Shown in pieces: positions 1 to 64,000 of a stretch of 64,000 bases of DNA; positions within the stretch are counted from its first letter, which is position 1; every line of letters starts with the position of its first letter. Under the pieces are notes generated by a model, which had not been told where the DNA came from, did not search any database, and saw only the letters and a list, made by a program, of their open reading frames with translations. The DNA comes from Polytrichum commune (Eukaryota > Streptophyta > Polytrichopsida > Polytrichales > Polytrichaceae). The DNA is taken from positions 9,176,001 through 9,240,000 of the forward strand of contig OX485804.1 in assembly GCA_950295325.1 (NCBI GenBank). The letters run 5' to 3'. A program made the translations under genes and the position numbers.

Positions 1-34
1 TGGGTCTTAACTAAAGTCAGGTGGGAATGCCCCA
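1..34. mobile_element. Terminal inverted repeat of a TGCCCC-type MITE cut by the window edge
   Basis: The first 34 bases match the end of the elements at 38018-38620 and 60706-61230. They carry the GTCAGGTGGGAATGCCCCA terminus and are followed by TAA, the likely target-site duplication. Only this end lies in the window. The family has 3-bp TTA/TAA flanks, which fits PIF/Harbinger-like non-autonomous elements. Confidence 0.7.
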
Positions 35-99
35 TAAGCAATCACAATGTTTTGGAAGGTGGCGACCTCATTAGTATGTTCGGTGGCACTCTAATAAAA

Positions 100-720
100 A
101 TAGCTTGGATGAAGGGGGATATATTTGAAGCTTGGATTTTGCAGCTCAACAATCAGTTCAAAGGCCAAAATTGAAAGGTGATTACGATTTTGGATATTGC
201 ATCTTCACATGTTGTTAGCTTTGCCAAAGTTGGTAAGTCTCGTGGTTTTTCAGCCTTGGAATTGAGCAATATGACTTTGGTATTCCTTCCTCCCAATGTT
301 AATAACATAGTTCAACCTTTGGATCAAGGTATAATAGCATCTTTCAAAATTCAATACATTGTCAAGAAGAAACTTTTGTAGTGGGTTTTATCACAATATG
401 ATGATGTTACATTGAAGGACTTAAGGAAGGTGGTGCCCAACATCAGACATGCTATCATGTGGAGTTATGAAGTATGGAGTGCGTTGGATGTACAAATAAT
501 TAGGAATTGTTGGAGGATGGCGCATATATCACCTACAATATGAAATGTTGATTTTGCCATAGTTGATGAAAAGCAGAAGAATAGAATGCAAGAAGAATTA
601 GATGAACTTGGTGCTCTGATTTCAAAGTTGCGATTGGGTGATGATGAGATGTCAATCGAGACTTACATTCAGATTGAAAGGGAAGAGATTACTGAGCTAG
701 AAATGAGTATGCTTTGACAA
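100..720 (+). pseudogene. Decayed pogo/Tigger-type (DDE_1, CENP-B/jerky-like) transposase fragment
   Basis: One frame reads through about 200 residues with in-frame stops near 172, 379 and 541. The block FLPPNVNNIVQPLDQGIIAS is close to the LPPN..LLQPLDQGVI signature of pogo/Tigger DDE transposases, and ILDIASSH sits where the LLLDNAPSH catalytic-Asp motif is expected. The Asn next to the catalytic Asp is replaced. The N-terminal DNA-binding part is not seen, and the C-terminal part runs into a Glu-rich tail near 590-715. Several stops mean it is not functional. Assignment to the superfamily is by motif; the exact family is uncertain. Confidence 0.75.
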
Positions 721-834
721 TCAATTATGCACAAGGCTTTGATCTTAATGTTGATCCAGATTTTGTAGATGTGAATGATGTTGCTACACCTACAATAAAG
801 CTCAGTGATGCTAAACGTCATGCATCATTATAAT

Positions 835-1281
835 CTAATTTCTTATTAAACAACTCTTTAAATTTTGGCGTTAATGAAATTATTAGTTTTCAAAAGCTAG
901 TAGGGAATTTAGATAAAATGACAATTGCTAACTTGGACAGGCAACACGAAAAAACTCTGAAATCTGATTTCAAGAGTTCTTGAAAATATTTGTATTTATC
1001 TGGAGTTATAATTTATTATTTCATACAATCTATATTGCTTAAACTCATTGTATATATTTTTAATCTCATATTTCTTATGTTTTTGTATTCCCTCGATAGT
1101 ACGACAAGTTTACACCATTTGTCATATTAATGAGAAGACGACACCTCGATAATATGACATTTTTTGTGTTTCCCAAATGTGTCATACTAAAGAGGGAAAC
1201 AATACCACAAATTCTCTTATATAGTCATTATTGGCTATAGTAGTGGCTAATTAAGGGGGGACCATTATGATAAAAGAAAGA

Positions 1282-1319
<38 letters not shown>

Positions 1320-1458
1320 TAAGTAGGAAATTTCTAGGTTTAGAGCTAAAAGTCTTTATTTTAGGGCCCACTCACCTTGTAGCTATTGGAACCTCTCATT
1401 ATTGGTACACTAAATAAATAACATGGGCCACAAATAACGTGGGCCACTCTAATTGTCT
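835..1458. other. AT-rich intergenic stretch with a (TA)n microsatellite
   Basis: No coding potential was seen. A (TA)n run occupies about 1284-1318. The inverted sequence around 1099-1190 (two copies of a CGATARTACGACA/ATATGACA-like block) may be a degraded MITE end. Confidence 0.5.
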
Positions 1459-1667
1459 ACACTAAATGTCACTTACTACGTGGATTTACACAATGTTATA
1501 CCTTTTCACTATTAATGTAATTTTTTACCAAGTAAAGTTGTTAACATTTTATAAGGTCCAAATTATCAATTTCACATTTGTTGGTAAAAGATGAGATATA
1601 AAATAAATTGATATAGCATTGCATAATTATAAAGAGCAAGTGACATTAAATATCATATTTAGTGTAG
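1459..1667. mobile_element. Short CACTA-like MITE
   Basis: The element is bounded by CTACACTAAAT on the left and ATTTAGTGTAG on the right. The inner sequences GTCACTTAC and its complement follow, with a 10-bp palindromic insertion on the right side. It is the smallest member of a family whose other copies are at 2911-3309, 41623-41910 and 63357-63735. No protein is encoded. The CACTA...TAGTG terminus suggests CACTA (En/Spm) affinity, but a clean 3-bp target duplication was not found. Confidence 0.6.
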
Positions 1668-1820
1668 TAGTTGGGTTGGCAATAACTTTGGTCCAAGACC
1701 CTAGATAATCCTCTCAATCTTTCTTTGAGATTTGTGACCAACATCTTATTCAAAATAAAGGAGTCACTTTGCATCAAAAGTAGCATAATTTTTTTAACCC
1801 TCGTCAATTTCCTAAAAAAC

Positions 1821-1995
1821 AATCAATGTGCCCCCACACTAGTTTTAGCCTAGAGATTTTGTATAGGTTGAAAATGAACGTGGCCCACAATAATCTTAGC
1901 CAAGAGATTTTGTGTGAGTTGGAAATCAATGTGGCCCACACTAATTTAATGGTGAGAAATAGTGTGGGTGTTAGAGAATTACTGTGGCCCACACT
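1821..1995. repeat. Short tandem repeat, ~52-bp unit, about 3.5 copies
   Basis: Units start near 1821, 1873, 1924 and 1977. Each begins AATCAATGTGGCCCACACTA or a close variant, and the first two are followed by AGCCAAGAGATTTTGTGT. The GTGGGCCACACTA core also occurs singly at 1423-1450 and resembles motifs in the array at 53.5-54.6 kb. Confidence 0.7.
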
Positions 1996-2039
1996 AAGTT
2001 AATAAGACTACAACATTTTTTATATTTAGTGTCACATGC

Positions 2040-2910
2040 ATAATAATGTCACTTACCCTATTGTGAGGTGTATGCTAGGTTACATTGATGATTGACAACT
2101 TCATCATAAGTGTCACCTCATGACACTTGGCCTTCAATTGTGCTCATTAATATCTTGGGCGTGAGCATGTTCAATAGTGCTACGAGGTGTATGTCTATGT
2201 TACGCAATCATGGTCTACAAGTTGATTAAAGTGTACACAAATGACACTTCACATTATTATGCTTAAAAATATCTTCCTCTTACATACTAAAATGTAAGGT
2301 ATGTGAGTGTTATTTGTGTAGTATTGTGCCCTCATGTATCATTTTAAACCTAAGTCGGTTTGTTTTTTTGCGTTCTCCAACTTCTACCACTTATATTTAC
2401 ACTACAAAACTCGTGTTGCATTAGCAAATCTACAATGAGACATTTGTGAAAACCAAATTGAAAATTGGACCTCCCTTTATTTAGTTATGGTATTTGAAGT
2501 CCATTGGAAGTGCATGTTTGTTGACTCCTTAATTGGATACATAGGTCCTCCCAATTGTGTTCATTACTGAGTTTAGAGGGAGTGCAAAGTAGTTAACAAT
2601 ATTCAAAGACATGGTTCAATCTCTTTTAAACACGTGTTTTTATGATGTTTGCTCTTTGATCCTCAACAAACCTCATACCAATCAAATCTAGGGTCTAATT
2701 AAGAAAACGAGCCAGTTAAGACCCATCTACCTTAAACATGTGACACTTGCCTTGGATACTAAAACGCAAAACTATCATCTCAAGTATCCCAATTTACTAC
2801 ACTAAATATCATAATGTAAATAACTCATCACTTAATATTTTTTTACTTATGGTGATGAATAGTATATTGTTGACAATTAGCGGACGTGACATTTTGAAAC
2901 CTCTATGCAT
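2040..2910. other. Intergenic DNA with one copy of a dispersed repeat
   Basis: No gene is seen. Bases 2590-2690 contain GTAGTTAACA and CAATCTCTTTTAAACACGTG. This relates to the repeat at 17330-17450 and to the 3' part of intron 1 of the KH gene at 6180-6300. Confidence 0.5.
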
Positions 2911-3309
2911 CTACACTAAATATTGTGTTTAGTGTCATCTAGTATTTTATGTCACTGTGGTAACTTTCCTAGTGACACTATTTAAGACTAAATCTACAAA
3001 AACTGTCATGCCAACTTACTTTTCGTTCATCCAAATGCCAATTATTGAAACAAGGCTTGGTATAATTTGCATCCTAACAAATCTGTGATGAAATATTGTC
3101 ATGGATGATTGAAATTTGGATGAAAAAATCACTTAGTAAACAATAGCAATTGCAACACTGTAAATCTATATTCCCCAAAATTTATAACAAGGAATGGAAA
3201 ATAATGTTAGGCTACAATTAGTATTGAGCAAGACACGAAAGACAACATTTAGTGCAGTTTAGGCCTTCGCAAATAGTGTATGTGACACTAAATACCATAA
3301 ACGGTGTAG
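2911..3309. mobile_element. CACTA-like MITE with palindromic ends
   Basis: The 399-bp element starts CTACACTAAATATTGTGTTT and ends with the complement of CTACACCGTTTATGGTATTT. Each end folds on itself (ACTAAAT..ATTTAGT). The interior aligns in inverse orientation with the copies at 63357-63735 and 41623-41910, including a shared tract TGATTTTTTCATCCAAATTT on the opposite strand. No coding capacity. It lies just upstream of the KH gene leader. Confidence 0.75.
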
Positions 3310-3379
3310 TTGATGGGGGCAGGGCCACAGCCTACAGGCAAGAAATTCATGTCTTGCGGAAACTTCTTATTGATTATGA

Positions 3380-3420
<41 letters not shown>

Positions 3421-3544
3421 TGCAACGAACCAATCATAACTGACTAACTAACACCTGTGCCTGCACTCTCCATGCTTCTCTCTCCAATCTCCATCCCACC
3501 ATCGCTGCCCCATCTTCTAGGGTTCGCATTCCTGCAGATAGCAG
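3380..3544 (+). promoter_or_regulatory. Probable 5' leader exon of the plus-strand KH gene
   Basis: A (CT)n tract at about 3383-3418 is followed by pyrimidine-rich sequence and a telo-box-like CTAGGGTTCG at 3517-3526. It ends at AGATAGCAG followed by GTATGT at 3545, a good splice donor. The paralogous gene has an equivalent CT-rich, telo-box-containing leader at 24858-25080 that also ends at a GTAAGT donor. By analogy this is a non-coding first exon with a leader intron reaching to about 5200. The transcription start is inferred, not seen. Confidence 0.55.
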
Positions 3545-3569
3545 GTATGTGCCTCATCTCATCATCATC

Positions 3570-4450
3570 GTCAGCACATTCTCTCTCAATTTACACATGC
3601 TTCAACTCTTCTTCTGCTCTCATCCCATTATCATGTTGCACGGCTAAGGTATTGTTGCTTCACTTTGGCCATGCAATTTGGATGGAGGAATTGTGTCTGC
3701 TTCCTCCGCCATTCATCTCACACATGCATGGCAATTGCCACTTGCTTTTGCCGTTTGATCACATGGAGGTCTTCATCTAAATTGGGTCATGTGTTCTTCC
3801 TTCTCCTGTGGATGGCATTTGCTGTCAGAAATGAGGGCTAAGGTAGTTTCGACTAGCTGGGGGTTTCAGGAATTTCGAGCTTGGGTGCTTTGTTTTCAGC
3901 TAGTTTGCAGGACATTCTTAACCCTTGCGAAGGAACAGATATTCAATAACCGGGGGTCCTGATTTCTCGGAATGAAAGCTTCTATTAGCCCTCGGCCCAC
4001 TAAGGCTACGATTGCACTTTTCTGATTGATTTGGTTGCCTATTTTTAAGACATAGAGCTTTCACACATTTCTCAGATTAAGGCTTAAAATTGCACAATAT
4101 TTTCTTATACTTCGATACCTGGTCCCGAGGAACACTCTTATGAAGCTTGATGATGTTATGTGAAGAGTAAATTTTCTTCTCTCAATCCTCTCAATCTGCA
4201 CATGCTGGCCTTCTTCCTCAACCCATCATCATGTTGCATGGCTACTGCATTGCTGCTGCAGTTTTGCCATGCCATTCTAATGGAGAGATAATTTTGTCTA
4301 TTTCCTCCGCCATGGCAATTGCTACTTAATTTTTGCACTTTGATTATATGGGGTGTCTGTGGGTCGCACAAGGTAATAGCGATTAACTGTGGGTTTCAGA
4401 AAATTTCAAGCCTGGGTGCCTTCTTTTCAGCTCATCTGAAAAATGCATAC
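3570..4450 (+). repeat. Diverged ~580-bp tandem duplication in the leader intron
   Basis: Bases about 3580-3910 are repeated at about 4180-4440. Both contain ATCATGTTGCA, TCCTCCGCCAT, GGCAATTGC and a later GGGTTTCAGRAA...GGGTGC block in the same order. The copies are clearly diverged. Confidence 0.65.
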
Positions 4451-4544
4451 TTTCTGGGGAATTGGATTGGCTTCTTTTGTAGGAGGCATCTGATGGCATT
4501 CGTCCTTCGTTGCACATTTTTGTTGCAATTTGTTTCTCTTTACT

Positions 4545-5195
4545 TACCTGTGGGTTTGAAGCAAATTGGGGTGTTGTGGGTTGCAATTTTTGTTGTAATT
4601 TGTTTCTCGTTCCTTACCCTTGTAGGCTTGAACCAATTGGGGTGTTGTGATTGCAACTTTTGTTGCAATATGTTTCTCCTTGCTTGCCTGGTGGGCTTGC
4701 ACCAAAAGGGTGTTGTGGGTTGCAAATATTTGTTGCAATTTGTTACTCCTTGCTTACCTTGTGGGCTAGCACCAATTGGGGTGTTGCGGGTTGCAATTTT
4801 TGGCTGCAATATGTTTCTCCTTGCTTACCTTGAACCAATTGAGGTGTTTTAGGTTGCAAGGTTTTGCCGCAATTTCTCCTTGCTTATCTTATGGGCTTGA
4901 TCCAATTCGGGTGTTGTGGGTTGCAATTTTTGGCTGCAATATGTTTCTCCTTGCTTACCTTGAACCAATTGAGATGTTGTAGGTTGCAAAGTTTTGTCGC
5001 AATTTCTCCTTGCTTACCTTACGGGCTTGATCCAATTCGGGTGTTGTGGGTTTCAAATCTGTTCGCAATTTGTGTCTCCACGCTTAACATGTGGGCTTGA
5101 ACCAATTGGGCCATTGTAAGTTGCAAATTTGTGTTGCAGTTTGCATCTCCTTGGTTACCTGGTGGGCCAGCACCAACTGAGGAATGGGGTGTTTT
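4545..5195 (+). repeat. ~68-bp tandem repeat array in the leader intron, about 10 units
   Basis: Each unit carries GGCTTGAACCAATTGGGGTG, GGTTGCAATTTTTG and TTTCTCCTTGCTTACC. Units start near 4550, 4626, 4693, 4763, 4831, 4894, 4962, 5025, 5095 and 5165. The pair 4763-4893 is repeated almost exactly at 4894-5024, so a two-unit (~131-bp) block was duplicated recently. The last unit runs into the likely acceptor GGGTACAG just before the coding exon. The paralog at 24 kb has no such array. Confidence 0.85.
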
Positions 5196-5278
5196 GGGTA
5201 CAGGTGCTTCGTGACCCCCACGGTGCATTTTCAGAGAGATTTGTTGCCTGTAAGAAAGACACAGAATTTGTTGGAACA

Positions 5279-8200
5279 ATGGACGGAGGGCATAAACGGC
5301 CGCACGCGCCGGACTTTGCCGAGCGGAACGGAAGGCAGAAGCGCCGCAACCAAGGAGGAGGGTACAATGGTATCCGCGACCTCCCAATGGCTGCGGGTGG
5401 CGGCGGCGGCGTGCCCATTCCCGAGGACGCCGTGTACCGCATCCTGTGCCCCGCGCAGAAGATAGGCAGCGTCATTGGCAAGGGTGGCAGCATCATCAAG
5501 ACGCTGCGGCAGGATTCGGGCGCCAAAATCAAGATCGCGGATGCCATCCCCGGAGTGGAGGAGCGAGTGATCATCATTTCGGGGCCCGAGCGAGCGGGCG
5601 GGGAGAAAGGAAACCGTGGTGGAGGAGGGAAAGCTGGCCGAGATGGACATAGAGGTCGCGAAGGTCGAGACCGAGAAAGAGATAAGGAAGGAAAGGAAGA
5701 GACGGAGAACAACAACAACAAGGTAAGTGGACCTTAAACGGACACTTTTATCTCTGCACCCACTTCTTGTAAGATATGAAACACATCGCAATTAGGGAGT
5801 GTTGATTAAGGTAGACAGGCCTTATTTGGTGACTTTTTGTTGTTTGCTACCTCATACCACTTGGATTCGAGAGGGTGAAATTTCTGTGCGTACGCAAGTG
5901 TATCATCCTATAAATATTTGGAGCTAATCTCGAATTGTTGTGAATTATCGAAGTCCATAAGAACGAGCAGATAGGTACCAATTTATGAGCAGTGAGCCAT
6001 AAGAATGCCAGATAGGTACCCCGATTATGTTGTTAGCAAATCCAAATCATGCCCGTAGCCATTTTCTTATAAGTATCTTATTCATTATCAAAGTGAAGTC
6101 TCATTCTCATTCTTATGAAATGGTCATATAGGTAACCCAAGAATGTTGATGTTGAGTATTGAGCATTCTAGAATGGTGAACAAATCCTGAGCACGTAGTT
6201 CAATCTCTTCAAAACACATGATATCTGTCTTTCGATGTCTGTATTTTTTGTGTCCTTACTTAGATCCACACCCAACCACACACCACTCAAATGTAAGCTA
6301 GGTGTCCAGATTGTTGCTTTGTTACATTGGATTAACGCGGGTGTACGTTAATAAGGAGAGAGAGGGTGCTGCTGCGGAGAGAGAAGGTGGCGGGGAGAAG
6401 AAGTTGTCCCCGGCGCAAGAAGCATTGTTTAAGGTGCACGCGCGCATCATTGCGGATGTGGAAACATCACGGGCGGCGGGGGGAGAGGGCGGGTCGGATC
6501 AGGAGGAAGAGACTGCCCAGCAGCAGCAGCAGCAAGTTATCACTCGACTCCTTGTGCCCAACAACCAAATTGGCTGTCTTCTGGGTAAAGGAGGCAAGAT
6601 CATCGAGCAAATGCGGCAGTCATCGGGAGCGCAGATCCGCGTGCTTCCGAAGGAACAGCTCCCGGGCTGTGCGCTGCCGACAGACGAAATTGTTCAGGTA
6701 CATTTCATTCCCATCATCGTTGTTTCACAATGTGCAATAAAAAACAATTAGAGGAAGAAGGTGTGTGGGCCCTCTTATGTGGTCACTCTTATTAATCGGA
6801 CACCTACATTTAAGTGTCTATATGTGAAGAATGGGCACCAAAAAGGATCACGTGGTATGGTGAGGTTGGACTGTTAAACGTATTAGCTCATTCTAGGTTC
6901 ATTTAGGTTGGAGAGATCTATGTGAGAGAATATCTTCACTGTGGACTTTCAATAAATTTTGCATCCTTACTCTCATTTTAGAAACGTCGTAACTCACAGT
7001 ATGCAACAAAAATAAGAGGAAGGTGTGGTCTTTCTTCATAGTTGGACACCTACATTTGAGTAGTATATGGCAAGGCCTGTAGCTCAGAATGAATACTGAG
7101 ATGACACGTGGCATGATGAGATTGGATTATGTGCGCAAAATGTAATAACCATTATAGGTTCAATAGGGGAACGCAATTGGGAGGGTGTATGTGAACGGTT
7201 ATAGAGAGCGGGAATCTTCACATTCGGACTTTTGTAACTTTTGCATCCTTACTCCAATTCTGAAACGTCAAATGACAACTTTCGTGATTCACGATTCCTA
7301 ACCAGATGAGTCAATTCCCAGCCAATTCAACAGCCAGAAATATGTGGTATTGGAAGTGCTCACAGTAGGGCCACAGACCTTAATGCAGAGCAAATTATTA
7401 TTTTTCTGTAAACTATGTGAATACCAATCTTTCGCACCGCAAGTCTAAGAACGTGGTAATTTGAAATCAAGTAATGAAAGCGCGTGGATGGTACAACAGA
7501 TATCTGGAGATGGTTCGCTGTTGAAGAAAGCGCTGCTTGCCATCTCATCCCGGCTGCAAGAAAACCCTCCAAGAGATCGACCACAAGCTTTTGCTCCTCC
7601 TGGGCCAGCTTTTGTGCCTGTGGGAGATTACCTTCCGAAAGACGCCTTCCACAATGGCGGTGGTGGCCCCTTGTTTGGATTGGGACCAGGAGGGCCTCTG
7701 GATGGGGGTGGTGGATGGCCTTTCGACGGCCGAAATCTACCCCTAGATCGCCCAGACAACAACAATAACAACAATAGAAGACGGAATAATAATAAGGATG
7801 GACGTGATGCCGCGGAGAATGAGCTCGTCTTTCGACTCCTGTGTCCCACTGACAAGATTGGGAGTGTCATTGGGAAAGGTGGAAGCATCATCCACAACCT
7901 GCGGAAAGAAACAGGAGCTCGCATCAAAATTGCGGACGCCGTCCCTGGTTCGGATGAACGTGTCATCATCGTGTCCGCTGTGGAGGTGCGTGCATGCAAA
8001 AATTATCACATTTGCAACAAGTTGAAATTTCTGGTGGTGTTGACTTTTGGATGGCCGTCAGTCCAAGAAAATCCCATATCTATGAGTTAACAGTTAATAT
8101 ACCATTTATTAGACAGTCGCCATTGTAATGTATGGGTAAGGCAGTTGGGGGCAAGATCAGTCTTGCAATGGAATAAGGTTTGTGGATGTTGTGCTTTAAG

Positions 8201-10503
8201 TGAGTAGTGTTATGTGTTGTAGCTGCCTGGCGACACTTTCTCGCCTGCACTGGAGGCAATGATCCAGGTTCAAGGGAGGACTACCACGGAGATGGGCGGT
8301 GACAAGGATGGAATTGTCACAACAAGACTACTGGTACCCACCAATCAGATTGGGTGTTTGCTAGGAAAGGGAGGGAGCATCATTGCAGATATGCGGAAAG
8401 CCTCTCGTGCCAACATTCGCATTCTTCCCAAGGACACCTTGCCTCGCTGTGCTCTTGAATCAGATGAGCTTGTGCAGGTATTGCATGGTCCGTTTTCACC
8501 TTCAAGAAACATGAGATAATTTATGCCAAAATGATCAAATGTGGCCAGCATTATCAATACTAATTTGCACTTGATTCTATCTTGTTACTGTAGGTCAGAC
8601 AAGCGCTAAAATCAAAGATGGTTCTGTGGCCCGGCTTCTGTAACCACAGCTGTTGTTGTTTGTTTGCTATGACATGGGATTAAATTCCTTTGGTTCATCC
8701 TTGATTGTCACTGTCATAGCTGAGGCATCAACAAATAAACAAACAAAAGTTGTATTGATGTCTAGGAGATGCAGATTGTGGGTGACGCAAATGTCGCTCG
8801 GGAGGCCCTTTTCCAAGTCATAAGCAGGTTGCGCAACAATGCCTTTCGCGAAGGTGGGAGTGACATGGGCCGAGTTGGTGGTGGCATTCGTGATTTTGCA
8901 TCCTCATTGCCACCTATTACCTTGCCAGGCAATGACTATAGCAACTCTTATGACTACAGCACAAGGATGGAGCCTGGCTCGCCTGGGGGTGGGATGTTTA
9001 CATTACCTGGTATGAGCATGCCAGGCGCAATACATTCATCGTCTGGATTTGGAAGTCTCGCTTCTACTCCTGAAACATGGAGCATAACGGTATGTAAGAA
9101 TCTTCTTGCTATGTGTATCTGAACTTAATTTGCATCTAATCCTGAGCCATGGTATGCAATGGTAAGTACTATCTGTATTTGCACTGATTGTATGTTGGGA
9201 ACTGAAGAAGAAAAAGCTAAGTAATCACCTCTGGCTTGGTTTTAGTTGAATTAAGATGGTTGGAGCTACAATCTTTCTGCTTGGCCTGGAGCAGTTAGCA
9301 TAGTGGCATTTATTACACTGTATGTTCTGCAAACAGTAGAGCATCATGCTTGAAGTTTCATTTTTTAGTCACTACTTAGTGACAAAGTTGCGAGAGCAAC
9401 AATCGTATGCTTTCTGCAGTTTCCTCAGGTCATCTTTGACTGCTGTAATTAGGCCATTATTGCCGACAACCACAGAAGAGTACTTTATATCTGACCCCTG
9501 AAGCATTCCAGGGTGGTGGTGGATTGGGTAGCCTCTCTGGCTTTGGTGGTGGCTCTTCACACTTGATCCAACCACTTGCAGGAGGTTTTGGCGGGTAGGT
9601 ATGCTTGAGTAATAACCCAAGTTCAATATATCTTTATTCCCTTGACTTCCGGCAGATGTAAGGTCCCCCAAGTGTTGTGCAGGTATTGTCTTTCTCATCT
9701 ACCAGTGGGATAAGGATATTGAAAATAACCTTAAAAATCAATACCGAGCAGGTCATGGTGTTAAGATTATCCCTAAATTGTTCAAGGGTATATAGGTGAT
9801 ACCATGGAATTTTGCAATGTTATATGTACATATATCAAGTGGATATCAACACTGGTAGTAAAAGATATGATACCATCTGGGTCTTATTGATCCCTGTGTT
9901 GAACCTAGGTACCCGCACGACATTGGTTCCCTTCCCACCAGTTTCCATTTTACCCCTTGCAGATGAGGGATCATATTCTGAAATACATGCATGTAGGGTA
10001 CTCAGCTGATGATGCTTGAATGAATTCCTTAACTTGCCTCACAGAAAACATGTACTCTATGATGCGCAGAGGGAGCAGGCCCACAGGCAGCATAGGTGCA
10101 ACATCAACCGTGGAAGTTCACATTCCTAACACCTCTGTTGGTTCAGTCATTGGCAAGGGAGGCAGCAACATTGCACATATCCGACAGGTCTGCACTTTTC
10201 ACTTCTTGAGGGATAAATGAGGGTAACTTGTCTACCAAATGTAATAGAAGGGGTCCTCAGCTTTAATGCTGTTGTTGACTCAAATTGAGCTAAATTGTTC
10301 ACCTGAAGGCCTTGGTGCATATGTGATGTATGTCTCAGATATCAGGGGCAAAGGTGAAACTGCATAACAGTGAACAAGGCACAACAGAGCGAGTGTTGGA
10401 ACTGTCTGGAACAGTAGAACAAACTCATGCCGCCAAGAGTTTGGTACATTCTTACATGCAGAGTGGTGGTGGACTGCTACGCCCTTCTGCATTTGCAGTC
10501 TGA
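5279..10503 (+). CDS. Five-KH-domain RNA-binding protein (RCF3/HEN4/At4g18375-like)
   Basis: Exons: 5279-5722, 6356-6697, 7500-7985, 8223-8477, 8766-9089, 9512-9594, 10070-10187, 10339-10503; about 738 residues. All splice phases close. The start gives MDGGHKRPHAP, matching the paralog. KH domains lie at about 52-105, 209-285, 371-422, 456-540 and 656-725; the GxxG loop reads IGKGG or LGKGG in all five. An Arg/Glu-rich linker with Gln and Asn runs separates KH1 and KH2, and Gly/Pro linkers follow. Proteins of this family bind RNA in the nucleus and influence pre-mRNA processing and stress or floral gene expression; that role is inferred by family. The exon 6/7 junction is uncertain: an alternative pair, 9584 to 10045, also keeps frame. 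Introns 1 and 2 carry repeat insertions absent from the paralog. Confidence 0.9.
5723..6355 (+). other. Copy-specific intron 1, made largely of a dispersed repeat
   Basis: A phase-0 intron with donor GTAAGT and acceptor TTAATAAG. It interrupts the coding sequence between KH1 and KH2, where the paralog is continuous (around 23740 on the minus strand). Its 5' end (GGACCTTAAACGGACAC, then CACCCACTTCTTGTAAGATAT) matches 17092-17190, and its 3' end (GTAGTTCAATCTCTTCAAAA, then GATCCACACCCAACCACAC) matches 17366-17435. So the intron corresponds to a copy of that repeat. Confidence 0.8.
6735..7275 (+). repeat. Two diverged tandem repeat copies inside intron 2 of the KH gene
   Basis: Bases about 6735-7000 and 7005-7275 share GGACACCTACATTT, an ACGTGGYATGRTGAGRTTGGA block, a TAGGTTCAATAG-like block and TTTTGCATCCTTACTC in the same order. 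Part of it (GATGAGATTGGATT...ATAGGTTCAATA) matches 31150-31215, linking it to the repeat family that forms intron 1. Intron 2 is 802 bp against 200 bp in the paralog. Confidence 0.7.
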
Positions 10504-12200
10504 CTTTGTCTGTTGAAGGTTTGTAAGTTTTCTCATCAGATCTATTTGTCTTGCTTAATCTTTCTTTCTTGCATGAAGACCACCATGGCAACATTCCTGG
10601 GTTGCAACCTTAACATTTTTACTGCTTTTAAGTGTGCTCATGGGCAATTAATGTGTAGTATTATTGCTCTCAAGATGTGTAGTGGCTTGTGAGTTGTCCT
10701 TGAGGTCATATATTCTAGACCACCCAGAGTACCTAGTTAGTCATATGCTGATACAAGCCGTGGTGCCTTCTTTTTTTCCCGGTCCTATAACAGTCATGCT
10801 ACTATAGCAGCCTGGAGGATGATTTTGGAGCCAGAAAGACCATCACCACCACCCACATGAAGCCTGCCATCCAAGCCAACCAAGCCTGCCTCCACCTATA
10901 CCAGTGAGAGAAAAAAAAAAGGAGCTGAGCTGTGCCCACTCTCTAAATTGTTACTCAGTCCCTTTCCCTTGTTTTAGCCTGCTTAGGAGAACTGGCGCCC
11001 CTGGTATACTATATGGGAATTTTCATATCTATATTATATATAGAGCAGCTGAGGAGCCTCTAGCTTGGCTCAGCTCATGTACCCTATCTGTTCACGATGA
11101 CCATGCCCCAAGCATGGGCAACGTGAACAACCCACAAATTTCTTATATATTTTTGTAGGACAGACATAAGTGATTATTCCACACAGCTAGTTAGAGCATA
11201 CCTAGTTGGGAAGCATCTTGTCTACCTAGTGTGTCATGCAGACTTTGCTTTCGTTGACATCATCCTTCTATAGCTATTAAACCAGTCCTGATGAGAAACA
11301 CTGATTTTGTGACTGTATGTTTGGTCTGAGTCCACTTTTGTGAACGTTTTGGCCATTTATATACTTATCTGCAACCTTCCTTACTATGTAGAGAACTAAT
11401 GATTAATGACAAACAAACTAGACTCTTTTCTACCAATCCTTTTTTTACGTAGTTGTAAGAACAGCACAAAGCTGTTTCCCTTGTCACTAGACTAATCTCT
11501 GAGAACCTCCTGCCTTGACCTCCTCTGAAGGCACCAAATGAAATTCTACTTACATGGTCTTATGTTCGGAGGGCATTGAAAACATCATCTTTTCTAATGC
11601 ACAACATATCACAAAACCTTGAGCTTTCTTCATTGAAAAAGGTCACCTTTATCACTATACAAGCTCCCTGGACACATACATACCTGCAACAGGATCTGGT
11701 AGGAGTTCCAAATGAGGCTTTTGAGGGTCAAATTTCCGAGTGTGTATCTTATTCGAATTTTTACAGAGCGGACTTGTGAATATAACAAGTACACATACCA
11801 GACGTCTATGGCCACATTTGCAGAAAGACTATCCTTGTAGAAGAGTTTAGGATAACTGTCCTATTCAACAGCTTTGGCTTACATGCATTTGCACCTAAAG
11901 CTCATATTTGAGAAACATAGGGCACGTGAGGGCTCACTGTGACCTTGGCTGCTAGTGAGCGTAGTGCTTCCAAACCAACAGTTGTGATCCTCCATGTCAA
12001 AATTGACAATTGGCAGTTCATTTGGAAGATTTCAAACCTTGCAGATTTTCTCAAGGTTGGCCCTTATTGGCACTGGTCACTTCTTTTGTAACTTTGTGCA
12101 GTATGTGCAAGCAGGTATTGACCTTTGATGCAGAGAAATGTAGTGGAAAAAGCTGCTGGCGTGGTGAGTCTACTCAAATAAACTGGCCCTGGTAAGTTCA
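10504..12200 (+). repeat. Downstream flank shared in inverse with the other KH gene
   Basis: The block 10757-11000 (GCTGATACAAGCCGTGGTGC ... CTGCCTCCACCTATACCAGT ... CTGCTTAGGAG) is repeated on the opposite strand at about 20020-20260. A second block, 12040-12195 (CTTTTGTAACTTTGTGCA ... GCAAGCAGGT ... GGTAAGTTCAGGT), is repeated at about 19030-19200. These belong to the tail-to-tail duplication. Short open frames here are not conserved between the copies, so a long 3' UTR or non-coding RNA is more likely than a protein. Confidence 0.65.
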
Positions 12201-15200
12201 GGTATGTCTGACTTCAAATGTGGTGTTTTCTTATGGGTTCTTTGTTCAATGACAACTTCAAGAGTTTGGGTTGAGGAAGTTTTAACCTTGTGTCCACGCT
12301 TATTTTCCATTTCTTGATTTATTTTTCAATGTATTCTTACACCTTGCAGTCAAAAGGAAGAGGGGCTCAAGCTGCAAATGAAATTCTCAGCCCAGTTGTG
12401 AGAATTGTAGAATTAATCAAATGACATGTGCATTGTTTGGGTTCTCTTGCTACAGCTACAGATTATGTACAGGCTGGACTAAAATTTCAGTAGATCTAGA
12501 AACAATCTTGTTGTGTGTCAATAAAAGAGTGCATGAAGAATTTATGAAACGAATACCACGAGTAGACAAAAGAAAAGCATATAAATGGTCGGCTGTAGTG
12601 CGCAGTTGAATTTGCATGGTTGCATCTGTCAGGTCTCTTGCAATTATCATCTTACAAGCTATGTCAAGATAACAGTATACACCATCCTGGCCTAGAGTAG
12701 TTGAGTTACTGCCACCTAGATTATACTTTTTGTCAGAGGTATGTGGCTGTAATGGATGCAGGCACCTTAGAAAACAGTCCACCTTTTTCTCCGCAAACCT
12801 TGGAACATTTCAGCTCAAATTTATTCTTTGCAACCCCCACATGAACACGTACACCAGCAAGATATAATTTGAAATGTCCCCTTTTGATTCCTGAGGAGGT
12901 TGTGAATGAACCACTCACACGCTGTCAGATTGAACCGGTCTAAAGCATAGCAACTTACTAGATTAAGTGCAGTTATGACCCTTTAATGGTGAGGCCCGGG
13001 ATGGTGGTGAATATCAAGAACACAGTCCATGCAAGGATCATAAGGACATACAAGGTGAGGAGGAGGTTGGATTATGATACTATGGTAATTACACTTATAA
13101 TCGTCCTTATAAGCATTTGAGCCCATTTTTTATGAATAAAATCCGTTAGATTTTGTTTGGTGTTGTTGGTAATGGCAAGAGGATTTCAGCACATCTTTAT
13201 GTGTAGTTTCTGGACACCATCAGAATAATCTATGAATTTTCATTAGTGTTCAATACAGGCACGGTCAAAATCAAACCTAGGCTCTCGTGTTCAAACCATA
13301 TTCATTTTCGGCAAGAATTTATAGGGATCGCTTTTTGGGTGAGGGTAACAATGAGGTGTAGTTATCATACCCTAAGTGCCTATGAGGTGAGGCAACTCTT
13401 CCTGAAACAACTAAATGTTTGTGTGATACCTAGGAAGATCCAGAGGTATCCACTATCAGTGGTGCCCATTGAGTTCACATGTAATGGATACTGTGGGTAT
13501 TTCGCAAATGGTGTGGTCCGTACTGATAACCTTAAGTAGTGCAGTCTAATAGTCGGAGAAAAATCTACTGTTTTGGGTGACCGTTGCAGAGGCTTCTACT
13601 TGCAATGTGTCTCTGTACCCTTGATTGATATTATAACATTGTCAAGCTTCCAAAAACCCGAGAGATTTAAAGCTTTGAAGAGTAGCAAGATCTGCTTTTC
13701 TACCAACTGTGGAGGAATCACAAGAAAGTGTCAAAATCTGGATACTTTGCATATTTATGGAGATGGCTGCTATGTGTGTTAACCTTAAAGCTGGCCTAGG
13801 CTAGAGGATGGCTGAGGGGACAGCATATACAGAAACTAAAATCAAGGGACACCTACAAGCAAGCATCTCTATTGTTACACAATAAGCTGTTTTGTTGTTG
13901 TTTTTTGTTGGAATCAAATCGAATTTAACATTGAAAGGAGGTAAAGTACACCCCAGAGGGTAAGCCATGAGCAGGTGCCAAGCACCTGAGGTCAACCTGG
14001 GGAGAGACACAAATCGAGGAATATCAGTTGTGCCAACTCAAGCAACGCTCATTCTAAGAATCAACAAGCACAACCAAAGTAGTCAACACAATTCAGCAAC
14101 TGCCACCCAAAGAGTGGATGGAAGAGGACAGCGGGACAACTAAATCTATAGGTGTTCAGGCCTCAACCAGTGGACCGACAACCCTGGAACCCCTGGCATA
14201 AAAACAAAAACAGAAACCAAACCTTTAGAGGCGAATGGCAAAAGTTAAGAGTGGAGGGGGGATGTGCATGCTCCATGAGATGTGCACACAGTGCCACTGA
14301 CATATGATCCCATAAAAATCCTTTACAATTGTAAAGGATACATCTTCCACGCAATTTGGATTATTTCCACATGAAGTTGTTCATTTGCATTGTGTGACAA
14401 TCCTTTATGTCGTTGATTCCACTCAATGTCCATAATGCTAGTTGATTGTCCTTTAAAGTGGCATGTGGTGGTGTAGACCAATCACCACAACTAATCACAC
14501 TAAGAGTGCAAATGGCTTCCTGGATTTAGCCACATTTTGTGGTGGCCGTGACAGACGACTCCAATCCAAAAACCAACCCCTCCAGTTAGTGACTTGATTC
14601 AGCCCAATTGTTTCCAAGAGTGATTCAAAGACTATGATGCTACTTCGTTCTATAAAATCAAAAGTACAAGTATAATTCTTTTCACATGCAGGATGGATGG
14701 CCCTCATTAATATGAACTCGGTGTTGAAATATGTGTACTCTGAGACCAAATCTTGGAATTTGAGATTCTTTACATCGAAATAGCAACTGCAAGATTCAAT
14801 TCTATGAATGTCATCTCTTACCTATTTGACTTGTCACACATTGGGTTTGAGATAACATCCTCTGAAATTGGGATTCCCCTACTCTTCCCTTATTTCGCTT
14901 CCCCAACCAAATTGAAATATATCTCTCCAGAACAAGATGAGATACAACAGAATGGCCGAACCATGACAATCATTACTTTTGGATTTTAAAGAGTTAGATG
15001 ACAGGTTGAATAAAATACACTTTGCATGTCCAACACCATTGATCTTCAAATTTTGGCCTACTAGCTTATTGATAAAATAACACCCCCCACATCATACCAT
15101 TACTCAACGTTCAACTCTCCTCCCGTGGACCTTCATAATATGACAGTGGGATGCTCAAAAAGCTAAGAAAAATAGACTCCAATTCAAATTGATCTCCCAG

Positions 15201-15700
15201 CATCCAACTATTATATTCTATGGGTCCACATCGTTGAGTAATATTATGATTAGGATTGCAATTTGGGAGCCACAGCTTAAAAGTAGATGACCCACCTGGG
15301 TTAGGAATGTGCATTGTGCACTTAGACCCTCACATCACCTCAAACACCAGAGTTGAAGTTCAATGAAACATCAAAGAGTGAACCATATAGGTTTCTAAAG
15401 TGGTAGGTATTTAACTACCATAACATTCTTCAGCCTCAATAGATTGTTCTCTTTCTAAAGTTAGATCTGGCCTACATGGATACTCAGTCATAAGTACTAA
15501 AGGCTAGCTTGGGATGTAAATCTATCCATAGATTCTAGAATAAACTTCTTGAGTTCTATGCCCACCAAACGGGCCACATGCCCCAGTGAAACCTTAATGT
15601 ACATATCTTACAAAAGACCACTACAAGATTAATACTCGGGGAGGTGACTATTGGAACTTTAGAAACCACGTGAGATTAAAATTTTAAAAAAAAATAAAAA
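12201..15700. other. Spacer at the centre of the inverted duplication; no gene recognised
   Basis: Scattered open frames occur: 12987-13121, 13246-13539 (97 residues) and 13573-13782 (69 residues, Cys-rich end). None shows a recognisable domain, splice structure or inverted counterpart. They may be relics of an old gene. Nothing else identifiable was seen. Confidence 0.35.
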
Positions 15701-16198
15701 AAAATAGGATCAATTTAATTCGTTGATGGTAAAATTTATAAATTCGTTAGATCTACCATAGCATTCAAAATATGTTCCCTACATGATTATATGTAAAATA
15801 AGGTGGTGAATAATTCCAATAGAAAACAAAAAAAAGGTTATAGATATTGGATCCTCCTAAAAGTGTGTAGTAGGATCAATACAATAATTATGGCTTTTGT
15901 ATTTAGCTTTCTTGTATTTGAATGCATTTTTTTCTTTTTGGAGTAGATAGTTGTGCAAAATTCTATGTCTTGTCACAACTTATTGTAATTCTTATTTTAT
16001 TCTATCCGTGTTTACAACTTGTCTGTAACGCTTGTATATTTTGTTACCTCCATGTTTATTGGCAATCCTTTAACTAGTACCCAAGTGCTATTGGTTGTGT
16101 TTAGAATGGTACTTTGAATGGTTTAGGATTGGTATAACTAATAAAAACCAATTGAATAACAAGATGGATGGTATGGAATGTTCGTTGCTCACATAAAG

Positions 16199-16812
16199 CA
16201 TGCCCACACCTACTGGTGGGAGGGCCAATCGCAGGCCCCCACCAGCAGGGAGCCACTTTTCTTCCGAAATTTGGCAACGACAACGACTGGGCGCAAGGTT
16301 CACGCCGCTCGCCCGTTCGCAAGCAATTTAGTAACTTTTCGGAAAAAAAAAAATAGTATTATTAGCACCAATTTACCGTGAAGTCACAAACTTCCGTTGA
16401 GTTGACAATTAGTTACAGATGAACCTAGTAATGAGTTTGAGAAATAACCGGTTGAAGTTCAAGACTGCAAGAAAATTACCAATCATTTTAGAGGAATTTA
16501 TAGAATATGCTCTAATTTATCCCAAGAAAACCAGAGGATGTCAATGTGTAACCAATTGGACTTGCAAACGATAGGGTCTCAATCGATTATGCCCAAAAAT
16601 CTCCCCAATCACTGGGTCCGAAGGATTTCACGTTTTTCTCAAGTTCTACTAGTCAGAGTGGGTAAAGAAATTTCCGTGAAGGTTCTCGGGGCAAAAAAAT
16701 TTACATACTTGCTGGTGGGAGGGCCGCGAGAGAGCGTAGACGCCCACACCTACTAGTGGCAGTGAACAGGCGAACTCCGTTCACTGCTGCCCACCACCAG
16801 CATGTGTGGGCA
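16199..16812. mobile_element. Candidate inverted-repeat element with TGCCCACAC ends
   Basis: The left end reads TGCCCACACCTACTGGTGGG. The complement of the right end reads TGCCCACACATGCTGGTGGT. Internal copies of the same motif occur at 16706-16760 and form hairpins. No coding sequence. A target duplication was not resolved, so the boundaries are provisional. Confidence 0.5.
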
Positions 16813-17089
16813 GGGTAATAGTCAATTTTGCAATGCTATTGTAATCCATCCACTATTTGGTACTTATACAATTTATAAAAAAATTATGGTGCCAAAAATT
16901 AGCCTCTCTAAATAATTACATATAAATATAAGGTGCTAAAAAAATATGTCAAAATAACTTTATATCTACAAATAGGCCAGGAAAATTTATTGAGAGGTGC
17001 ATAAATATCCCCCCATTAAATACCCCATTATCGCACGTGATTACAAAGCGTAAGAGGGTGTGATCACCCCGAGGATTAATATTGGACCT

Positions 17090-17450
17090 AAAACGAACAC
17101 AATTTAGAAGCACATACAAGAAAGTGGGTCTAAAACAAAGACGTTTAGCTCTTAACCCACTTCTCCTAGGATATTAAACATGCCATTAGCATGAGATTAG
17201 CATACCCAACTTGAAGGCATAACCATCCTTTTGATATTTTCTAAAGCTCATATGAATATCCTCTTCTGTATCAAATTGAAGATACATTTTCTTCTCAAAT
17301 ACTCATGTAAGTCCCCATATTAACGCTAAGATTTGGACTTTTGAGTAGTTAACAAAGTTTGAGCATGTAGTCCAGTCTCTTTTAAAAACGTGTTCTTTTG
17401 TGTCCATTATTGGATCCACACCTAGCCATACAACAACACTCATGCTCCCC
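17090..17450. repeat. Dispersed repeat homologous to KH-gene intron 1
   Basis: It starts GGACCTAAAACGAACAC and ends GGATCCACACCTAGCCATAC. In between are CCCACTTCTCCTAGGATATT and GTAGTCCAGTCTCTTTTAAA. The same order is found in intron 1 at 5723-6300. Partial copies are at about 2590-2690 and, inverted, at 31110-31215. No open frame of note. Element class unknown. Confidence 0.7.
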
Positions 17451-17975
17451 AGAAAAACAGAATTAGGCCAGATTTGGCTTAACATATTCTGAGAGCCCAT
17501 CCAAGGGTCAAACTGAACAACTTCTTGTAGGAAGTGCAGAGCTCTGGTTCCTTTACATTTGGAGATTCCTGATGTTCCTTACTCTTGCATATCACTACCT
17601 AGAACACCATAACCAGCAGTTCTCAAGTATTCGCCATGTATTCAATCCAACCTCTGAGAACATACTCTTTGGTAATGTTTCTCTATTTTTGCAGCCTTTA
17701 GTAACACTACATAATGTAAGCTGGAGAGGCCAATCACAGACACCCTTTTTGAAGCAATGAACAATATACAACAATCCCAATATCTGAATCCTAAAGAACT
17801 AGATATGCCACATTGGAAAGCATGTCTGTGATAGGCACTTCCACCTTACATTAATTCGTCCCTTCCAGATCTCACTAACCTTGCAATCATGCTTTTGACA
17901 GATGATAACCCCCAAAAATACAGCTCCTGCAAATGTCTCTTCATCTTGAGACTTTTGGCCTAAGGATAGTTAATC

Positions 17976-17999
17976 GGGTTTAGGGTTTAGGGTTTAGAG
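17976..17999 (+). repeat. Short telomere-type repeat tract
   Basis: About three units of GGGTTTA, the plant telomere type. A second, degenerate tract, CCCTAAACCCTAAATCCTAAA, is at about 20394-20414. Confidence 0.7.
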
Positions 18000-20500
18000 T
18001 TAACTGGTGGCTAAACATATTTTTTGGCAGGTTAACTGCTGTGGAGAAGAGTTAATCTCCTGCATGTATTTTTCCATGTAGCATTCACGGTTTCCTTCAA
18101 TTCCAGTATGCCATGGTAAGCAAGTCCTTGATATTTTCGACTACAGCAGATGACTTTCCCTCCACTTATATATGATGCCCATCTTAACTTCAAATACTTA
18201 TGACACTCTGCTTTGAAGGCTATGCCAAATTGAATCCTACAATTCACATCTGCTAATTATCTATACAACAGTCCAATACTTACCTGCACCCAAAATTGAA
18301 AACATCAATGCCCCCATCCTGCACTGAACCATATTTTGAAGAGCAAGTGAAAGCTTGAAAGTCTGGCACGCCAACAAGGGTCTCATAGAGTTGATATAGA
18401 TGTAACGGTGAAGGTTTCATCTATGAGAGGACTTTTCTTGAAAACAAAGTCATTGTCAAAAAAAAAAATTCCAGCAAGTGAGCTGAAAACTGCTGCTGGA
18501 GATAATGGTATATAATGTGCATATGATAAATCAGTTCATAGTAGGCAGCAGGTTATTCTCAATTGATAGAATATCCTAAACAATCTTCTGGTCATTCTGC
18601 AAAGATTAGTTTTCATAAGACCCAGGTCATTCACTTGTAGCCACAAAAGATGCATGCAATACAGATTTCACTGATCTTTGTGCCCCCAAAGGACCAATAT
18701 ATACTCCCACTTTTTAGAATGTACATACTTATATGGTTCTAAAGGTTATATTACCTCTCGCAAACCTTTTTTCAACAGTTTCACTACCCCAAATAGAAAG
18801 AATGAAGATTAGAAGGCCATCTGGCGGCACAAATATCAGTGAAACTGTTTAATAAGAGCCATGGTAAGTAGCCAACACCTGCTGTAGTCATTTCACATCT
18901 CCTGTTTCACCAACTACAACTAAGCCTCCCATACTATGCAGTAGAGAGTCAATTCATCAACTTGCAATTTGAATGATAATAAAAAAACAGGTTATGTCAA
19001 CAAATGCTTTCAAGACATGAATGCAATACTCTTGCCAGAATTACCTGAACTTACCAGATCCAAAACATTTGAGTAGTACCACCATTAGCAGCTTGTCCAT
19101 AACACTCTCTGCACCAAAGACCAAGACCTGCTTGCACATATTGCACAAAGTTACAAAGGAAATACCCTCTACCAATAATTGCCAACTTTGTAGATTTTGG
19201 GAGGTTAGCACTTAAAGATTTGAAACTGATATGATCTAGGATGTTAGAAGCCAAAAACATCCACACTTTCAGCAATTTTTCCGGTCGTATTGTGATAATC
19301 GCTTGTACTGTATTCAAGCCTATTCATGTAGCAGGAGAAGAGGTTCATGTTAGTAGAGGATTTGCACAATGATCTGTCTTTTAGACAAAACCATGCAGTT
19401 AAAAGTATAACTTGAACCGGGTTTCCACCCATCAAAGACATGGATGCATCTTTTCTGTGAAAGTTCGAGCATCTGCATATTGTTCTCTGTGGGAAGTTTT
19501 GGGACAAGGTCAGAACTGTTGGATATGGAACTGAAGTCTTTACTGACAATCAGATGGCAAGGGAAAACAACTACAAGCTCATAAAAATTCTTTTGTCCCC
19601 TTACAATCAGATGGAGGATTTGTAGAAATTAATCTAGTCTATTGTAAATAGATATGAGCTCTCTACATAAAAGTGGGATATTACAAGTACATAAATGGCC
19701 AGACCTTTCATTAAAAAAGGGCACCACACATGCAGCCAGTACGATAAAAATCCAAGTGTGTTAGGAGTGGTTCAATAAAATTTTAAAAAAAGATGTCAAC
19801 GACCAGAAGTGAACACTGATACACACTAACCGAACAAGGGCACTGCTTAAACTACTTCTGGTCTAACTAGCTTGTGGTTCTGACTACCAGCTACCCTACA
19901 CACAAAAAAGAGGAAAACTGTGACTTGACCACGTGAACTGGTAGGGTACAGGAGAGGTACTGAAACTCCCTCGGTTGCTGATACTTAAATAGTCCCATAC
20001 ACTGTTCCAGGTATGCCAATTCCTCCTAAGCAGACTGAAATAAGGGAAGGGACAGAGTAACACTTCATAAAGTGTGGGCACAGCTCGGCTCCTTTTTACT
20101 CTCACTGGTATAGGTGGAGGCAGGCTGGATGGCATGAATGGCAGGCTTCGGCAAGCATGTAGTGGTGTGGGTGGTGGTGGTGTTGGTCTTTCTGGCTCCA
20201 GGATCATCCGCCAGGCTGCTATTATAGGACCGGGAAAAAAGAAGGCACCACGGGTTGTATCAGCATTTAACTAACTAAACAGGGTAGTTCAATTATGACT
20301 TCGAGACATCTCAGAAGCAAAAGTAGACTGAACTGACACACATGTCACATTCTACAAGCATTTGTGAATGCCATGACTTGCTCTAAACATACCCTAAACC
20401 CTAAATCCTAAACTTCTAAAACATCACTTGCCATCTAATGATCCTGCACAAACCCCAGACTTTTCTGCAGGTCAAGGGATGCAAGGTCAACCTAAGCTAA
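18000..20500 (-). repeat. Inverted counterpart of the KH-gene downstream flank
   Basis: On the minus strand, 20260-20020 and about 19200-19030 repeat the plus-strand blocks 10757-11000 and 12040-12195. The remaining sequence (18000-19000, 19250-19900) shows no gene. An 88-residue open frame covering 19317-19051 spans one conserved block, but its counterpart at 12 kb is not conserved as protein. Confidence 0.6.
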
Positions 20501-20559
20501 ACAATATAAGCAGCATGATAGGACGAAAGACTTCACAAACCTTTCAGTAAACAAGTCTG

Positions 20560-21065
20560 GCGGCAAATCCCGAAACCTGCAGTAATTCCTCCACCACCAA
20601 TCCATGACTGCATGTTGACCTGTACCTTACTCTGGACTACACAACTGTCCGGGGAGATTCGATACCTGCCCTCTTGTGATTTGTTCACTAATGTGTGGAT
20701 TCACTGTTGCTCTGAAATCTGAGGACCATCCACTGAAAGACGTAAGGCAGTTTAACCAGCCCAATGGCGCCAGTGGAAGACACCAAATTATTACATATGT
20801 AGGAACGAGCTCCATCACAAAAATCACAATTCCGATGCATTTTGCAGACCCCCACCCCCAAACATATTGGCAGGCTTCTGCTAATAAAACACCATATATT
20901 GACTAAGAGGAAATGGAGAATGCAAACCTCTTTAAGATGAACGATGTTGCTGCAGCTCTCCCCAACAATTGGCAAGAGTCAATTGCTAGGAATATGAACT
21001 TCCACGGTGGACATCATATCGAGGCTTTTCCCGATGCTGCCTGTAGCCCTGCTCCCTCCTCTGGA
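20560..21065 (-). pseudogene. Decayed KH5 exons of the minus-strand KH gene
   Basis: On the minus strand, 21065-20930 aligns with exon 7 of the plus gene. It keeps GAAGTTCATATTCCTA but then meets a stop (CCT AGC AAT TGA), and the VIGKGGSN loop has become IVGESCSN. Next, about 20720-20585 aligns with exon 8 (ISGAKVKLHNSEQG...): it keeps AGTGAACAA, ATGCAG and GGTGGTGGA but shows frameshifts and a stop. The fifth KH domain is therefore lost from this copy. Confidence 0.75.
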
Positions 21066-21521
21066 GTTCACAGATCCAAATCACTTACATTAGAATATCT
21101 GACTGATATTCAGTCACCACTTTGCCAAAGGAAGAGTTACCTCATACTATCACTGCATTCTTAAGGCTATCCTGACAAACTACCCTCACCAAGTTCAAAG
21201 AGCCACCACCACCGTCAGGAAGCTGACCAGCCCTTTTCTACCTGACTTAAGAGCAGATGAAAGTGAAGTGAAAGTGAAAACTGATTGCTAAGAACCTATT
21301 TAAGCCAGAGGATAACCGATAGAAACACCAAGATTGCTATGGAAACAAAAGATGATCATATAGAGCCAGATAAGCAAGTTAAATTACTAGTGCTTACAGA
21401 ATCTAGATGCCTTCAGGAACCCAGGACCTCACTGTTATGATCATTAGAGATTTGTATTATCTTCTTTCCACTCACTGCCAAACTGTTTGCAAAGGCAATT
21501 AAGAGTTTGAAGCTCAGATTC

Positions 21522-24244
21522 TTAGTGGTTGGTTGCATTCCAACTTACCGTCATGTTCCAGTCAGGAGGAGAACCAAGACTTCCAAAGCCAGAAGACGAA
21601 TGAATTGAACCACCCATGCTCATCCTAGGTAATGGAAAGATTCCACCCCCAGGTGAACCAGGGTCCATCCTTCCACCATACTCATACGAGCTGCTATAAT
21701 CATTGCTTGGCATGCTCAGGGGTGGCAATGAGGGTGCAAAATCTCGGCCACCACTACCACCTCTCCCTGTTTCGCTGCCACCTTCACGAAAAGCATTGTT
21801 GCGCAACCGGCTTATGACTTGAAACAGTGCCTCTCGAGCCACATTTGTGTCGCCCACAATCTGCATGTCCTAAGTATGAATTTCAAAGTTGATAGACCTC
21901 AATACAACCCAGATGACCCCTCCTAGTGCAACAAGAGGGTCATTAAACCTCCCCTAGTTAAGGCCTCACTATAACTTTCCAGCTATAAAAGGCATTGAAT
22001 ATATGAGCTGTGCAATTAAAAGGGTGTAAGAAGTCTGAGTTTGTCCAGTCTACAGCTTTTCACAAATTTGACCTTCAATTATGGTCCAAAATCACATATT
22101 TTGAATTGACCAATTTCTGAATTCTCAACTCATACAAACATAATACCTTTCTGCTGTCGTATATCTCCAAGCAACCACATAAAAATTGAAGTGATAAGCC
22201 ATGACATACCTGTACAAGTTCATCAGATTCAAGAGCACATCGAGGCAAGGTATCCTTGGGTAAAATACGAATGTTGGCACGTGTGGCTCTCCGCATATCC
22301 TCTATGATGCTGCCACCCTTGCCTAATAAACAGCCTATCTGATTGGTAGGAACCAGGAGCCTGGTTGTCACAATTCCATCCTTGTCTCCACCCATCTCTG
22401 CAGTGGTTCTTCCTTGGACTTGAATCATTGCCTCCAGTGAAGGTGAATACGAGTCACCTGGAAGCTGTACAGTGAAAAATATGAAAATTAGACGGAAAGA
22501 GGAACAAATGTTAAAAGTTGTGTGGTTTATGTTCTGGGCAGTTCATGCATTAATGAATCATACCCACCATATCTTGTGATCTGAGGAAATACATTTGCAC
22601 CCATCAATGTTGGTGATCATTTACATAGGTTACAGTGTATTTCTTCAAGTACTTGAGCACAATGAAGTTGCAACAATGTGCAGGAAACACTCAATACATA
22701 GATTTCTCAGTGAGGCTTGTTTATCCAGTTCTACATAGACCAAAATAAAACAAAACAAAAGGAATGCCAACACTTTAGAATGCGATGATTCACCTCCAGG
22801 GCTGACACAATGATGACACGTTCATCAGAACCAGGAACAGCATCAGCGATCTTTATTCGAGCCCCTGTTTCTTTGCGCAGGCTGTGGATGATGCTACCAC
22901 CCTTCCCAATGACACTCCCAATCTTATCACTCGGACAAAGCAAACGAAAGACAAGCTCATTCTCCACAGAATCCCGTGCATCCTTGCTGCGCCTGTTATC
23001 TGGGCGATCAACTGACAAGTTCCCACTGCCAAAGGGCCATCCACCTCCATCCAGATGACCAGGTCCCAAACCAAACAAAGATCCATTTCCCCCACTGTGA
23101 TAGCTTTCTTTGGGCATATAATCACCCACTGGCACATAAGCTGGCCCAGGAGGAGCAAAACTTTGAGGTCGATCTCTAGGTGGATTTTCTTGCAAGCGGG
23201 ACGAGATAGCAAGTAGTGCTTTCTTCAACACTGAAACCTCACCAGACACCTGCAACCAGATTAAATCCTTCTGCAATTTAGTCTAGTCCATCACATTCTG
23301 TACCTCTCAGTGGACAAATTGCATCCACTCAAATCATCTGGAACACATGAAGACTCACCACCAAGACATCAAACTCTCAACCACCTCAAACCATGAAATT
23401 CAGATTCATTACAAGTGAATGAATCGGATGGCATTTGAAGAGGCATAACCTGAACAAGTTCATCAGTAGGCAGAGCACAACCAGAAAGCTGTTCTTTGGG
23501 AAGAACCCGAATCTGGGCTCCAGTCGACTGTCGCATTTGCTCTATGATCTTGCCTCCTTTACCCAGAAGACATCCAATTTGATTATTTGGTACAAGGAGT
23601 CGAGTTACCACCTGCTGGCTAGGCTCTTCTTCGTGATCAGACCCATCCCCACCCCGTGTCTCCGCATCTGCAATGATGCGTGCATGCACCCTAAACAGGG
23701 CTTCCTGCGCCGGGGACAATTTCTCACCATCCCTATCAGAATCCTCCCTCTCTTTCCTAACATCCTCTTCCTTACCCCCATCTCTCTCTCTCTCTCGCCC
23801 CTCACGGCCTCTCTCACCAGAGCGCCCCTCCCGACTACTTCCATCTCTCCCTCCTCTCCCTCTGTCCACTCTTTCTGCAGAGGAGATGATGATCACTCTC
23901 TCATCCACTCCAGGGATGGCATCTGCTATCTTGATTTTCGCACCCGACTCCTGCCTCAACGTCTTTATGATGCTTCCACCTTTGCCTATCACACTTCCAA
24001 TCTTCGGCGCCGGACAAAGGATGCGGTACACCATGTCCTCAGGTAAAGGAGTGCTGACCAGGGGCAATGGCAGATCCCGAGGCGCAAACCCTCCTCCTCC
24101 ACCTCCTCCACCACCTCCTCCTCCTCCTATTTCTCGACTACTATAACCGCCTTGGTTTCGTCGCTTCTGCCTCCCATTTCTCTCTGAAAAGTCTCCATCG
24201 TATGGGGCGTGCGGCCGTTTCCCCCCATTATAACCCCCATCCAT
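21522..24244 (-). CDS. Four-KH-domain RNA-binding protein, paralog of the 5.3 kb gene
   Basis: Exons on the minus strand: 24244-23450, 23249-22794, 22464-22210 and 21869-21549. If intron 4 is retained, the frame continues nine residues past the exon end to a stop at 21522, giving about 617 residues. The start gives MDGGYNGGKRPHAP; a longer frame back to 24265 would need a non-ATG start. KH1 to KH4 are intact, each with a GKGG loop. A 13-residue Gly run precedes KH1 and an Arg/Glu/Asp-rich linker follows it. KH1 and KH2 share one exon, unlike the plus copy. Family role is RNA binding in mRNA processing (inferred). The KH5 exons are decayed, so the true 3' end is uncertain; a cDNA may show another terminal exon. 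Confidence 0.85.
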
Positions 24245-24857
24245 CGCGCCTGCAGCTTCAGCCAAACTAGCACACCAAATTCAGTTACAAATCCCCTGCA
24301 AGAGTAGGAACAAAACAACCACATACTCAGCCACGTACACACAAACATATCCCCAAGGAACATACTTTAAACAAGGCTTACATACTTAAGACCATATCAC
24401 ACAAGGTTGAGAGCATCAAACTTGGTGGCATTAGTCTAGTCAACTGCCAGTACCACTCAAGAGCATTTCTTAACCCAGCTTAACCTTTCCATCCTCATCA
24501 TGACAACCGACTCATCAAAACACCTAAAAAAATCGGCCCCGGAAGAACTAAGAGGGAATCTAAGTAATCAATCACAGCTAAAAAAACAAAAGAAACAAGA
24601 AAAAAGGCAGCTACCTACTAGACTGCATAATTGCATATATGAAAATTCAAACATGGAGATGAGAGACACCGACATGGGATTCAACCCCGACATCCAGAAA
24701 CCAAAAATATATATACAGGCTCGCGAAAGAGGTAGGCGAAACCACAAAGTCGGAGGTGCAGAAATTTAAAACTAGAGACCCTAAGGGGGCACAAAACATG
24801 AAGTCGGTAGGAAAAACAAGAGGTGCGAGTAGAGTAGAAGATGAGAGTGTAACTTAC

Positions 24858-25080
24858 GAGGTGCGTGAGCTTGCGAGAGAGCGGAAGAAACAGTAAGTCG
24901 AGGCCTCTAGGGTTTCAAGGTGCACATGATGCGCAGCAAAAACAGCAGCAACAACAACGACAAGAGGAAGACGGTGGAGGCTGTTGTCTCGGTGAAAGAC
25001 TAGCGGAGAGAGAGAGAGGGAGGGCGAGGGAGAGAGAGAGAGAGAGAATCTTGCATTTGGCAGGTGGAAGAGAGAATACC
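24858..25080 (-). promoter_or_regulatory. 5' leader exon of the minus-strand KH gene
   Basis: Read on the minus strand, this begins near CT-rich tracts (25008-25050), contains the telo-box-like AAACCCTAG near 24907 and ends at CGCACCTC before GTAAGTTACA at 24857, a strong donor. The leader intron runs to an acceptor CCCCTGCAG near 24294, about 50 bp before the ATG. The CT-rich leader and telo-box suggest a constitutively expressed gene; this is inference. Confidence 0.65.
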
Positions 25081-25109
25081 TAGTTCCTCTTCCTATTTTT
25101 ATCAACGCC

Positions 25110-28080
25110 TAGGTAATAGGTCTTTTTCTATTCTAAGCTTTTCTGCCCAAGTGAGTATGTTAGTTCTTTTGGCATGCATCAGTGTCACTTTTGTAGTCAT
25201 TTTGAAGTAACTCAGCATGAGTCATGTGGAGGCCCCATGGATGTTCGAAAACAACACTGGTTTCGAAACAGAGACCGATGGACCATGGCAAAAGAATTTT
25301 TGGCCTTGACGAGCTTGATTTCCATTTCGGCCCCTCTTTAAATTGGGTATGAATGTCCATTTTCAACTCCGATCCAAGACAATGTGGTCTTGTAAGGTTT
25401 AAAACTTCCATTTTTCACTGGAGTTGAAAACAAATAGTTTTAACCCAAAAAAAAGTGGGGGGGGGCAACTTTGAAACTAAGCTCCTCACAATTAGGCACG
25501 TGTCAAGCTCAAAAGAACTTGGCAAACTAAACTCTCTTTCAAAACCAACATCTTTGAATGTGTGTGGCCCTTCCCTTCACCAAAAGGCCTAGCCCCACCT
25601 AACTTTAGGGCATTGTGATTTTTAATGCTTATACATGTCCACTTGTAGGGTTGGGCCCATTCACACAACATGTAGTTCAGTTTGGGTTATTTTGCGGCCC
25701 CAACACTTAATGGTTGGTTTTATTTTTATTTGTAGTCTTACTTGTGGATTATTTCAGCAGAGGAATTGTCACATCACCCCTAACACTGACCAATGCTCAA
25801 AGGAGCATATTTTCTCGATTTTGTCTCGCAATGTACATCACTTAATAAGTTCGGTATACCACATAATTTCTTGACCCCTTGTACATGAAATCTTGGAGGC
25901 CATGGGCACATGCACTAGGCCCTTGGGACCAATTGCGGTCTCGATTATATCTTGAAAACCTCCCCTATTACCATCTAAGCAAGCATATGTTTTGTGAATC
26001 ACATGGGAACATCTTGGCATTTGAATGGTTCAAAGTTTGAGCATCTAAAGAGCTTTTGAGTTTAACCTTCAAGAAAGGCAGTAGTGACAAAACTAAGCTA
26101 AAGCAAAGTGAGCAAAAACAGGATGTGAGTTTAATGAGTTCAAAGATAAATGGCAGGCATATGACTTGCATTGTGAAATGGGGCAAAACAAGAGGAGCGC
26201 CACCAACTCCCAAAGAGCTTGTTGGATTTGCCATTGTTGGAATCCGATGTGCAGGTTCTAGCGCAAGCAATGTGGATTGAGTTCCAAATTTTATAGTCTA
26301 TACCATCCCTCCCGTTAAGAGGCTCTCTTGAGGATGTCATAGGCAGCAGTTGGTTATTATTTTCTCACAACAACCAACTTGTATGAGTTTTAACCTAAAT
26401 AATCCATGGAGGAATTCACCGTTAACTAACAATGATACACGTCCAATGAAATCGCAACATGATCACAAGTTTAGTATAGTGCTAGAAGTGGGGAAGGAAA
26501 GTTGGGTCTTGCCCACCGAAGCTACGGTTCGAGATTAACGTTGGGTTTTAATCCGCACATGTGGCATGCCAGGTAGGCTTGTTATTTGTTGACGTTGGAG
26601 GTGGGAAACGTGGGTAAATAAAAACAATATCACAACTAAAAGCCCCTTGGATGAAGTTAGGTTGTAGGGGGGGCATAAGATGTGTACTATTAGTGGCGTC
26701 CCATTTTATTCCAAGACATGGTTGGCAAACATAGCCTTCTCTTTGAGAGGGAATTGTTGTTTACCAGCGTACCTCTCATCCATCCAACATAAAAACTTGA
26801 ACTTTTATTACCAAAGTTTGATAGCAGGTTGGGGGCATATTTTGCCCAATAATTAATTAATTTAAAGATTCTTAGGCAATTTGTAGAAGCATTTATGAAA
26901 AATGAGGCAAATACCTATATGTATATTTATTTATTTATTTAAGCACATAGCATATCCCACATACAAATCCATGTACTATAACTTATTTTTCATCCATTCA
27001 TGATGGTTAAGTACATGATGTTAGCCTTGAGGATTTAGGTTAAGTTGTTTCAGTGTGCTAATTAGGGTTATTCATCTATATGTATGCCTTGATATGGTAT
27101 TTTTTAGTGATTTCATATGTTTTTTATTTAAGTCAATGAAGAAACTTGGCAAGCTTATCCAAGACTTGTCAAAAACCTTTAGGAGTTGAAATGGCTAAAC
27201 CTAGTTTTTTGAAGAGCATATAATAGGTGTGCCTAAAGTAGTCAGTGTTGATTGTGTGTTGAGCATTGGATTATTTGAATATTCCAACCATTGAGCCATG
27301 ATATTAATCCTTAGAATAATACTATAAACATTTGTATTATGTGGTAATGGGTAGTGTATAAGATTGTATTTGCATACACATAAGGTTCGACACATCTATA
27401 GGGGATACACTCTTTGTAAATCATTCATAGCACATGTGATCATAAGGTAAAAAACAAACCCATTGTACACATGTCACGATCAATTCTTGATTCGTATATA
27501 CATACATATTAAGCTTTTGAAAGACGACATGTAAAAATACATCACTCATGATCATTCAAATATAAATAAGTCAAATTGCGTGTACTATTAGGTTTTCTAT
27601 TGCTTTAATTCATTTTCTTAGCATATCTATTAAAACATGTGAAATAGGACTTAACCCTTGGGAGGAATGTCTCAATCTTGTTCTTGCTCGTTTGTTACCG
27701 TTTATTAACCCAATATAGTCCATTTCCATGCCCTTCTCTCAAACCCCTCAAAACCAAGGCAACAAACTTGGGGGGCTTCGTGCGTAATCAATCCTTTGAT
27801 TTAAGATGTGTCTTTTATAACCTATAAGCGCATTTGTAAAGATTTTCCACTAGTATATTATATGTTTTGTTTGATGAAAAAATGAGCCCACTATGGCTAA
27901 TCGAGGTTTTGGGGTCCTTGAAGCTAACAAACTAGACAGCATTTCAACTAGCTTTGAAAGAGGGGGGGGGGGGTCTTGCATGGAAACCCAAGGCCTTCCC
28001 ATGACTTGAAAATGGCTCACCAACCTAACAAAACACTTTAGACCCCGGACAAATAACCAACTTAATCAACTAATTCAACT
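25110..28080. other. Gene-poor intergenic DNA
   Basis: No domain, splice structure or transposon boundary is recognised. Short open frames (e.g. 26056-26280) have no supporting features. The region ends with a G11 tract near 27962. Confidence 0.45.
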
Positions 28081-28089
28081 ATTAGTTAA

Positions 28090-28670
28090 GTAGTTGCCTT
28101 TCGTAACTATAGTTGTTCGCGATTTAACTTGTCAGAAAATGTAGTTAATTATAGTTTTTTTTTTAAAATTGGTATTCCAAAAAGTCTAATTAACTTTAGT
28201 TATACTAGTGAATTAAAGTTGAGCGCAACATGCTCATGGAATTCTTTTATAGTGTTGTAGTGTCACTAGTGTGTTATTGGGTCAACATGTTTCTGAAGAT
28301 GAACAAGCATGTACTCAATTCTGACGTATTCAAGGTAGTCGAGCTTAACTCGCAACGGAAGTCTTCTATTCCCAAGCGACAAGCTAGCTATGTTGGAATA
28401 CAACACCAATGATGAAGATAACAACAACATTGAGGTAGATGATGAGTATGAGGCTTAACATTCATATTTAATAACTACAATTGACTATAGTTTTTCTAGA
28501 AACTTTTTTTTACTTAACTATAGTTAGTTACATAATTATAGTTGTTTGAAAATTTTATAGTTAATTATAGTTGTTCTTGAAACTAGTCTTAATTTTTTTT
28601 AGTTATCCATAGTTGTTCCCTAAAACATATTGAACAAAATATAGTTAACTATAATTATTTTGGCAATTTT
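28090..28670. repeat. Cluster of AACTATAGTT-type palindromic motifs
   Basis: About ten copies of TTAACTATAGTT or near variants on both strands are spread over ~580 bp (for example near 28110, 28145, 28485, 28512, 28535, 28560, 28605 and 28640). The two outer groups are inverted relative to each other around an AT-poorer centre (28220-28450). This resembles subterminal repeats of a DNA transposon, but no clear ends were found. Confidence 0.5.
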
Positions 28671-29184
28671 CCAAGGTTTGAAACACTTATCCCCTCTATA
28701 TATATACATCTAAGGGATGTTTTCTTGAACCCTTGTATGTATATAATTAATAACTAGTTCCATGAATAACAACCCGCTCAATTGAATGTACATGCAATGG
28801 TATATTAAAGCATGAGCATCGCATGAGGACACATTTGTACGGGATTGTTTGGTGTTCTTTTTTAAAAGATTTTTTCTGAATGTCAAATGATTAGCATATG
28901 CACATTATGAGTTGCATCTTGGTATGTCTTTTTGGATGCAAAATAGAATTTTCATGTTGAATCTAGGGGGTTTCCACCAATATAAGACTGCCACATGGAA
29001 AAATGTAGAGAATAATCATACTTAAGAGATGAAGCAAGGAACTCTACACTGACAAACAATATTGTGTACACTTTGAACATACTCATCTTAACAAACAACC
29101 ACAAACAATTCAAAAGCTTTTTTCAAATTTGAAAATTGGATATGATATTGCACAAAAGTATGCACATGTATGTAAAATTTCACA

Positions 29185-30269
29185 TTACATTGATAGTAAG
29201 AAATTATATTGCAAAGCCAAATGAGAAACTACATACATATACTCAGTTTTGTTCAAGTTGCCTACAAAATCTTTAGTAATTGGTCCAATAACCCTACTCT
29301 TCAACACATCGTCAATTCTTCTCTCATAAAGCGCCATGCAATTTTGTTCATTGAAATTGGGACACACTAAACACACACACTCCCACAAGTTTTGGAGGTG
29401 TCATAAATTCGTTCAAGCACTATTTGAGAAGTGCCCATAAATGTTCAATGGGATTCAAATCTAGAGATTTTGCATACCATTGAAGGAGTTAAAACGGTTG
29501 TAATGCCAACCATTTTTGCACACTCTTGCTTGTGTGTTTGGAATCATTGTCATGTTGAAAGACCAACCTTCTTGGATCCAAATTATAATTTTGTATAGTG
29601 GACCACAAGAATTTTTCCAAAATAAATTTGTATAGGTGTCTCTCCATCCTACCTTCAATTATGTATCATGCTCCCAACCAAAAGCCGTCATGCATTCCCA
29701 AATCATCACTGACCCACCACCATGCTTCATGGTATGATGGACATGTTGAGGTCCAACACGTTCTCCATCTCCAATCCAACACCATGACCTAGCATCTGAG
29801 TTAAACCTATTTATCTTTGTGTCGTCATTAAAAATCACGTGTTTCTAATCATCGATGGTCCAATTCTCATACCTTTGAGCAAACCTCAGGCGTGTGAGAA
29901 CATGTTTACGACTCATAAATGGCTTCCTTTGCTTACACTTGTGCACCCAATCCAACCTCTCTCAAAGCACGCCTCACAGTGATGTCAAACAACAATTTAC
30001 ATGTTACATATCAAAGTTGTTTTGGTGTCGCAAATGTAGTTCTAGGTCAACCTTCAGTAACGAGAGTGACATAGTACCTCTTCTCTCAATTTACAATAAG
30101 CTTTGGACGTCCTCCTTTTTTGTCTTTCAATCTCACCCCCTACATCTTTCCTTAGATGTGCTACAAAAGATTGGCTCATGCCCACTAAAGCGGCAACTTT
30201 GCAAGTAGAAATACCACTTCTAAGTTGCACCAAAGCTTGGTGTTCTTGTTCTTGAGACAATGAAGGCAT
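29185..30269 (-). pseudogene. Decayed Tc1/mariner-type transposase
   Basis: The minus strand opens with MPSLSQEQEHQALVQLRSGI followed by VAALVGMSQSFVAHL, a helix-turn-helix typical of Tc1-like transposases. Downstream frames contain HVIFNDDTKINRFNSD (first catalytic Asp region), HGGGSVMIWECM, a region corresponding to the DNDPKH motif (NMTMIPNTQA) and IPLNIYG in place of the usual PDLNPIENLW. Frameshifts and stops split it into several pieces, so it is dead. Terminal inverted repeats were not found. Confidence 0.78.
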
Positions 30270-30299
30270 ACGGCTATAAACGATTCTACAAATTGCACC

Positions 30300-31860
30300 T
30301 CACATATAATGGAACCAAGGCTACACAATGCACAAGAAATCTCACAACGTTCTCAACTACACAATGCACATAGAGATGTTGATGTTGGAAGAGTGGCAGC
30401 AGACAACAACGAGTATTGTAACCCTAACCACTTCATCATTTCTTAATGTAGACACCCTAAACCCTTTTCACTTTTTGGTTTCACATTTATGCAATTGATT
30501 ACTTGGACTCTTGCTTTGATCACTTAATCATTTTGTTTATGATTTGAATTGGTTGACATTGGGAGCCGAAGTTGAGTTTGCATACAATGTACTCAAGTTC
30601 GTTTGTAATTGTACATTATCATAAACATAGGAATTGTCAACCCCAAATATGTGGAACTATAAGTGGGTCATTACATGGTTTTAAGCTCGTCATTGTTTCT
30701 ACCCCCTATGAGGCTCATATGCAAAGGGCTATAAGATGTTGTACAATATTGATGTTGACATGTAGGTGCAAATATTAGGGACATGAAACATGTATAAAAT
30801 TTATGCCCCAAGTGGCTAGGTTGCATATCACATGCTAGTGTGGGATGGGAACATCACCCAATCGCGAGGTGATTGGCTAGGGCAATGGATACAAATTCTC
30901 ATGTGCAAGAGACCACCTTCTGCCCATCATTTGTCTATGCACTACAAGAATACTTGAGTTGTATTATGGCCATCATATGTACAATTTCACTTTCTAGAAG
31001 GCCTCATGGTTTGTGAATAAAAAAATTATCTCATAAATAAAAATTGGGATGACAAGTGACACTTATGCCAACATTTTCCTAGAAATTCAAATATGGGTGT
31101 TCGATTAAGAATGATGGGTGGTTGGGTGTATATCTAAGATTGGATACCAAAAAATCATGTCTTAGAATGAGATTGGACTTCATTCTCAAAGTTTGTTAAC
31201 TACAATAGGCTCAATATTTGGCATAATTGGGGGGGGGGGGGTTATGACCTTCTTATGACTCATTGTCAATGAATTTGATAATTCATAGCAATTTAAAATC
31301 AAACTGTAGTTTTTTGGATTGACCCTAACTTTCTTCACATACTTTTGCAAACACCCTAAAAGTTTAACCTCGAATTCGAGTAATTGTGTAATCTAACAAA
31401 CAAGGAGAAAACAACAACAAAGCAACCAAATAAGGCTCATCTACCGCACAAGATTTGCTAATCGACCTGGTAATTTGTCTTGGATTATATTGCACATCAT
31501 AAGAGGTCAAACCTCTTGAAGTAACCATACCCGATGGCTCATCCAACAACGAAAGGGTTGGAAGAACTCACCACACATTTTCATCCATGAAGATGAAGTA
31601 TCATAACCATGAGTAGATCGGTTACAAACTAGATAAGTTAACCATCGAGAGGAGAGTGGATGACAAATTGGTTATCGAACACAACCGGCTAGTTCAAGAC
31701 AAAATAAAAATAAAAATGTGGATCGCATCACGCTTGCATAGATGAAACATCGAGACAAGTTCTCATAACCCTTATCCTCTTGGATGTGCAATCTGTTATG
31801 ACTCATAAACATCTCGTTCGAGTAGGTGGGCAAGAGCGGAAGCCCTAAGGGTTAGTTCCA
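30300..31860. other. Intergenic DNA with an inverted copy of the intron-1 repeat
   Basis: Bases 31110-31215, read on the minus strand, contain AGTTAACAAACTTTGAGAAT and ATACACCCAACCACCCA, matching the dispersed repeat at 17.1-17.45 kb. A G10 tract lies at 31231-31240. No gene is seen. Confidence 0.5.
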
Positions 31861-31869
31861 TGTAGGCCA

Positions 31870-31965
31870 GTTGCTTACCAGATTCTAGTAGAAATGTAGA
31901 TTTCATCAGGTGGAATCTGCATTTCCTTTAGAATATGGTGGGCAAGCCGCCTACATTGAAACTAA
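31870..31965. repeat. End fragment of the GGGTGAGTTTCC-type element
   Basis: GAATATGGTGGGCAAGCCGC and the following CTACATTGAAACT match the right end of the element at 55543-56018 (GAATATGGTGGGTGAACAAC). The MITE at 31966 begins at its edge, suggesting a nested insertion. Confidence 0.5.
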
Positions 31966-32494
31966 GGGCCGCTTTACACCTAGAGGCCGGGCCAATTCCC
32001 CTTGAGGCCGATTGCATGAAATTTAAGGCCTTTTTTGGGTTGGAGGCCGGCCTCAACTACACATTATAATAAGATTATAATGGGGGCCAATTTTCCCATA
32101 TGTAGAGGCCTTAGGGCCAGGAAGCTAAGCCGATTCAATAAATTTAGCATAATCCAACGGATCTAGCATAATCCAACGGATCTAGCATAATCTAGCATAG
32201 AGCCATTCACATTTCAACGTAATCCAATGAATATGGTTCGCTAAAAAATCATATCTTTTATATATATATATACCGGAAATTGACATTGGCCTTTCATTTT
32301 GGGTGCACCCAATTCAATGAACTCGGCCCGTGTCATACCATGCATTTTTTGATTAAAATTTTTATACCAACAAATCGGGCCTGACCTCTAGGTGTAAAAG
32401 GATTGGGCCGATTTCAGTCTTTTGACCAATCACAAGTGAGGATTTCAAGCCATTTACACAACGAATTGGCCCGGCCTCTAGTGTAAAGTGGCCC
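31966..32494. mobile_element. PIF/Harbinger-like MITE with TAA target duplication
   Basis: This 529-bp element begins GGGCCGCTTTACACCTAGAG. Its right end complements to GGGCCACTTTACACTAGAGG, and both continue into GCCGGGCCAATT. It is flanked on both sides by TAA, the duplication expected for Tourist/PIF-Harbinger elements. The interior is non-coding and holds a short tandem repeat (ATCCAACGGATCTAGCATA) at about 32150-32200. Confidence 0.85.
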
Positions 32495-32742
32495 TAACCC
32501 TAATCTGCCTGTCAATGGCGCGGGGCTTTTCTTCGCGTAATGGAATGCGCCGGGCGTGAGGCTTTCCTCTTTATACATGCGATCGAGATCGTGGCTGCCA
32601 ACAGGATCCTGCGTTATCCGCAGGCAGGCAGTGAATCACTCTGTACACTTGTTAGTATTCGCAACACACTCGAACTCACTTCGGAGCCTTAGCATTTACT
32701 GGAGTGTAGCAGCTCTTTCGTCAATCCTCAGAAGCCATAGCC

Positions 32743-35700
32743 ATGGCCATGGCCACCACCACCACCGCCCTTCTGCTATTGCCTTCTTCAGCATCCCTCC
32801 ATTCTCGTAATTCTCTCACTATCTTTGGAAAATCATTGGCCGTGCTCAAATCAGTCTGCAGCTCAGACTTGCTTGCTTGTTGTTGCCGTTGTTGTCCTTT
32901 TACGATGAGTGATTGCACTCTTTGTGTGGTTGTGGTATCATGCGGGAGATTGCTGCAATGCTGGCAGGCTGCTTGCTCGGGAGAGAGGAGTTTAGGGGCA
33001 AATTTTCAAAGCTTGAGAGTTTTGTAAGGAGGGTCCTCGATTTTCAGCCTTCTCCGCTGTATGCCAACTGTGGATGATGGTTGTGAACTTATGTCCTAGA
33101 TGCATCTGTTAAGTTGAGTATTCGAGTAATGTTAAGTTGCTACTGTGTGTGGAGGAGAAATTTGGCATATCCGTAACAGGTCCCTTGCTTGGTCATCTGA
33201 AATTTGAATTTCACGTGATTTACCACTATTTGTACAAACATCGGTGCTAAAATGCACATCTAGAATTCAAGCGCTATGAAATTTTTATGTATAGTGCTTG
33301 CTTCTTTGGCTCAGCTTTTCGAGCATCAGACCGTTATGTTCCGAGGGCCCTGGCTGCTGAGTAATGTAATGCAAGGTCATCTTCCTCATTACAAGATTTT
33401 TAGAGGTGGAAAGAGCCTATCTATATCTGGGAAGGCAAATATCAGAGGTCTATACACAGGTTACCTAGAAACTTAAGACAAGGATTTACTGTAGGGAATT
33501 GATGAAGTCATGCGGATTGTTGTGGATGGACCCTGGTCGAGTGGCTAGCCACCATTGAGCTATTGCTGCATTTGTGTTTTGTTTTCTATTTCAATCGAGA
33601 TTTTGATTGCTTGCTTCTGATTTTATTATATCGAGTACATCTCTGTTGATTCTTATTAATTGGTTTACTGGTTACCTTCATCTGTAAGTATTGTTTTAAT
33701 ATCGATACATACAAGGATATGTCCATATTCATCTTCCTATTCATAAGACTATCACAGGTGGAAAGAGCCTAATTGCTATCGAGAAGGCAAATGTCAGAGG
33801 CAGCTGGAGGGCATTGGGACCGCGTGCTGTGGCAAATGAGGCCAATGATTGTGCTTCTCGGAGGGAAGTCACCTTCGCCACTCTGCTTGCAGGCCTTTCC
33901 CTAGGTAGGTCTCCGCACGAGTTTGACGAAAATGAATTTTCTCCAGGAATTTCGTGTGCATCTAGTTCCGTGTGTAGACTATTCTCTTTTGGAACAAGGA
34001 TCGGTCGCAATGGTCAACTTTAACTGGTCGAAGTTAGGTAATTTGTTGATTTTGTGTTTTAGCGTCTCAAGTAGAGAGAAATCTTCTGTTCTCTGCAGTT
34101 CTGGCATCTCTAAGAAATCGAAGGGATCGTGTATGCAGCATCAACAGTGGGCCTGAGTGAAGCAGGAGCTGTGTCAACAAGCAGGCGAGCGGTATTACCC
34201 TAACTTGTACTATTCTAACTTGTACACGTAATAATGTAAAACATGGATGTTGTTTCAGAACGTTCGAAACACCTACATGCAGTGAATGCACGCTTACATG
34301 TGGTTACACAAGTATTTTCCTTTGGGAAGAGATTATGCCCTTAACCCCAAGTTTCTAAGGATGAATCACACGTTCAAACACATACACCTCATTCAGAAAA
34401 CGCCATATGGTTGAACAAATTGTTTGCGAAGTTCTTCAACAATGTGCATAATCTCTCCCCCCTGAAATGCAGTGAATGCACGCTTACTTGTTTTTATCCA
34501 TGTATACTCCATTGGGAAGAGATTATGCCCTAAAGCCCAAGTTTCTTAAGGCGAACCATGCGTTCCAACACGTACACCTCATTCAGAAAATGTCATATTG
34601 TCCAATAAATTGTTTGCAAAGTTCTCCAATGATGTGCATAATCTCTTCCCCATGGAAATGCTCACTGTCACCTGCCCCACGACTGGGTCCTCCCAACGGC
34701 CAATATCTAATACAGTTTCCCAAGATGGTGATGAATTATCAAGTTTTTTGAGTGTACACGAGAGAGAGATGATACCAACTGTAGATTAGCGTTAATGAAT
34801 GAATCACCCTTGATCATAGCTGCAAACGCATGCGTAAACCCGAGCCTGGTTCGCGGAGCATGGCTATGGGGCAAGCATTACTGCCTCCTGTCAGAGTATA
34901 CACGATTCCTCAACACTGGTTCACTATGTTCACTCTGGCATGGGCAAAACTATCTATTCTATCATTGAATCCTTCTCTGATGAGATGTTCAAGCGAGTCT
35001 GTCACACAAGGAGATTAGAACTTTGCCTGACCTTCACTCTTGTTTCTGTCAGTTGCGCAGTGATTCAGTTCCTGAGAGTGAGTACAAGACACTTCCTAAT
35101 GGCCTCAAGTAAGTGATGGGTTACCTTCTTGTACAATCGTAAGGGTTGCATTTATTACATTGTGTCATGCTTCTTGGCATTACTTTATTACCTGACGAGG
35201 CAACCAAGCTCTTGAGGTGGATGGTCCTATGATGATCAATGGGGTTACTTTGGGGAAATTGTAGATATTATGATCTGAAAGTGGGAGGAGGGAAGGCGGC
35301 TGAGAAGGGCTCGCGTGTTGCGGTCTGTCTCTTGGCACTTCATTAAATGTACATAGCTTATTACTTTTGTAAAATGAATTGGATGGAGATCTTTGTTTTT
35401 CTACGTGCTTTCAAATATTTATAAATGAAATTCCCTAAGATATAGTACTTCTTCTTTTGCTGTAAAGTCATTAGCAGACCTGCTTGGAAGTGTGCGTAAA
35501 GAAACTGGAAGAGGGAACCAATTGCAAACACGGTTCTGGGTGTTGGTCAATCATATTGCTAGTATCAATCAATGTGTGGGAATACAAAATGCATCGATAA
35601 ATACTCAAATTGTAGTATTGAGTTCTTCATTATGTTCATAGTAGTCTGATGATTTGGCTTGGATATCTTTCTCAGGTCTGCACTCATTTTCTAATTTTAT

Positions 35701-37144
35701 ATCTAGGGCAGAAGTGCTACCTTAATTGAGGGATGAAACGGAGAGATCAATTTTTGCACAGTAGATTATGTTCAATGTAGTTATGCCAAGTCATAATTCT
35801 CATCAACGTAAGACAGTTAGGTGTTACTGAGTTACTTTTGCCCAACTGTTATTGCATGTAGGGAATGATTTCAAGGCCTTGGCTGTCATATATATAGTTT
35901 GATCGAAATTGTTTTGTTTCAGATACACTACGTTGCCAGGTGGAAAGGATTAACCTTCATGACAAGCCGACAGGGCATGGGCGTCACTGGGGGCTCTGTA
36001 AGTCGTGCTTTCCTTTCCTCAAACATTACGCTTCACCTAGATTTGGTGAAACCAATTATGTTGGCTCAATTTCTACTCTCTTTGTCAATGGCAGTGTTTT
36101 CTTATCCCACCAGACATAATGGATTTCTGTTTCTGAAATTGTTGGAGTGGGAGTGCAGCCATATGGGTTTGACATTGGAGCTTCAGAGTCTGGAATTGTT
36201 CTGAAAGGCTTGGATTATGGTGTGGAAGGAATGAGAGTCGGTGGTCAGGTATCATTATGATCACTTTCTTGCCCTGAGTTACATGAGAATTTCCATAGAC
36301 TCTGCCGAATAATATTTTAATCAGGATGTGAAAAGGGGAACCTAAATCTGTGTCACTTTTGGTGCTTTTCTGCAGCGTCTTCTGATTGTGCCACCTGAAC
36401 TAGCATATGGCAAGAGGGGCATCCAAGAGATCCCTCCAAACGCAACAATTCAGGTTTCCTCTCTTCTCACACTCTGAAAGCAATGCATACGGTTTCCAAG
36501 CAAGCACATTAAAAGTGATTGAAGGGCCTTCATGTGAGAATTAGGCTTCAATTATCTGGCTCTTTGTTTGGACATGTTAATGGTGAGAATGTTCAGTTGA
36601 GTGTATGTAAGGACTCTCAGAAAGCTTAGCACAGAACAGAGAAAAGCTCAGGAAGGGGGTGTGATATAGATTGCTCTACTTAATCCAGCACTTCAAAAGA
36701 ATAGACTCTTTGTAAGAGTTCGGTTTATGTGGTATTGCTGCTCAAAATTTGTATCAGTTTTTAATAACTATCGGATGACAAATTGAAATGAATCACTTTG
36801 GATTTGAGACTCCCGTTTTGATATTACTTCCATCGATCCTTGTATCACTGTGTGGACCAAGCTTTTGAGACTAGAGGTTGAATCAGGTTGTTGTTGTCTG
36901 TTAATGTCTAGATGGATGAGAGGATTTGCTACTAACTGTTTGCAAATGTACGTGCAGTTTGATGTGGAGCTTTTAAGCATCAAGCAGAACTCTTACGGGT
37001 ATGGCAGAAACCCTTGACTTGGCACTTTTTTCTGGTGTGTTTTGCTCGGTTTACCCTCGCACTGTTCCAGTGGAAATTGGTTTGATTTCTTATGTGATTC
37101 ATCGTGGTGCCTGCAGGTCTCCCGTGAAAATTGTGGAGGGCTGA
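32743..37144 (+). CDS. FKBP18: FKBP18-type peptidyl-prolyl cis-trans isomerase, chloroplast lumen
   Basis: Ten exons: 32743-32806, 33758-33904, 34115-34191, 35053-35108, 35265-35322, 35923-35997, 36159-36248, 36376-36453, 36958-36998 and 37117-37144; 237 residues, all phases consistent. Arabidopsis FKBP18 is of similar length. The C-terminal part is diagnostic: EYKTLPNGLKYYDLKVG, IHYVARWKGLTFMTSRQG, PYGFDIGASESGIVLKGLDY, VEGMRVGGQRLLIVPPELAY, IQEIPPNATIQFDVELLSIK and a PVKIVEG end. The N-terminus (MAMATTTT...) looks like a stromal transit peptide. SRREVTFATLLAGLSL, a twin Arg before a hydrophobic stretch, fits Tat-dependent lumen import. Prolyl isomerase activity is inferred; this subfamily lacks several classical FKBP active-site residues. 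The C-terminal exons are firm; exon 1-3 boundaries are less sure. Confidence 0.92.
33370..33455 (+). repeat. Duplicated copy of FKBP exon 2 start, inside intron 1
   Basis: GGTGGAAAGAGCCTA...GGAAGGCAAATATCAGAGG at 33398-33447 matches the start of exon 2 at 33757-33804, and the preceding TCATCTTCCT is shared as well. It has its own AG and a GT (GAGGTCTA), so it could act as a cryptic or alternative exon. The frame ends soon after if read through. Confidence 0.65.
34277..34660 (+). repeat. 190-bp tandem duplication in FKBP intron 3
   Basis: Two copies begin ATGCAGTGAATGCACGCTTA at 34277 and 34467 and run to AATGTGCATAATCTC. The second copy continues into an open frame ending at 34789 (63 residues from 34598), of no recognised family. 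Confidence 0.8.
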
Positions 37145-37758
37145 TTTCCAAAAGTGATTCTGTACCATTTGTATTTTGAGTCTAGTTACAATTTGCAATC
37201 GGAAGAATGTCCATTTCTTCTACTATCACTCGGAAAACATTGATGAGATCGGTAGATGTCTACTAGGACAGATCTCTTCAATTTGCTGAAGAGTCTCAGT
37301 CTGGAAAGCGTGTGCAATTTCTTTCTGGGAAAATCATGTCTTTCTTGTTGTAAAATTTGGAAACATCTCCATCTTATGATGGTGGTTTGTAGTATGGATT
37401 TGAGATGTAATAATGTATGTAAGAGGCACAGCTGCACTTTTCCTCAGTACGTAGGTGATTGCTCATATTCTGGTGATCTCTGTATCTAGTATGGTATTCA
37501 GTTCACCTTAGTTCCTGTCTCCCTTTGCCTCACCTAATCTCAACAATTGTTTTGAGTCCAACACCACAAATGAAAAGCCTCTATTTGAAAGTGACTCTGT
37601 TTTGTCCTCCTAGATGCTGGAGTGGAGGGTGAGAAATTCCATCATACATGGCAACATCTATATACAAATGGAAGATGTGATGGTGGTGGTGAGGCCATTG
37701 CCCCACCATTCCCAACTATTATGAGTATGGGGGACTGAAACGGCAATGTGGTTACTTA

Positions 37759-38012
37759 GGGTGAATTTCGATGTATGCCGCTTGCCCACCAAATGCTGGT
37801 AGGATTAAGGACAAATGTGGATGGAAGTATGGTGAGGTAGTGTTTGTATGTGCCAACCATCTGTTTCTATTTTAAGCATTTTGTGGGTGCCTAGAAGTCT
37901 AGTGGCCCATGGTCATAGGCCCTCCACGTTCTAGTAGGCAATTGAATTGTGGGTGGTTGGTTGTTTTTAATATTTAGAATCTATTGGGCGGGCAACATAC
38001 ATGGAAACTCAC
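37759..38012. mobile_element. Short GGGTGA...-type inverted-repeat element
   Basis: It starts GGGTGAATTTCGATGTATGC and continues CGCTTGCCCACCAAATGCT. The right end GGCAACATACATGGAAACTC complements the start. It is related to the larger element at 55543-56018. The TGCCCC-type MITE begins six bases after its edge. Confidence 0.6.
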
Positions 38013-38017
38013 TCTTA

Positions 38018-38620
38018 TGCCCCCTTCCCACTTGACTTTAGTTCAGACCCAAAGTATTTCCTAAAAACCGGGTAAAGCTCCCTCGGTTATAGCAGAGGCA
38101 TCCGACTATCCCAATGCACCTACAAGAACTTGCTCCGGAGAGTTTTGAGTAGGTTTTAGTTAAGTAGCTTTCACACATGTTCATGGTTTTATCTACCAAG
38201 CAATGACTGTTGGGTAGTCGAGAAGAAGTCTATGGGCAATGAAAGCAGCTTATGGCTTCTGGTGAGGCCACGTCGCCTGTGCTTTCTCGTTTTTGTCCCA
38301 TCCCCAAATGCCTTACTACTCACCTATCTTACCATCGATTTTTGTTAATGAAGCTCCTCGTGCCCTCATAGCTAAGACTAAAAAGCAACCAATCACAAGG
38401 GTGGGAGGCGACACTTTTAAAGTTCCTATATTCTTGCCTCATGTTTAGGTACCGATGGGAGGGTCGGTGGTTGAGGCTTAAAACCTCCACTTTTAAGCCA
38501 TGCCACATCATTTGCCACCTAGGCTCGGCACTAAAAAGAGCCGTATGTGTGAACCCTAGATAACTAAAACCGCTTTTAGACTAAAACTACTTCTAACTAA
38601 TGTCAGGTGGGAATGCCCCA
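38018..38620. mobile_element. TGCCCC-type MITE with TTA target duplication
   Basis: 603 bp. The left end is TGCCCCCTTCCCACTTGACT and the right end GTCAGGTGGGAATGCCCCA. TTA flanks both ends (38015-38017 and 38621-38623). The interior matches the copy at 60706-61230 in inverse orientation, including TAGCTAAGAC and CTTGCCTCATGTTTA. No coding capacity. The 3-bp TTA/TAA duplication suggests the PIF/Harbinger superfamily. Confidence 0.8.
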
Positions 38621-38623
38621 TTA

Positions 38624-41600
38624 GATCGTTGTGGATCATGTTAAAGTGATTCATAATTTATATGCACAGGTGTAATGGGCCAGAATAGTATGGGTTTAAA
38701 CAAGTTTGATACATAATGGAACATGATGTTGATGGAAACATTGGAGGTTTTTATTTTTTCTTGTTTTCTTTTTCCTTTCTTAAAATGGAGTATATGCTTG
38801 GTGGTGAGGCCATCACCCTCTCACCGCTGCCATAAAAAACGGTTGGTTGTCAGTAGGGGCATGTTGAGCACCGTCTCACAATGGCCAGGGATTTGTGGCA
38901 CTCAAGTAAAGTCATCGGGTAACAAAAATCGGATGAGTCCATCAAGAAGCTCGGATGGAGCTTACTTTAGTGAAACATCTCCGAGTTGGCATGTAAGACC
39001 TATTTTCTCCCTCATAACTCTTGTGCATTACTAGCTATTTTGTAAATATCAATTAGTTGGCGAGAGGAAACAATGTGGCATTGGATGCTCTAAGCCTATT
39101 TTCTAACCTCCCATAAGTTGTTTCCAAGGCCATGATGTGGCTTTGAATTCCACATGGTTATTTTGATAAATGTCGCAAGATATCAATGTGTGCAATATAT
39201 AATAATGATGTGTTGTCATAGACATTTTTTTGTTCATTATTCATTTATTTTGTGCAGGTGTGATTGCTCAAACATTTGTAATATGTCAAAATAATATATA
39301 TCAACTTATGGTAAATTGGTGAACTCAAAAATAAATTCAAAAATAATAATAATAATTTTATTTGGAAATAATTAATATATATCATGTGATTTTAAAGATA
39401 ATAAAATATTTGATGAGTATAAAATATTACAATAATTCAAATAGGCTATAGTCAGAAACTTCTGATTTTCTGAGTATACCCCATCCATAATGTTGTCCCA
39501 CAAGTCTAATTCCAAATAACATGCCATTTATTTATAGCTTATATTATATTACCTAAAAAATAAGTTTTATTTTTTATTTTTTTTGTTGTATGTTTTATAT
39601 TCTATGTTCATTGTTTAATTTTGGTCATTTTATGAACACTTGCACTAATCTATCATTAGGATGACAAAGATAGTTTTAAGTCACAAAATTATAACCTCAA
39701 TGTTAATGAGGATTTTGTAATGTTTTTGACCTCCAAGCTAATTACGTGCTTCATTGATGGTTTCACTTGTGGAATGAAATCCCAATCAATTGCTTATTTA
39801 TTAATTGGAAGTGCACATATATATTGGATTTTAGACCTTGGAGTGAAGTGCACTCAATATGGGATTTGTAGTCAAGCGGCCTTCAAGAATGCAAGGGCAA
39901 TGTTTTTTTCGAAGTTGGGCAGGATGGGCAACAATTTTCGATTGGGTTCAGAAAATTTCTTTAGAGGGTTGCCTTAGCCTGGATTTGACACCCCCGAAAG
40001 TTCGTGAGGGGATATTTAATGCCCACCCATATTAATTTCTTAAAAATAACCAGATTGGTAATCATAGGTTGGCAACGCATGATGCACCCACTTGTTTCTA
40101 TATGAGGCATTTTTATTTTGTCTAACCCCCTTTGTATTATTGCCTTAAGTATTAGATTAGACTAGGATCATTTAGAACTACTAAAACTTGGTATTTTTGA
40201 AACCCTTGAGACAAGGAGCTGACAACGTGAGGTAGTGTCTAAAGTGATTCATCTCATCCACAAAGATGAATGAACTCTCACTAATGAAAATACATGAGTG
40301 CCACGAATCCCTAGCCTCTCACAATGGGCCAAGACGACCCACACTACTGATTTAAAAATAGATCTTGGAGAGTTTACATTAGGGTCTATGCCCAAAGAAG
40401 CTCCAAAACCAAGCAATCCAAGTGGGCAACAATTAAAATTGAACCCGAGGTGTTCGCATTGGCGATCAAGGTCAAGGTATGTTCAAAGGGCACCTATGAA
40501 CAACCATTTTGATAGGAAATATCCATGGTCTCAACTCAAGGTATGAGCCACTAGGTCTGGGATAGTGTGAATGTTGGGTTGGAACCAAATTTCAAAGTTG
40601 GGAACAATGCTAGTGTTAAAGTTTTAATATCACTTATATTAGGGCTGTCAACTTCATAACTATTCTCAATCTCCTTTGACCGACATTTTCAATCAATGCA
40701 CATCTTCTAAATGCACATTGCTTGATAAGCTTTACATTTTGTACACAATGTAAATATAATATTATGTTATAAAGATTATAGATGGTTGAGTAATATCATG
40801 TGGCATGGGATCATAGGTAAGGTGCTTGATTTTGGACCCAAAGCATCTACACTAGGGTCTAACACCCAACATTTGTAGTGGCTTTTCAAGTTCAAAAGTT
40901 GGGTCCAATCGGACCCCAAGTTTCTTGCACTTGGACCCTATTGTAAAGCCCTTGGTATGAACCCAAACGCAAAATGAATCATTTTTTAGTCAAATTATAA
41001 GAAATTTGAACATGTACAAGGTCATGAGGGTCATTAGGGAGGTGTTGAAAAATAAAAATCATGTGGCACCAACATAATCCTTAGGCCTAAGAAAAAAAAT
41101 CATGAATATATAAAATTATGAATAAATGAATAAATGAATAAATATATACACTTTAAGTAAATAGGGTCCAACAATGTCATTTAGAGGATATTTGTAGATA
41201 CATCATAAGAATATTAGTTATTTGTGGAATATTATAAGAACATGCGTATTACATATAGCCCTCCCCCTCCCCCCTGGTTTGAGAATACACATTTATTGCA
41301 TGTGGTATGAAAAAATAAACAATATGTACCCTCTCAATGGGAATCCCAATGTGGAATGAAGGCAATGGAACCATAACATTATTCATATCCATATTCATAT
41401 GTGGGAACGACTATATTCTATAGAATATTCTCCACATACAGTTTGATATATGGAGAATATTTCATGGAGTATTGTTAGTCCCACAGAACACTGTCATGGA
41501 TCTGAATAATGTTATGATCACATTATTTATTTTAAAATATTACAATTTACAATTTATAATTATTATTTATGTTGGGTGCCAGTTTGTTTAACCATGCAAA
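38624..41600. other. AT-rich intergenic DNA, no gene recognised
   Basis: Open frames such as 39720-39977 (85 residues) show no domain. Poly-A/T tracts and short TTAT/AATA microsatellites occur (39345-39400, 41110-41150). Confidence 0.4.
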
Positions 41601-41622
41601 CCATGGGGGTACACACTGTTTG

Positions 41623-41910
41623 CTGCACTAAATATTATATTCAGTGTCACCAATTCTATTCATCTTGCTCAATACTAATTATAAATCGCCCGAGTAGTGT
41701 CACCAACACTAGATGTCAACCTAACATTAATTGTCACCCCCTTGTTAAAAATTATGAACATTATAGATTTACAACATTGCAATTATTGTCATTGACTAAG
41801 TGATTTTTCATCCAACTTTCAATCATTCATGACAATATATTCATTATAGATAGGTTAGGATGCATAATATATCAAAAGTGGATGAACTTATAAAAGAAAA
41901 AATGAACGTG
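41623..41910. mobile_element. CACTA-like MITE, right end missing
   Basis: The left end CTGCACTAAATATTATATTC folds on itself. The interior (CTCAATACTAATTATAAAT, TAACATTAATTGTCACCCC, GTGATTTTTCATCCAACTTT) aligns with 63357-63735 and, in inverse, with 2911-3309. The terminal repeat on the right is not present. Confidence 0.6.
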
Positions 41911-42039
41911 AGTGTTTGATACTTTGACATGCAATGTCCATTCACCGTTTCCCTCTCATGTCCGTATAAGCATGGGAGTGGGGGGGGGGGGGGTGTTAGT
42001 GCCTATTTTCATAGTGTGGTTAGTGATAGGGCCATGTGT

Positions 42040-42400
42040 TCTATGTTAGTTATGGGTTTTAGTGTTAGTAAGTGTGTTAGTAAGGTATCTTATAGCAATT
42101 TGGGAGAGGGATTCCATTAATTTATAGATTTTGGAGTTGGGGATTTGTAGGTCTTGGAGGGGTTTAATAGTCGTTGTATGTATAGTGCCCGTTATTATAA
42201 TGTGATTAGAATGGGTGGTAATACTATCCACCCTAGTTGGTATAGGAGTGGGTGGAGAATGGTATATTTATCAAGTTTTTGGTTGGTGGCTTCTATAGGG
42301 AATCTATCATTGCAATAGGTGAAATCAAATATGTGTACTTTGAAGTGTGGGCTGGGTGTGAAGGGAGATCTATTTGTAGACGGAGCTCTTAAAATGCATA
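42040..42400 (-). pseudogene. Fragment of a retroelement polyprotein C-terminus
   Basis: Read on the minus strand, the pieces HFKVHIFDFTYCNDRFP, LDKYTILHPLLYQLGW and LQDLQIPNSKIYKLMESLSQ, then AIRYLTNTL, occur in order with one frameshift. A second copy at about 58090-58385 (minus) reads HAKYDPLNNTIQNNGWK, then IQKLTELKIPKSNIKKLMKD and AIKYLTYLVLNKRKL. The layout resembles the tail of some reverse-transcriptase polyproteins, in which a KY..L...L...GW segment precedes a short helical end. Assignment to a retroelement is inference from that pattern. Confidence 0.45.
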
Positions 42401-42594
42401 ATTGTCTAAGTCAAGTTGGACATTTACATCTTGGTAGATAGCATAATGCATTACCTATTACGTTAATACCCAGTTGATACCCGTGCTCATACCAAGGTGT
42501 ACACCGAAGCTTAGTATGAACAGGGTATGAAGGAGCCCAGGAGCCGAGAAAAGAAAAGAAACAAAAGAAAGGAAAGGAAGCACAGGGGTTTGGG

Positions 42595-42605
42595 GACCAT
42601 ATTAG
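42595..42605 (+). promoter_or_regulatory. Telo-box-like motif upstream of RPS25
   Basis: ATTAGGGTTTG lies about 100 bp before the S25 ATG. Its complement is AAACCCTAAT, the telo-box element common in plant translation-gene promoters and leaders. A second copy, TAGGGTTTGC, sits in intron 1 near 42817. Confidence 0.55.
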
Positions 42606-42700
42606 GGTTTGCTTCGTCTCTCCCTTCCTTTTCCACCTGCGCTTGCCTTGGCTTGACCTCACTGCTTTCCGGCGCTCTTCTTTCAACCCCCTGCTCCGCC

Positions 42701-43997
42701 ATGGTACGCAATGCACCCTCACATTACGCAATGCATCCTGTCTAATGCATGAAACTAAGGCCATCGCCCACCTGTAAAGATAAAATCTCATTTCGTATCG
42801 AAAATTTTCGGCCCTAGGGTTTGCAATTCTGTGTTTGCTGACATTGCAATTTGTTAATCCAGGCTCCCAAGAAGAAGGAGACGCCTGCTGCCACCAAGCC
42901 TGCCAAGAGCACCGGCGGAGGCAAGCAGAAGAAGAAGGTGAGATGTCGTGTTGTGTCTGACTTCCTGCAATTTTTATGTGCTTGTGGTCTGTACCTATTG
43001 AGTGTCGTGAGTTATGCTTGTTGTGTGCATTGTGGTGATCGTGTGTGAGGTTTTGTGAGCGCAGAAATGGAGCAAGGGAAAGCAAAAGGAGAAGGTCAAC
43101 AACATGGTTTTGTTCGACCAGGGAACTTATGATAAGTTGCTGGTGGAGGTGCCCAAGTATAAGCTAATCACCCCATCCGTGTTGTCCGACCGTCTGCGCG
43201 TGAGTACCCATCCATCTTCTACATCCCCTATGGTTTGTGGAATGGCTATGCATCTCCATCTCGTGTTTGCTGTTTTTGGCAACAGCGACTTATTTAGGGT
43301 AATTGTCCAGTTTAGGTGAGGGTTTTAGGTTTTTCTAGGGTTTTTGTACTTTCCTTTGACCTCATATTTATCCATTTTCTTTGTTCTTTATGATTTGCTG
43401 AAATGGATATGCATTTTCACCTCATGTTTGTTGTTTTTGTAATGGCGACTTTGTTAGGGTAATTTTCTCGTTGGGGTGAGGGTTTTAGTTTTTAGGTTTT
43501 TCTATATTTCTTTGACCTCATATTTATCCACCTTCTCTGCCCTTCTAGTCTGCCGATAAGACTGTGGATCATCACCTCCTGTGGTATTTTTGCAATAGCG
43601 ACTTGGTTAGGGTAATTTGTTTTTTGGTTTTTGTATGTTTTTTTGGTCTCGTATATATCCACCCTCCATATCCCTCGTGGTTTGCTGGTAAGGCTGTGCA
43701 TCTTCACCTCGTATTTGTAGTTTTTGCAACAGATACTTGGTTACGGTAATTGTCTTGTTTGAGGTTTTTGATGTTTTATATTCTTGCATAAAGTTGCCGA
43801 TTAGAGTTGGATTTTCTGACGTGTTGTACTGGCGCTCCACGGTTTATGAAAGCATGGCTAACTTCGTAGCATCTGGAATACAGATCACCGGTTCTTTGGC
43901 TAGGAGGGCTATCAAGGAGTTGATGGCAAAGGGCACCATCAGGCTGGTTGCTGCTCATGCCAACCAGCAGATTTACACCAGGGCCACCAACACCTAG
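42701..43997 (+). CDS. RPS25: 40S ribosomal protein S25 (eS25)
   Basis: Exons: 42701-42703 (only the ATG), 42863-42937, 43065-43199 and 43884-43997; 108 residues, the usual plant length. The protein starts [20 protein letters not shown] and continues through a Lys-rich segment, [64 protein letters not shown] and [14 protein letters not shown]. It is a component of the small ribosomal subunit, near the head and E site, and is known for a role in IRES-type initiation. Donors are GTACGC, GTGAGA and GTGAGT; the acceptors are good. Intron 3 is filled with a tandem repeat. Identification is secure. Confidence 0.97.
43210..43770 (+). repeat. ~155-bp tandem repeat in RPS25 intron 3, about 4 units
   Basis: Each unit has GGNTNTGCATCTYCACCTCGT, GTTTTTGCAAYAGCGACTT, GTTAGGGTAATT and ATATTTATCCACC in order. 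Anchors are near 43241, 43401, 43559 and 43691. The array fills nearly the whole intron. Confidence 0.8.
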
Positions 43998-46900
43998 AAT
44001 CGAAGTGTGGATAATAGTTCAACTTCGTGGCCTGCACAAAATATTTTACGCCATTACTGGTTTTGTATTTTGTGCTAGAGGGTGCCTTGAAGTAATTGAT
44101 GGAACTGTTCAAACACCTACTTTACACCTTGAAGTAATTGATGGATTGGTCCTTAAGTAGGTCCTTAATTGCGCATTGCAGATGTCTCTTTACTATTTAG
44201 GGTCGATTTGTGCCCTGCAATCTGTATAATGCCAGTTACCAATATGTGATTTATCAATGAAAGCTAATATCCTGTTATGATGCCAGATTCTATGAATTCA
44301 GTAAGGAAGTTCATAAGACTTTATGCTGTGTAAAAGTCCCCCTAGTTTTTACCAATTAGTCCTATTAGTGTGGATTACCATTTGGGGTTACACGTTGATA
44401 CGTCCTATAGGACTAATCTGTGTAATTCAGTTACAAAGCCCAAACTAGTAAATCTGTAGATGCCCTATTTTGGAAGCTTTTAGTGTAACCAGCCCATGTG
44501 TAAGATCTATCAACCCTAAATAGTCACTTTTTACTGACCTGCTTGTTCTTGACTCGAGTGTTCCATCTGGAAAATATGAAGACGTGAGCAGATTTTAGTC
44601 TTGTGAATGCAATAGAGATGTTATGTCTAGTGTAGTATAGCATCCCCCCTGCCCCTTGTGTACAATAAAATGTTAGGTCATGTTAAGCTTTGAAGATTAA
44701 AGTCTTGAAATAGTTATGAACTTTGTGAAGGTTAGTATTTTCTGTAATAAGTGCACTTGAATCAAGTGGTCAAAGATATCATAACTTTTTTTAGATGTGT
44801 TGTAGACTTGTGTAATTGTTACATTAAGGTTAGTACCCATTTGAGGTTGATACACCGGAGTTTTCTGATGTAATTTGGGTGTATTGGTGTTCTGTGAATT
44901 GGTGAAATCCTGACTTCTTACTGGACATGTACTGTACATGCCTTGGGTACCTTTTGACAGTTGACATGTGAATGAATCATAACACCCTTGCTTTACGTGA
45001 GTCAAAGGTTATATCCGAATGTCTAGGACCCCAATTTTTAATGTCTTCGTGAAACCTTATGAGCACAACACCTCGACAACGAACTTTGTACTGCTCGGGT
45101 GATACCAAAGCACCAATTTTGTGTACCTAGTGTGCAGTTCGAGCTCATTTCTTCTGAGCTGTGAATGAATCCATAGGGATGAGTTGCACTCAGAAAGTGG
45201 TGTAGAGTTCACATGCACTTCCTCAGGTGAATGCTGCGCACAACAATAAATGTTTTTTGCAGAACTAATAAGATACCAAGAGAATCTCCACATGGATTAA
45301 CATGTAGCCAAAACATTTGGCGGAGCAAGATGGATTTGTTTCATATAAGTCTGCCTCTCATCAGTCCCTGTAAGAGACCGATTTAATTTAGATGTATTAT
45401 ATCAGAGTATTTGAAGCCAATTCTGGTGTCACATTATCTAAACAAAGTAACCTCCGACCTATATACTTCCTAATAGCGTTCTGTTGGATAACAAAAGAAA
45501 CTTAATAGTTTGCATGTGAATGTTGGTGTGCAGCACATCGCCCGATGGGGTCCTCAAGGTGAAAGAAATTGTGGTGGTTGGTGCAGTTGGCATGGTGAAA
45601 TCTTGGACCTTGACATGAGTTACCTGTGATTTAGTGGGGTGTTGAAGTTAATGTGCAATATTGATTAGAGAAACCTCCCTGCGACCTCTTTTTGCCATGC
45701 AATAGGTGCATGTGGCCAATGATGAATAGTGTGGGTCACACTAAATAAGGTCATTTGCATGCACTTGAGGAAACTGCAGCAATATCCTCCATTCTGTAAG
45801 CTCTCAAGGTCGGCTACAAGGAGCTAACCTATTTTTGCAAATGCACCAGTTTGTTGAAGTGATTTCTCTCTTTCTTAAGAGCAAGCCCACCAATTCCACA
45901 TCTATAATGTGGATTAAAAACTTATTAGGTCTCTTGGAAACGACACTAAGATTTTTTTTAACCCATTGTCATGTCAATGTCTATCAAATCCATGAAGTAG
46001 ATGTGATCATCCAACTTTTCAACAAGTGGAGCTCACTTGTTGTCACCAACATACTCTCAAGAAACATATTGAGACAAGCAACTAATGACATTGTCCAGGT
46101 GAGAGCGAATTATTGCATATGAGTGCCATCCAACATAAAACTTGACCTCTTATAAGTTTGTGGCCGATTCATTGCAAATGACTTGGACTACACAAATTTG
46201 GGATCTTCAAACCTGATGTTGGTGTCAAAAATTAAATTATGGGATGCATACTATTTCAAGTCTTTCTTTTGTTGGATGGATGGATGGATGAGAGGGAATC
46301 TCGTATGTGATAATCCCTCTCGCACCTTGTCTCCATCCAAAACTTTTCTTGAAGTTAATCGATTCACCTACTTCATGACATGTCACCAAACCACATGTAC
46401 TTACTAAACACACCAAGGGTTGTCTTTTGAATAAGATTGACATGAAATTCCTTGGAATGATAGGATAACATTATTCTTATATTGTATTGACCTAAACATA
46501 TCAAGTATTCAAAGTGATATTTATTCAATAAGATTCACTAAATTGGTTTTTGTTTTTGTGCGACTACGGGACAATAATACATATTACTGATGTTATTTCT
46601 TATCACATGGTACATGTCAAAAATGAAAAGTGTTTGGGCAAACAATTCAAGATCCACAAGGATTCTAAAGATTATATACAACAAGATGTAGGAGATCACA
46701 CTAAAAGATGTTGAAAGACGTTTTGGTGTATTTGTTTTCAAATTGGTATATATTTCGGTATCTTAATCATTTATGAAGAATAATGAATATGCATAAGGTC
46801 ATTAGAGCATGTCTTAGTTATATCCATTGGCTACATCACACAATATGATGATCAACATATGAAAATATAAAGAGATCTTGATAAAAAAAAATACCACGAA

Positions 46901-48456
46901 ATCTTTTTCCAAAAGTTAAGAAAAAGAAAAACTTAAACCAGTTTAAGTCAACCTAAATCATATTTGGCCTTACCTGCATCGTTGATCAGGTTTAACCTTG
47001 ATGTTAAGGTGTCCTAGGAAGTTATTTACTACAACTTGTAAATAAGTATCATGGTATTTATATGTATATAACAAGTATGAACTTGTCAGGCACATCAGAG
47101 AGTGGCATGCAATAAAGCGCTTTGAATATATACCTTGACATACAAAAACTACAACTTATAGGAAACAACAATGGGCATTCGTTGATGTAATCAATATTTG
47201 AAGATATAATGGGGATATAACTGTGGTAAAACTGCTTCATCTCCCAAGTTAATTACATCAGTGACGCTCAGTTTCAACTTTCACTCTTAGGGGTTGATTT
47301 GGATTGGCCTTCAGGAATCTTACATCACTAAGAAAATTATTGGATTTTTGAGCGTCAAAAATTGCTACATTTTCAAAACGTTGTCTTGGATATCACTCTC
47401 TGGTGTGCATGACACTTTCGAATCTTTTATGTAGGTGTAATGACTATGGTACTTATTTACCATCAAGTGGAATTGAAGGCCCACATGTTCGAGATCATAT
47501 TCCAAGTGTGTTCTACTCCATTCAGTTTTTGATGTCACTCTACCAAGCCTTGTCCACCCTCGAATTAAGTGACTGGTAAAAATCAATTTAGAGGGGGAGT
47601 GTCCAGAGCACAATTTCAATGGTGTTTCATCTACCGGGCACAAGGTAAGATGAAGAGACAATGATTTTAAAAACTTTCCGTTCCCTTCAAAACTTCTCGC
47701 TTGGATTGATACCACAATACACTCTTGCAACAAGTGACAAGAACATAGAAAGAATTGCAATGCGCAGGTAGGTATACAGAAAATTGCAATCCTGGACAAA
47801 ATGTGGTAATATTCAGCCGCATGGGCTGATTAATCAACAATCCTGTTGCACCAAAAATGAAACTAAGTAGCACACATTTACACTCTTTTTCTCTAGTATA
47901 GCTCAGTCTGGGCTTGTCATCTGTGGTGCTGCAATCTGAATCGCGGCATCTTATTGCCTCTGGGGGTAATAAAAAAATGGTAAAATGTATCCTCCAACAC
48001 GAGAAAACCTTACATGTGGCCCTTTTCTATATTATGACATATGGAAATACTCACTGGTAAACTACATTCCTAGCCCTCACCTTCTCGCTCTCACCTTTTA
48101 TATCTGCTTGCAATTCTACGTCTTTTGTTCTCTGCCCACTCGGCAATCAACTTTGGTATCTGAATTGCTATGTTGATTGGTCAACCAGCGCAAGTGTAAG
48201 CAACCAGAATACATCTCCTTGCCTCTGTCAGAAGCTCCTGCACATTCCCACAAGCAACAGCAGTATACCATCAGTATTCTCCTCTGTGACTCAACTTATG
48301 GTAAACCCTAAGTTCTGAAACTCAATCACCAATTGAACCCATAATAAGTGATCAGTAGTCAACACCTGCGTCAAAAGCGGACATTGACAAACCAGTTCCT
48401 TATTGTGTGGTATTAAGGATTTTATTTTAATGGTTTAATGACCTAAATGTATCTTC
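43998..48456. other. Intergenic DNA with unassigned open frames
   Basis: 45835-46122 gives a 95-residue frame in which TNDIVQ is followed by GTGAGAGC, like a splice donor, but no further exon or known domain was found. 47365-47799 (minus, 144 residues) has no domain and odd composition. Bases 44000-44330 are probably S25 3' UTR and contain two copies of CTTGAAGTAATTGATGG. Confidence 0.4.
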
Positions 48457-49400
48457 GGTGCAATAGAATTTGACAATCACCATCACCATCACCATCAGGC
48501 AATAAAGAGCCCAATAATATAATGCATGAAATGCGCACTATTTTTGGATCAGGGTAGTCAAAACAGGAACGTCTTCCATCCCGAGTCGCTTTGGCCGAGT
48601 GGTTAAGGCGTGTGCCTGCTAAGTACATGGGGTTTCCCCGCAAGAGTTCGAATCTCTTAGGCGACGAATGCATAAATATATAATCATAGTGACTCATCTC
48701 AATTTTTGTTTGTTTCCAAATGATAGAATTATATGAATCAGTAATATTTGAACCTCAAGGCCCTGTAATGTGTTTCACTATTGATAATTTGACATGGTTT
48801 TGTGTTTTGCCACACTAGTGTACGTATGCTCCACGTAGTAACTTACAAGACACATAGGAAACATGAGCTGGAAGTACTATTCATCTATTCCGTAATTCAT
48901 CCAAAGTACAGCAACATTTCGCACCGAAATGAGCAGTTTTCTCTACAGGAAGACCGAATAGTACCTATATGAGTAGGAATCACCGTTTCCAGTACAAAGT
49001 GAAATAGACGATTATCACCGTCACAATCAGGCAATAAAAGATGCCCTAGATGAAATGTTGATATTCTTCCAGCTAATCTCCGATTCAAATCATCGAACTT
49101 CATCAAGGTTCTTCAATTTGTTTCACTATCGATAATTTGACGTCCTCGTGTGTTTGCCACATTATGTAGTTGTGCACAGCATAGTATCTCACAGTCTACA
49201 CAGAAGTAACATGAGAATAGGAAGACAACAAATTGTGTGAGAATCATCACACTGATAGGTTCATCTGTTCTGTTCGAAGCATGCACAAAGTACAGCACCG
49301 ATATTTCGCACCGGAATGCGCAGTTTTGGTCACTACAGGAAGGCCGAATGGTGTATGAGTAGGAATCATACGATCGACAGCAAGTGAATTAGGAAGAGAT
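48457..49400. repeat. Diverged tandem duplication around the tRNA gene
   Basis: GTTTCACTATTGATAATTTGAC (48773) recurs at 49120. AAAGTACAGCA...TTTCGCACCG (48902) recurs at 49287. AATCAGGCAATAAA (49027) matches CATCAGGCAATAAA (48491). The two copies are about 350-500 bp apart. Only the first contains the tRNA. Confidence 0.65.
48585..48666 (+). tRNA. tRNA-Ser (anticodon GCU)
   Basis: 82 nt class II tRNA. The acceptor stem pairs GTCGCTT with AGGCGAC. The D arm carries GGCCGAGTGGTTAAGGC. The anticodon loop CTGCTAA gives GCU, reading AGC/AGU. A long variable arm, GGGGTTTCCCC, is the serine hallmark. The T arm AAGAGTTCGAATCTCTT holds the B box. No intron. A T5 run near 48703 may end Pol III transcription. 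Confidence 0.95.
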
Positions 49401-49429
49401 GATAGTACCTCCAATACCGCTGCTGTAGA

Positions 49430-51202
49430 TTACTGGTAGCCGGCCTTGGCGCCCCAATAGCGGCAGCAGAAGTAGATGACAGCCGCAAGGCCGACAAGGG
49501 CACCGAGAGTGGCAAAAACAATGACCACCACCTTGGGTTTCTTTTTGGTAGATGGCGAAGCACCAGCCAATGGCGCTGCAGCGGGCGCCATAATGGGATA
49601 GTATGCCGGCCCAGGGGTGGGGGCGAGGGAGGCACCGCAAAGGGGCAATCCCACGGCAGCAGCAGCTTTGGCCGACGTGATGGTGCTGTTGTAGCAAAGA
49701 TCCGCATTGCCACCAAAGTTGGCAACCTTGAGCTTGCTGAGGAACAAGTCGGTGAAGGGGACGGCGCCGGTCAAGGTGTTGTTGGAGAGGTCGAGGTATG
49801 TGAGGGGCAGGTAGCTGAGCTCCTCGGGGATGGTTCCGTTCAGCTGGTTGAAGCTCAGATCTAGTTTTGTCAAGTAATGCAGGTTTTGGAGTTTCTTCGG
49901 GATGCCCATGCGGAGGGAGTTGTGGCTGAGATCGAGGCTGGTGAGTGATGCCATGTCACCAATAGCGGTCACGATGTGGTCGTTGAAGCTGTTTCCGCTC
50001 AGGTCGAGGGTTGTCAGCTTCGTCATCTTCGCAATCGACGCGGGGATAGGTCCGTAGAGCTGGTTGTTGGAGAGGTCCAGAGCTGTGAGCTTCGTTGGCG
50101 CGGGCCAGGTGGCGGGGAAGATGCCACCTAGGCTGGCATTGCTGATTGTGAGCGTAGCTAAGTTCACCAAGTTGCTTGTGATTACGTCCAAGCTGGAAGC
50201 GTTTACCAGCGTGTCCCGCACCTGCAATGTGGTGAGAGCAGTTAGCCTTCCCATCCACCAGCCGTACACCTCCGGGGGACCGGTGACCGTGAACGAGGCC
50301 AGGTTGGTGACCATGGCGGCGCTCGGGTCGGGCAGGGGATCGGCCAGCGGGCAGTTCAGGAAGCTGAGCTCCGTCAAGTCGGTTGACAGGGCCGTCAACG
50401 ACGCGGCTGAGAGTGTCGCCGTCGCTGGGCAGTCTTGCACGTTGAGCGTCACCAGGTGCTGCGACTTGGCATTTGCGTCGCACGACAGGACTGTCGGGGG
50501 GAGCGTCGTGCAGGCGCTGGAGGTGGCCGTGATTCCTAGAGCGTTCAGCGCCTTCACTTGAGTTGGGTCCAATGCTGCGGCAGAGGATGGAGCCAGCGCC
50601 GTGGTTGGCCCGGCCGCGGGTGCGGGACCCGTTGCGGCAGGAGCCGTGGCAGGGGCCGTAGTTGGCACTGCCGCGGTAGGCGCTTTCGTGGGGGCAACGA
50701 CGGCGGGTTTTGGCGCCAGAGTGGGCGCCTTAGTGGGCGCCTTGGCAACCACTGGCGCTGAAACTGGTGCGACCACGGGCGCCTTTGCCGCGACAGGCGG
50801 GGTTGCGACAGTGGGAGCCTTCGCCGCGACAGGGGGCGTTGCGACAGTGGGAGCCTTTGCGACCACCGGGGGCGTCGCGACAGTGGGCGCCTTTGCAACC
50901 ACCGGGGGGGTTGCGGCCACAGCGGGGGGTTTAGCTGCTACCACCGGGGCGGGTGCGGCTTTCGGCGTCACGGGTGCCGTTGTCTTGGGAGGCGCTGCGG
51001 TGACGACCGGTGCAGGCGCTGCTTTGGGTGGTGTGACGACGGTAGGTGCGGCGGCGGCTGGGACGGCTGGCGCCTTCGGTGCCACAGCAACTCTGGAAAA
51101 AATACTGGCCTCTGCTTGTGCTCCACATAACACGATCACCACGAATAGCACACTCCACGCGGATAGCCCGACCCGTCGATGAGTCGATGACTTCGGCTCC
51201 AT
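49430..51202 (-). CDS. Secreted/membrane protein: Ala-Pro-rich (AGP-like) stalk, LRRs, C-terminal TM
   Basis: Single exon, 590 residues. The ATG at 51202 is chosen because it opens MEPKSSTHRRVGLSAWSVLF with a signal peptide cut near residue 32; the frame runs upstream to 51349 but without a signal. Residues 38-210 are rich in Ala, Pro, Val, Thr and Lys, with a 12-residue repeat (VVAKAPTVATPP) three times at 101-136, resembling arabinogalactan stalks with Ala-Pro/Thr-Pro O-glycosylation sites. Residues 211-375 look like an LRR cap; 371-485 carry LRRs (LTALDLSNNQLYGPIP). A Pro-rich hinge, TM helix 557-580 and a short basic tail follow; no kinase. It is probably a cell-wall or plasma-membrane receptor-like protein. 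Ligand unknown. Exons are GC-rich compared with the flanks. Confidence 0.88.
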   Translation of the reverse strand: MEPKSSTHRRVGLSAWSVLFVVIVLCGAQAEASIFSRVAVAPKAPAVPAAAAPTVVTPPKAAPAPVVTAAPPKTTAPVTPKAAPAPVVAAKPPAVAATPPVVAKAPTVATPPVVAKAPTVATPPVAAKAPTVATPPVAAKAPVVAPVSAPVVAKAPTKAPTLAPKPAVVAPTKAPTAAVPTTAPATAPAATGPAPAAGPTTALAPSSAAALDPTQVKALNALGITATSSACTTLPPTVLSCDANAKSQHLVTLNVQDCPATATLSAASLTALSTDLTELSFLNCPLADPLPDPSAAMVTNLASFTVTGPPEVYGWWMGRLTALTTLQVRDTLVNASSLDVITSNLVNLATLTISNASLGGIFPATWPAPTKLTALDLSNNQLYGPIPASIAKMTKLTTLDLSGNSFNDHIVTAIGDMASLTSLDLSHNSLRMGIPKKLQNLHYLTKLDLSFNQLNGTIPEELSYLPLTYLDLSNNTLTGAVPFTDLFLSKLKVANFGGNADLCYNSTITSAKAAAAVGLPLCGASLAPTPGPAYYPIMAPAAAPLAGASPSTKKKPKVVVIVFATLGALVGLAAVIYFCCRYWGAKAGYQ

Positions 51203-51381
51203 CTTGATGAGTCGTTGAAGGTCTTGCTCAAGAGCTTCAATTCTGAAGCAAAAGGTCATAGCGAGACACGAGTCAGTGCAGGAAGGGAAATCCACGTATG
51301 GGCAGGTGAAGTGATCAACGAGTGGAGCAATGCAAAACCCCCAGGGCACTCACCAGACGTTCCAAGATGGATAGAGGGTCA

Positions 51382-51400
51382 TATATAGTTCAACCAATCG
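51382..51400 (-). promoter_or_regulatory. TATA box and CCAAT-type motif for the LRR gene
   Basis: On the minus strand CTATATATGACC supplies a TATA box at about 51387-51382. It lies roughly 180 bp upstream of the ATG, with ATTGG (CCAAT complement) just beyond at about 51394-51398. The transcription start would fall near 51350. Confidence 0.55.
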
Positions 51401-53200
51401 AATAAGACTGCATGTATGAAGGCGGCATTCTCTGGTGACTGAATGGAGAAATTGACCTTTTCCACGAGGATAACGACATAATTAGAATACACATTCTCCC
51501 CCAAAAAAGAGCAGTTCGGGCGATGGACACATCGAAAGAGGTATATTGTAAGTGAACATCAGTGCCTCAACTGCACTGTAGTGTATTTGAAATCATGTCC
51601 AGAGGTACACATCAGATCGTGATCAGATCACCCTGTGTATGTATGCAAGCCCAACGATCGCGAACTGGCTGCATCCAATTATTGTTTTGTCCCGGTTTAG
51701 GGAGCACTAGAATTTAAAGGCCTTTCTCCGGCATTTTCCGGATTTAAACATATCTAGCTACGATACGGTACTTATCCTGCTAACATCATTCCTGGCAATA
51801 GTAGAATTGGTTCCCCAACCTGCATTCGTGAACGGCATGGAACTAGCTTTTCTTTACGTCACACCAAGGTGTTCCCGAACCTCATAAGTTCAAGTATCTA
51901 CGTCTGTGAAATACAGTAATGTCCAACAACTCTCTGGACACCTAAGAGGCACTTGCGAATTTGTAAGTGTTTCTCACACTACATGATGCACATGTTTATT
52001 AATATAACCCACATGGAATGAAAAGCCATGCTACATTACAATGGTCGAAGCTCTAGCCAAGGGTGGATTGAACATCTAATTCGCAGCATCATCAGTTTTA
52101 CCGCGACACATAAGGCAGCTGACCCATTTACTGAGTCAATTAGTGATCCAGGTACTAATTTATTATCGTGCAGAAAGTACAGATCTTAACCACCGAACAG
52201 AAAATAATATAAACAACTCAATGTCGAAACTAAACTCAGCAAGAAACAGCATCAATCGAATACTACTCCCCTTGACCGTACTATTCAACGTAAAACTGCA
52301 GAGTTCCTCAATCTACGCTCGATGGACCGCCCTCACCTTATTAACATACAGCGGACTTTGAGCGCCGAACTGTCATTGTTCATTCATGGCGAACAAGCAC
52401 AAGGGCCAATGGAGATAGAAGCTACTAAAGCAATGGTGACCCTGTTATTGTGTCAGATCACCATCAAGGCTATTTATTAGTTGGTGAGTAAACGCTTAAG
52501 AGATTCCTCAGAGGGTTCCTCAGAGGGCTCCACCAGCTGTCGAAGGCAACATGAACGTGCACCTGAACTACTACATTACCTTCACAATTAGTCGACAAAT
52601 CTTACTTCCAAGGCGACCTTCGATTTCCGAACACCGGGGCTACCCAACGGGAGGCGCCATGGCTTCCACATATGGCTATCTCGTGCACGCACTAAGCACT
52701 AACAAGAAAAAGGCCACTCTCATTTCTCGATGCTGTAGGTTAGGCCATAACCTACAGAGTTCTCTCATACAAGTCAAGAAATCTTGCAGGTCATTCGGTG
52801 CATCCCTGAGTCCTAAATGCATTTCCCTAGGCACTTGGTGATGAAAACTCCATAGCCATCAAATAGGGGAGGCGGTGGATAAAAGTGAGCAACATACATA
52901 CCTCAAGCCGATGTCGCCAGTACGGGCACCTTAAAGCCTTACTGCATGTTCAGCAGCACTGCCGCCCACACCGTCGCATCTCGCGTTCACCAAGGATTTG
53001 CAGGACACAAGTCACACATAAAAGCGCGCCTCCTCCGAAACAGAGCACTCTCAAATGCAATGTTGCAAACCTGAGGTATTAGACACTAGTCGCACACTCT
53101 CCCTTGTACCTATTGCTCAGAAAACCTTGAGGTGTCAGCACTGTCTCTTCCGAACTCTTCCGGTGAGTGTGTGAGGAGGTGTTGGAGCTAAGGTGCTGGA
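51401..53200. other. Intergenic DNA, no gene recognised
   Basis: Small frames such as 52551-52841 (96 residues) show no domain. Directly repeated TTCCTCAGAGGG occurs near 52504-52530. Confidence 0.35.
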
Positions 53201-53262
53201 AAGAACTGCATACAGCAGCTCACAACTAAGTTGGAGGAGATGTACAGTACTAGGCTACCTAC

Positions 53263-53480
53263 AGACGCTGTTGAGCTGGGCATACAGGAAGGAGAGCAAT
53301 AATGGGGGGACGAGGCAGGGCTGCAACGGCAGCTGCGGCTCTCATCAGTGCGAGGGCCCCTAGGCTAGTTCGCGAATATGAAGGGGGGGGTGGCTATGGG
53401 TGGGGCGCAGGGGCAATCAGTGCGAGGAGAGAGGAAGAGAGAGAGAGACTGAGAGAGAGGGGCCGGGCTGGCTCCCAACC
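53263..53480 (-). other. GC-rich candidate 5' end of an unrecognised minus-strand transcript
   Basis: Read on the minus strand, a CT-rich leader (53460-53410) precedes an ATG at 53345 opening MRAAAAVAALPRPPIIALLP and a donor-like GTAGGT at 53262. The CT-rich leader resembles those of the KH genes. On the plus strand a 61-residue Gly/Arg-rich frame (53302-53487) overlaps it. No further exon could be assigned, so this may be a broken gene start next to the tandem array. Confidence 0.3.
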
Positions 53481-54605
53481 AGCATAGTGTTGGCTGCTGA
53501 CACTGGTCAGGGAGAGTGACGACTGGCATGAACTCTCTGACACTTCATCTTCACTGATTATAGTAAATAGTGTGGGCCAAATGTTTAGTCTGACTTACCC
53601 TGGGCATCTTTATAGTGTGGTCCACAGTAAATAGTGTGTTGCGCTTGCCATGTCCATGCGGTATATTGGTCCCCCCATGATATGCCATATGGTGTGTTCA
53701 TGGGTTGCAACCAATATTGTTATGCTTGTTGATAGTCAGTCATCGACAATGGTAATTGGCATGAACACTTTGGCACTTTTCATTTCATCTCCCACTAGTT
53801 ATGTAAGTTGTGTGCGGTGGTATATGTATACTTATCTTTGATTATACACCATCACGCAGAAAAAAGTGTGCAATCCTAGTTACGCTTGTCATGCCCTTGT
53901 GGTATATCAATCCCCACCTCTGGTGATATGGTATGTTGGTTGGTTGCCAACTAGGATAGTGTTGGTTGCTCAAAATCACGAATCGACAATGATAAGTGGC
54001 ATGACCTCTTTGACACTTCTCACTTAATCTACATTGGTCATGGCAAATAATGTGGGGGCACATGTATTGTATGACTTATGATAGGCAACTTTGTAGTGTG
54101 GTCCACAGTATGCGCCATCAGGGCATTGTCATGCAAGATAATAGCGTGTAATCTTCGTTAGACTCATCATGCCTCCGTGGTATACGAGTCCCCCCCCCCC
54201 CCCCCCCCCCCATGATATAGTGTTGGTTGTTGATAGCCAACACGACTAATGATCGGCATGAACTCTCTAACATTTTTCATTTCATTTGCATTGCTTATGG
54301 TCAACGGTGTGGGGCAGAGATGTAGTGTGGTCCACAATATTCACCATCACGTAAGAAATTAGTGTAACACTCTAGTTGCACTTGTCATACCTCTAGATAT
54401 CGTATGTAGATCGGCTACCTAGTACCAACTAGTATAGTGTCGTTTGTTGACAGTCAATTAGGGTTATTAGGGAGGACTAACATGAAGTCTCTAACACTTC
54501 TCATTTTATCTACACTGATTCTAATAAACAACATTCGATCTTTTTTTGTGTCACTTACCTAGAGCAAGTTTATAGTGTAGTCTACAATATACCCTAACAT
54601 TATAA
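53478..54605. repeat. ~235-bp tandem array, about 4.7 units, with a C22 tract
   Basis: Each unit contains ATAGTGTTGGTTG, GGCATGAACTCTCTGACACT (near 53525, 53758, 53998, 54256 and 54487), TAGTGTGGTCCACA and CTTGTCATGCC..GTGGTATA. The third CTTGTCATG block runs into 22 consecutive C residues (54190-54211). Units are diverged. No coding potential. Confidence 0.85.
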
Positions 54606-55542
54606 GCCCCTAAGGAAGTTTACCCTTAAAAGATCAAGAGGGTCTGTTTAAACAGACATGTGACAATTTGTGTGAACATTTAACAAGTATTGAATTGATG
54701 TTTTATCGAGTATAAGTTATTGAATGTGTGTTTAGCACAACCCATCATATAAAGGAAGTGAAAAAAAGGCATTTGTGACAACAATGACTACATATACATG
54801 GTATGTATTTAAATCTAGGTCATTTATACGAATTGAATTTCCTATACTTCATTCCACATATATGTAGCTCCAATTGGAACAATAGATATGATGAATGGGC
54901 TTAATTTATATAGGGTCACTTTTGATACGTTAAGCAAAAACTATATAAAAAAAAAATCCTAAACCCTTTGTATGACATGCATCTACAAGTTTGGATAGGG
55001 CCTCTTGGACCTTTAAGGGTTGATGTTGTTGTGTTTCTTGATGCATGGCCGAGGCATGAGGGTTGCAAACATTAGTGAAAGAATCTTCCCATGATACAAA
55101 CATACAATTAGTGTGTGTGGTACTAATTCCCAAAACACACACTATTTTGCCAAGTCTCAAAATAGTGCATGGGGGTTGATATTTTACTAAGTGACACTAA
55201 ATTCATGAATACATGATCATTTACCATAGAATGCAAGATAACTAATGTGTGCTTGACGGTGCTTGTAGAGTGATAATTTCCTTCCATTTCATTCAACCCC
55301 TCAAGGCCATGAATGGCATAGCATTGACTGCAATTTTTGTGATTTGTCGATCCCTTGAATTCAATCATAGCATTGTTCAGTTGTACACATGCGTTCCATT
55401 CTAAACATACATGCACGAGTCATGTGTTAAAAAAAATTTAATGTTAAAAAAATTGGGGGGGGGGAATTTGAGGATAAAATAGGCTTTTGAGGGGGACCTA
55501 ATAATAAAAGGAAAGGTGGTCTTAGTTGGCACACCTCACTTA
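54606..55542. other. AT-rich intergenic DNA
   Basis: Nothing recognised. A 97-residue minus frame at 55123-55416 has no domain. A G9 tract lies near 55455. Confidence 0.4.
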
Positions 55543-56361
55543 GGGTGAGTTTCCACGTAGGTTGCTCGCCCACCAAATTCTAGTGTGCATAAGGACAAAG
55601 GGTGAGTTTTCATGTTGGCCGTTTGTCCACTAGATTCTAGATAGTAGTGGGTTGGAGGTGTTCACATGTAGTTAAGCATAAGCTATCATCCAGCCACATT
55701 CTGGTGGTATTCTAGGATATGGAGGGCCGTGGATATGGGCTGCTAGATTTCCATTCTTTCACTAAAGAATCTTTGACCTACAAGTTCCGGTCACCAAAGG
55801 AATAAGGTCGGTTAAAGACTCAAGAGAACCAATGTTTGTGTAGAACTCCATCCTTGGTAACCAGGAGGAAGAGGTTAGTAAGTGGGTCCAGATTTGAGAA
55901 TATGGGAGTAGCTAATCAGGGCATATGAACCCTACCCCACCAAATAAACCATTTGGGTGGCTTTGTCCTTATTCACACTAGAATATGGTGGGTGAACAAC
56001 CTACATGGAAACTCACCCAAAGCCGCCCAAATGTAGAAGAAATCTAGTGGGGTAGGGTTCATATGTGCCAACTAGCTACTCTCATCTTCTCAAATCCGGG
56101 CCCACTTACTATCCTCTTTCTCCCGATTACCAAGGATGAAATTCTACACCAACATTAGTTCTCTTAAGTCTTCAACTGATCTTAATCCTTTGATGACCGG
56201 CACTCGTAAGTCAAAGATTCTTAATGAACACATGAAAATCTAGTAGCCCATATCCATGGCCCTCCACATTCTAACAGACCCCAGAATATGGTTGGATGGC
56301 AGCTTCTGCTTACCTACATGCGAACACCTCCGACCCACTACTATCTAGAATCTAGTGGGCA
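55543..56361. mobile_element. Fold-back element: GGGTGAGTTTCC-type ends plus ~350-bp inverted arms
   Basis: 55543-56018 is bounded by GGGTGAGTTTCCACGTAGG and its complement (CCTACATGGAAACTCACCC). In addition, 55616-55967 is repeated inverted at 56021-56361 with about 50 bp between; for example CATATGAACCCTACCCCAC on the left faces GTGGGGTAGGGTTCATATG on the right. The region can therefore form one long hairpin. No open frame of interest. Confidence 0.8.
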
Positions 56362-57295
56362 CCTCCCCACCTCCGGTTGCAGGGGCCCTCTTCCTACTGC
56401 CACGTTGCACGAATATGTAGGTCGCAAACCAGTTTGAAGCTTCTTCGGCCAGCAACTTCAAACGATGCACTGAATCAACTGCAATCAAGCGCAAATTTAC
56501 GAGATTTTCATATTTGAACATATTATCCGTGAAAATACTCGGGTTTATACTGGAAATTATAAAGGTGGATGCTTGCAGACGTGCTTGGTTGCCAAATTCC
56601 AGGGTTTGAGCTAAGACTGCACTTGTTGCAAGGTGGGTGAGAACTTCTTGCTTTGAATCTCATTCATTGCCGTCATGAATGAAACATGATTTTTGTAGTG
56701 TCGGTGATGCGTTTCCCAATTTTGGGTTTCGAATTCAACTGACGATCGCTTACTTTGCTGGACTGGATTTGCATGTTGTTGGCTTCGGTTCAGTGGTTTC
56801 CGTTTAATATTTTCTTCGAATTTGTGCTTGCAAATTGAGGTTGTCCAAGTGTGGTTGATAGATTCGGCTGTCGCGTTGCCGTTTGCATTCGCATTGCGAG
56901 CCCAACTTCTAGCTCGGTGCTCTGTGACATGGAGCGATTGGATGCTCAGGGAGCTCCTTGCTCGATCGTGCGCATTGCATTTCTGGATTCCTCCTCCTCG
57001 CATCGCTTTTGCAATCTGAATTTGTTTCGATCGTTGCGGCTGACCTCCTCTGCCTCAATGCAGAATTTCACCTAACCCAACATTTGATGTGGAGGTGCAA
57101 GGTCTTCCAAGTCAATCGCACATGGAGATCATTCGCCACAAAGTCTTTTGGGCGCAAGGGGGGCAGCACACAAAATCAAATATGAACATTCATATGAAAC
57201 TTTCGCATTTGATCCACACTCGTCCCACATTTATGTTCTTTGTATCAAAAGAATGGTTCGTGCTTGATTCATGAAGGACTCTTGGGTCCTACAAC
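56362..57295. other. Intergenic DNA, no gene recognised
   Basis: Overlapping short frames on both strands at 56610-57270 have no domain or splice support. GC content rises around 56860-57010. Confidence 0.35.
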
Positions 57296-57580
57296 ATGAG
57301 TACGTATGAGACGGGCTTCGTCCCAATGAGCCACCCCTCCAACGAAACCCTCCCACAAATCGACGGCCAAGGCGGCGAGGATGTTTCGAGAGGTGACACC
57401 AAGCCACTGCAGCGAAGCATTACCCAACTACTTGAGCATGCCAAACCCCATGTGCAGACCCCACCTCGAATCGTCTACCTCTCTTCCTCTACCCAATCCC
57501 AACAACCCCCCTCCGCCCCGGCTATTTCCATGCCCGTTCTGCACCGAAAAACTCTGCCTTCAACTACACTAAATAGGTAG
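57296..57580 (+). CDS. Hypothetical protein fragment cut by a MITE
   Basis: The frame opens MSTYETGFVPMSHPSNETLP and is rich in Pro, Ser and Gln, with a short acidic part (DGQGGEDVSRGDTKP). It has no recognised domain. The last residues come from the inverted repeat of the element that starts at 57564, so the original reading frame was longer and is now broken. No promoter or further exon was identified. It may be a relic or chance open frame. Confidence 0.3.
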   Translation: MSTYETGFVPMSHPSNETLPQIDGQGGEDVSRGDTKPLQRSITQLLEHAKPHVQTPPRIVYLSSSTQSQQPPSAPAISMPVLHRKTLPSTTLNR

Positions 57581-57907
57581 ATTAGTGTTAGATGAAGATT
57601 AGTGTTGAATGCAATAGTTACCTAAAACGCTAATTTTCAACTGATATTACAATTAGTGTTTGAATAGGGTTTGAACAAATTATACCTTTTACGAGGTTCT
57701 CATATTCTTCTTCCTTCAATTCTTCATTCCAAGATTTACAAAATATCATCTAACACTAAATGCGCTCATGTAAATATTTAAAGTTACTACATGGTACAAA
57801 TAGTGTTAGAGTTGACATTTAGTGTTCTAACACTATAGAGACAATTTACATTTAGCGTTTTCGTTGACTACTAGTGTTTCTAACATTAATCTACCTATTT
57901 AGTGTAG
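57564..57907. mobile_element. 344-bp CACTA-like MITE with near-perfect inverted repeats
   Basis: The left end CTACACTAAATAGGTAGATT matches the complement of the right end over 28 bp with one mismatch. Several internal TAGTGTT/AACACTA copies on both strands resemble the subterminal repeats of CACTA elements. It shares the CTACACTAAAT terminus with the palindromic-end family but not the interior. Confidence 0.85.
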
Positions 57908-58089
57908 CTAGAGGTGGGTTTAGGGGGGAGTGGGATCACACCATAAGAAAAGAAAAGAAAAAATAACGCCCGTATTGGCATATCGGCGTGACTTCGAGCC
58001 CGTTGGCCTTATACTGATCATGGTATTTCGTGATGCAGTTGATGGTTTTATGCCTCCTTTGGGGAGGTGGGCTCTGATGGGTCACTAGT

Positions 58090-58385
58090 AGTCCGTTGTT
58101 GTTATGGTGGGGGGACTGGTGTTTGTTTGTTGTGTAGTTTTCGTTTGTTTAATACTAAATAGGTGAGGTATTTAATGGCGTTTTGGTGTATGTCTTTCAT
58201 GAGTTTTTTTATGTTTGATTTTGGGATTTTTAATTCTGTGAGTTTTTGAATGGAGTGTTCATGTACGTATGGCTCCTCTTACTCCTGCCGTGATTGTTAT
58301 GATGGGGTTGGTTTTCCAGCCATTATTCTGGATGGTGTTATTTAGAGGGTCATATTTGGCATGGATCACACCATAATCTTTGTAG
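58090..58385 (-). pseudogene. Second copy of the retroelement C-terminal fragment
   Basis: The minus strand reads HAKYDPLNNTIQNNGWKTNP, then PIITITAGVRGAI, then (after a frameshift near 58263) IQKLTELKIPKSNIKKLMKD and AIKYLTYLVLNKRKLHNK before a stop. It aligns with the fragment at 42040-42400. Only the 3' end is present, as in 5'-truncated retroelement insertions. Confidence 0.5.
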
Positions 58386-60705
58386 AATGGAGGTGATTAA
58401 AGTTGATCAACTGTTGTCACGTCCATCACCTAAGCCATTGGCCCACTGTGCATGGCTTGGGGGCAAGACTTACCTTGTTTGGATAGATGCCCGCATAACG
58501 ATCACCTCCATCATTTCGAGCTCAATAGAATATTCGTTGGGGATGGCCATTGTCATGGGTTCAATTTCCCCCATGGATAGTACATTGGAAAACATGCCCC
58601 CCCTCGGCCTTCAAGTCCACATTGGAGAGAATCGTACTATTTGACAATGAGGAACCCCCCCCCCCCCTTGGTGCACGGTGTTGGGCTAGTTGAAGGTGAT
58701 GAAGAGTGTGTAAAACGTCTTAGGTATTGGGGATTGACAATATGTACCACCTTGTGTCCCCAATTTTAGGGCATTGATTTGTGTAATTGTTTTTAAGATT
58801 TATTATCATTATTATCAGTAGTATTATTGTACGCCGTGTTGTTCCGAACATTGCTTGATGATGTTTTTTCTAAAAGTTTGGTTTTCTTAGAGCATGCTGG
58901 GTGATTTTTTTCATGGAAGATTGTTTCATATGCCATTTGGTTTCGTGTGATTTTGGTAATGGGCCCCAATGAGACGTGTGTTTAAAACATATTCGATCAT
59001 TTTTATTGATATTTCCAATGATCTCTATGATAGGAAACAAGGGTCTCCAATGGTTCCTTTTCCCAACTACCTCACTTCTCCAATGGCATCAAATGTTAGA
59101 TTTCTATAAATGGTCACAAGTCCACATTGATGCATTTGAGCCCTACATACCTCTTTTTTATTATCCAACATAACCACTACAATCAATAAATTTGACACCA
59201 GAAGTAGCTTTGAAGACCCCTAAGATTAGACCAAGCCAAGTCATCGGAGATGGAATGATCACAAAGTCACAAGATAACAGGGGTTCAAGATTCACGTTGA
59301 ATGGATGAAAGGTATGCTCATATGCAATAACTTTATCTCTGTTGTGGCATTTGCTCACAACCCAACATACCTTTCCCACACATCACACATCACAAAAGCA
59401 TTAACTTCCTCCAAGGCGTATAATGTTAGGCCACAACATACACCATTAGGCAACATGTCGGGGACTTGTTTTTACTAGAGACTCTTCATCCACGACAACG
59501 AATGAGTTCCCTGAGTCCTCGTACCATTACATTGTTTATAGCATTCAATGGCATTTACTATTTGGAATTATGCAATGCTATAGCTTTTTGCCAAGAATGT
59601 AACTTTTTACCAAATAAAATAATAGAAATCGTATATCGTATGTATAACCTTTTTAATCTTTGTTGGCAAGGAATGAAAACCTAAGGCGAGAAATTATAGC
59701 CTTGCGTCACTCCAAATACTGAGTGGCACTAAATACCATGCACGGGGGAGTGTGTACTTGGCATGACACGAGTGCGTACACTCAAGCATGATTTTGGACC
59801 GTTCATAAATGTGACAGAGTTCATCCATCCCCATCCCCATGTAATAATAATAAACTCAGCTCATCACCGACGCCGTCCGAGAAGCCAAGCTGTTCTCCGC
59901 ACTCGAGAAAAGGGAGAATCATCCATCCATCCCCTACGCACTGTCAGAGTGGACATGTCAGCTTTGGCCTACAAAGTGTCGCGACGTGATTAGTTGGGAC
60001 CTGTTAAAGATGACGTGGAACCAGAATTTAGGTGGAGATGTGCCCAATCATACCTGAAATGCAAGGCAGCAACCATGAGAATGGAAGTACATGCAGTCTG
60101 CCCTTGATAAATGTTACACTTATAAACGTTAACTCATTATATTTGTTAACAAAATCGTACTCCCCTCATATTGCTAACTAGAATGTTAACTATGTTAAAT
60201 GTTAACAATAATTTACTCCCCTCTTTGTTTATTTTGCCACTTATAAATGTTAACCTACGAAATACATCCAATATTGTGTGATGACATCCATTACATTGAC
60301 TCACAACCTTTCAAAGTGGCAAAAGCCACCAAATTTGACTTTTGTGATCAAATTATTCATCTGGACTATATTGATTCTTATTTTGTTTCATAAAAATAAA
60401 AGATTGATTTGATACACATATTTTATATATGATAATTTTGCAAAACTCTCCCTCCATAATTGTAATGAATTTATACTTGTTAAGCATTCAAAAAGCTCCC
60501 TTTATAACTGTTACAATGTTAACTCACTATAAATGTTAGGAAAATTTTACTTCAGAGCCTAACATTTATAGAGGGTGGATTGTATAAACAACGGGCTTCA
60601 TTGGGGTCTGTAGTGGTAGTGGTTCCCAATCGTCCACTAAGTTGATGGCCAAACCACACTATATTGTGCAACTACTTGGGACCATATTAACACCAAAGAC
60701 TCTGA
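58386..60705. other. Intergenic DNA with MITE relics
   Basis: A CACTA-like end relic (GTGGCACTAAATACCATGCA) is near 59720. A C12 tract lies at about 58656. The 85-residue frame at 58387-58644 has no domain. 60110-60560 repeats the motif AAATGTTAAC/GTTAACATTT several times. Confidence 0.4.
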
Positions 60706-61230
60706 TGCCCCCTTCCCACCTGACTTTAGCTAAGACTAAAAGTTGGTTCTAACAACCCAACCTTCACACCATCGACATTATCTATTGCCGAGCCTAGTTG
60801 GCAAATGACGTGGCATGGCTTAAAAGTGGAGGTGCTAAGTTTCAAGCACTGACCCTCTAATCGGTACTTAAACATGAGGCAAGAATATAGGACCTTTAAA
60901 AGTGTCGCCTCCCGCCCTTGTGATTGGTGCTTTGTAGTCGACTTAGCTATGAGGGCACGAGGAGCTTCATTAACAAAAAACTGATGGTAAGATAGGTGAG
61001 TAGTAAGGCATTTGGGGCTGGGACAAAAACTACCCAACATTCATTGCTTGGTAGATAAAACAATGAACATGTGTGAAAGCTACTCAACTATAACCTACTT
61101 GAAAATCTCTGGAGCAAGTTCTTGTAGGTGCATTGGGATAGCCGGATGCCTCCGCTATAACTGAGGGAACTTTACACCGATTTTTAAGAAATACTTTGGG
61201 TCTTAGCTAAAGTCGGGTGGGAAGGGGGCA
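60706..61230. mobile_element. TGCCCC-type MITE
   Basis: 525 bp. TGCCCCCTTCCCACCTGACT at the left and the complement at the right (GTCGGGTGGGAAGGGGGCA). Flanks are TGA on the left and TAA on the right, so the target duplication is imperfect. It aligns in inverse with 38018-38620. Confidence 0.8.
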
Positions 61231-63356
61231 TAACTTCGTTTTTATAAATGTTTAACCATCAGAATTGGTGTGAATGATAGCCATTTGAAAGAGAGCTTTA
61301 AATCTCCTTTTTAAAGTACGATGTGTTCAGTGTATTGGTGTTCTGTCATGCTCATATAATTCGGTCAACTTCAAAGGCACATCTCAAAGGCATAATATAT
61401 GATAGTGGATGTCTTGAAATATGCTACACCATTACTAATATTGGAGGGGGAGCACTTAGCGTAAATCTTGTCAATCACGCGAGGGTAATCAAAGGGTCCT
61501 ATATACATATATACATATATGTATATATATACACACACTATATGTCCTTGTTATAATTTCCACAAAAATCTAATGTTGCATAATATATTATACATTCATA
61601 ATATATTTGCATCGACAAGATATAAAATACCCTAATCTTATGTATGTTTTTGTAGACTATGGTCATGATTGATACTTCTACTGTGCACCCATATGTTACA
61701 AGTATGAACATTCAATGCACCTCTGAAGAAAATAATGGTTGGTATGAACCTTTGTGTTCTTTATCACGCCCCAAATGCCAATCAATGACCACCTCAAGGA
61801 GTAAACATGGTAAGGTATGTGAAAGAATTCCTCCGGTATACTAAAACCATAATTTTCTAGGGTGAAATGCCTAGATGTAGTAGCAAAGTGTTGTTTAGAT
61901 TTAGGTTTTTTTTTTCATGGTGTTAGGTACTCAATTATAGAATATAAAGATGAGATCTTCAAAACTTATCATTAAAAATATTGCTTAAAAAGTAATGGTT
62001 AATTCTGGTTCTTGACAGTCTAAATTTCATGACTTTGAATAGTTTGCTGTTGGATTTTTTTCATATTCCTTGAATTCATTATAAAATTGAGAGCATCATT
62101 ACAATTTTGTTCATAGAAAACATTGAATTAATGTAATTTTATCATGTTTTAAACAAATTCTAGACTTTTACGTGTTCAATATATCTACTTGCACTGTCTT
62201 CTAAAATATGTAGACTTTTATTGAAAAACTTTTGACAACATAAACTGCTTGGCTTTGTAGATCAATGTGCTTTTCAAATGTTTGTGATTTTTTCCTTCAC
62301 CAAATTCAAAGTAAGTATATAATGTTGAATCACTTCTACTTAAACTTATGCAGGGTACTGGAGTTGGGTACTTGATCGTGCATGCGCCCCTCACTACCTA
62401 ATAAGTTAGGCTACATGAGAGTTGAAATACCACAAAATTTTACCGGTTCGTGATGGTGAGATTCATAAGTCCAACACAATTTACATTGAATTGACCAACC
62501 TTGGATGCTTCTACTTTAGTACGGAGACATAAAGCGGAGATTGGGCCTCATATCATACTTGCATCCAAGCCTCTTTTAAGCCAATGATATGCCCATTATT
62601 GTTCAAGGCCCAAACCCTCAAGAGTTCCTCGGCATAACTTATGCTGCGGATGCACACTATGACTCTACGATAACTTGTAAGTAATTAGTGTGGGTTGCCA
62701 TTTAGAGTTTATGCGGTGCTATAACATTCTACTGTCAATGTACTCTCTTAATAACATTTGTTTTGATGTTCTACACATGGCAATGCACCACACCAAGTTA
62801 TTTAGTGGTATTTAGTGCCTCTTATGATTCATAGTTATGCAATGCTCTATTTAGAGATAGAGAGAGAGAACCAGCAAGGTAGGCATGAATGAGGGATGTT
62901 TCACCTTGATCATAAGCCTCATGTATTTTCCACATAGAAAACATGTTCTTACGAAGTTGAGTCCTTTGTGTTCTAAGATGTCCAAGCAACGCATTTAGCC
63001 TTTGTTGGTAAATCATAAAATTAATAGCAAATAGTTTTAGGGTATTGTAACTCCAAATAGCAAATGACACTAAATATCACAAACAATGTGCTTGTTTGTG
63101 TGGCACTTAGAAATAAATCACATCATCGATCGAGCAAAAATGAAGAAAGAAGAAGATTATGACTCTTAGCAATTATAATTGGTAATTCTCACTTATTGCA
63201 CATGTTAGCAAAGAACAAGATTGAGAAGCGGTGGGGGGGGGGGTTGGGTGAGAGTTGAACAAACCAAATATGTCTCTTTACTATCCATCTTAATTAACAA
63301 GGTTGTCATTGCATTAGAATACCCTACGTCTACTATGGTGAACATGCCTTATTCAA
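61231..63356. other. Intergenic DNA with microsatellite and MITE relics
   Basis: A TATACATA-type microsatellite occupies 61499-61540. CACTA-like end relics lie near 62800-62820 (ATTTAGTGGTATTTAGTGCC) and 63066-63090 (GACACTAAATATCACAAAC), facing each other, so a degraded element may span them. A G10 tract lies near 63232. No gene is seen. Confidence 0.45.
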
Positions 63357-63735
63357 CTACACTAAATATGATATTTAGTGTCACCAATTCTAATCGTCTT
63401 TCTCTATACTAATTGTAAACCGCGGTGTAGTGTCACCCACACTAAATATTAACCCAACATTATTTGTCACCCCTTGTAAATTTTGGGGGGAGATTATAGA
63501 TCTACAGTGTTGCAAATACTGTCACTTACCAAGTCATTTTTCATCCAAAATTTCAATCACCTATGAAAATATTTCATCACAAGTTGTTGACAAGAGAAGG
63601 TAAGGTTTTGGCTGATGGATGAACTCATCCATCGTCCAAGACAATATTTGTTCACTTATTCATAAGAAGTGTCATCCAAAAAATTACCATAGTGACATAA
63701 CATACCATATGACACTAAATTTCATATTTAGTGTA
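63357..63735. mobile_element. CACTA-like MITE with palindromic ends
   Basis: 379 bp. The left end is CTACACTAAATATGATATTT and the right end TTTCATATTTAGTGTA, each self-complementary. ACT occurs immediately outside both ACACTAAAT ends, a possible 3-bp duplication. It aligns with 2911-3309 (inverted) and 41623-41910. Confidence 0.75.
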
Positions 63736-64000
63736 CTTATCTTAAATGCACACCTATATTTGGACCTAACTTCTTCATCCATATTCTCGGGTCAACCGAA
63801 AGTTTAAGTCCACAAATTGGAGTTGTATTTCATAGCGAACATGGAAAAAATAATCATTTTATACCTATCTAACTTAGGTTTTGTTGGAAGATGTCAACAT
63901 GGACTCATGGCACAACCGTGACCTCTATATATGTTACTAAGGCTCGTTCAACGTGACATGAATTCAAACTAGTTCCATGTTATATCATAGTAGGTGGAGC

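Follow-up and report, generated by a model that had tools for sequence, protein, structure and literature searches.

Introduction

Among the closest described systems to the intron analysed here are the introners. A survey of 3,325 genomes reported 175 that contain introners, with land plants yielding none (Gozashti et al., 2022; PMC9860276). As described there, one class of introner carries its own donor and co-opts the acceptor from the insertion site, codons may be gained or lost, and some families end in terminal inverted repeats (TIR) with target-site duplications (TSD) of 3–9 bp. An introner family is recognised in the same source from at least four mutually matching introns in one genome. 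In addition to introners, introns derived from maize Ds elements are cited in PMC3260210 (Dennis et al., 1988; Giroux et al., 1994), and the cited titles point to one mutant allele (Adh1-Fm335) and one de novo Ds intron. Similarly, a table in PMC3443670 includes introns formed by transposon insertion in Oryza, Drosophila, Oikopleura and Zea.

New introns are seldom caught together with their source, and land plants are a group where transposon-made introns are scarce. Stowaway-type MITEs are short, present in high copy and inserted at TA targets, and carry the terminal repeat CTCCCTCC. Here we describe a moss gene in which intron 1 was, on the evidence of its sequence, very probably created by the insertion of a TA-duplicating MITE after the gene had been duplicated. 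No report of a MITE-made intron in a bryophyte was found in a search of literature titles and abstract openings, whose coverage was partial.

The KH gene pair

Two inverted copies of a KH-domain gene lie within the window (the whole stretch of 64,000 nucleotides that was analysed). Gene A starts at 5279 on the plus strand, gene B at 24244 on the minus strand. The protein of gene A matches Pfam KH_1 with an E-value of 1.9e-56 (Pfam search). The two genes, at 5279–10500 and 21000–24244, stand tail to tail in inverted orientation with about 10 kb between them. They are the sole close pair in a genome protein search (17 candidates, 9 matches), which also returned a distant KH homolog on contig C1, and a 117-nt piece of A exon 2 matched only A and B in a search of the genome.

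Intron 1 of gene A begins with GTAAGT, ends with AATAAG and sits between the codons AAG and GAG (Table 1). At this site A reads NNK|EREG, while B reads RKERED without a break, so that the paralog at 24 kb does lack the 633-bp intron, as the original prediction had claimed. Read through, intron 1 presents a stop codon four codons in; joined, exons 1–5 of A give 617 open codons. The 5' region of gene A (4490–5190) was seen by eye to hold degenerate tandem-like repeats (GTTGCAATTTGTTTCTCCTTGCTTACC and variants).

Table 1. Positions of the gene parts and transposon copies in the window
Feature	Position	Strand	Basis
Exon 1, gene A (opens with the start codon and includes KH1 and a charged/Asn linker)	5279..5722	+	Open frame, alignment with B
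5' target-site duplication copy, now CA	5719..5720	+	Consensus alignment starts at 5719
MITE body, 3'-end subtype b, nested copy included	5721..6348	+	Consensus alignment
Intron 1, gene A, 633 nt, phase 0	5723..6355	+	Frame, comparison with B
Nested related element, starts AGGTAGACAGGCC, apparently cut short on 3' side	5808..6033	+	Consensus alignment gap
ATTAAC, branch-point-like, about 20 nt from 3' AG	6331..6336	+	Sequence; also in subtype b consensus
3' target-site duplication copy, TA	6349..6350	+	Consensus alignment
Host bases ATAAG, supply 3' splice site	6351..6355	+	Outside element in alignment
Exon 2, gene A (linker and KH2)	6356..6697	+	Frame and alignment with B
Intron 2, gene A, 802 nt, older	6698..7499	+	Common to A and B
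Homologous exon of paralog B, uninterrupted	23450..24244	-	Alignment with A
Family copy near 17 kb	17122..17435	+	E 8.6e-58 against family consensus
Further family copy	2508–2734		Consensus match
Further family copy	31109–31287	-	Consensus match
Weak family matches	58935–58996; 63725–63762		Consensus match

The MITE family

Both ends of intron 1 had been matched by the original prediction to a dispersed repeat at 17090–17450. This match is significant: a direct comparison gives three collinear pieces, the best with an E-value of 1.8e-6 (2.6e-4 and 0.001 for the others), and the repeat is a real family copy, its extent now corrected to about 17122–17435. That the repeat is dispersed was confirmed by searching for further copies in the 407.8-Mb genome, which gave thousands of rough candidates: 2,899 first-look candidates with the intron as query, 1,093 with its 76-nt left end and 7,348 with a 172-nt consensus query covering the 5' half, all of them rough counts, with 40 scored in each. 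With an exon-flanked query, the match starts at query position 97–98, which is the splice site AAG|GTAAGT, in three of seven other loci (L002, L004 and L005), and the remaining four match further in only, without that end.

The ends of the family were described from 105 copies, complete at both ends and with 60 or more bases of flank, drawn from 155 locus/strand matches; the other 50 lack an end or flank and were left out of the two-ended counts. The dinucleotide on the 5' side is TA in 82 of these copies and CA in 8, that on the 3' side is TA in 89, and 55 copies continue with AGGTAA, figures which come from a sample biased toward consensus-like, best-preserved copies and do not amount to a census. 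Two loci with near-identical flanks (L044 and L062, a duplicated region) were counted separately. In a set of 114 two-ended copies out of 162 loci, 52 have the exact motif AGGTAAG at the 5' end, 31 have it on the reverse strand at the 3' end, and 65 have it at either end. Sixteen copies added later, in addition to L158, entered these end statistics only and stand outside the coding-flank tests given below. The TA at the ends and the terminal repeats (AGGTAAGYGGGCC) identify the family as a TA-duplicating MITE of about 380 bp. It is short and in high copy, with the absence of coding judged by length only. There are two 3'-end subtypes, a ending GGCCCGCTTACCTTA and b ending GGATTAACACAGGTCTACCTTA, and the KH intron belongs to subtype b.

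Positions 1–720 of the window hold a pogo/Tigger-type transposase relic, identified by the match of 64 residues to the Pfam family DDE_1 (PF03184, E 1.9e-8); the pogo/Tigger superfamily also uses TA targets. An apparent family copy was seen by eye within the distant KH gene, at about 600–960 of locus L036 (G000:C1:25.32 Mb). Furthermore, LEAFY-family matches occur at three places in the genome, one of which (L156, G000:C1:40571878) reads KMRHYVH against KMRDYVH, with H for D, in 4bhk, a moss LEAFY. The best score of a LEAFY homolog from this genome was obtained with 4bhk (277 bits), ahead of 2vy1, the Arabidopsis protein (244 bits).

Fit of the element to intron 1

Alignment to the consensus accounts for 626 of the 633 nt of intron 1 as an end-to-end MITE copy together with a nested related copy. 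Against the subtype b consensus, intron 1 is aligned from the first through the last base of the element, which leaves 0 nt unexplained on the 5' side and TA plus ATAAG on the 3' side. As the element fills the intron from end to end, there is no room for an older intron. The first eight bases of the MITE body, AGGTAAGT, form the 5' splice site, and the final two bases of exon 1, AG (5721–5722), derive from the transposon end. The view that the repeat supplied the splice sites therefore stands for the 5' site, which is the end of the element, and not for the 3' site, where the AG is host sequence. The host bases ATAAG would formerly have been coding, and the ATTAAC near the 3' end is probably a branch point supplied by the repeat. 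The target-site duplication is imperfect, with CA instead of TA on the 5' side, and a change of TA to CA at this position would be synonymous (AAT to AAC).

The nested element occupies a gap in the consensus alignment between GATGA and TTAGCAAATCC, and was inserted at TA (5806–5807 and 6034–6035). Sequence related to it is found at L007 and L009, and weakly at L071. The idea that this segment belongs to a longer variant of the family was rejected, as the alignment shows a nested insertion at TA. Before this insertion, intron 1 was about 405 nt in length.

From these features we propose that the MITE landed in the first coding exon of gene A, where an Asn-rich linker joins KH1 to KH2. Before the insertion, the site would have been GAG AAC AAC AAC AA[TA]AT AAG GAG, with the original dinucleotide inferred; reversing the insertion on paper gives this sequence continued by AGA, which stays open, shares the frame of exon 2 and is one codon (Asn) longer than the predicted spliced product. 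The left terminal repeat (AGGTAAGT...) would then provide a consensus donor, with cleavage following the AG of the repeat itself, the branch-like ATTAAC would come from the 3' end of the element, and the acceptor would be the AG of host ATAAG directly past the right TA. Splicing would take out the element, one TA and ATAAG and leave the two bases of the transposon AG in the mRNA, so that the protein would be shortened by one Asn with the frame kept. Later, a second related element would have inserted at a TA inside the first, by which the intron grew from about 405 nt to its present 633 nt.

Intron gain and its alternatives

The relative age of the element and of the gene duplication bears directly on the choice between gain and loss. 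Genes A and B differ by a dS of 0.86–1.09 (three methods, 587 codons) and by a K80 of 1.03 at fourfold sites (239 sites), and one 16-bp stretch alone aligns when the three introns that they share are compared. The element in the KH intron differs from the family consensus by a K80 of 0.144 substitutions per site (359 sites, nested part excluded), which makes it the 15th closest of 37. The comparison is thus one of 0.144 with about 0.5 per lineage (half of the fourfold value), made between intronic and fourfold sites whose rates may differ. By this clock the element, which has diverged less than A and B, arrived after the gene had been duplicated, and this order of events means intron gain and not loss. 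The distant KH homolog, in which the stretch after KH1 (VMVSAREDPEAAVSPAMEG) is uninterrupted and the intron precedes VMVSA, appears to agree with gain in a supportive role only, its linker being much shorter and the position only roughly comparable.

A contrasting history would be that an old intron already existed, that the repeat inserted into it and that B lost its intron. Family copies do lie within older introns: intron 2, which B also has, is 200 nt in B and four times longer in A, where degenerate reversed family copies are present at 6758–6901 and 7033–7224, away from the intron ends and filling much of the intron between them. Judged from its sequence, intron 2 is the contrast case to intron 1, an old intron with repeats inside, and in addition one sampled copy elsewhere (L117) lies close to a metalloprotease exon. 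Because repeats also occur in old introns, the argument of the original prediction that loss in the paralog would not explain the repeat homology is insufficient by itself, even though the gain for which it argued is supported by boundaries and age. In intron 1 there is no remnant of an older intron, since the element reaches from the donor to within 7 nt of the intron end; a pre-existing intron would require the exact loss of both flanks as well as loss in B, and A and B had already split when the element inserted. As such, an older intron is highly improbable, and in our reading of the sequences the boundary and age evidence decides for intron gain. What is expected of a gained intron is found here in its end-to-end coincidence with one element copy, the uninterrupted homolog in B and an origin later than the split from B. 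The insertion of a mobile repeat, as had been suggested, is likewise upheld by the end-to-end consensus match, the TA target, the inverted-repeat ends, the in-frame empty site and an age below that of the duplication.

Insertion could also have broken the gene and left A as a pseudogene or as the source of a truncated KH1 protein with no functional intron, a reading that draws on the stop met four codons into the read-through and on a gene model read from DNA alone. Against it stand the 617 open codons over exons 1–5, a donor and acceptor so placed that the frame survives, and the record of the exons downstream. For exons 2–5, total dN between A and B is 0.10 (445 codons), lower than the 0.144 expected if A had been unconstrained since the insertion. 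The 1,407 nt of A exons 2–5 contain no stops, compared with a mean of 4.8 in neutral simulation, where none were seen in 0.4% of 2,000 runs. Conservation is lower in exon 1, where dN is about 0.20 (142 codons), which is as expected of a low-complexity linker and would also be expected of weaker constraint. A broken gene is therefore a very remote prospect. As the exons behind intron 1 are open and constrained, its splicing is very likely, and the parts of the gene behind it would so have been translated since the insertion. A downstream start codon, from which the later exons could be translated and so stay under constraint even if intron 1 were not spliced, is a weak alternative. The preferred reading, in which the MITE inserted after the duplication and created the intron, is very probable.

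A possible introner family

A broader proposal, compatible with the creation of intron 1 by a MITE, is that the family is a true introner family from which many introns of this genome were made. The thousands of rough candidate copies and the presence of a donor in both orientations, with exact AGGTAAG at one or other end in the 65 of 114 copies given above, are favourable to it, as is a possible second case in a 5'UTR. The trait of TIR and TSD ends of a DNA transposon, as in some introner families, is also present.

Coding flanks were examined with a test that required the donor GT to be kept and the frames on both sides to be open after splicing, and in which A and B were the sole training set for the codon scores. 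None of the 105 sampled two-ended copies had coding flanks on both sides by this imperfect test; the best scored 0.44 on its weaker side against 37.6 for the KH intron, whose flanks (39.9 and 37.6) are in the training set, with exon 1 at 28.9 when homologs were left out. When 126 5' ends and 130 3' ends were scanned singly, two reached the cut-off of 5, L066 (7.7) and L013 (7.5), a number that chance could give, as 800 random noncoding values reached up to 8.5, with their 95th percentile at 1.9. The cut-off was passed by six of nine real exon ends, so that one true case in three might escape the scan. L066, which has an open left flank of 74 codons, was rejected as a second case after its 3-kb surroundings, which resemble an upstream region, gave no consistent right-hand coding frame. 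Open frames across the joined flanks numbered 38, in 35 of the 105 copies, and eight of them (from eight copies) were compared with Pfam. One match was above the curated cut-off, the metalloprotease exon beside L117, which stops short of crossing the junction, and three were below it (two at L131 and one at L103).

L013, which stood out by its other flank and is the same place as L158 (G000:C4:10098050-10098750), is a reverse-orientation copy immediately upstream of what appears to be the first coding exon of another gene. In gene orientation it lies between CAG|GTATGC and CTTAAG|AGAAGAGG, with a good upstream donor and TTAAG downstream, and 16 bases separate it from an ATG that opens a plausible exon (MVARDGGSTMMKWTATQHLDLQPVRSGAPAVQPHCAAFHH...), presumably that of a WD40 protein. 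It is without one clean end and so falls outside the 105 two-ended copies. From its position, L013 may be a 5'UTR intron or may simply lie within a promoter.

The tally of one case and one 5'UTR candidate, which is sample-based and depends on an imperfect coding test, compares with the threshold of at least four matching introns, and a true introner family is unlikely. It seems equally unlikely that a MITE family of bryophyte genomes, with ready-made 5' splice sites in both orientations, has repeatedly turned exon insertions into introns. If true, land plants would have their first introner system, whose first members would be the KH intron and perhaps L013.

Comparison with known systems

The family to which the KH intron belongs resembles the Stowaway elements (Tc1/mariner MITEs) in being short, high-copy and flanked by a TA duplication, and differs from them in its terminal repeat, which is AGGTAAGYGGGCC with a consensus end of AGGTAA where Stowaway has CTCCCTCC. 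A single land plant genome here shows the element together with its target duplication, the inferred empty site, the reading frame and the order in which the events took place. This points to a concrete route by which an insertion into an exon could be survived, namely when the inverted repeat at the end of the element is by chance also a consensus donor.

Like the introners described in PMC9860276, the KH intron is a non-autonomous TIR element with its own 5' splice site and a 3' splice site from the host. Unlike those introners, as far as that report describes them, it is one clear intron, has a 2-bp TA duplication in place of 3–9 bp and is found in a land plant. Similarly, it shares with the Ds introns of maize cited in PMC3260210 the presence of a plant DNA transposon in a gene and its removal as an intron, here predicted, and differs from them, going by their titles, in that the insertion is old, the gene is still constrained and the element is a TA-duplicating MITE. 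Intron 1 of the KH gene is as such a well-resolved single case of a known kind, and an unusually clear one for a land plant.
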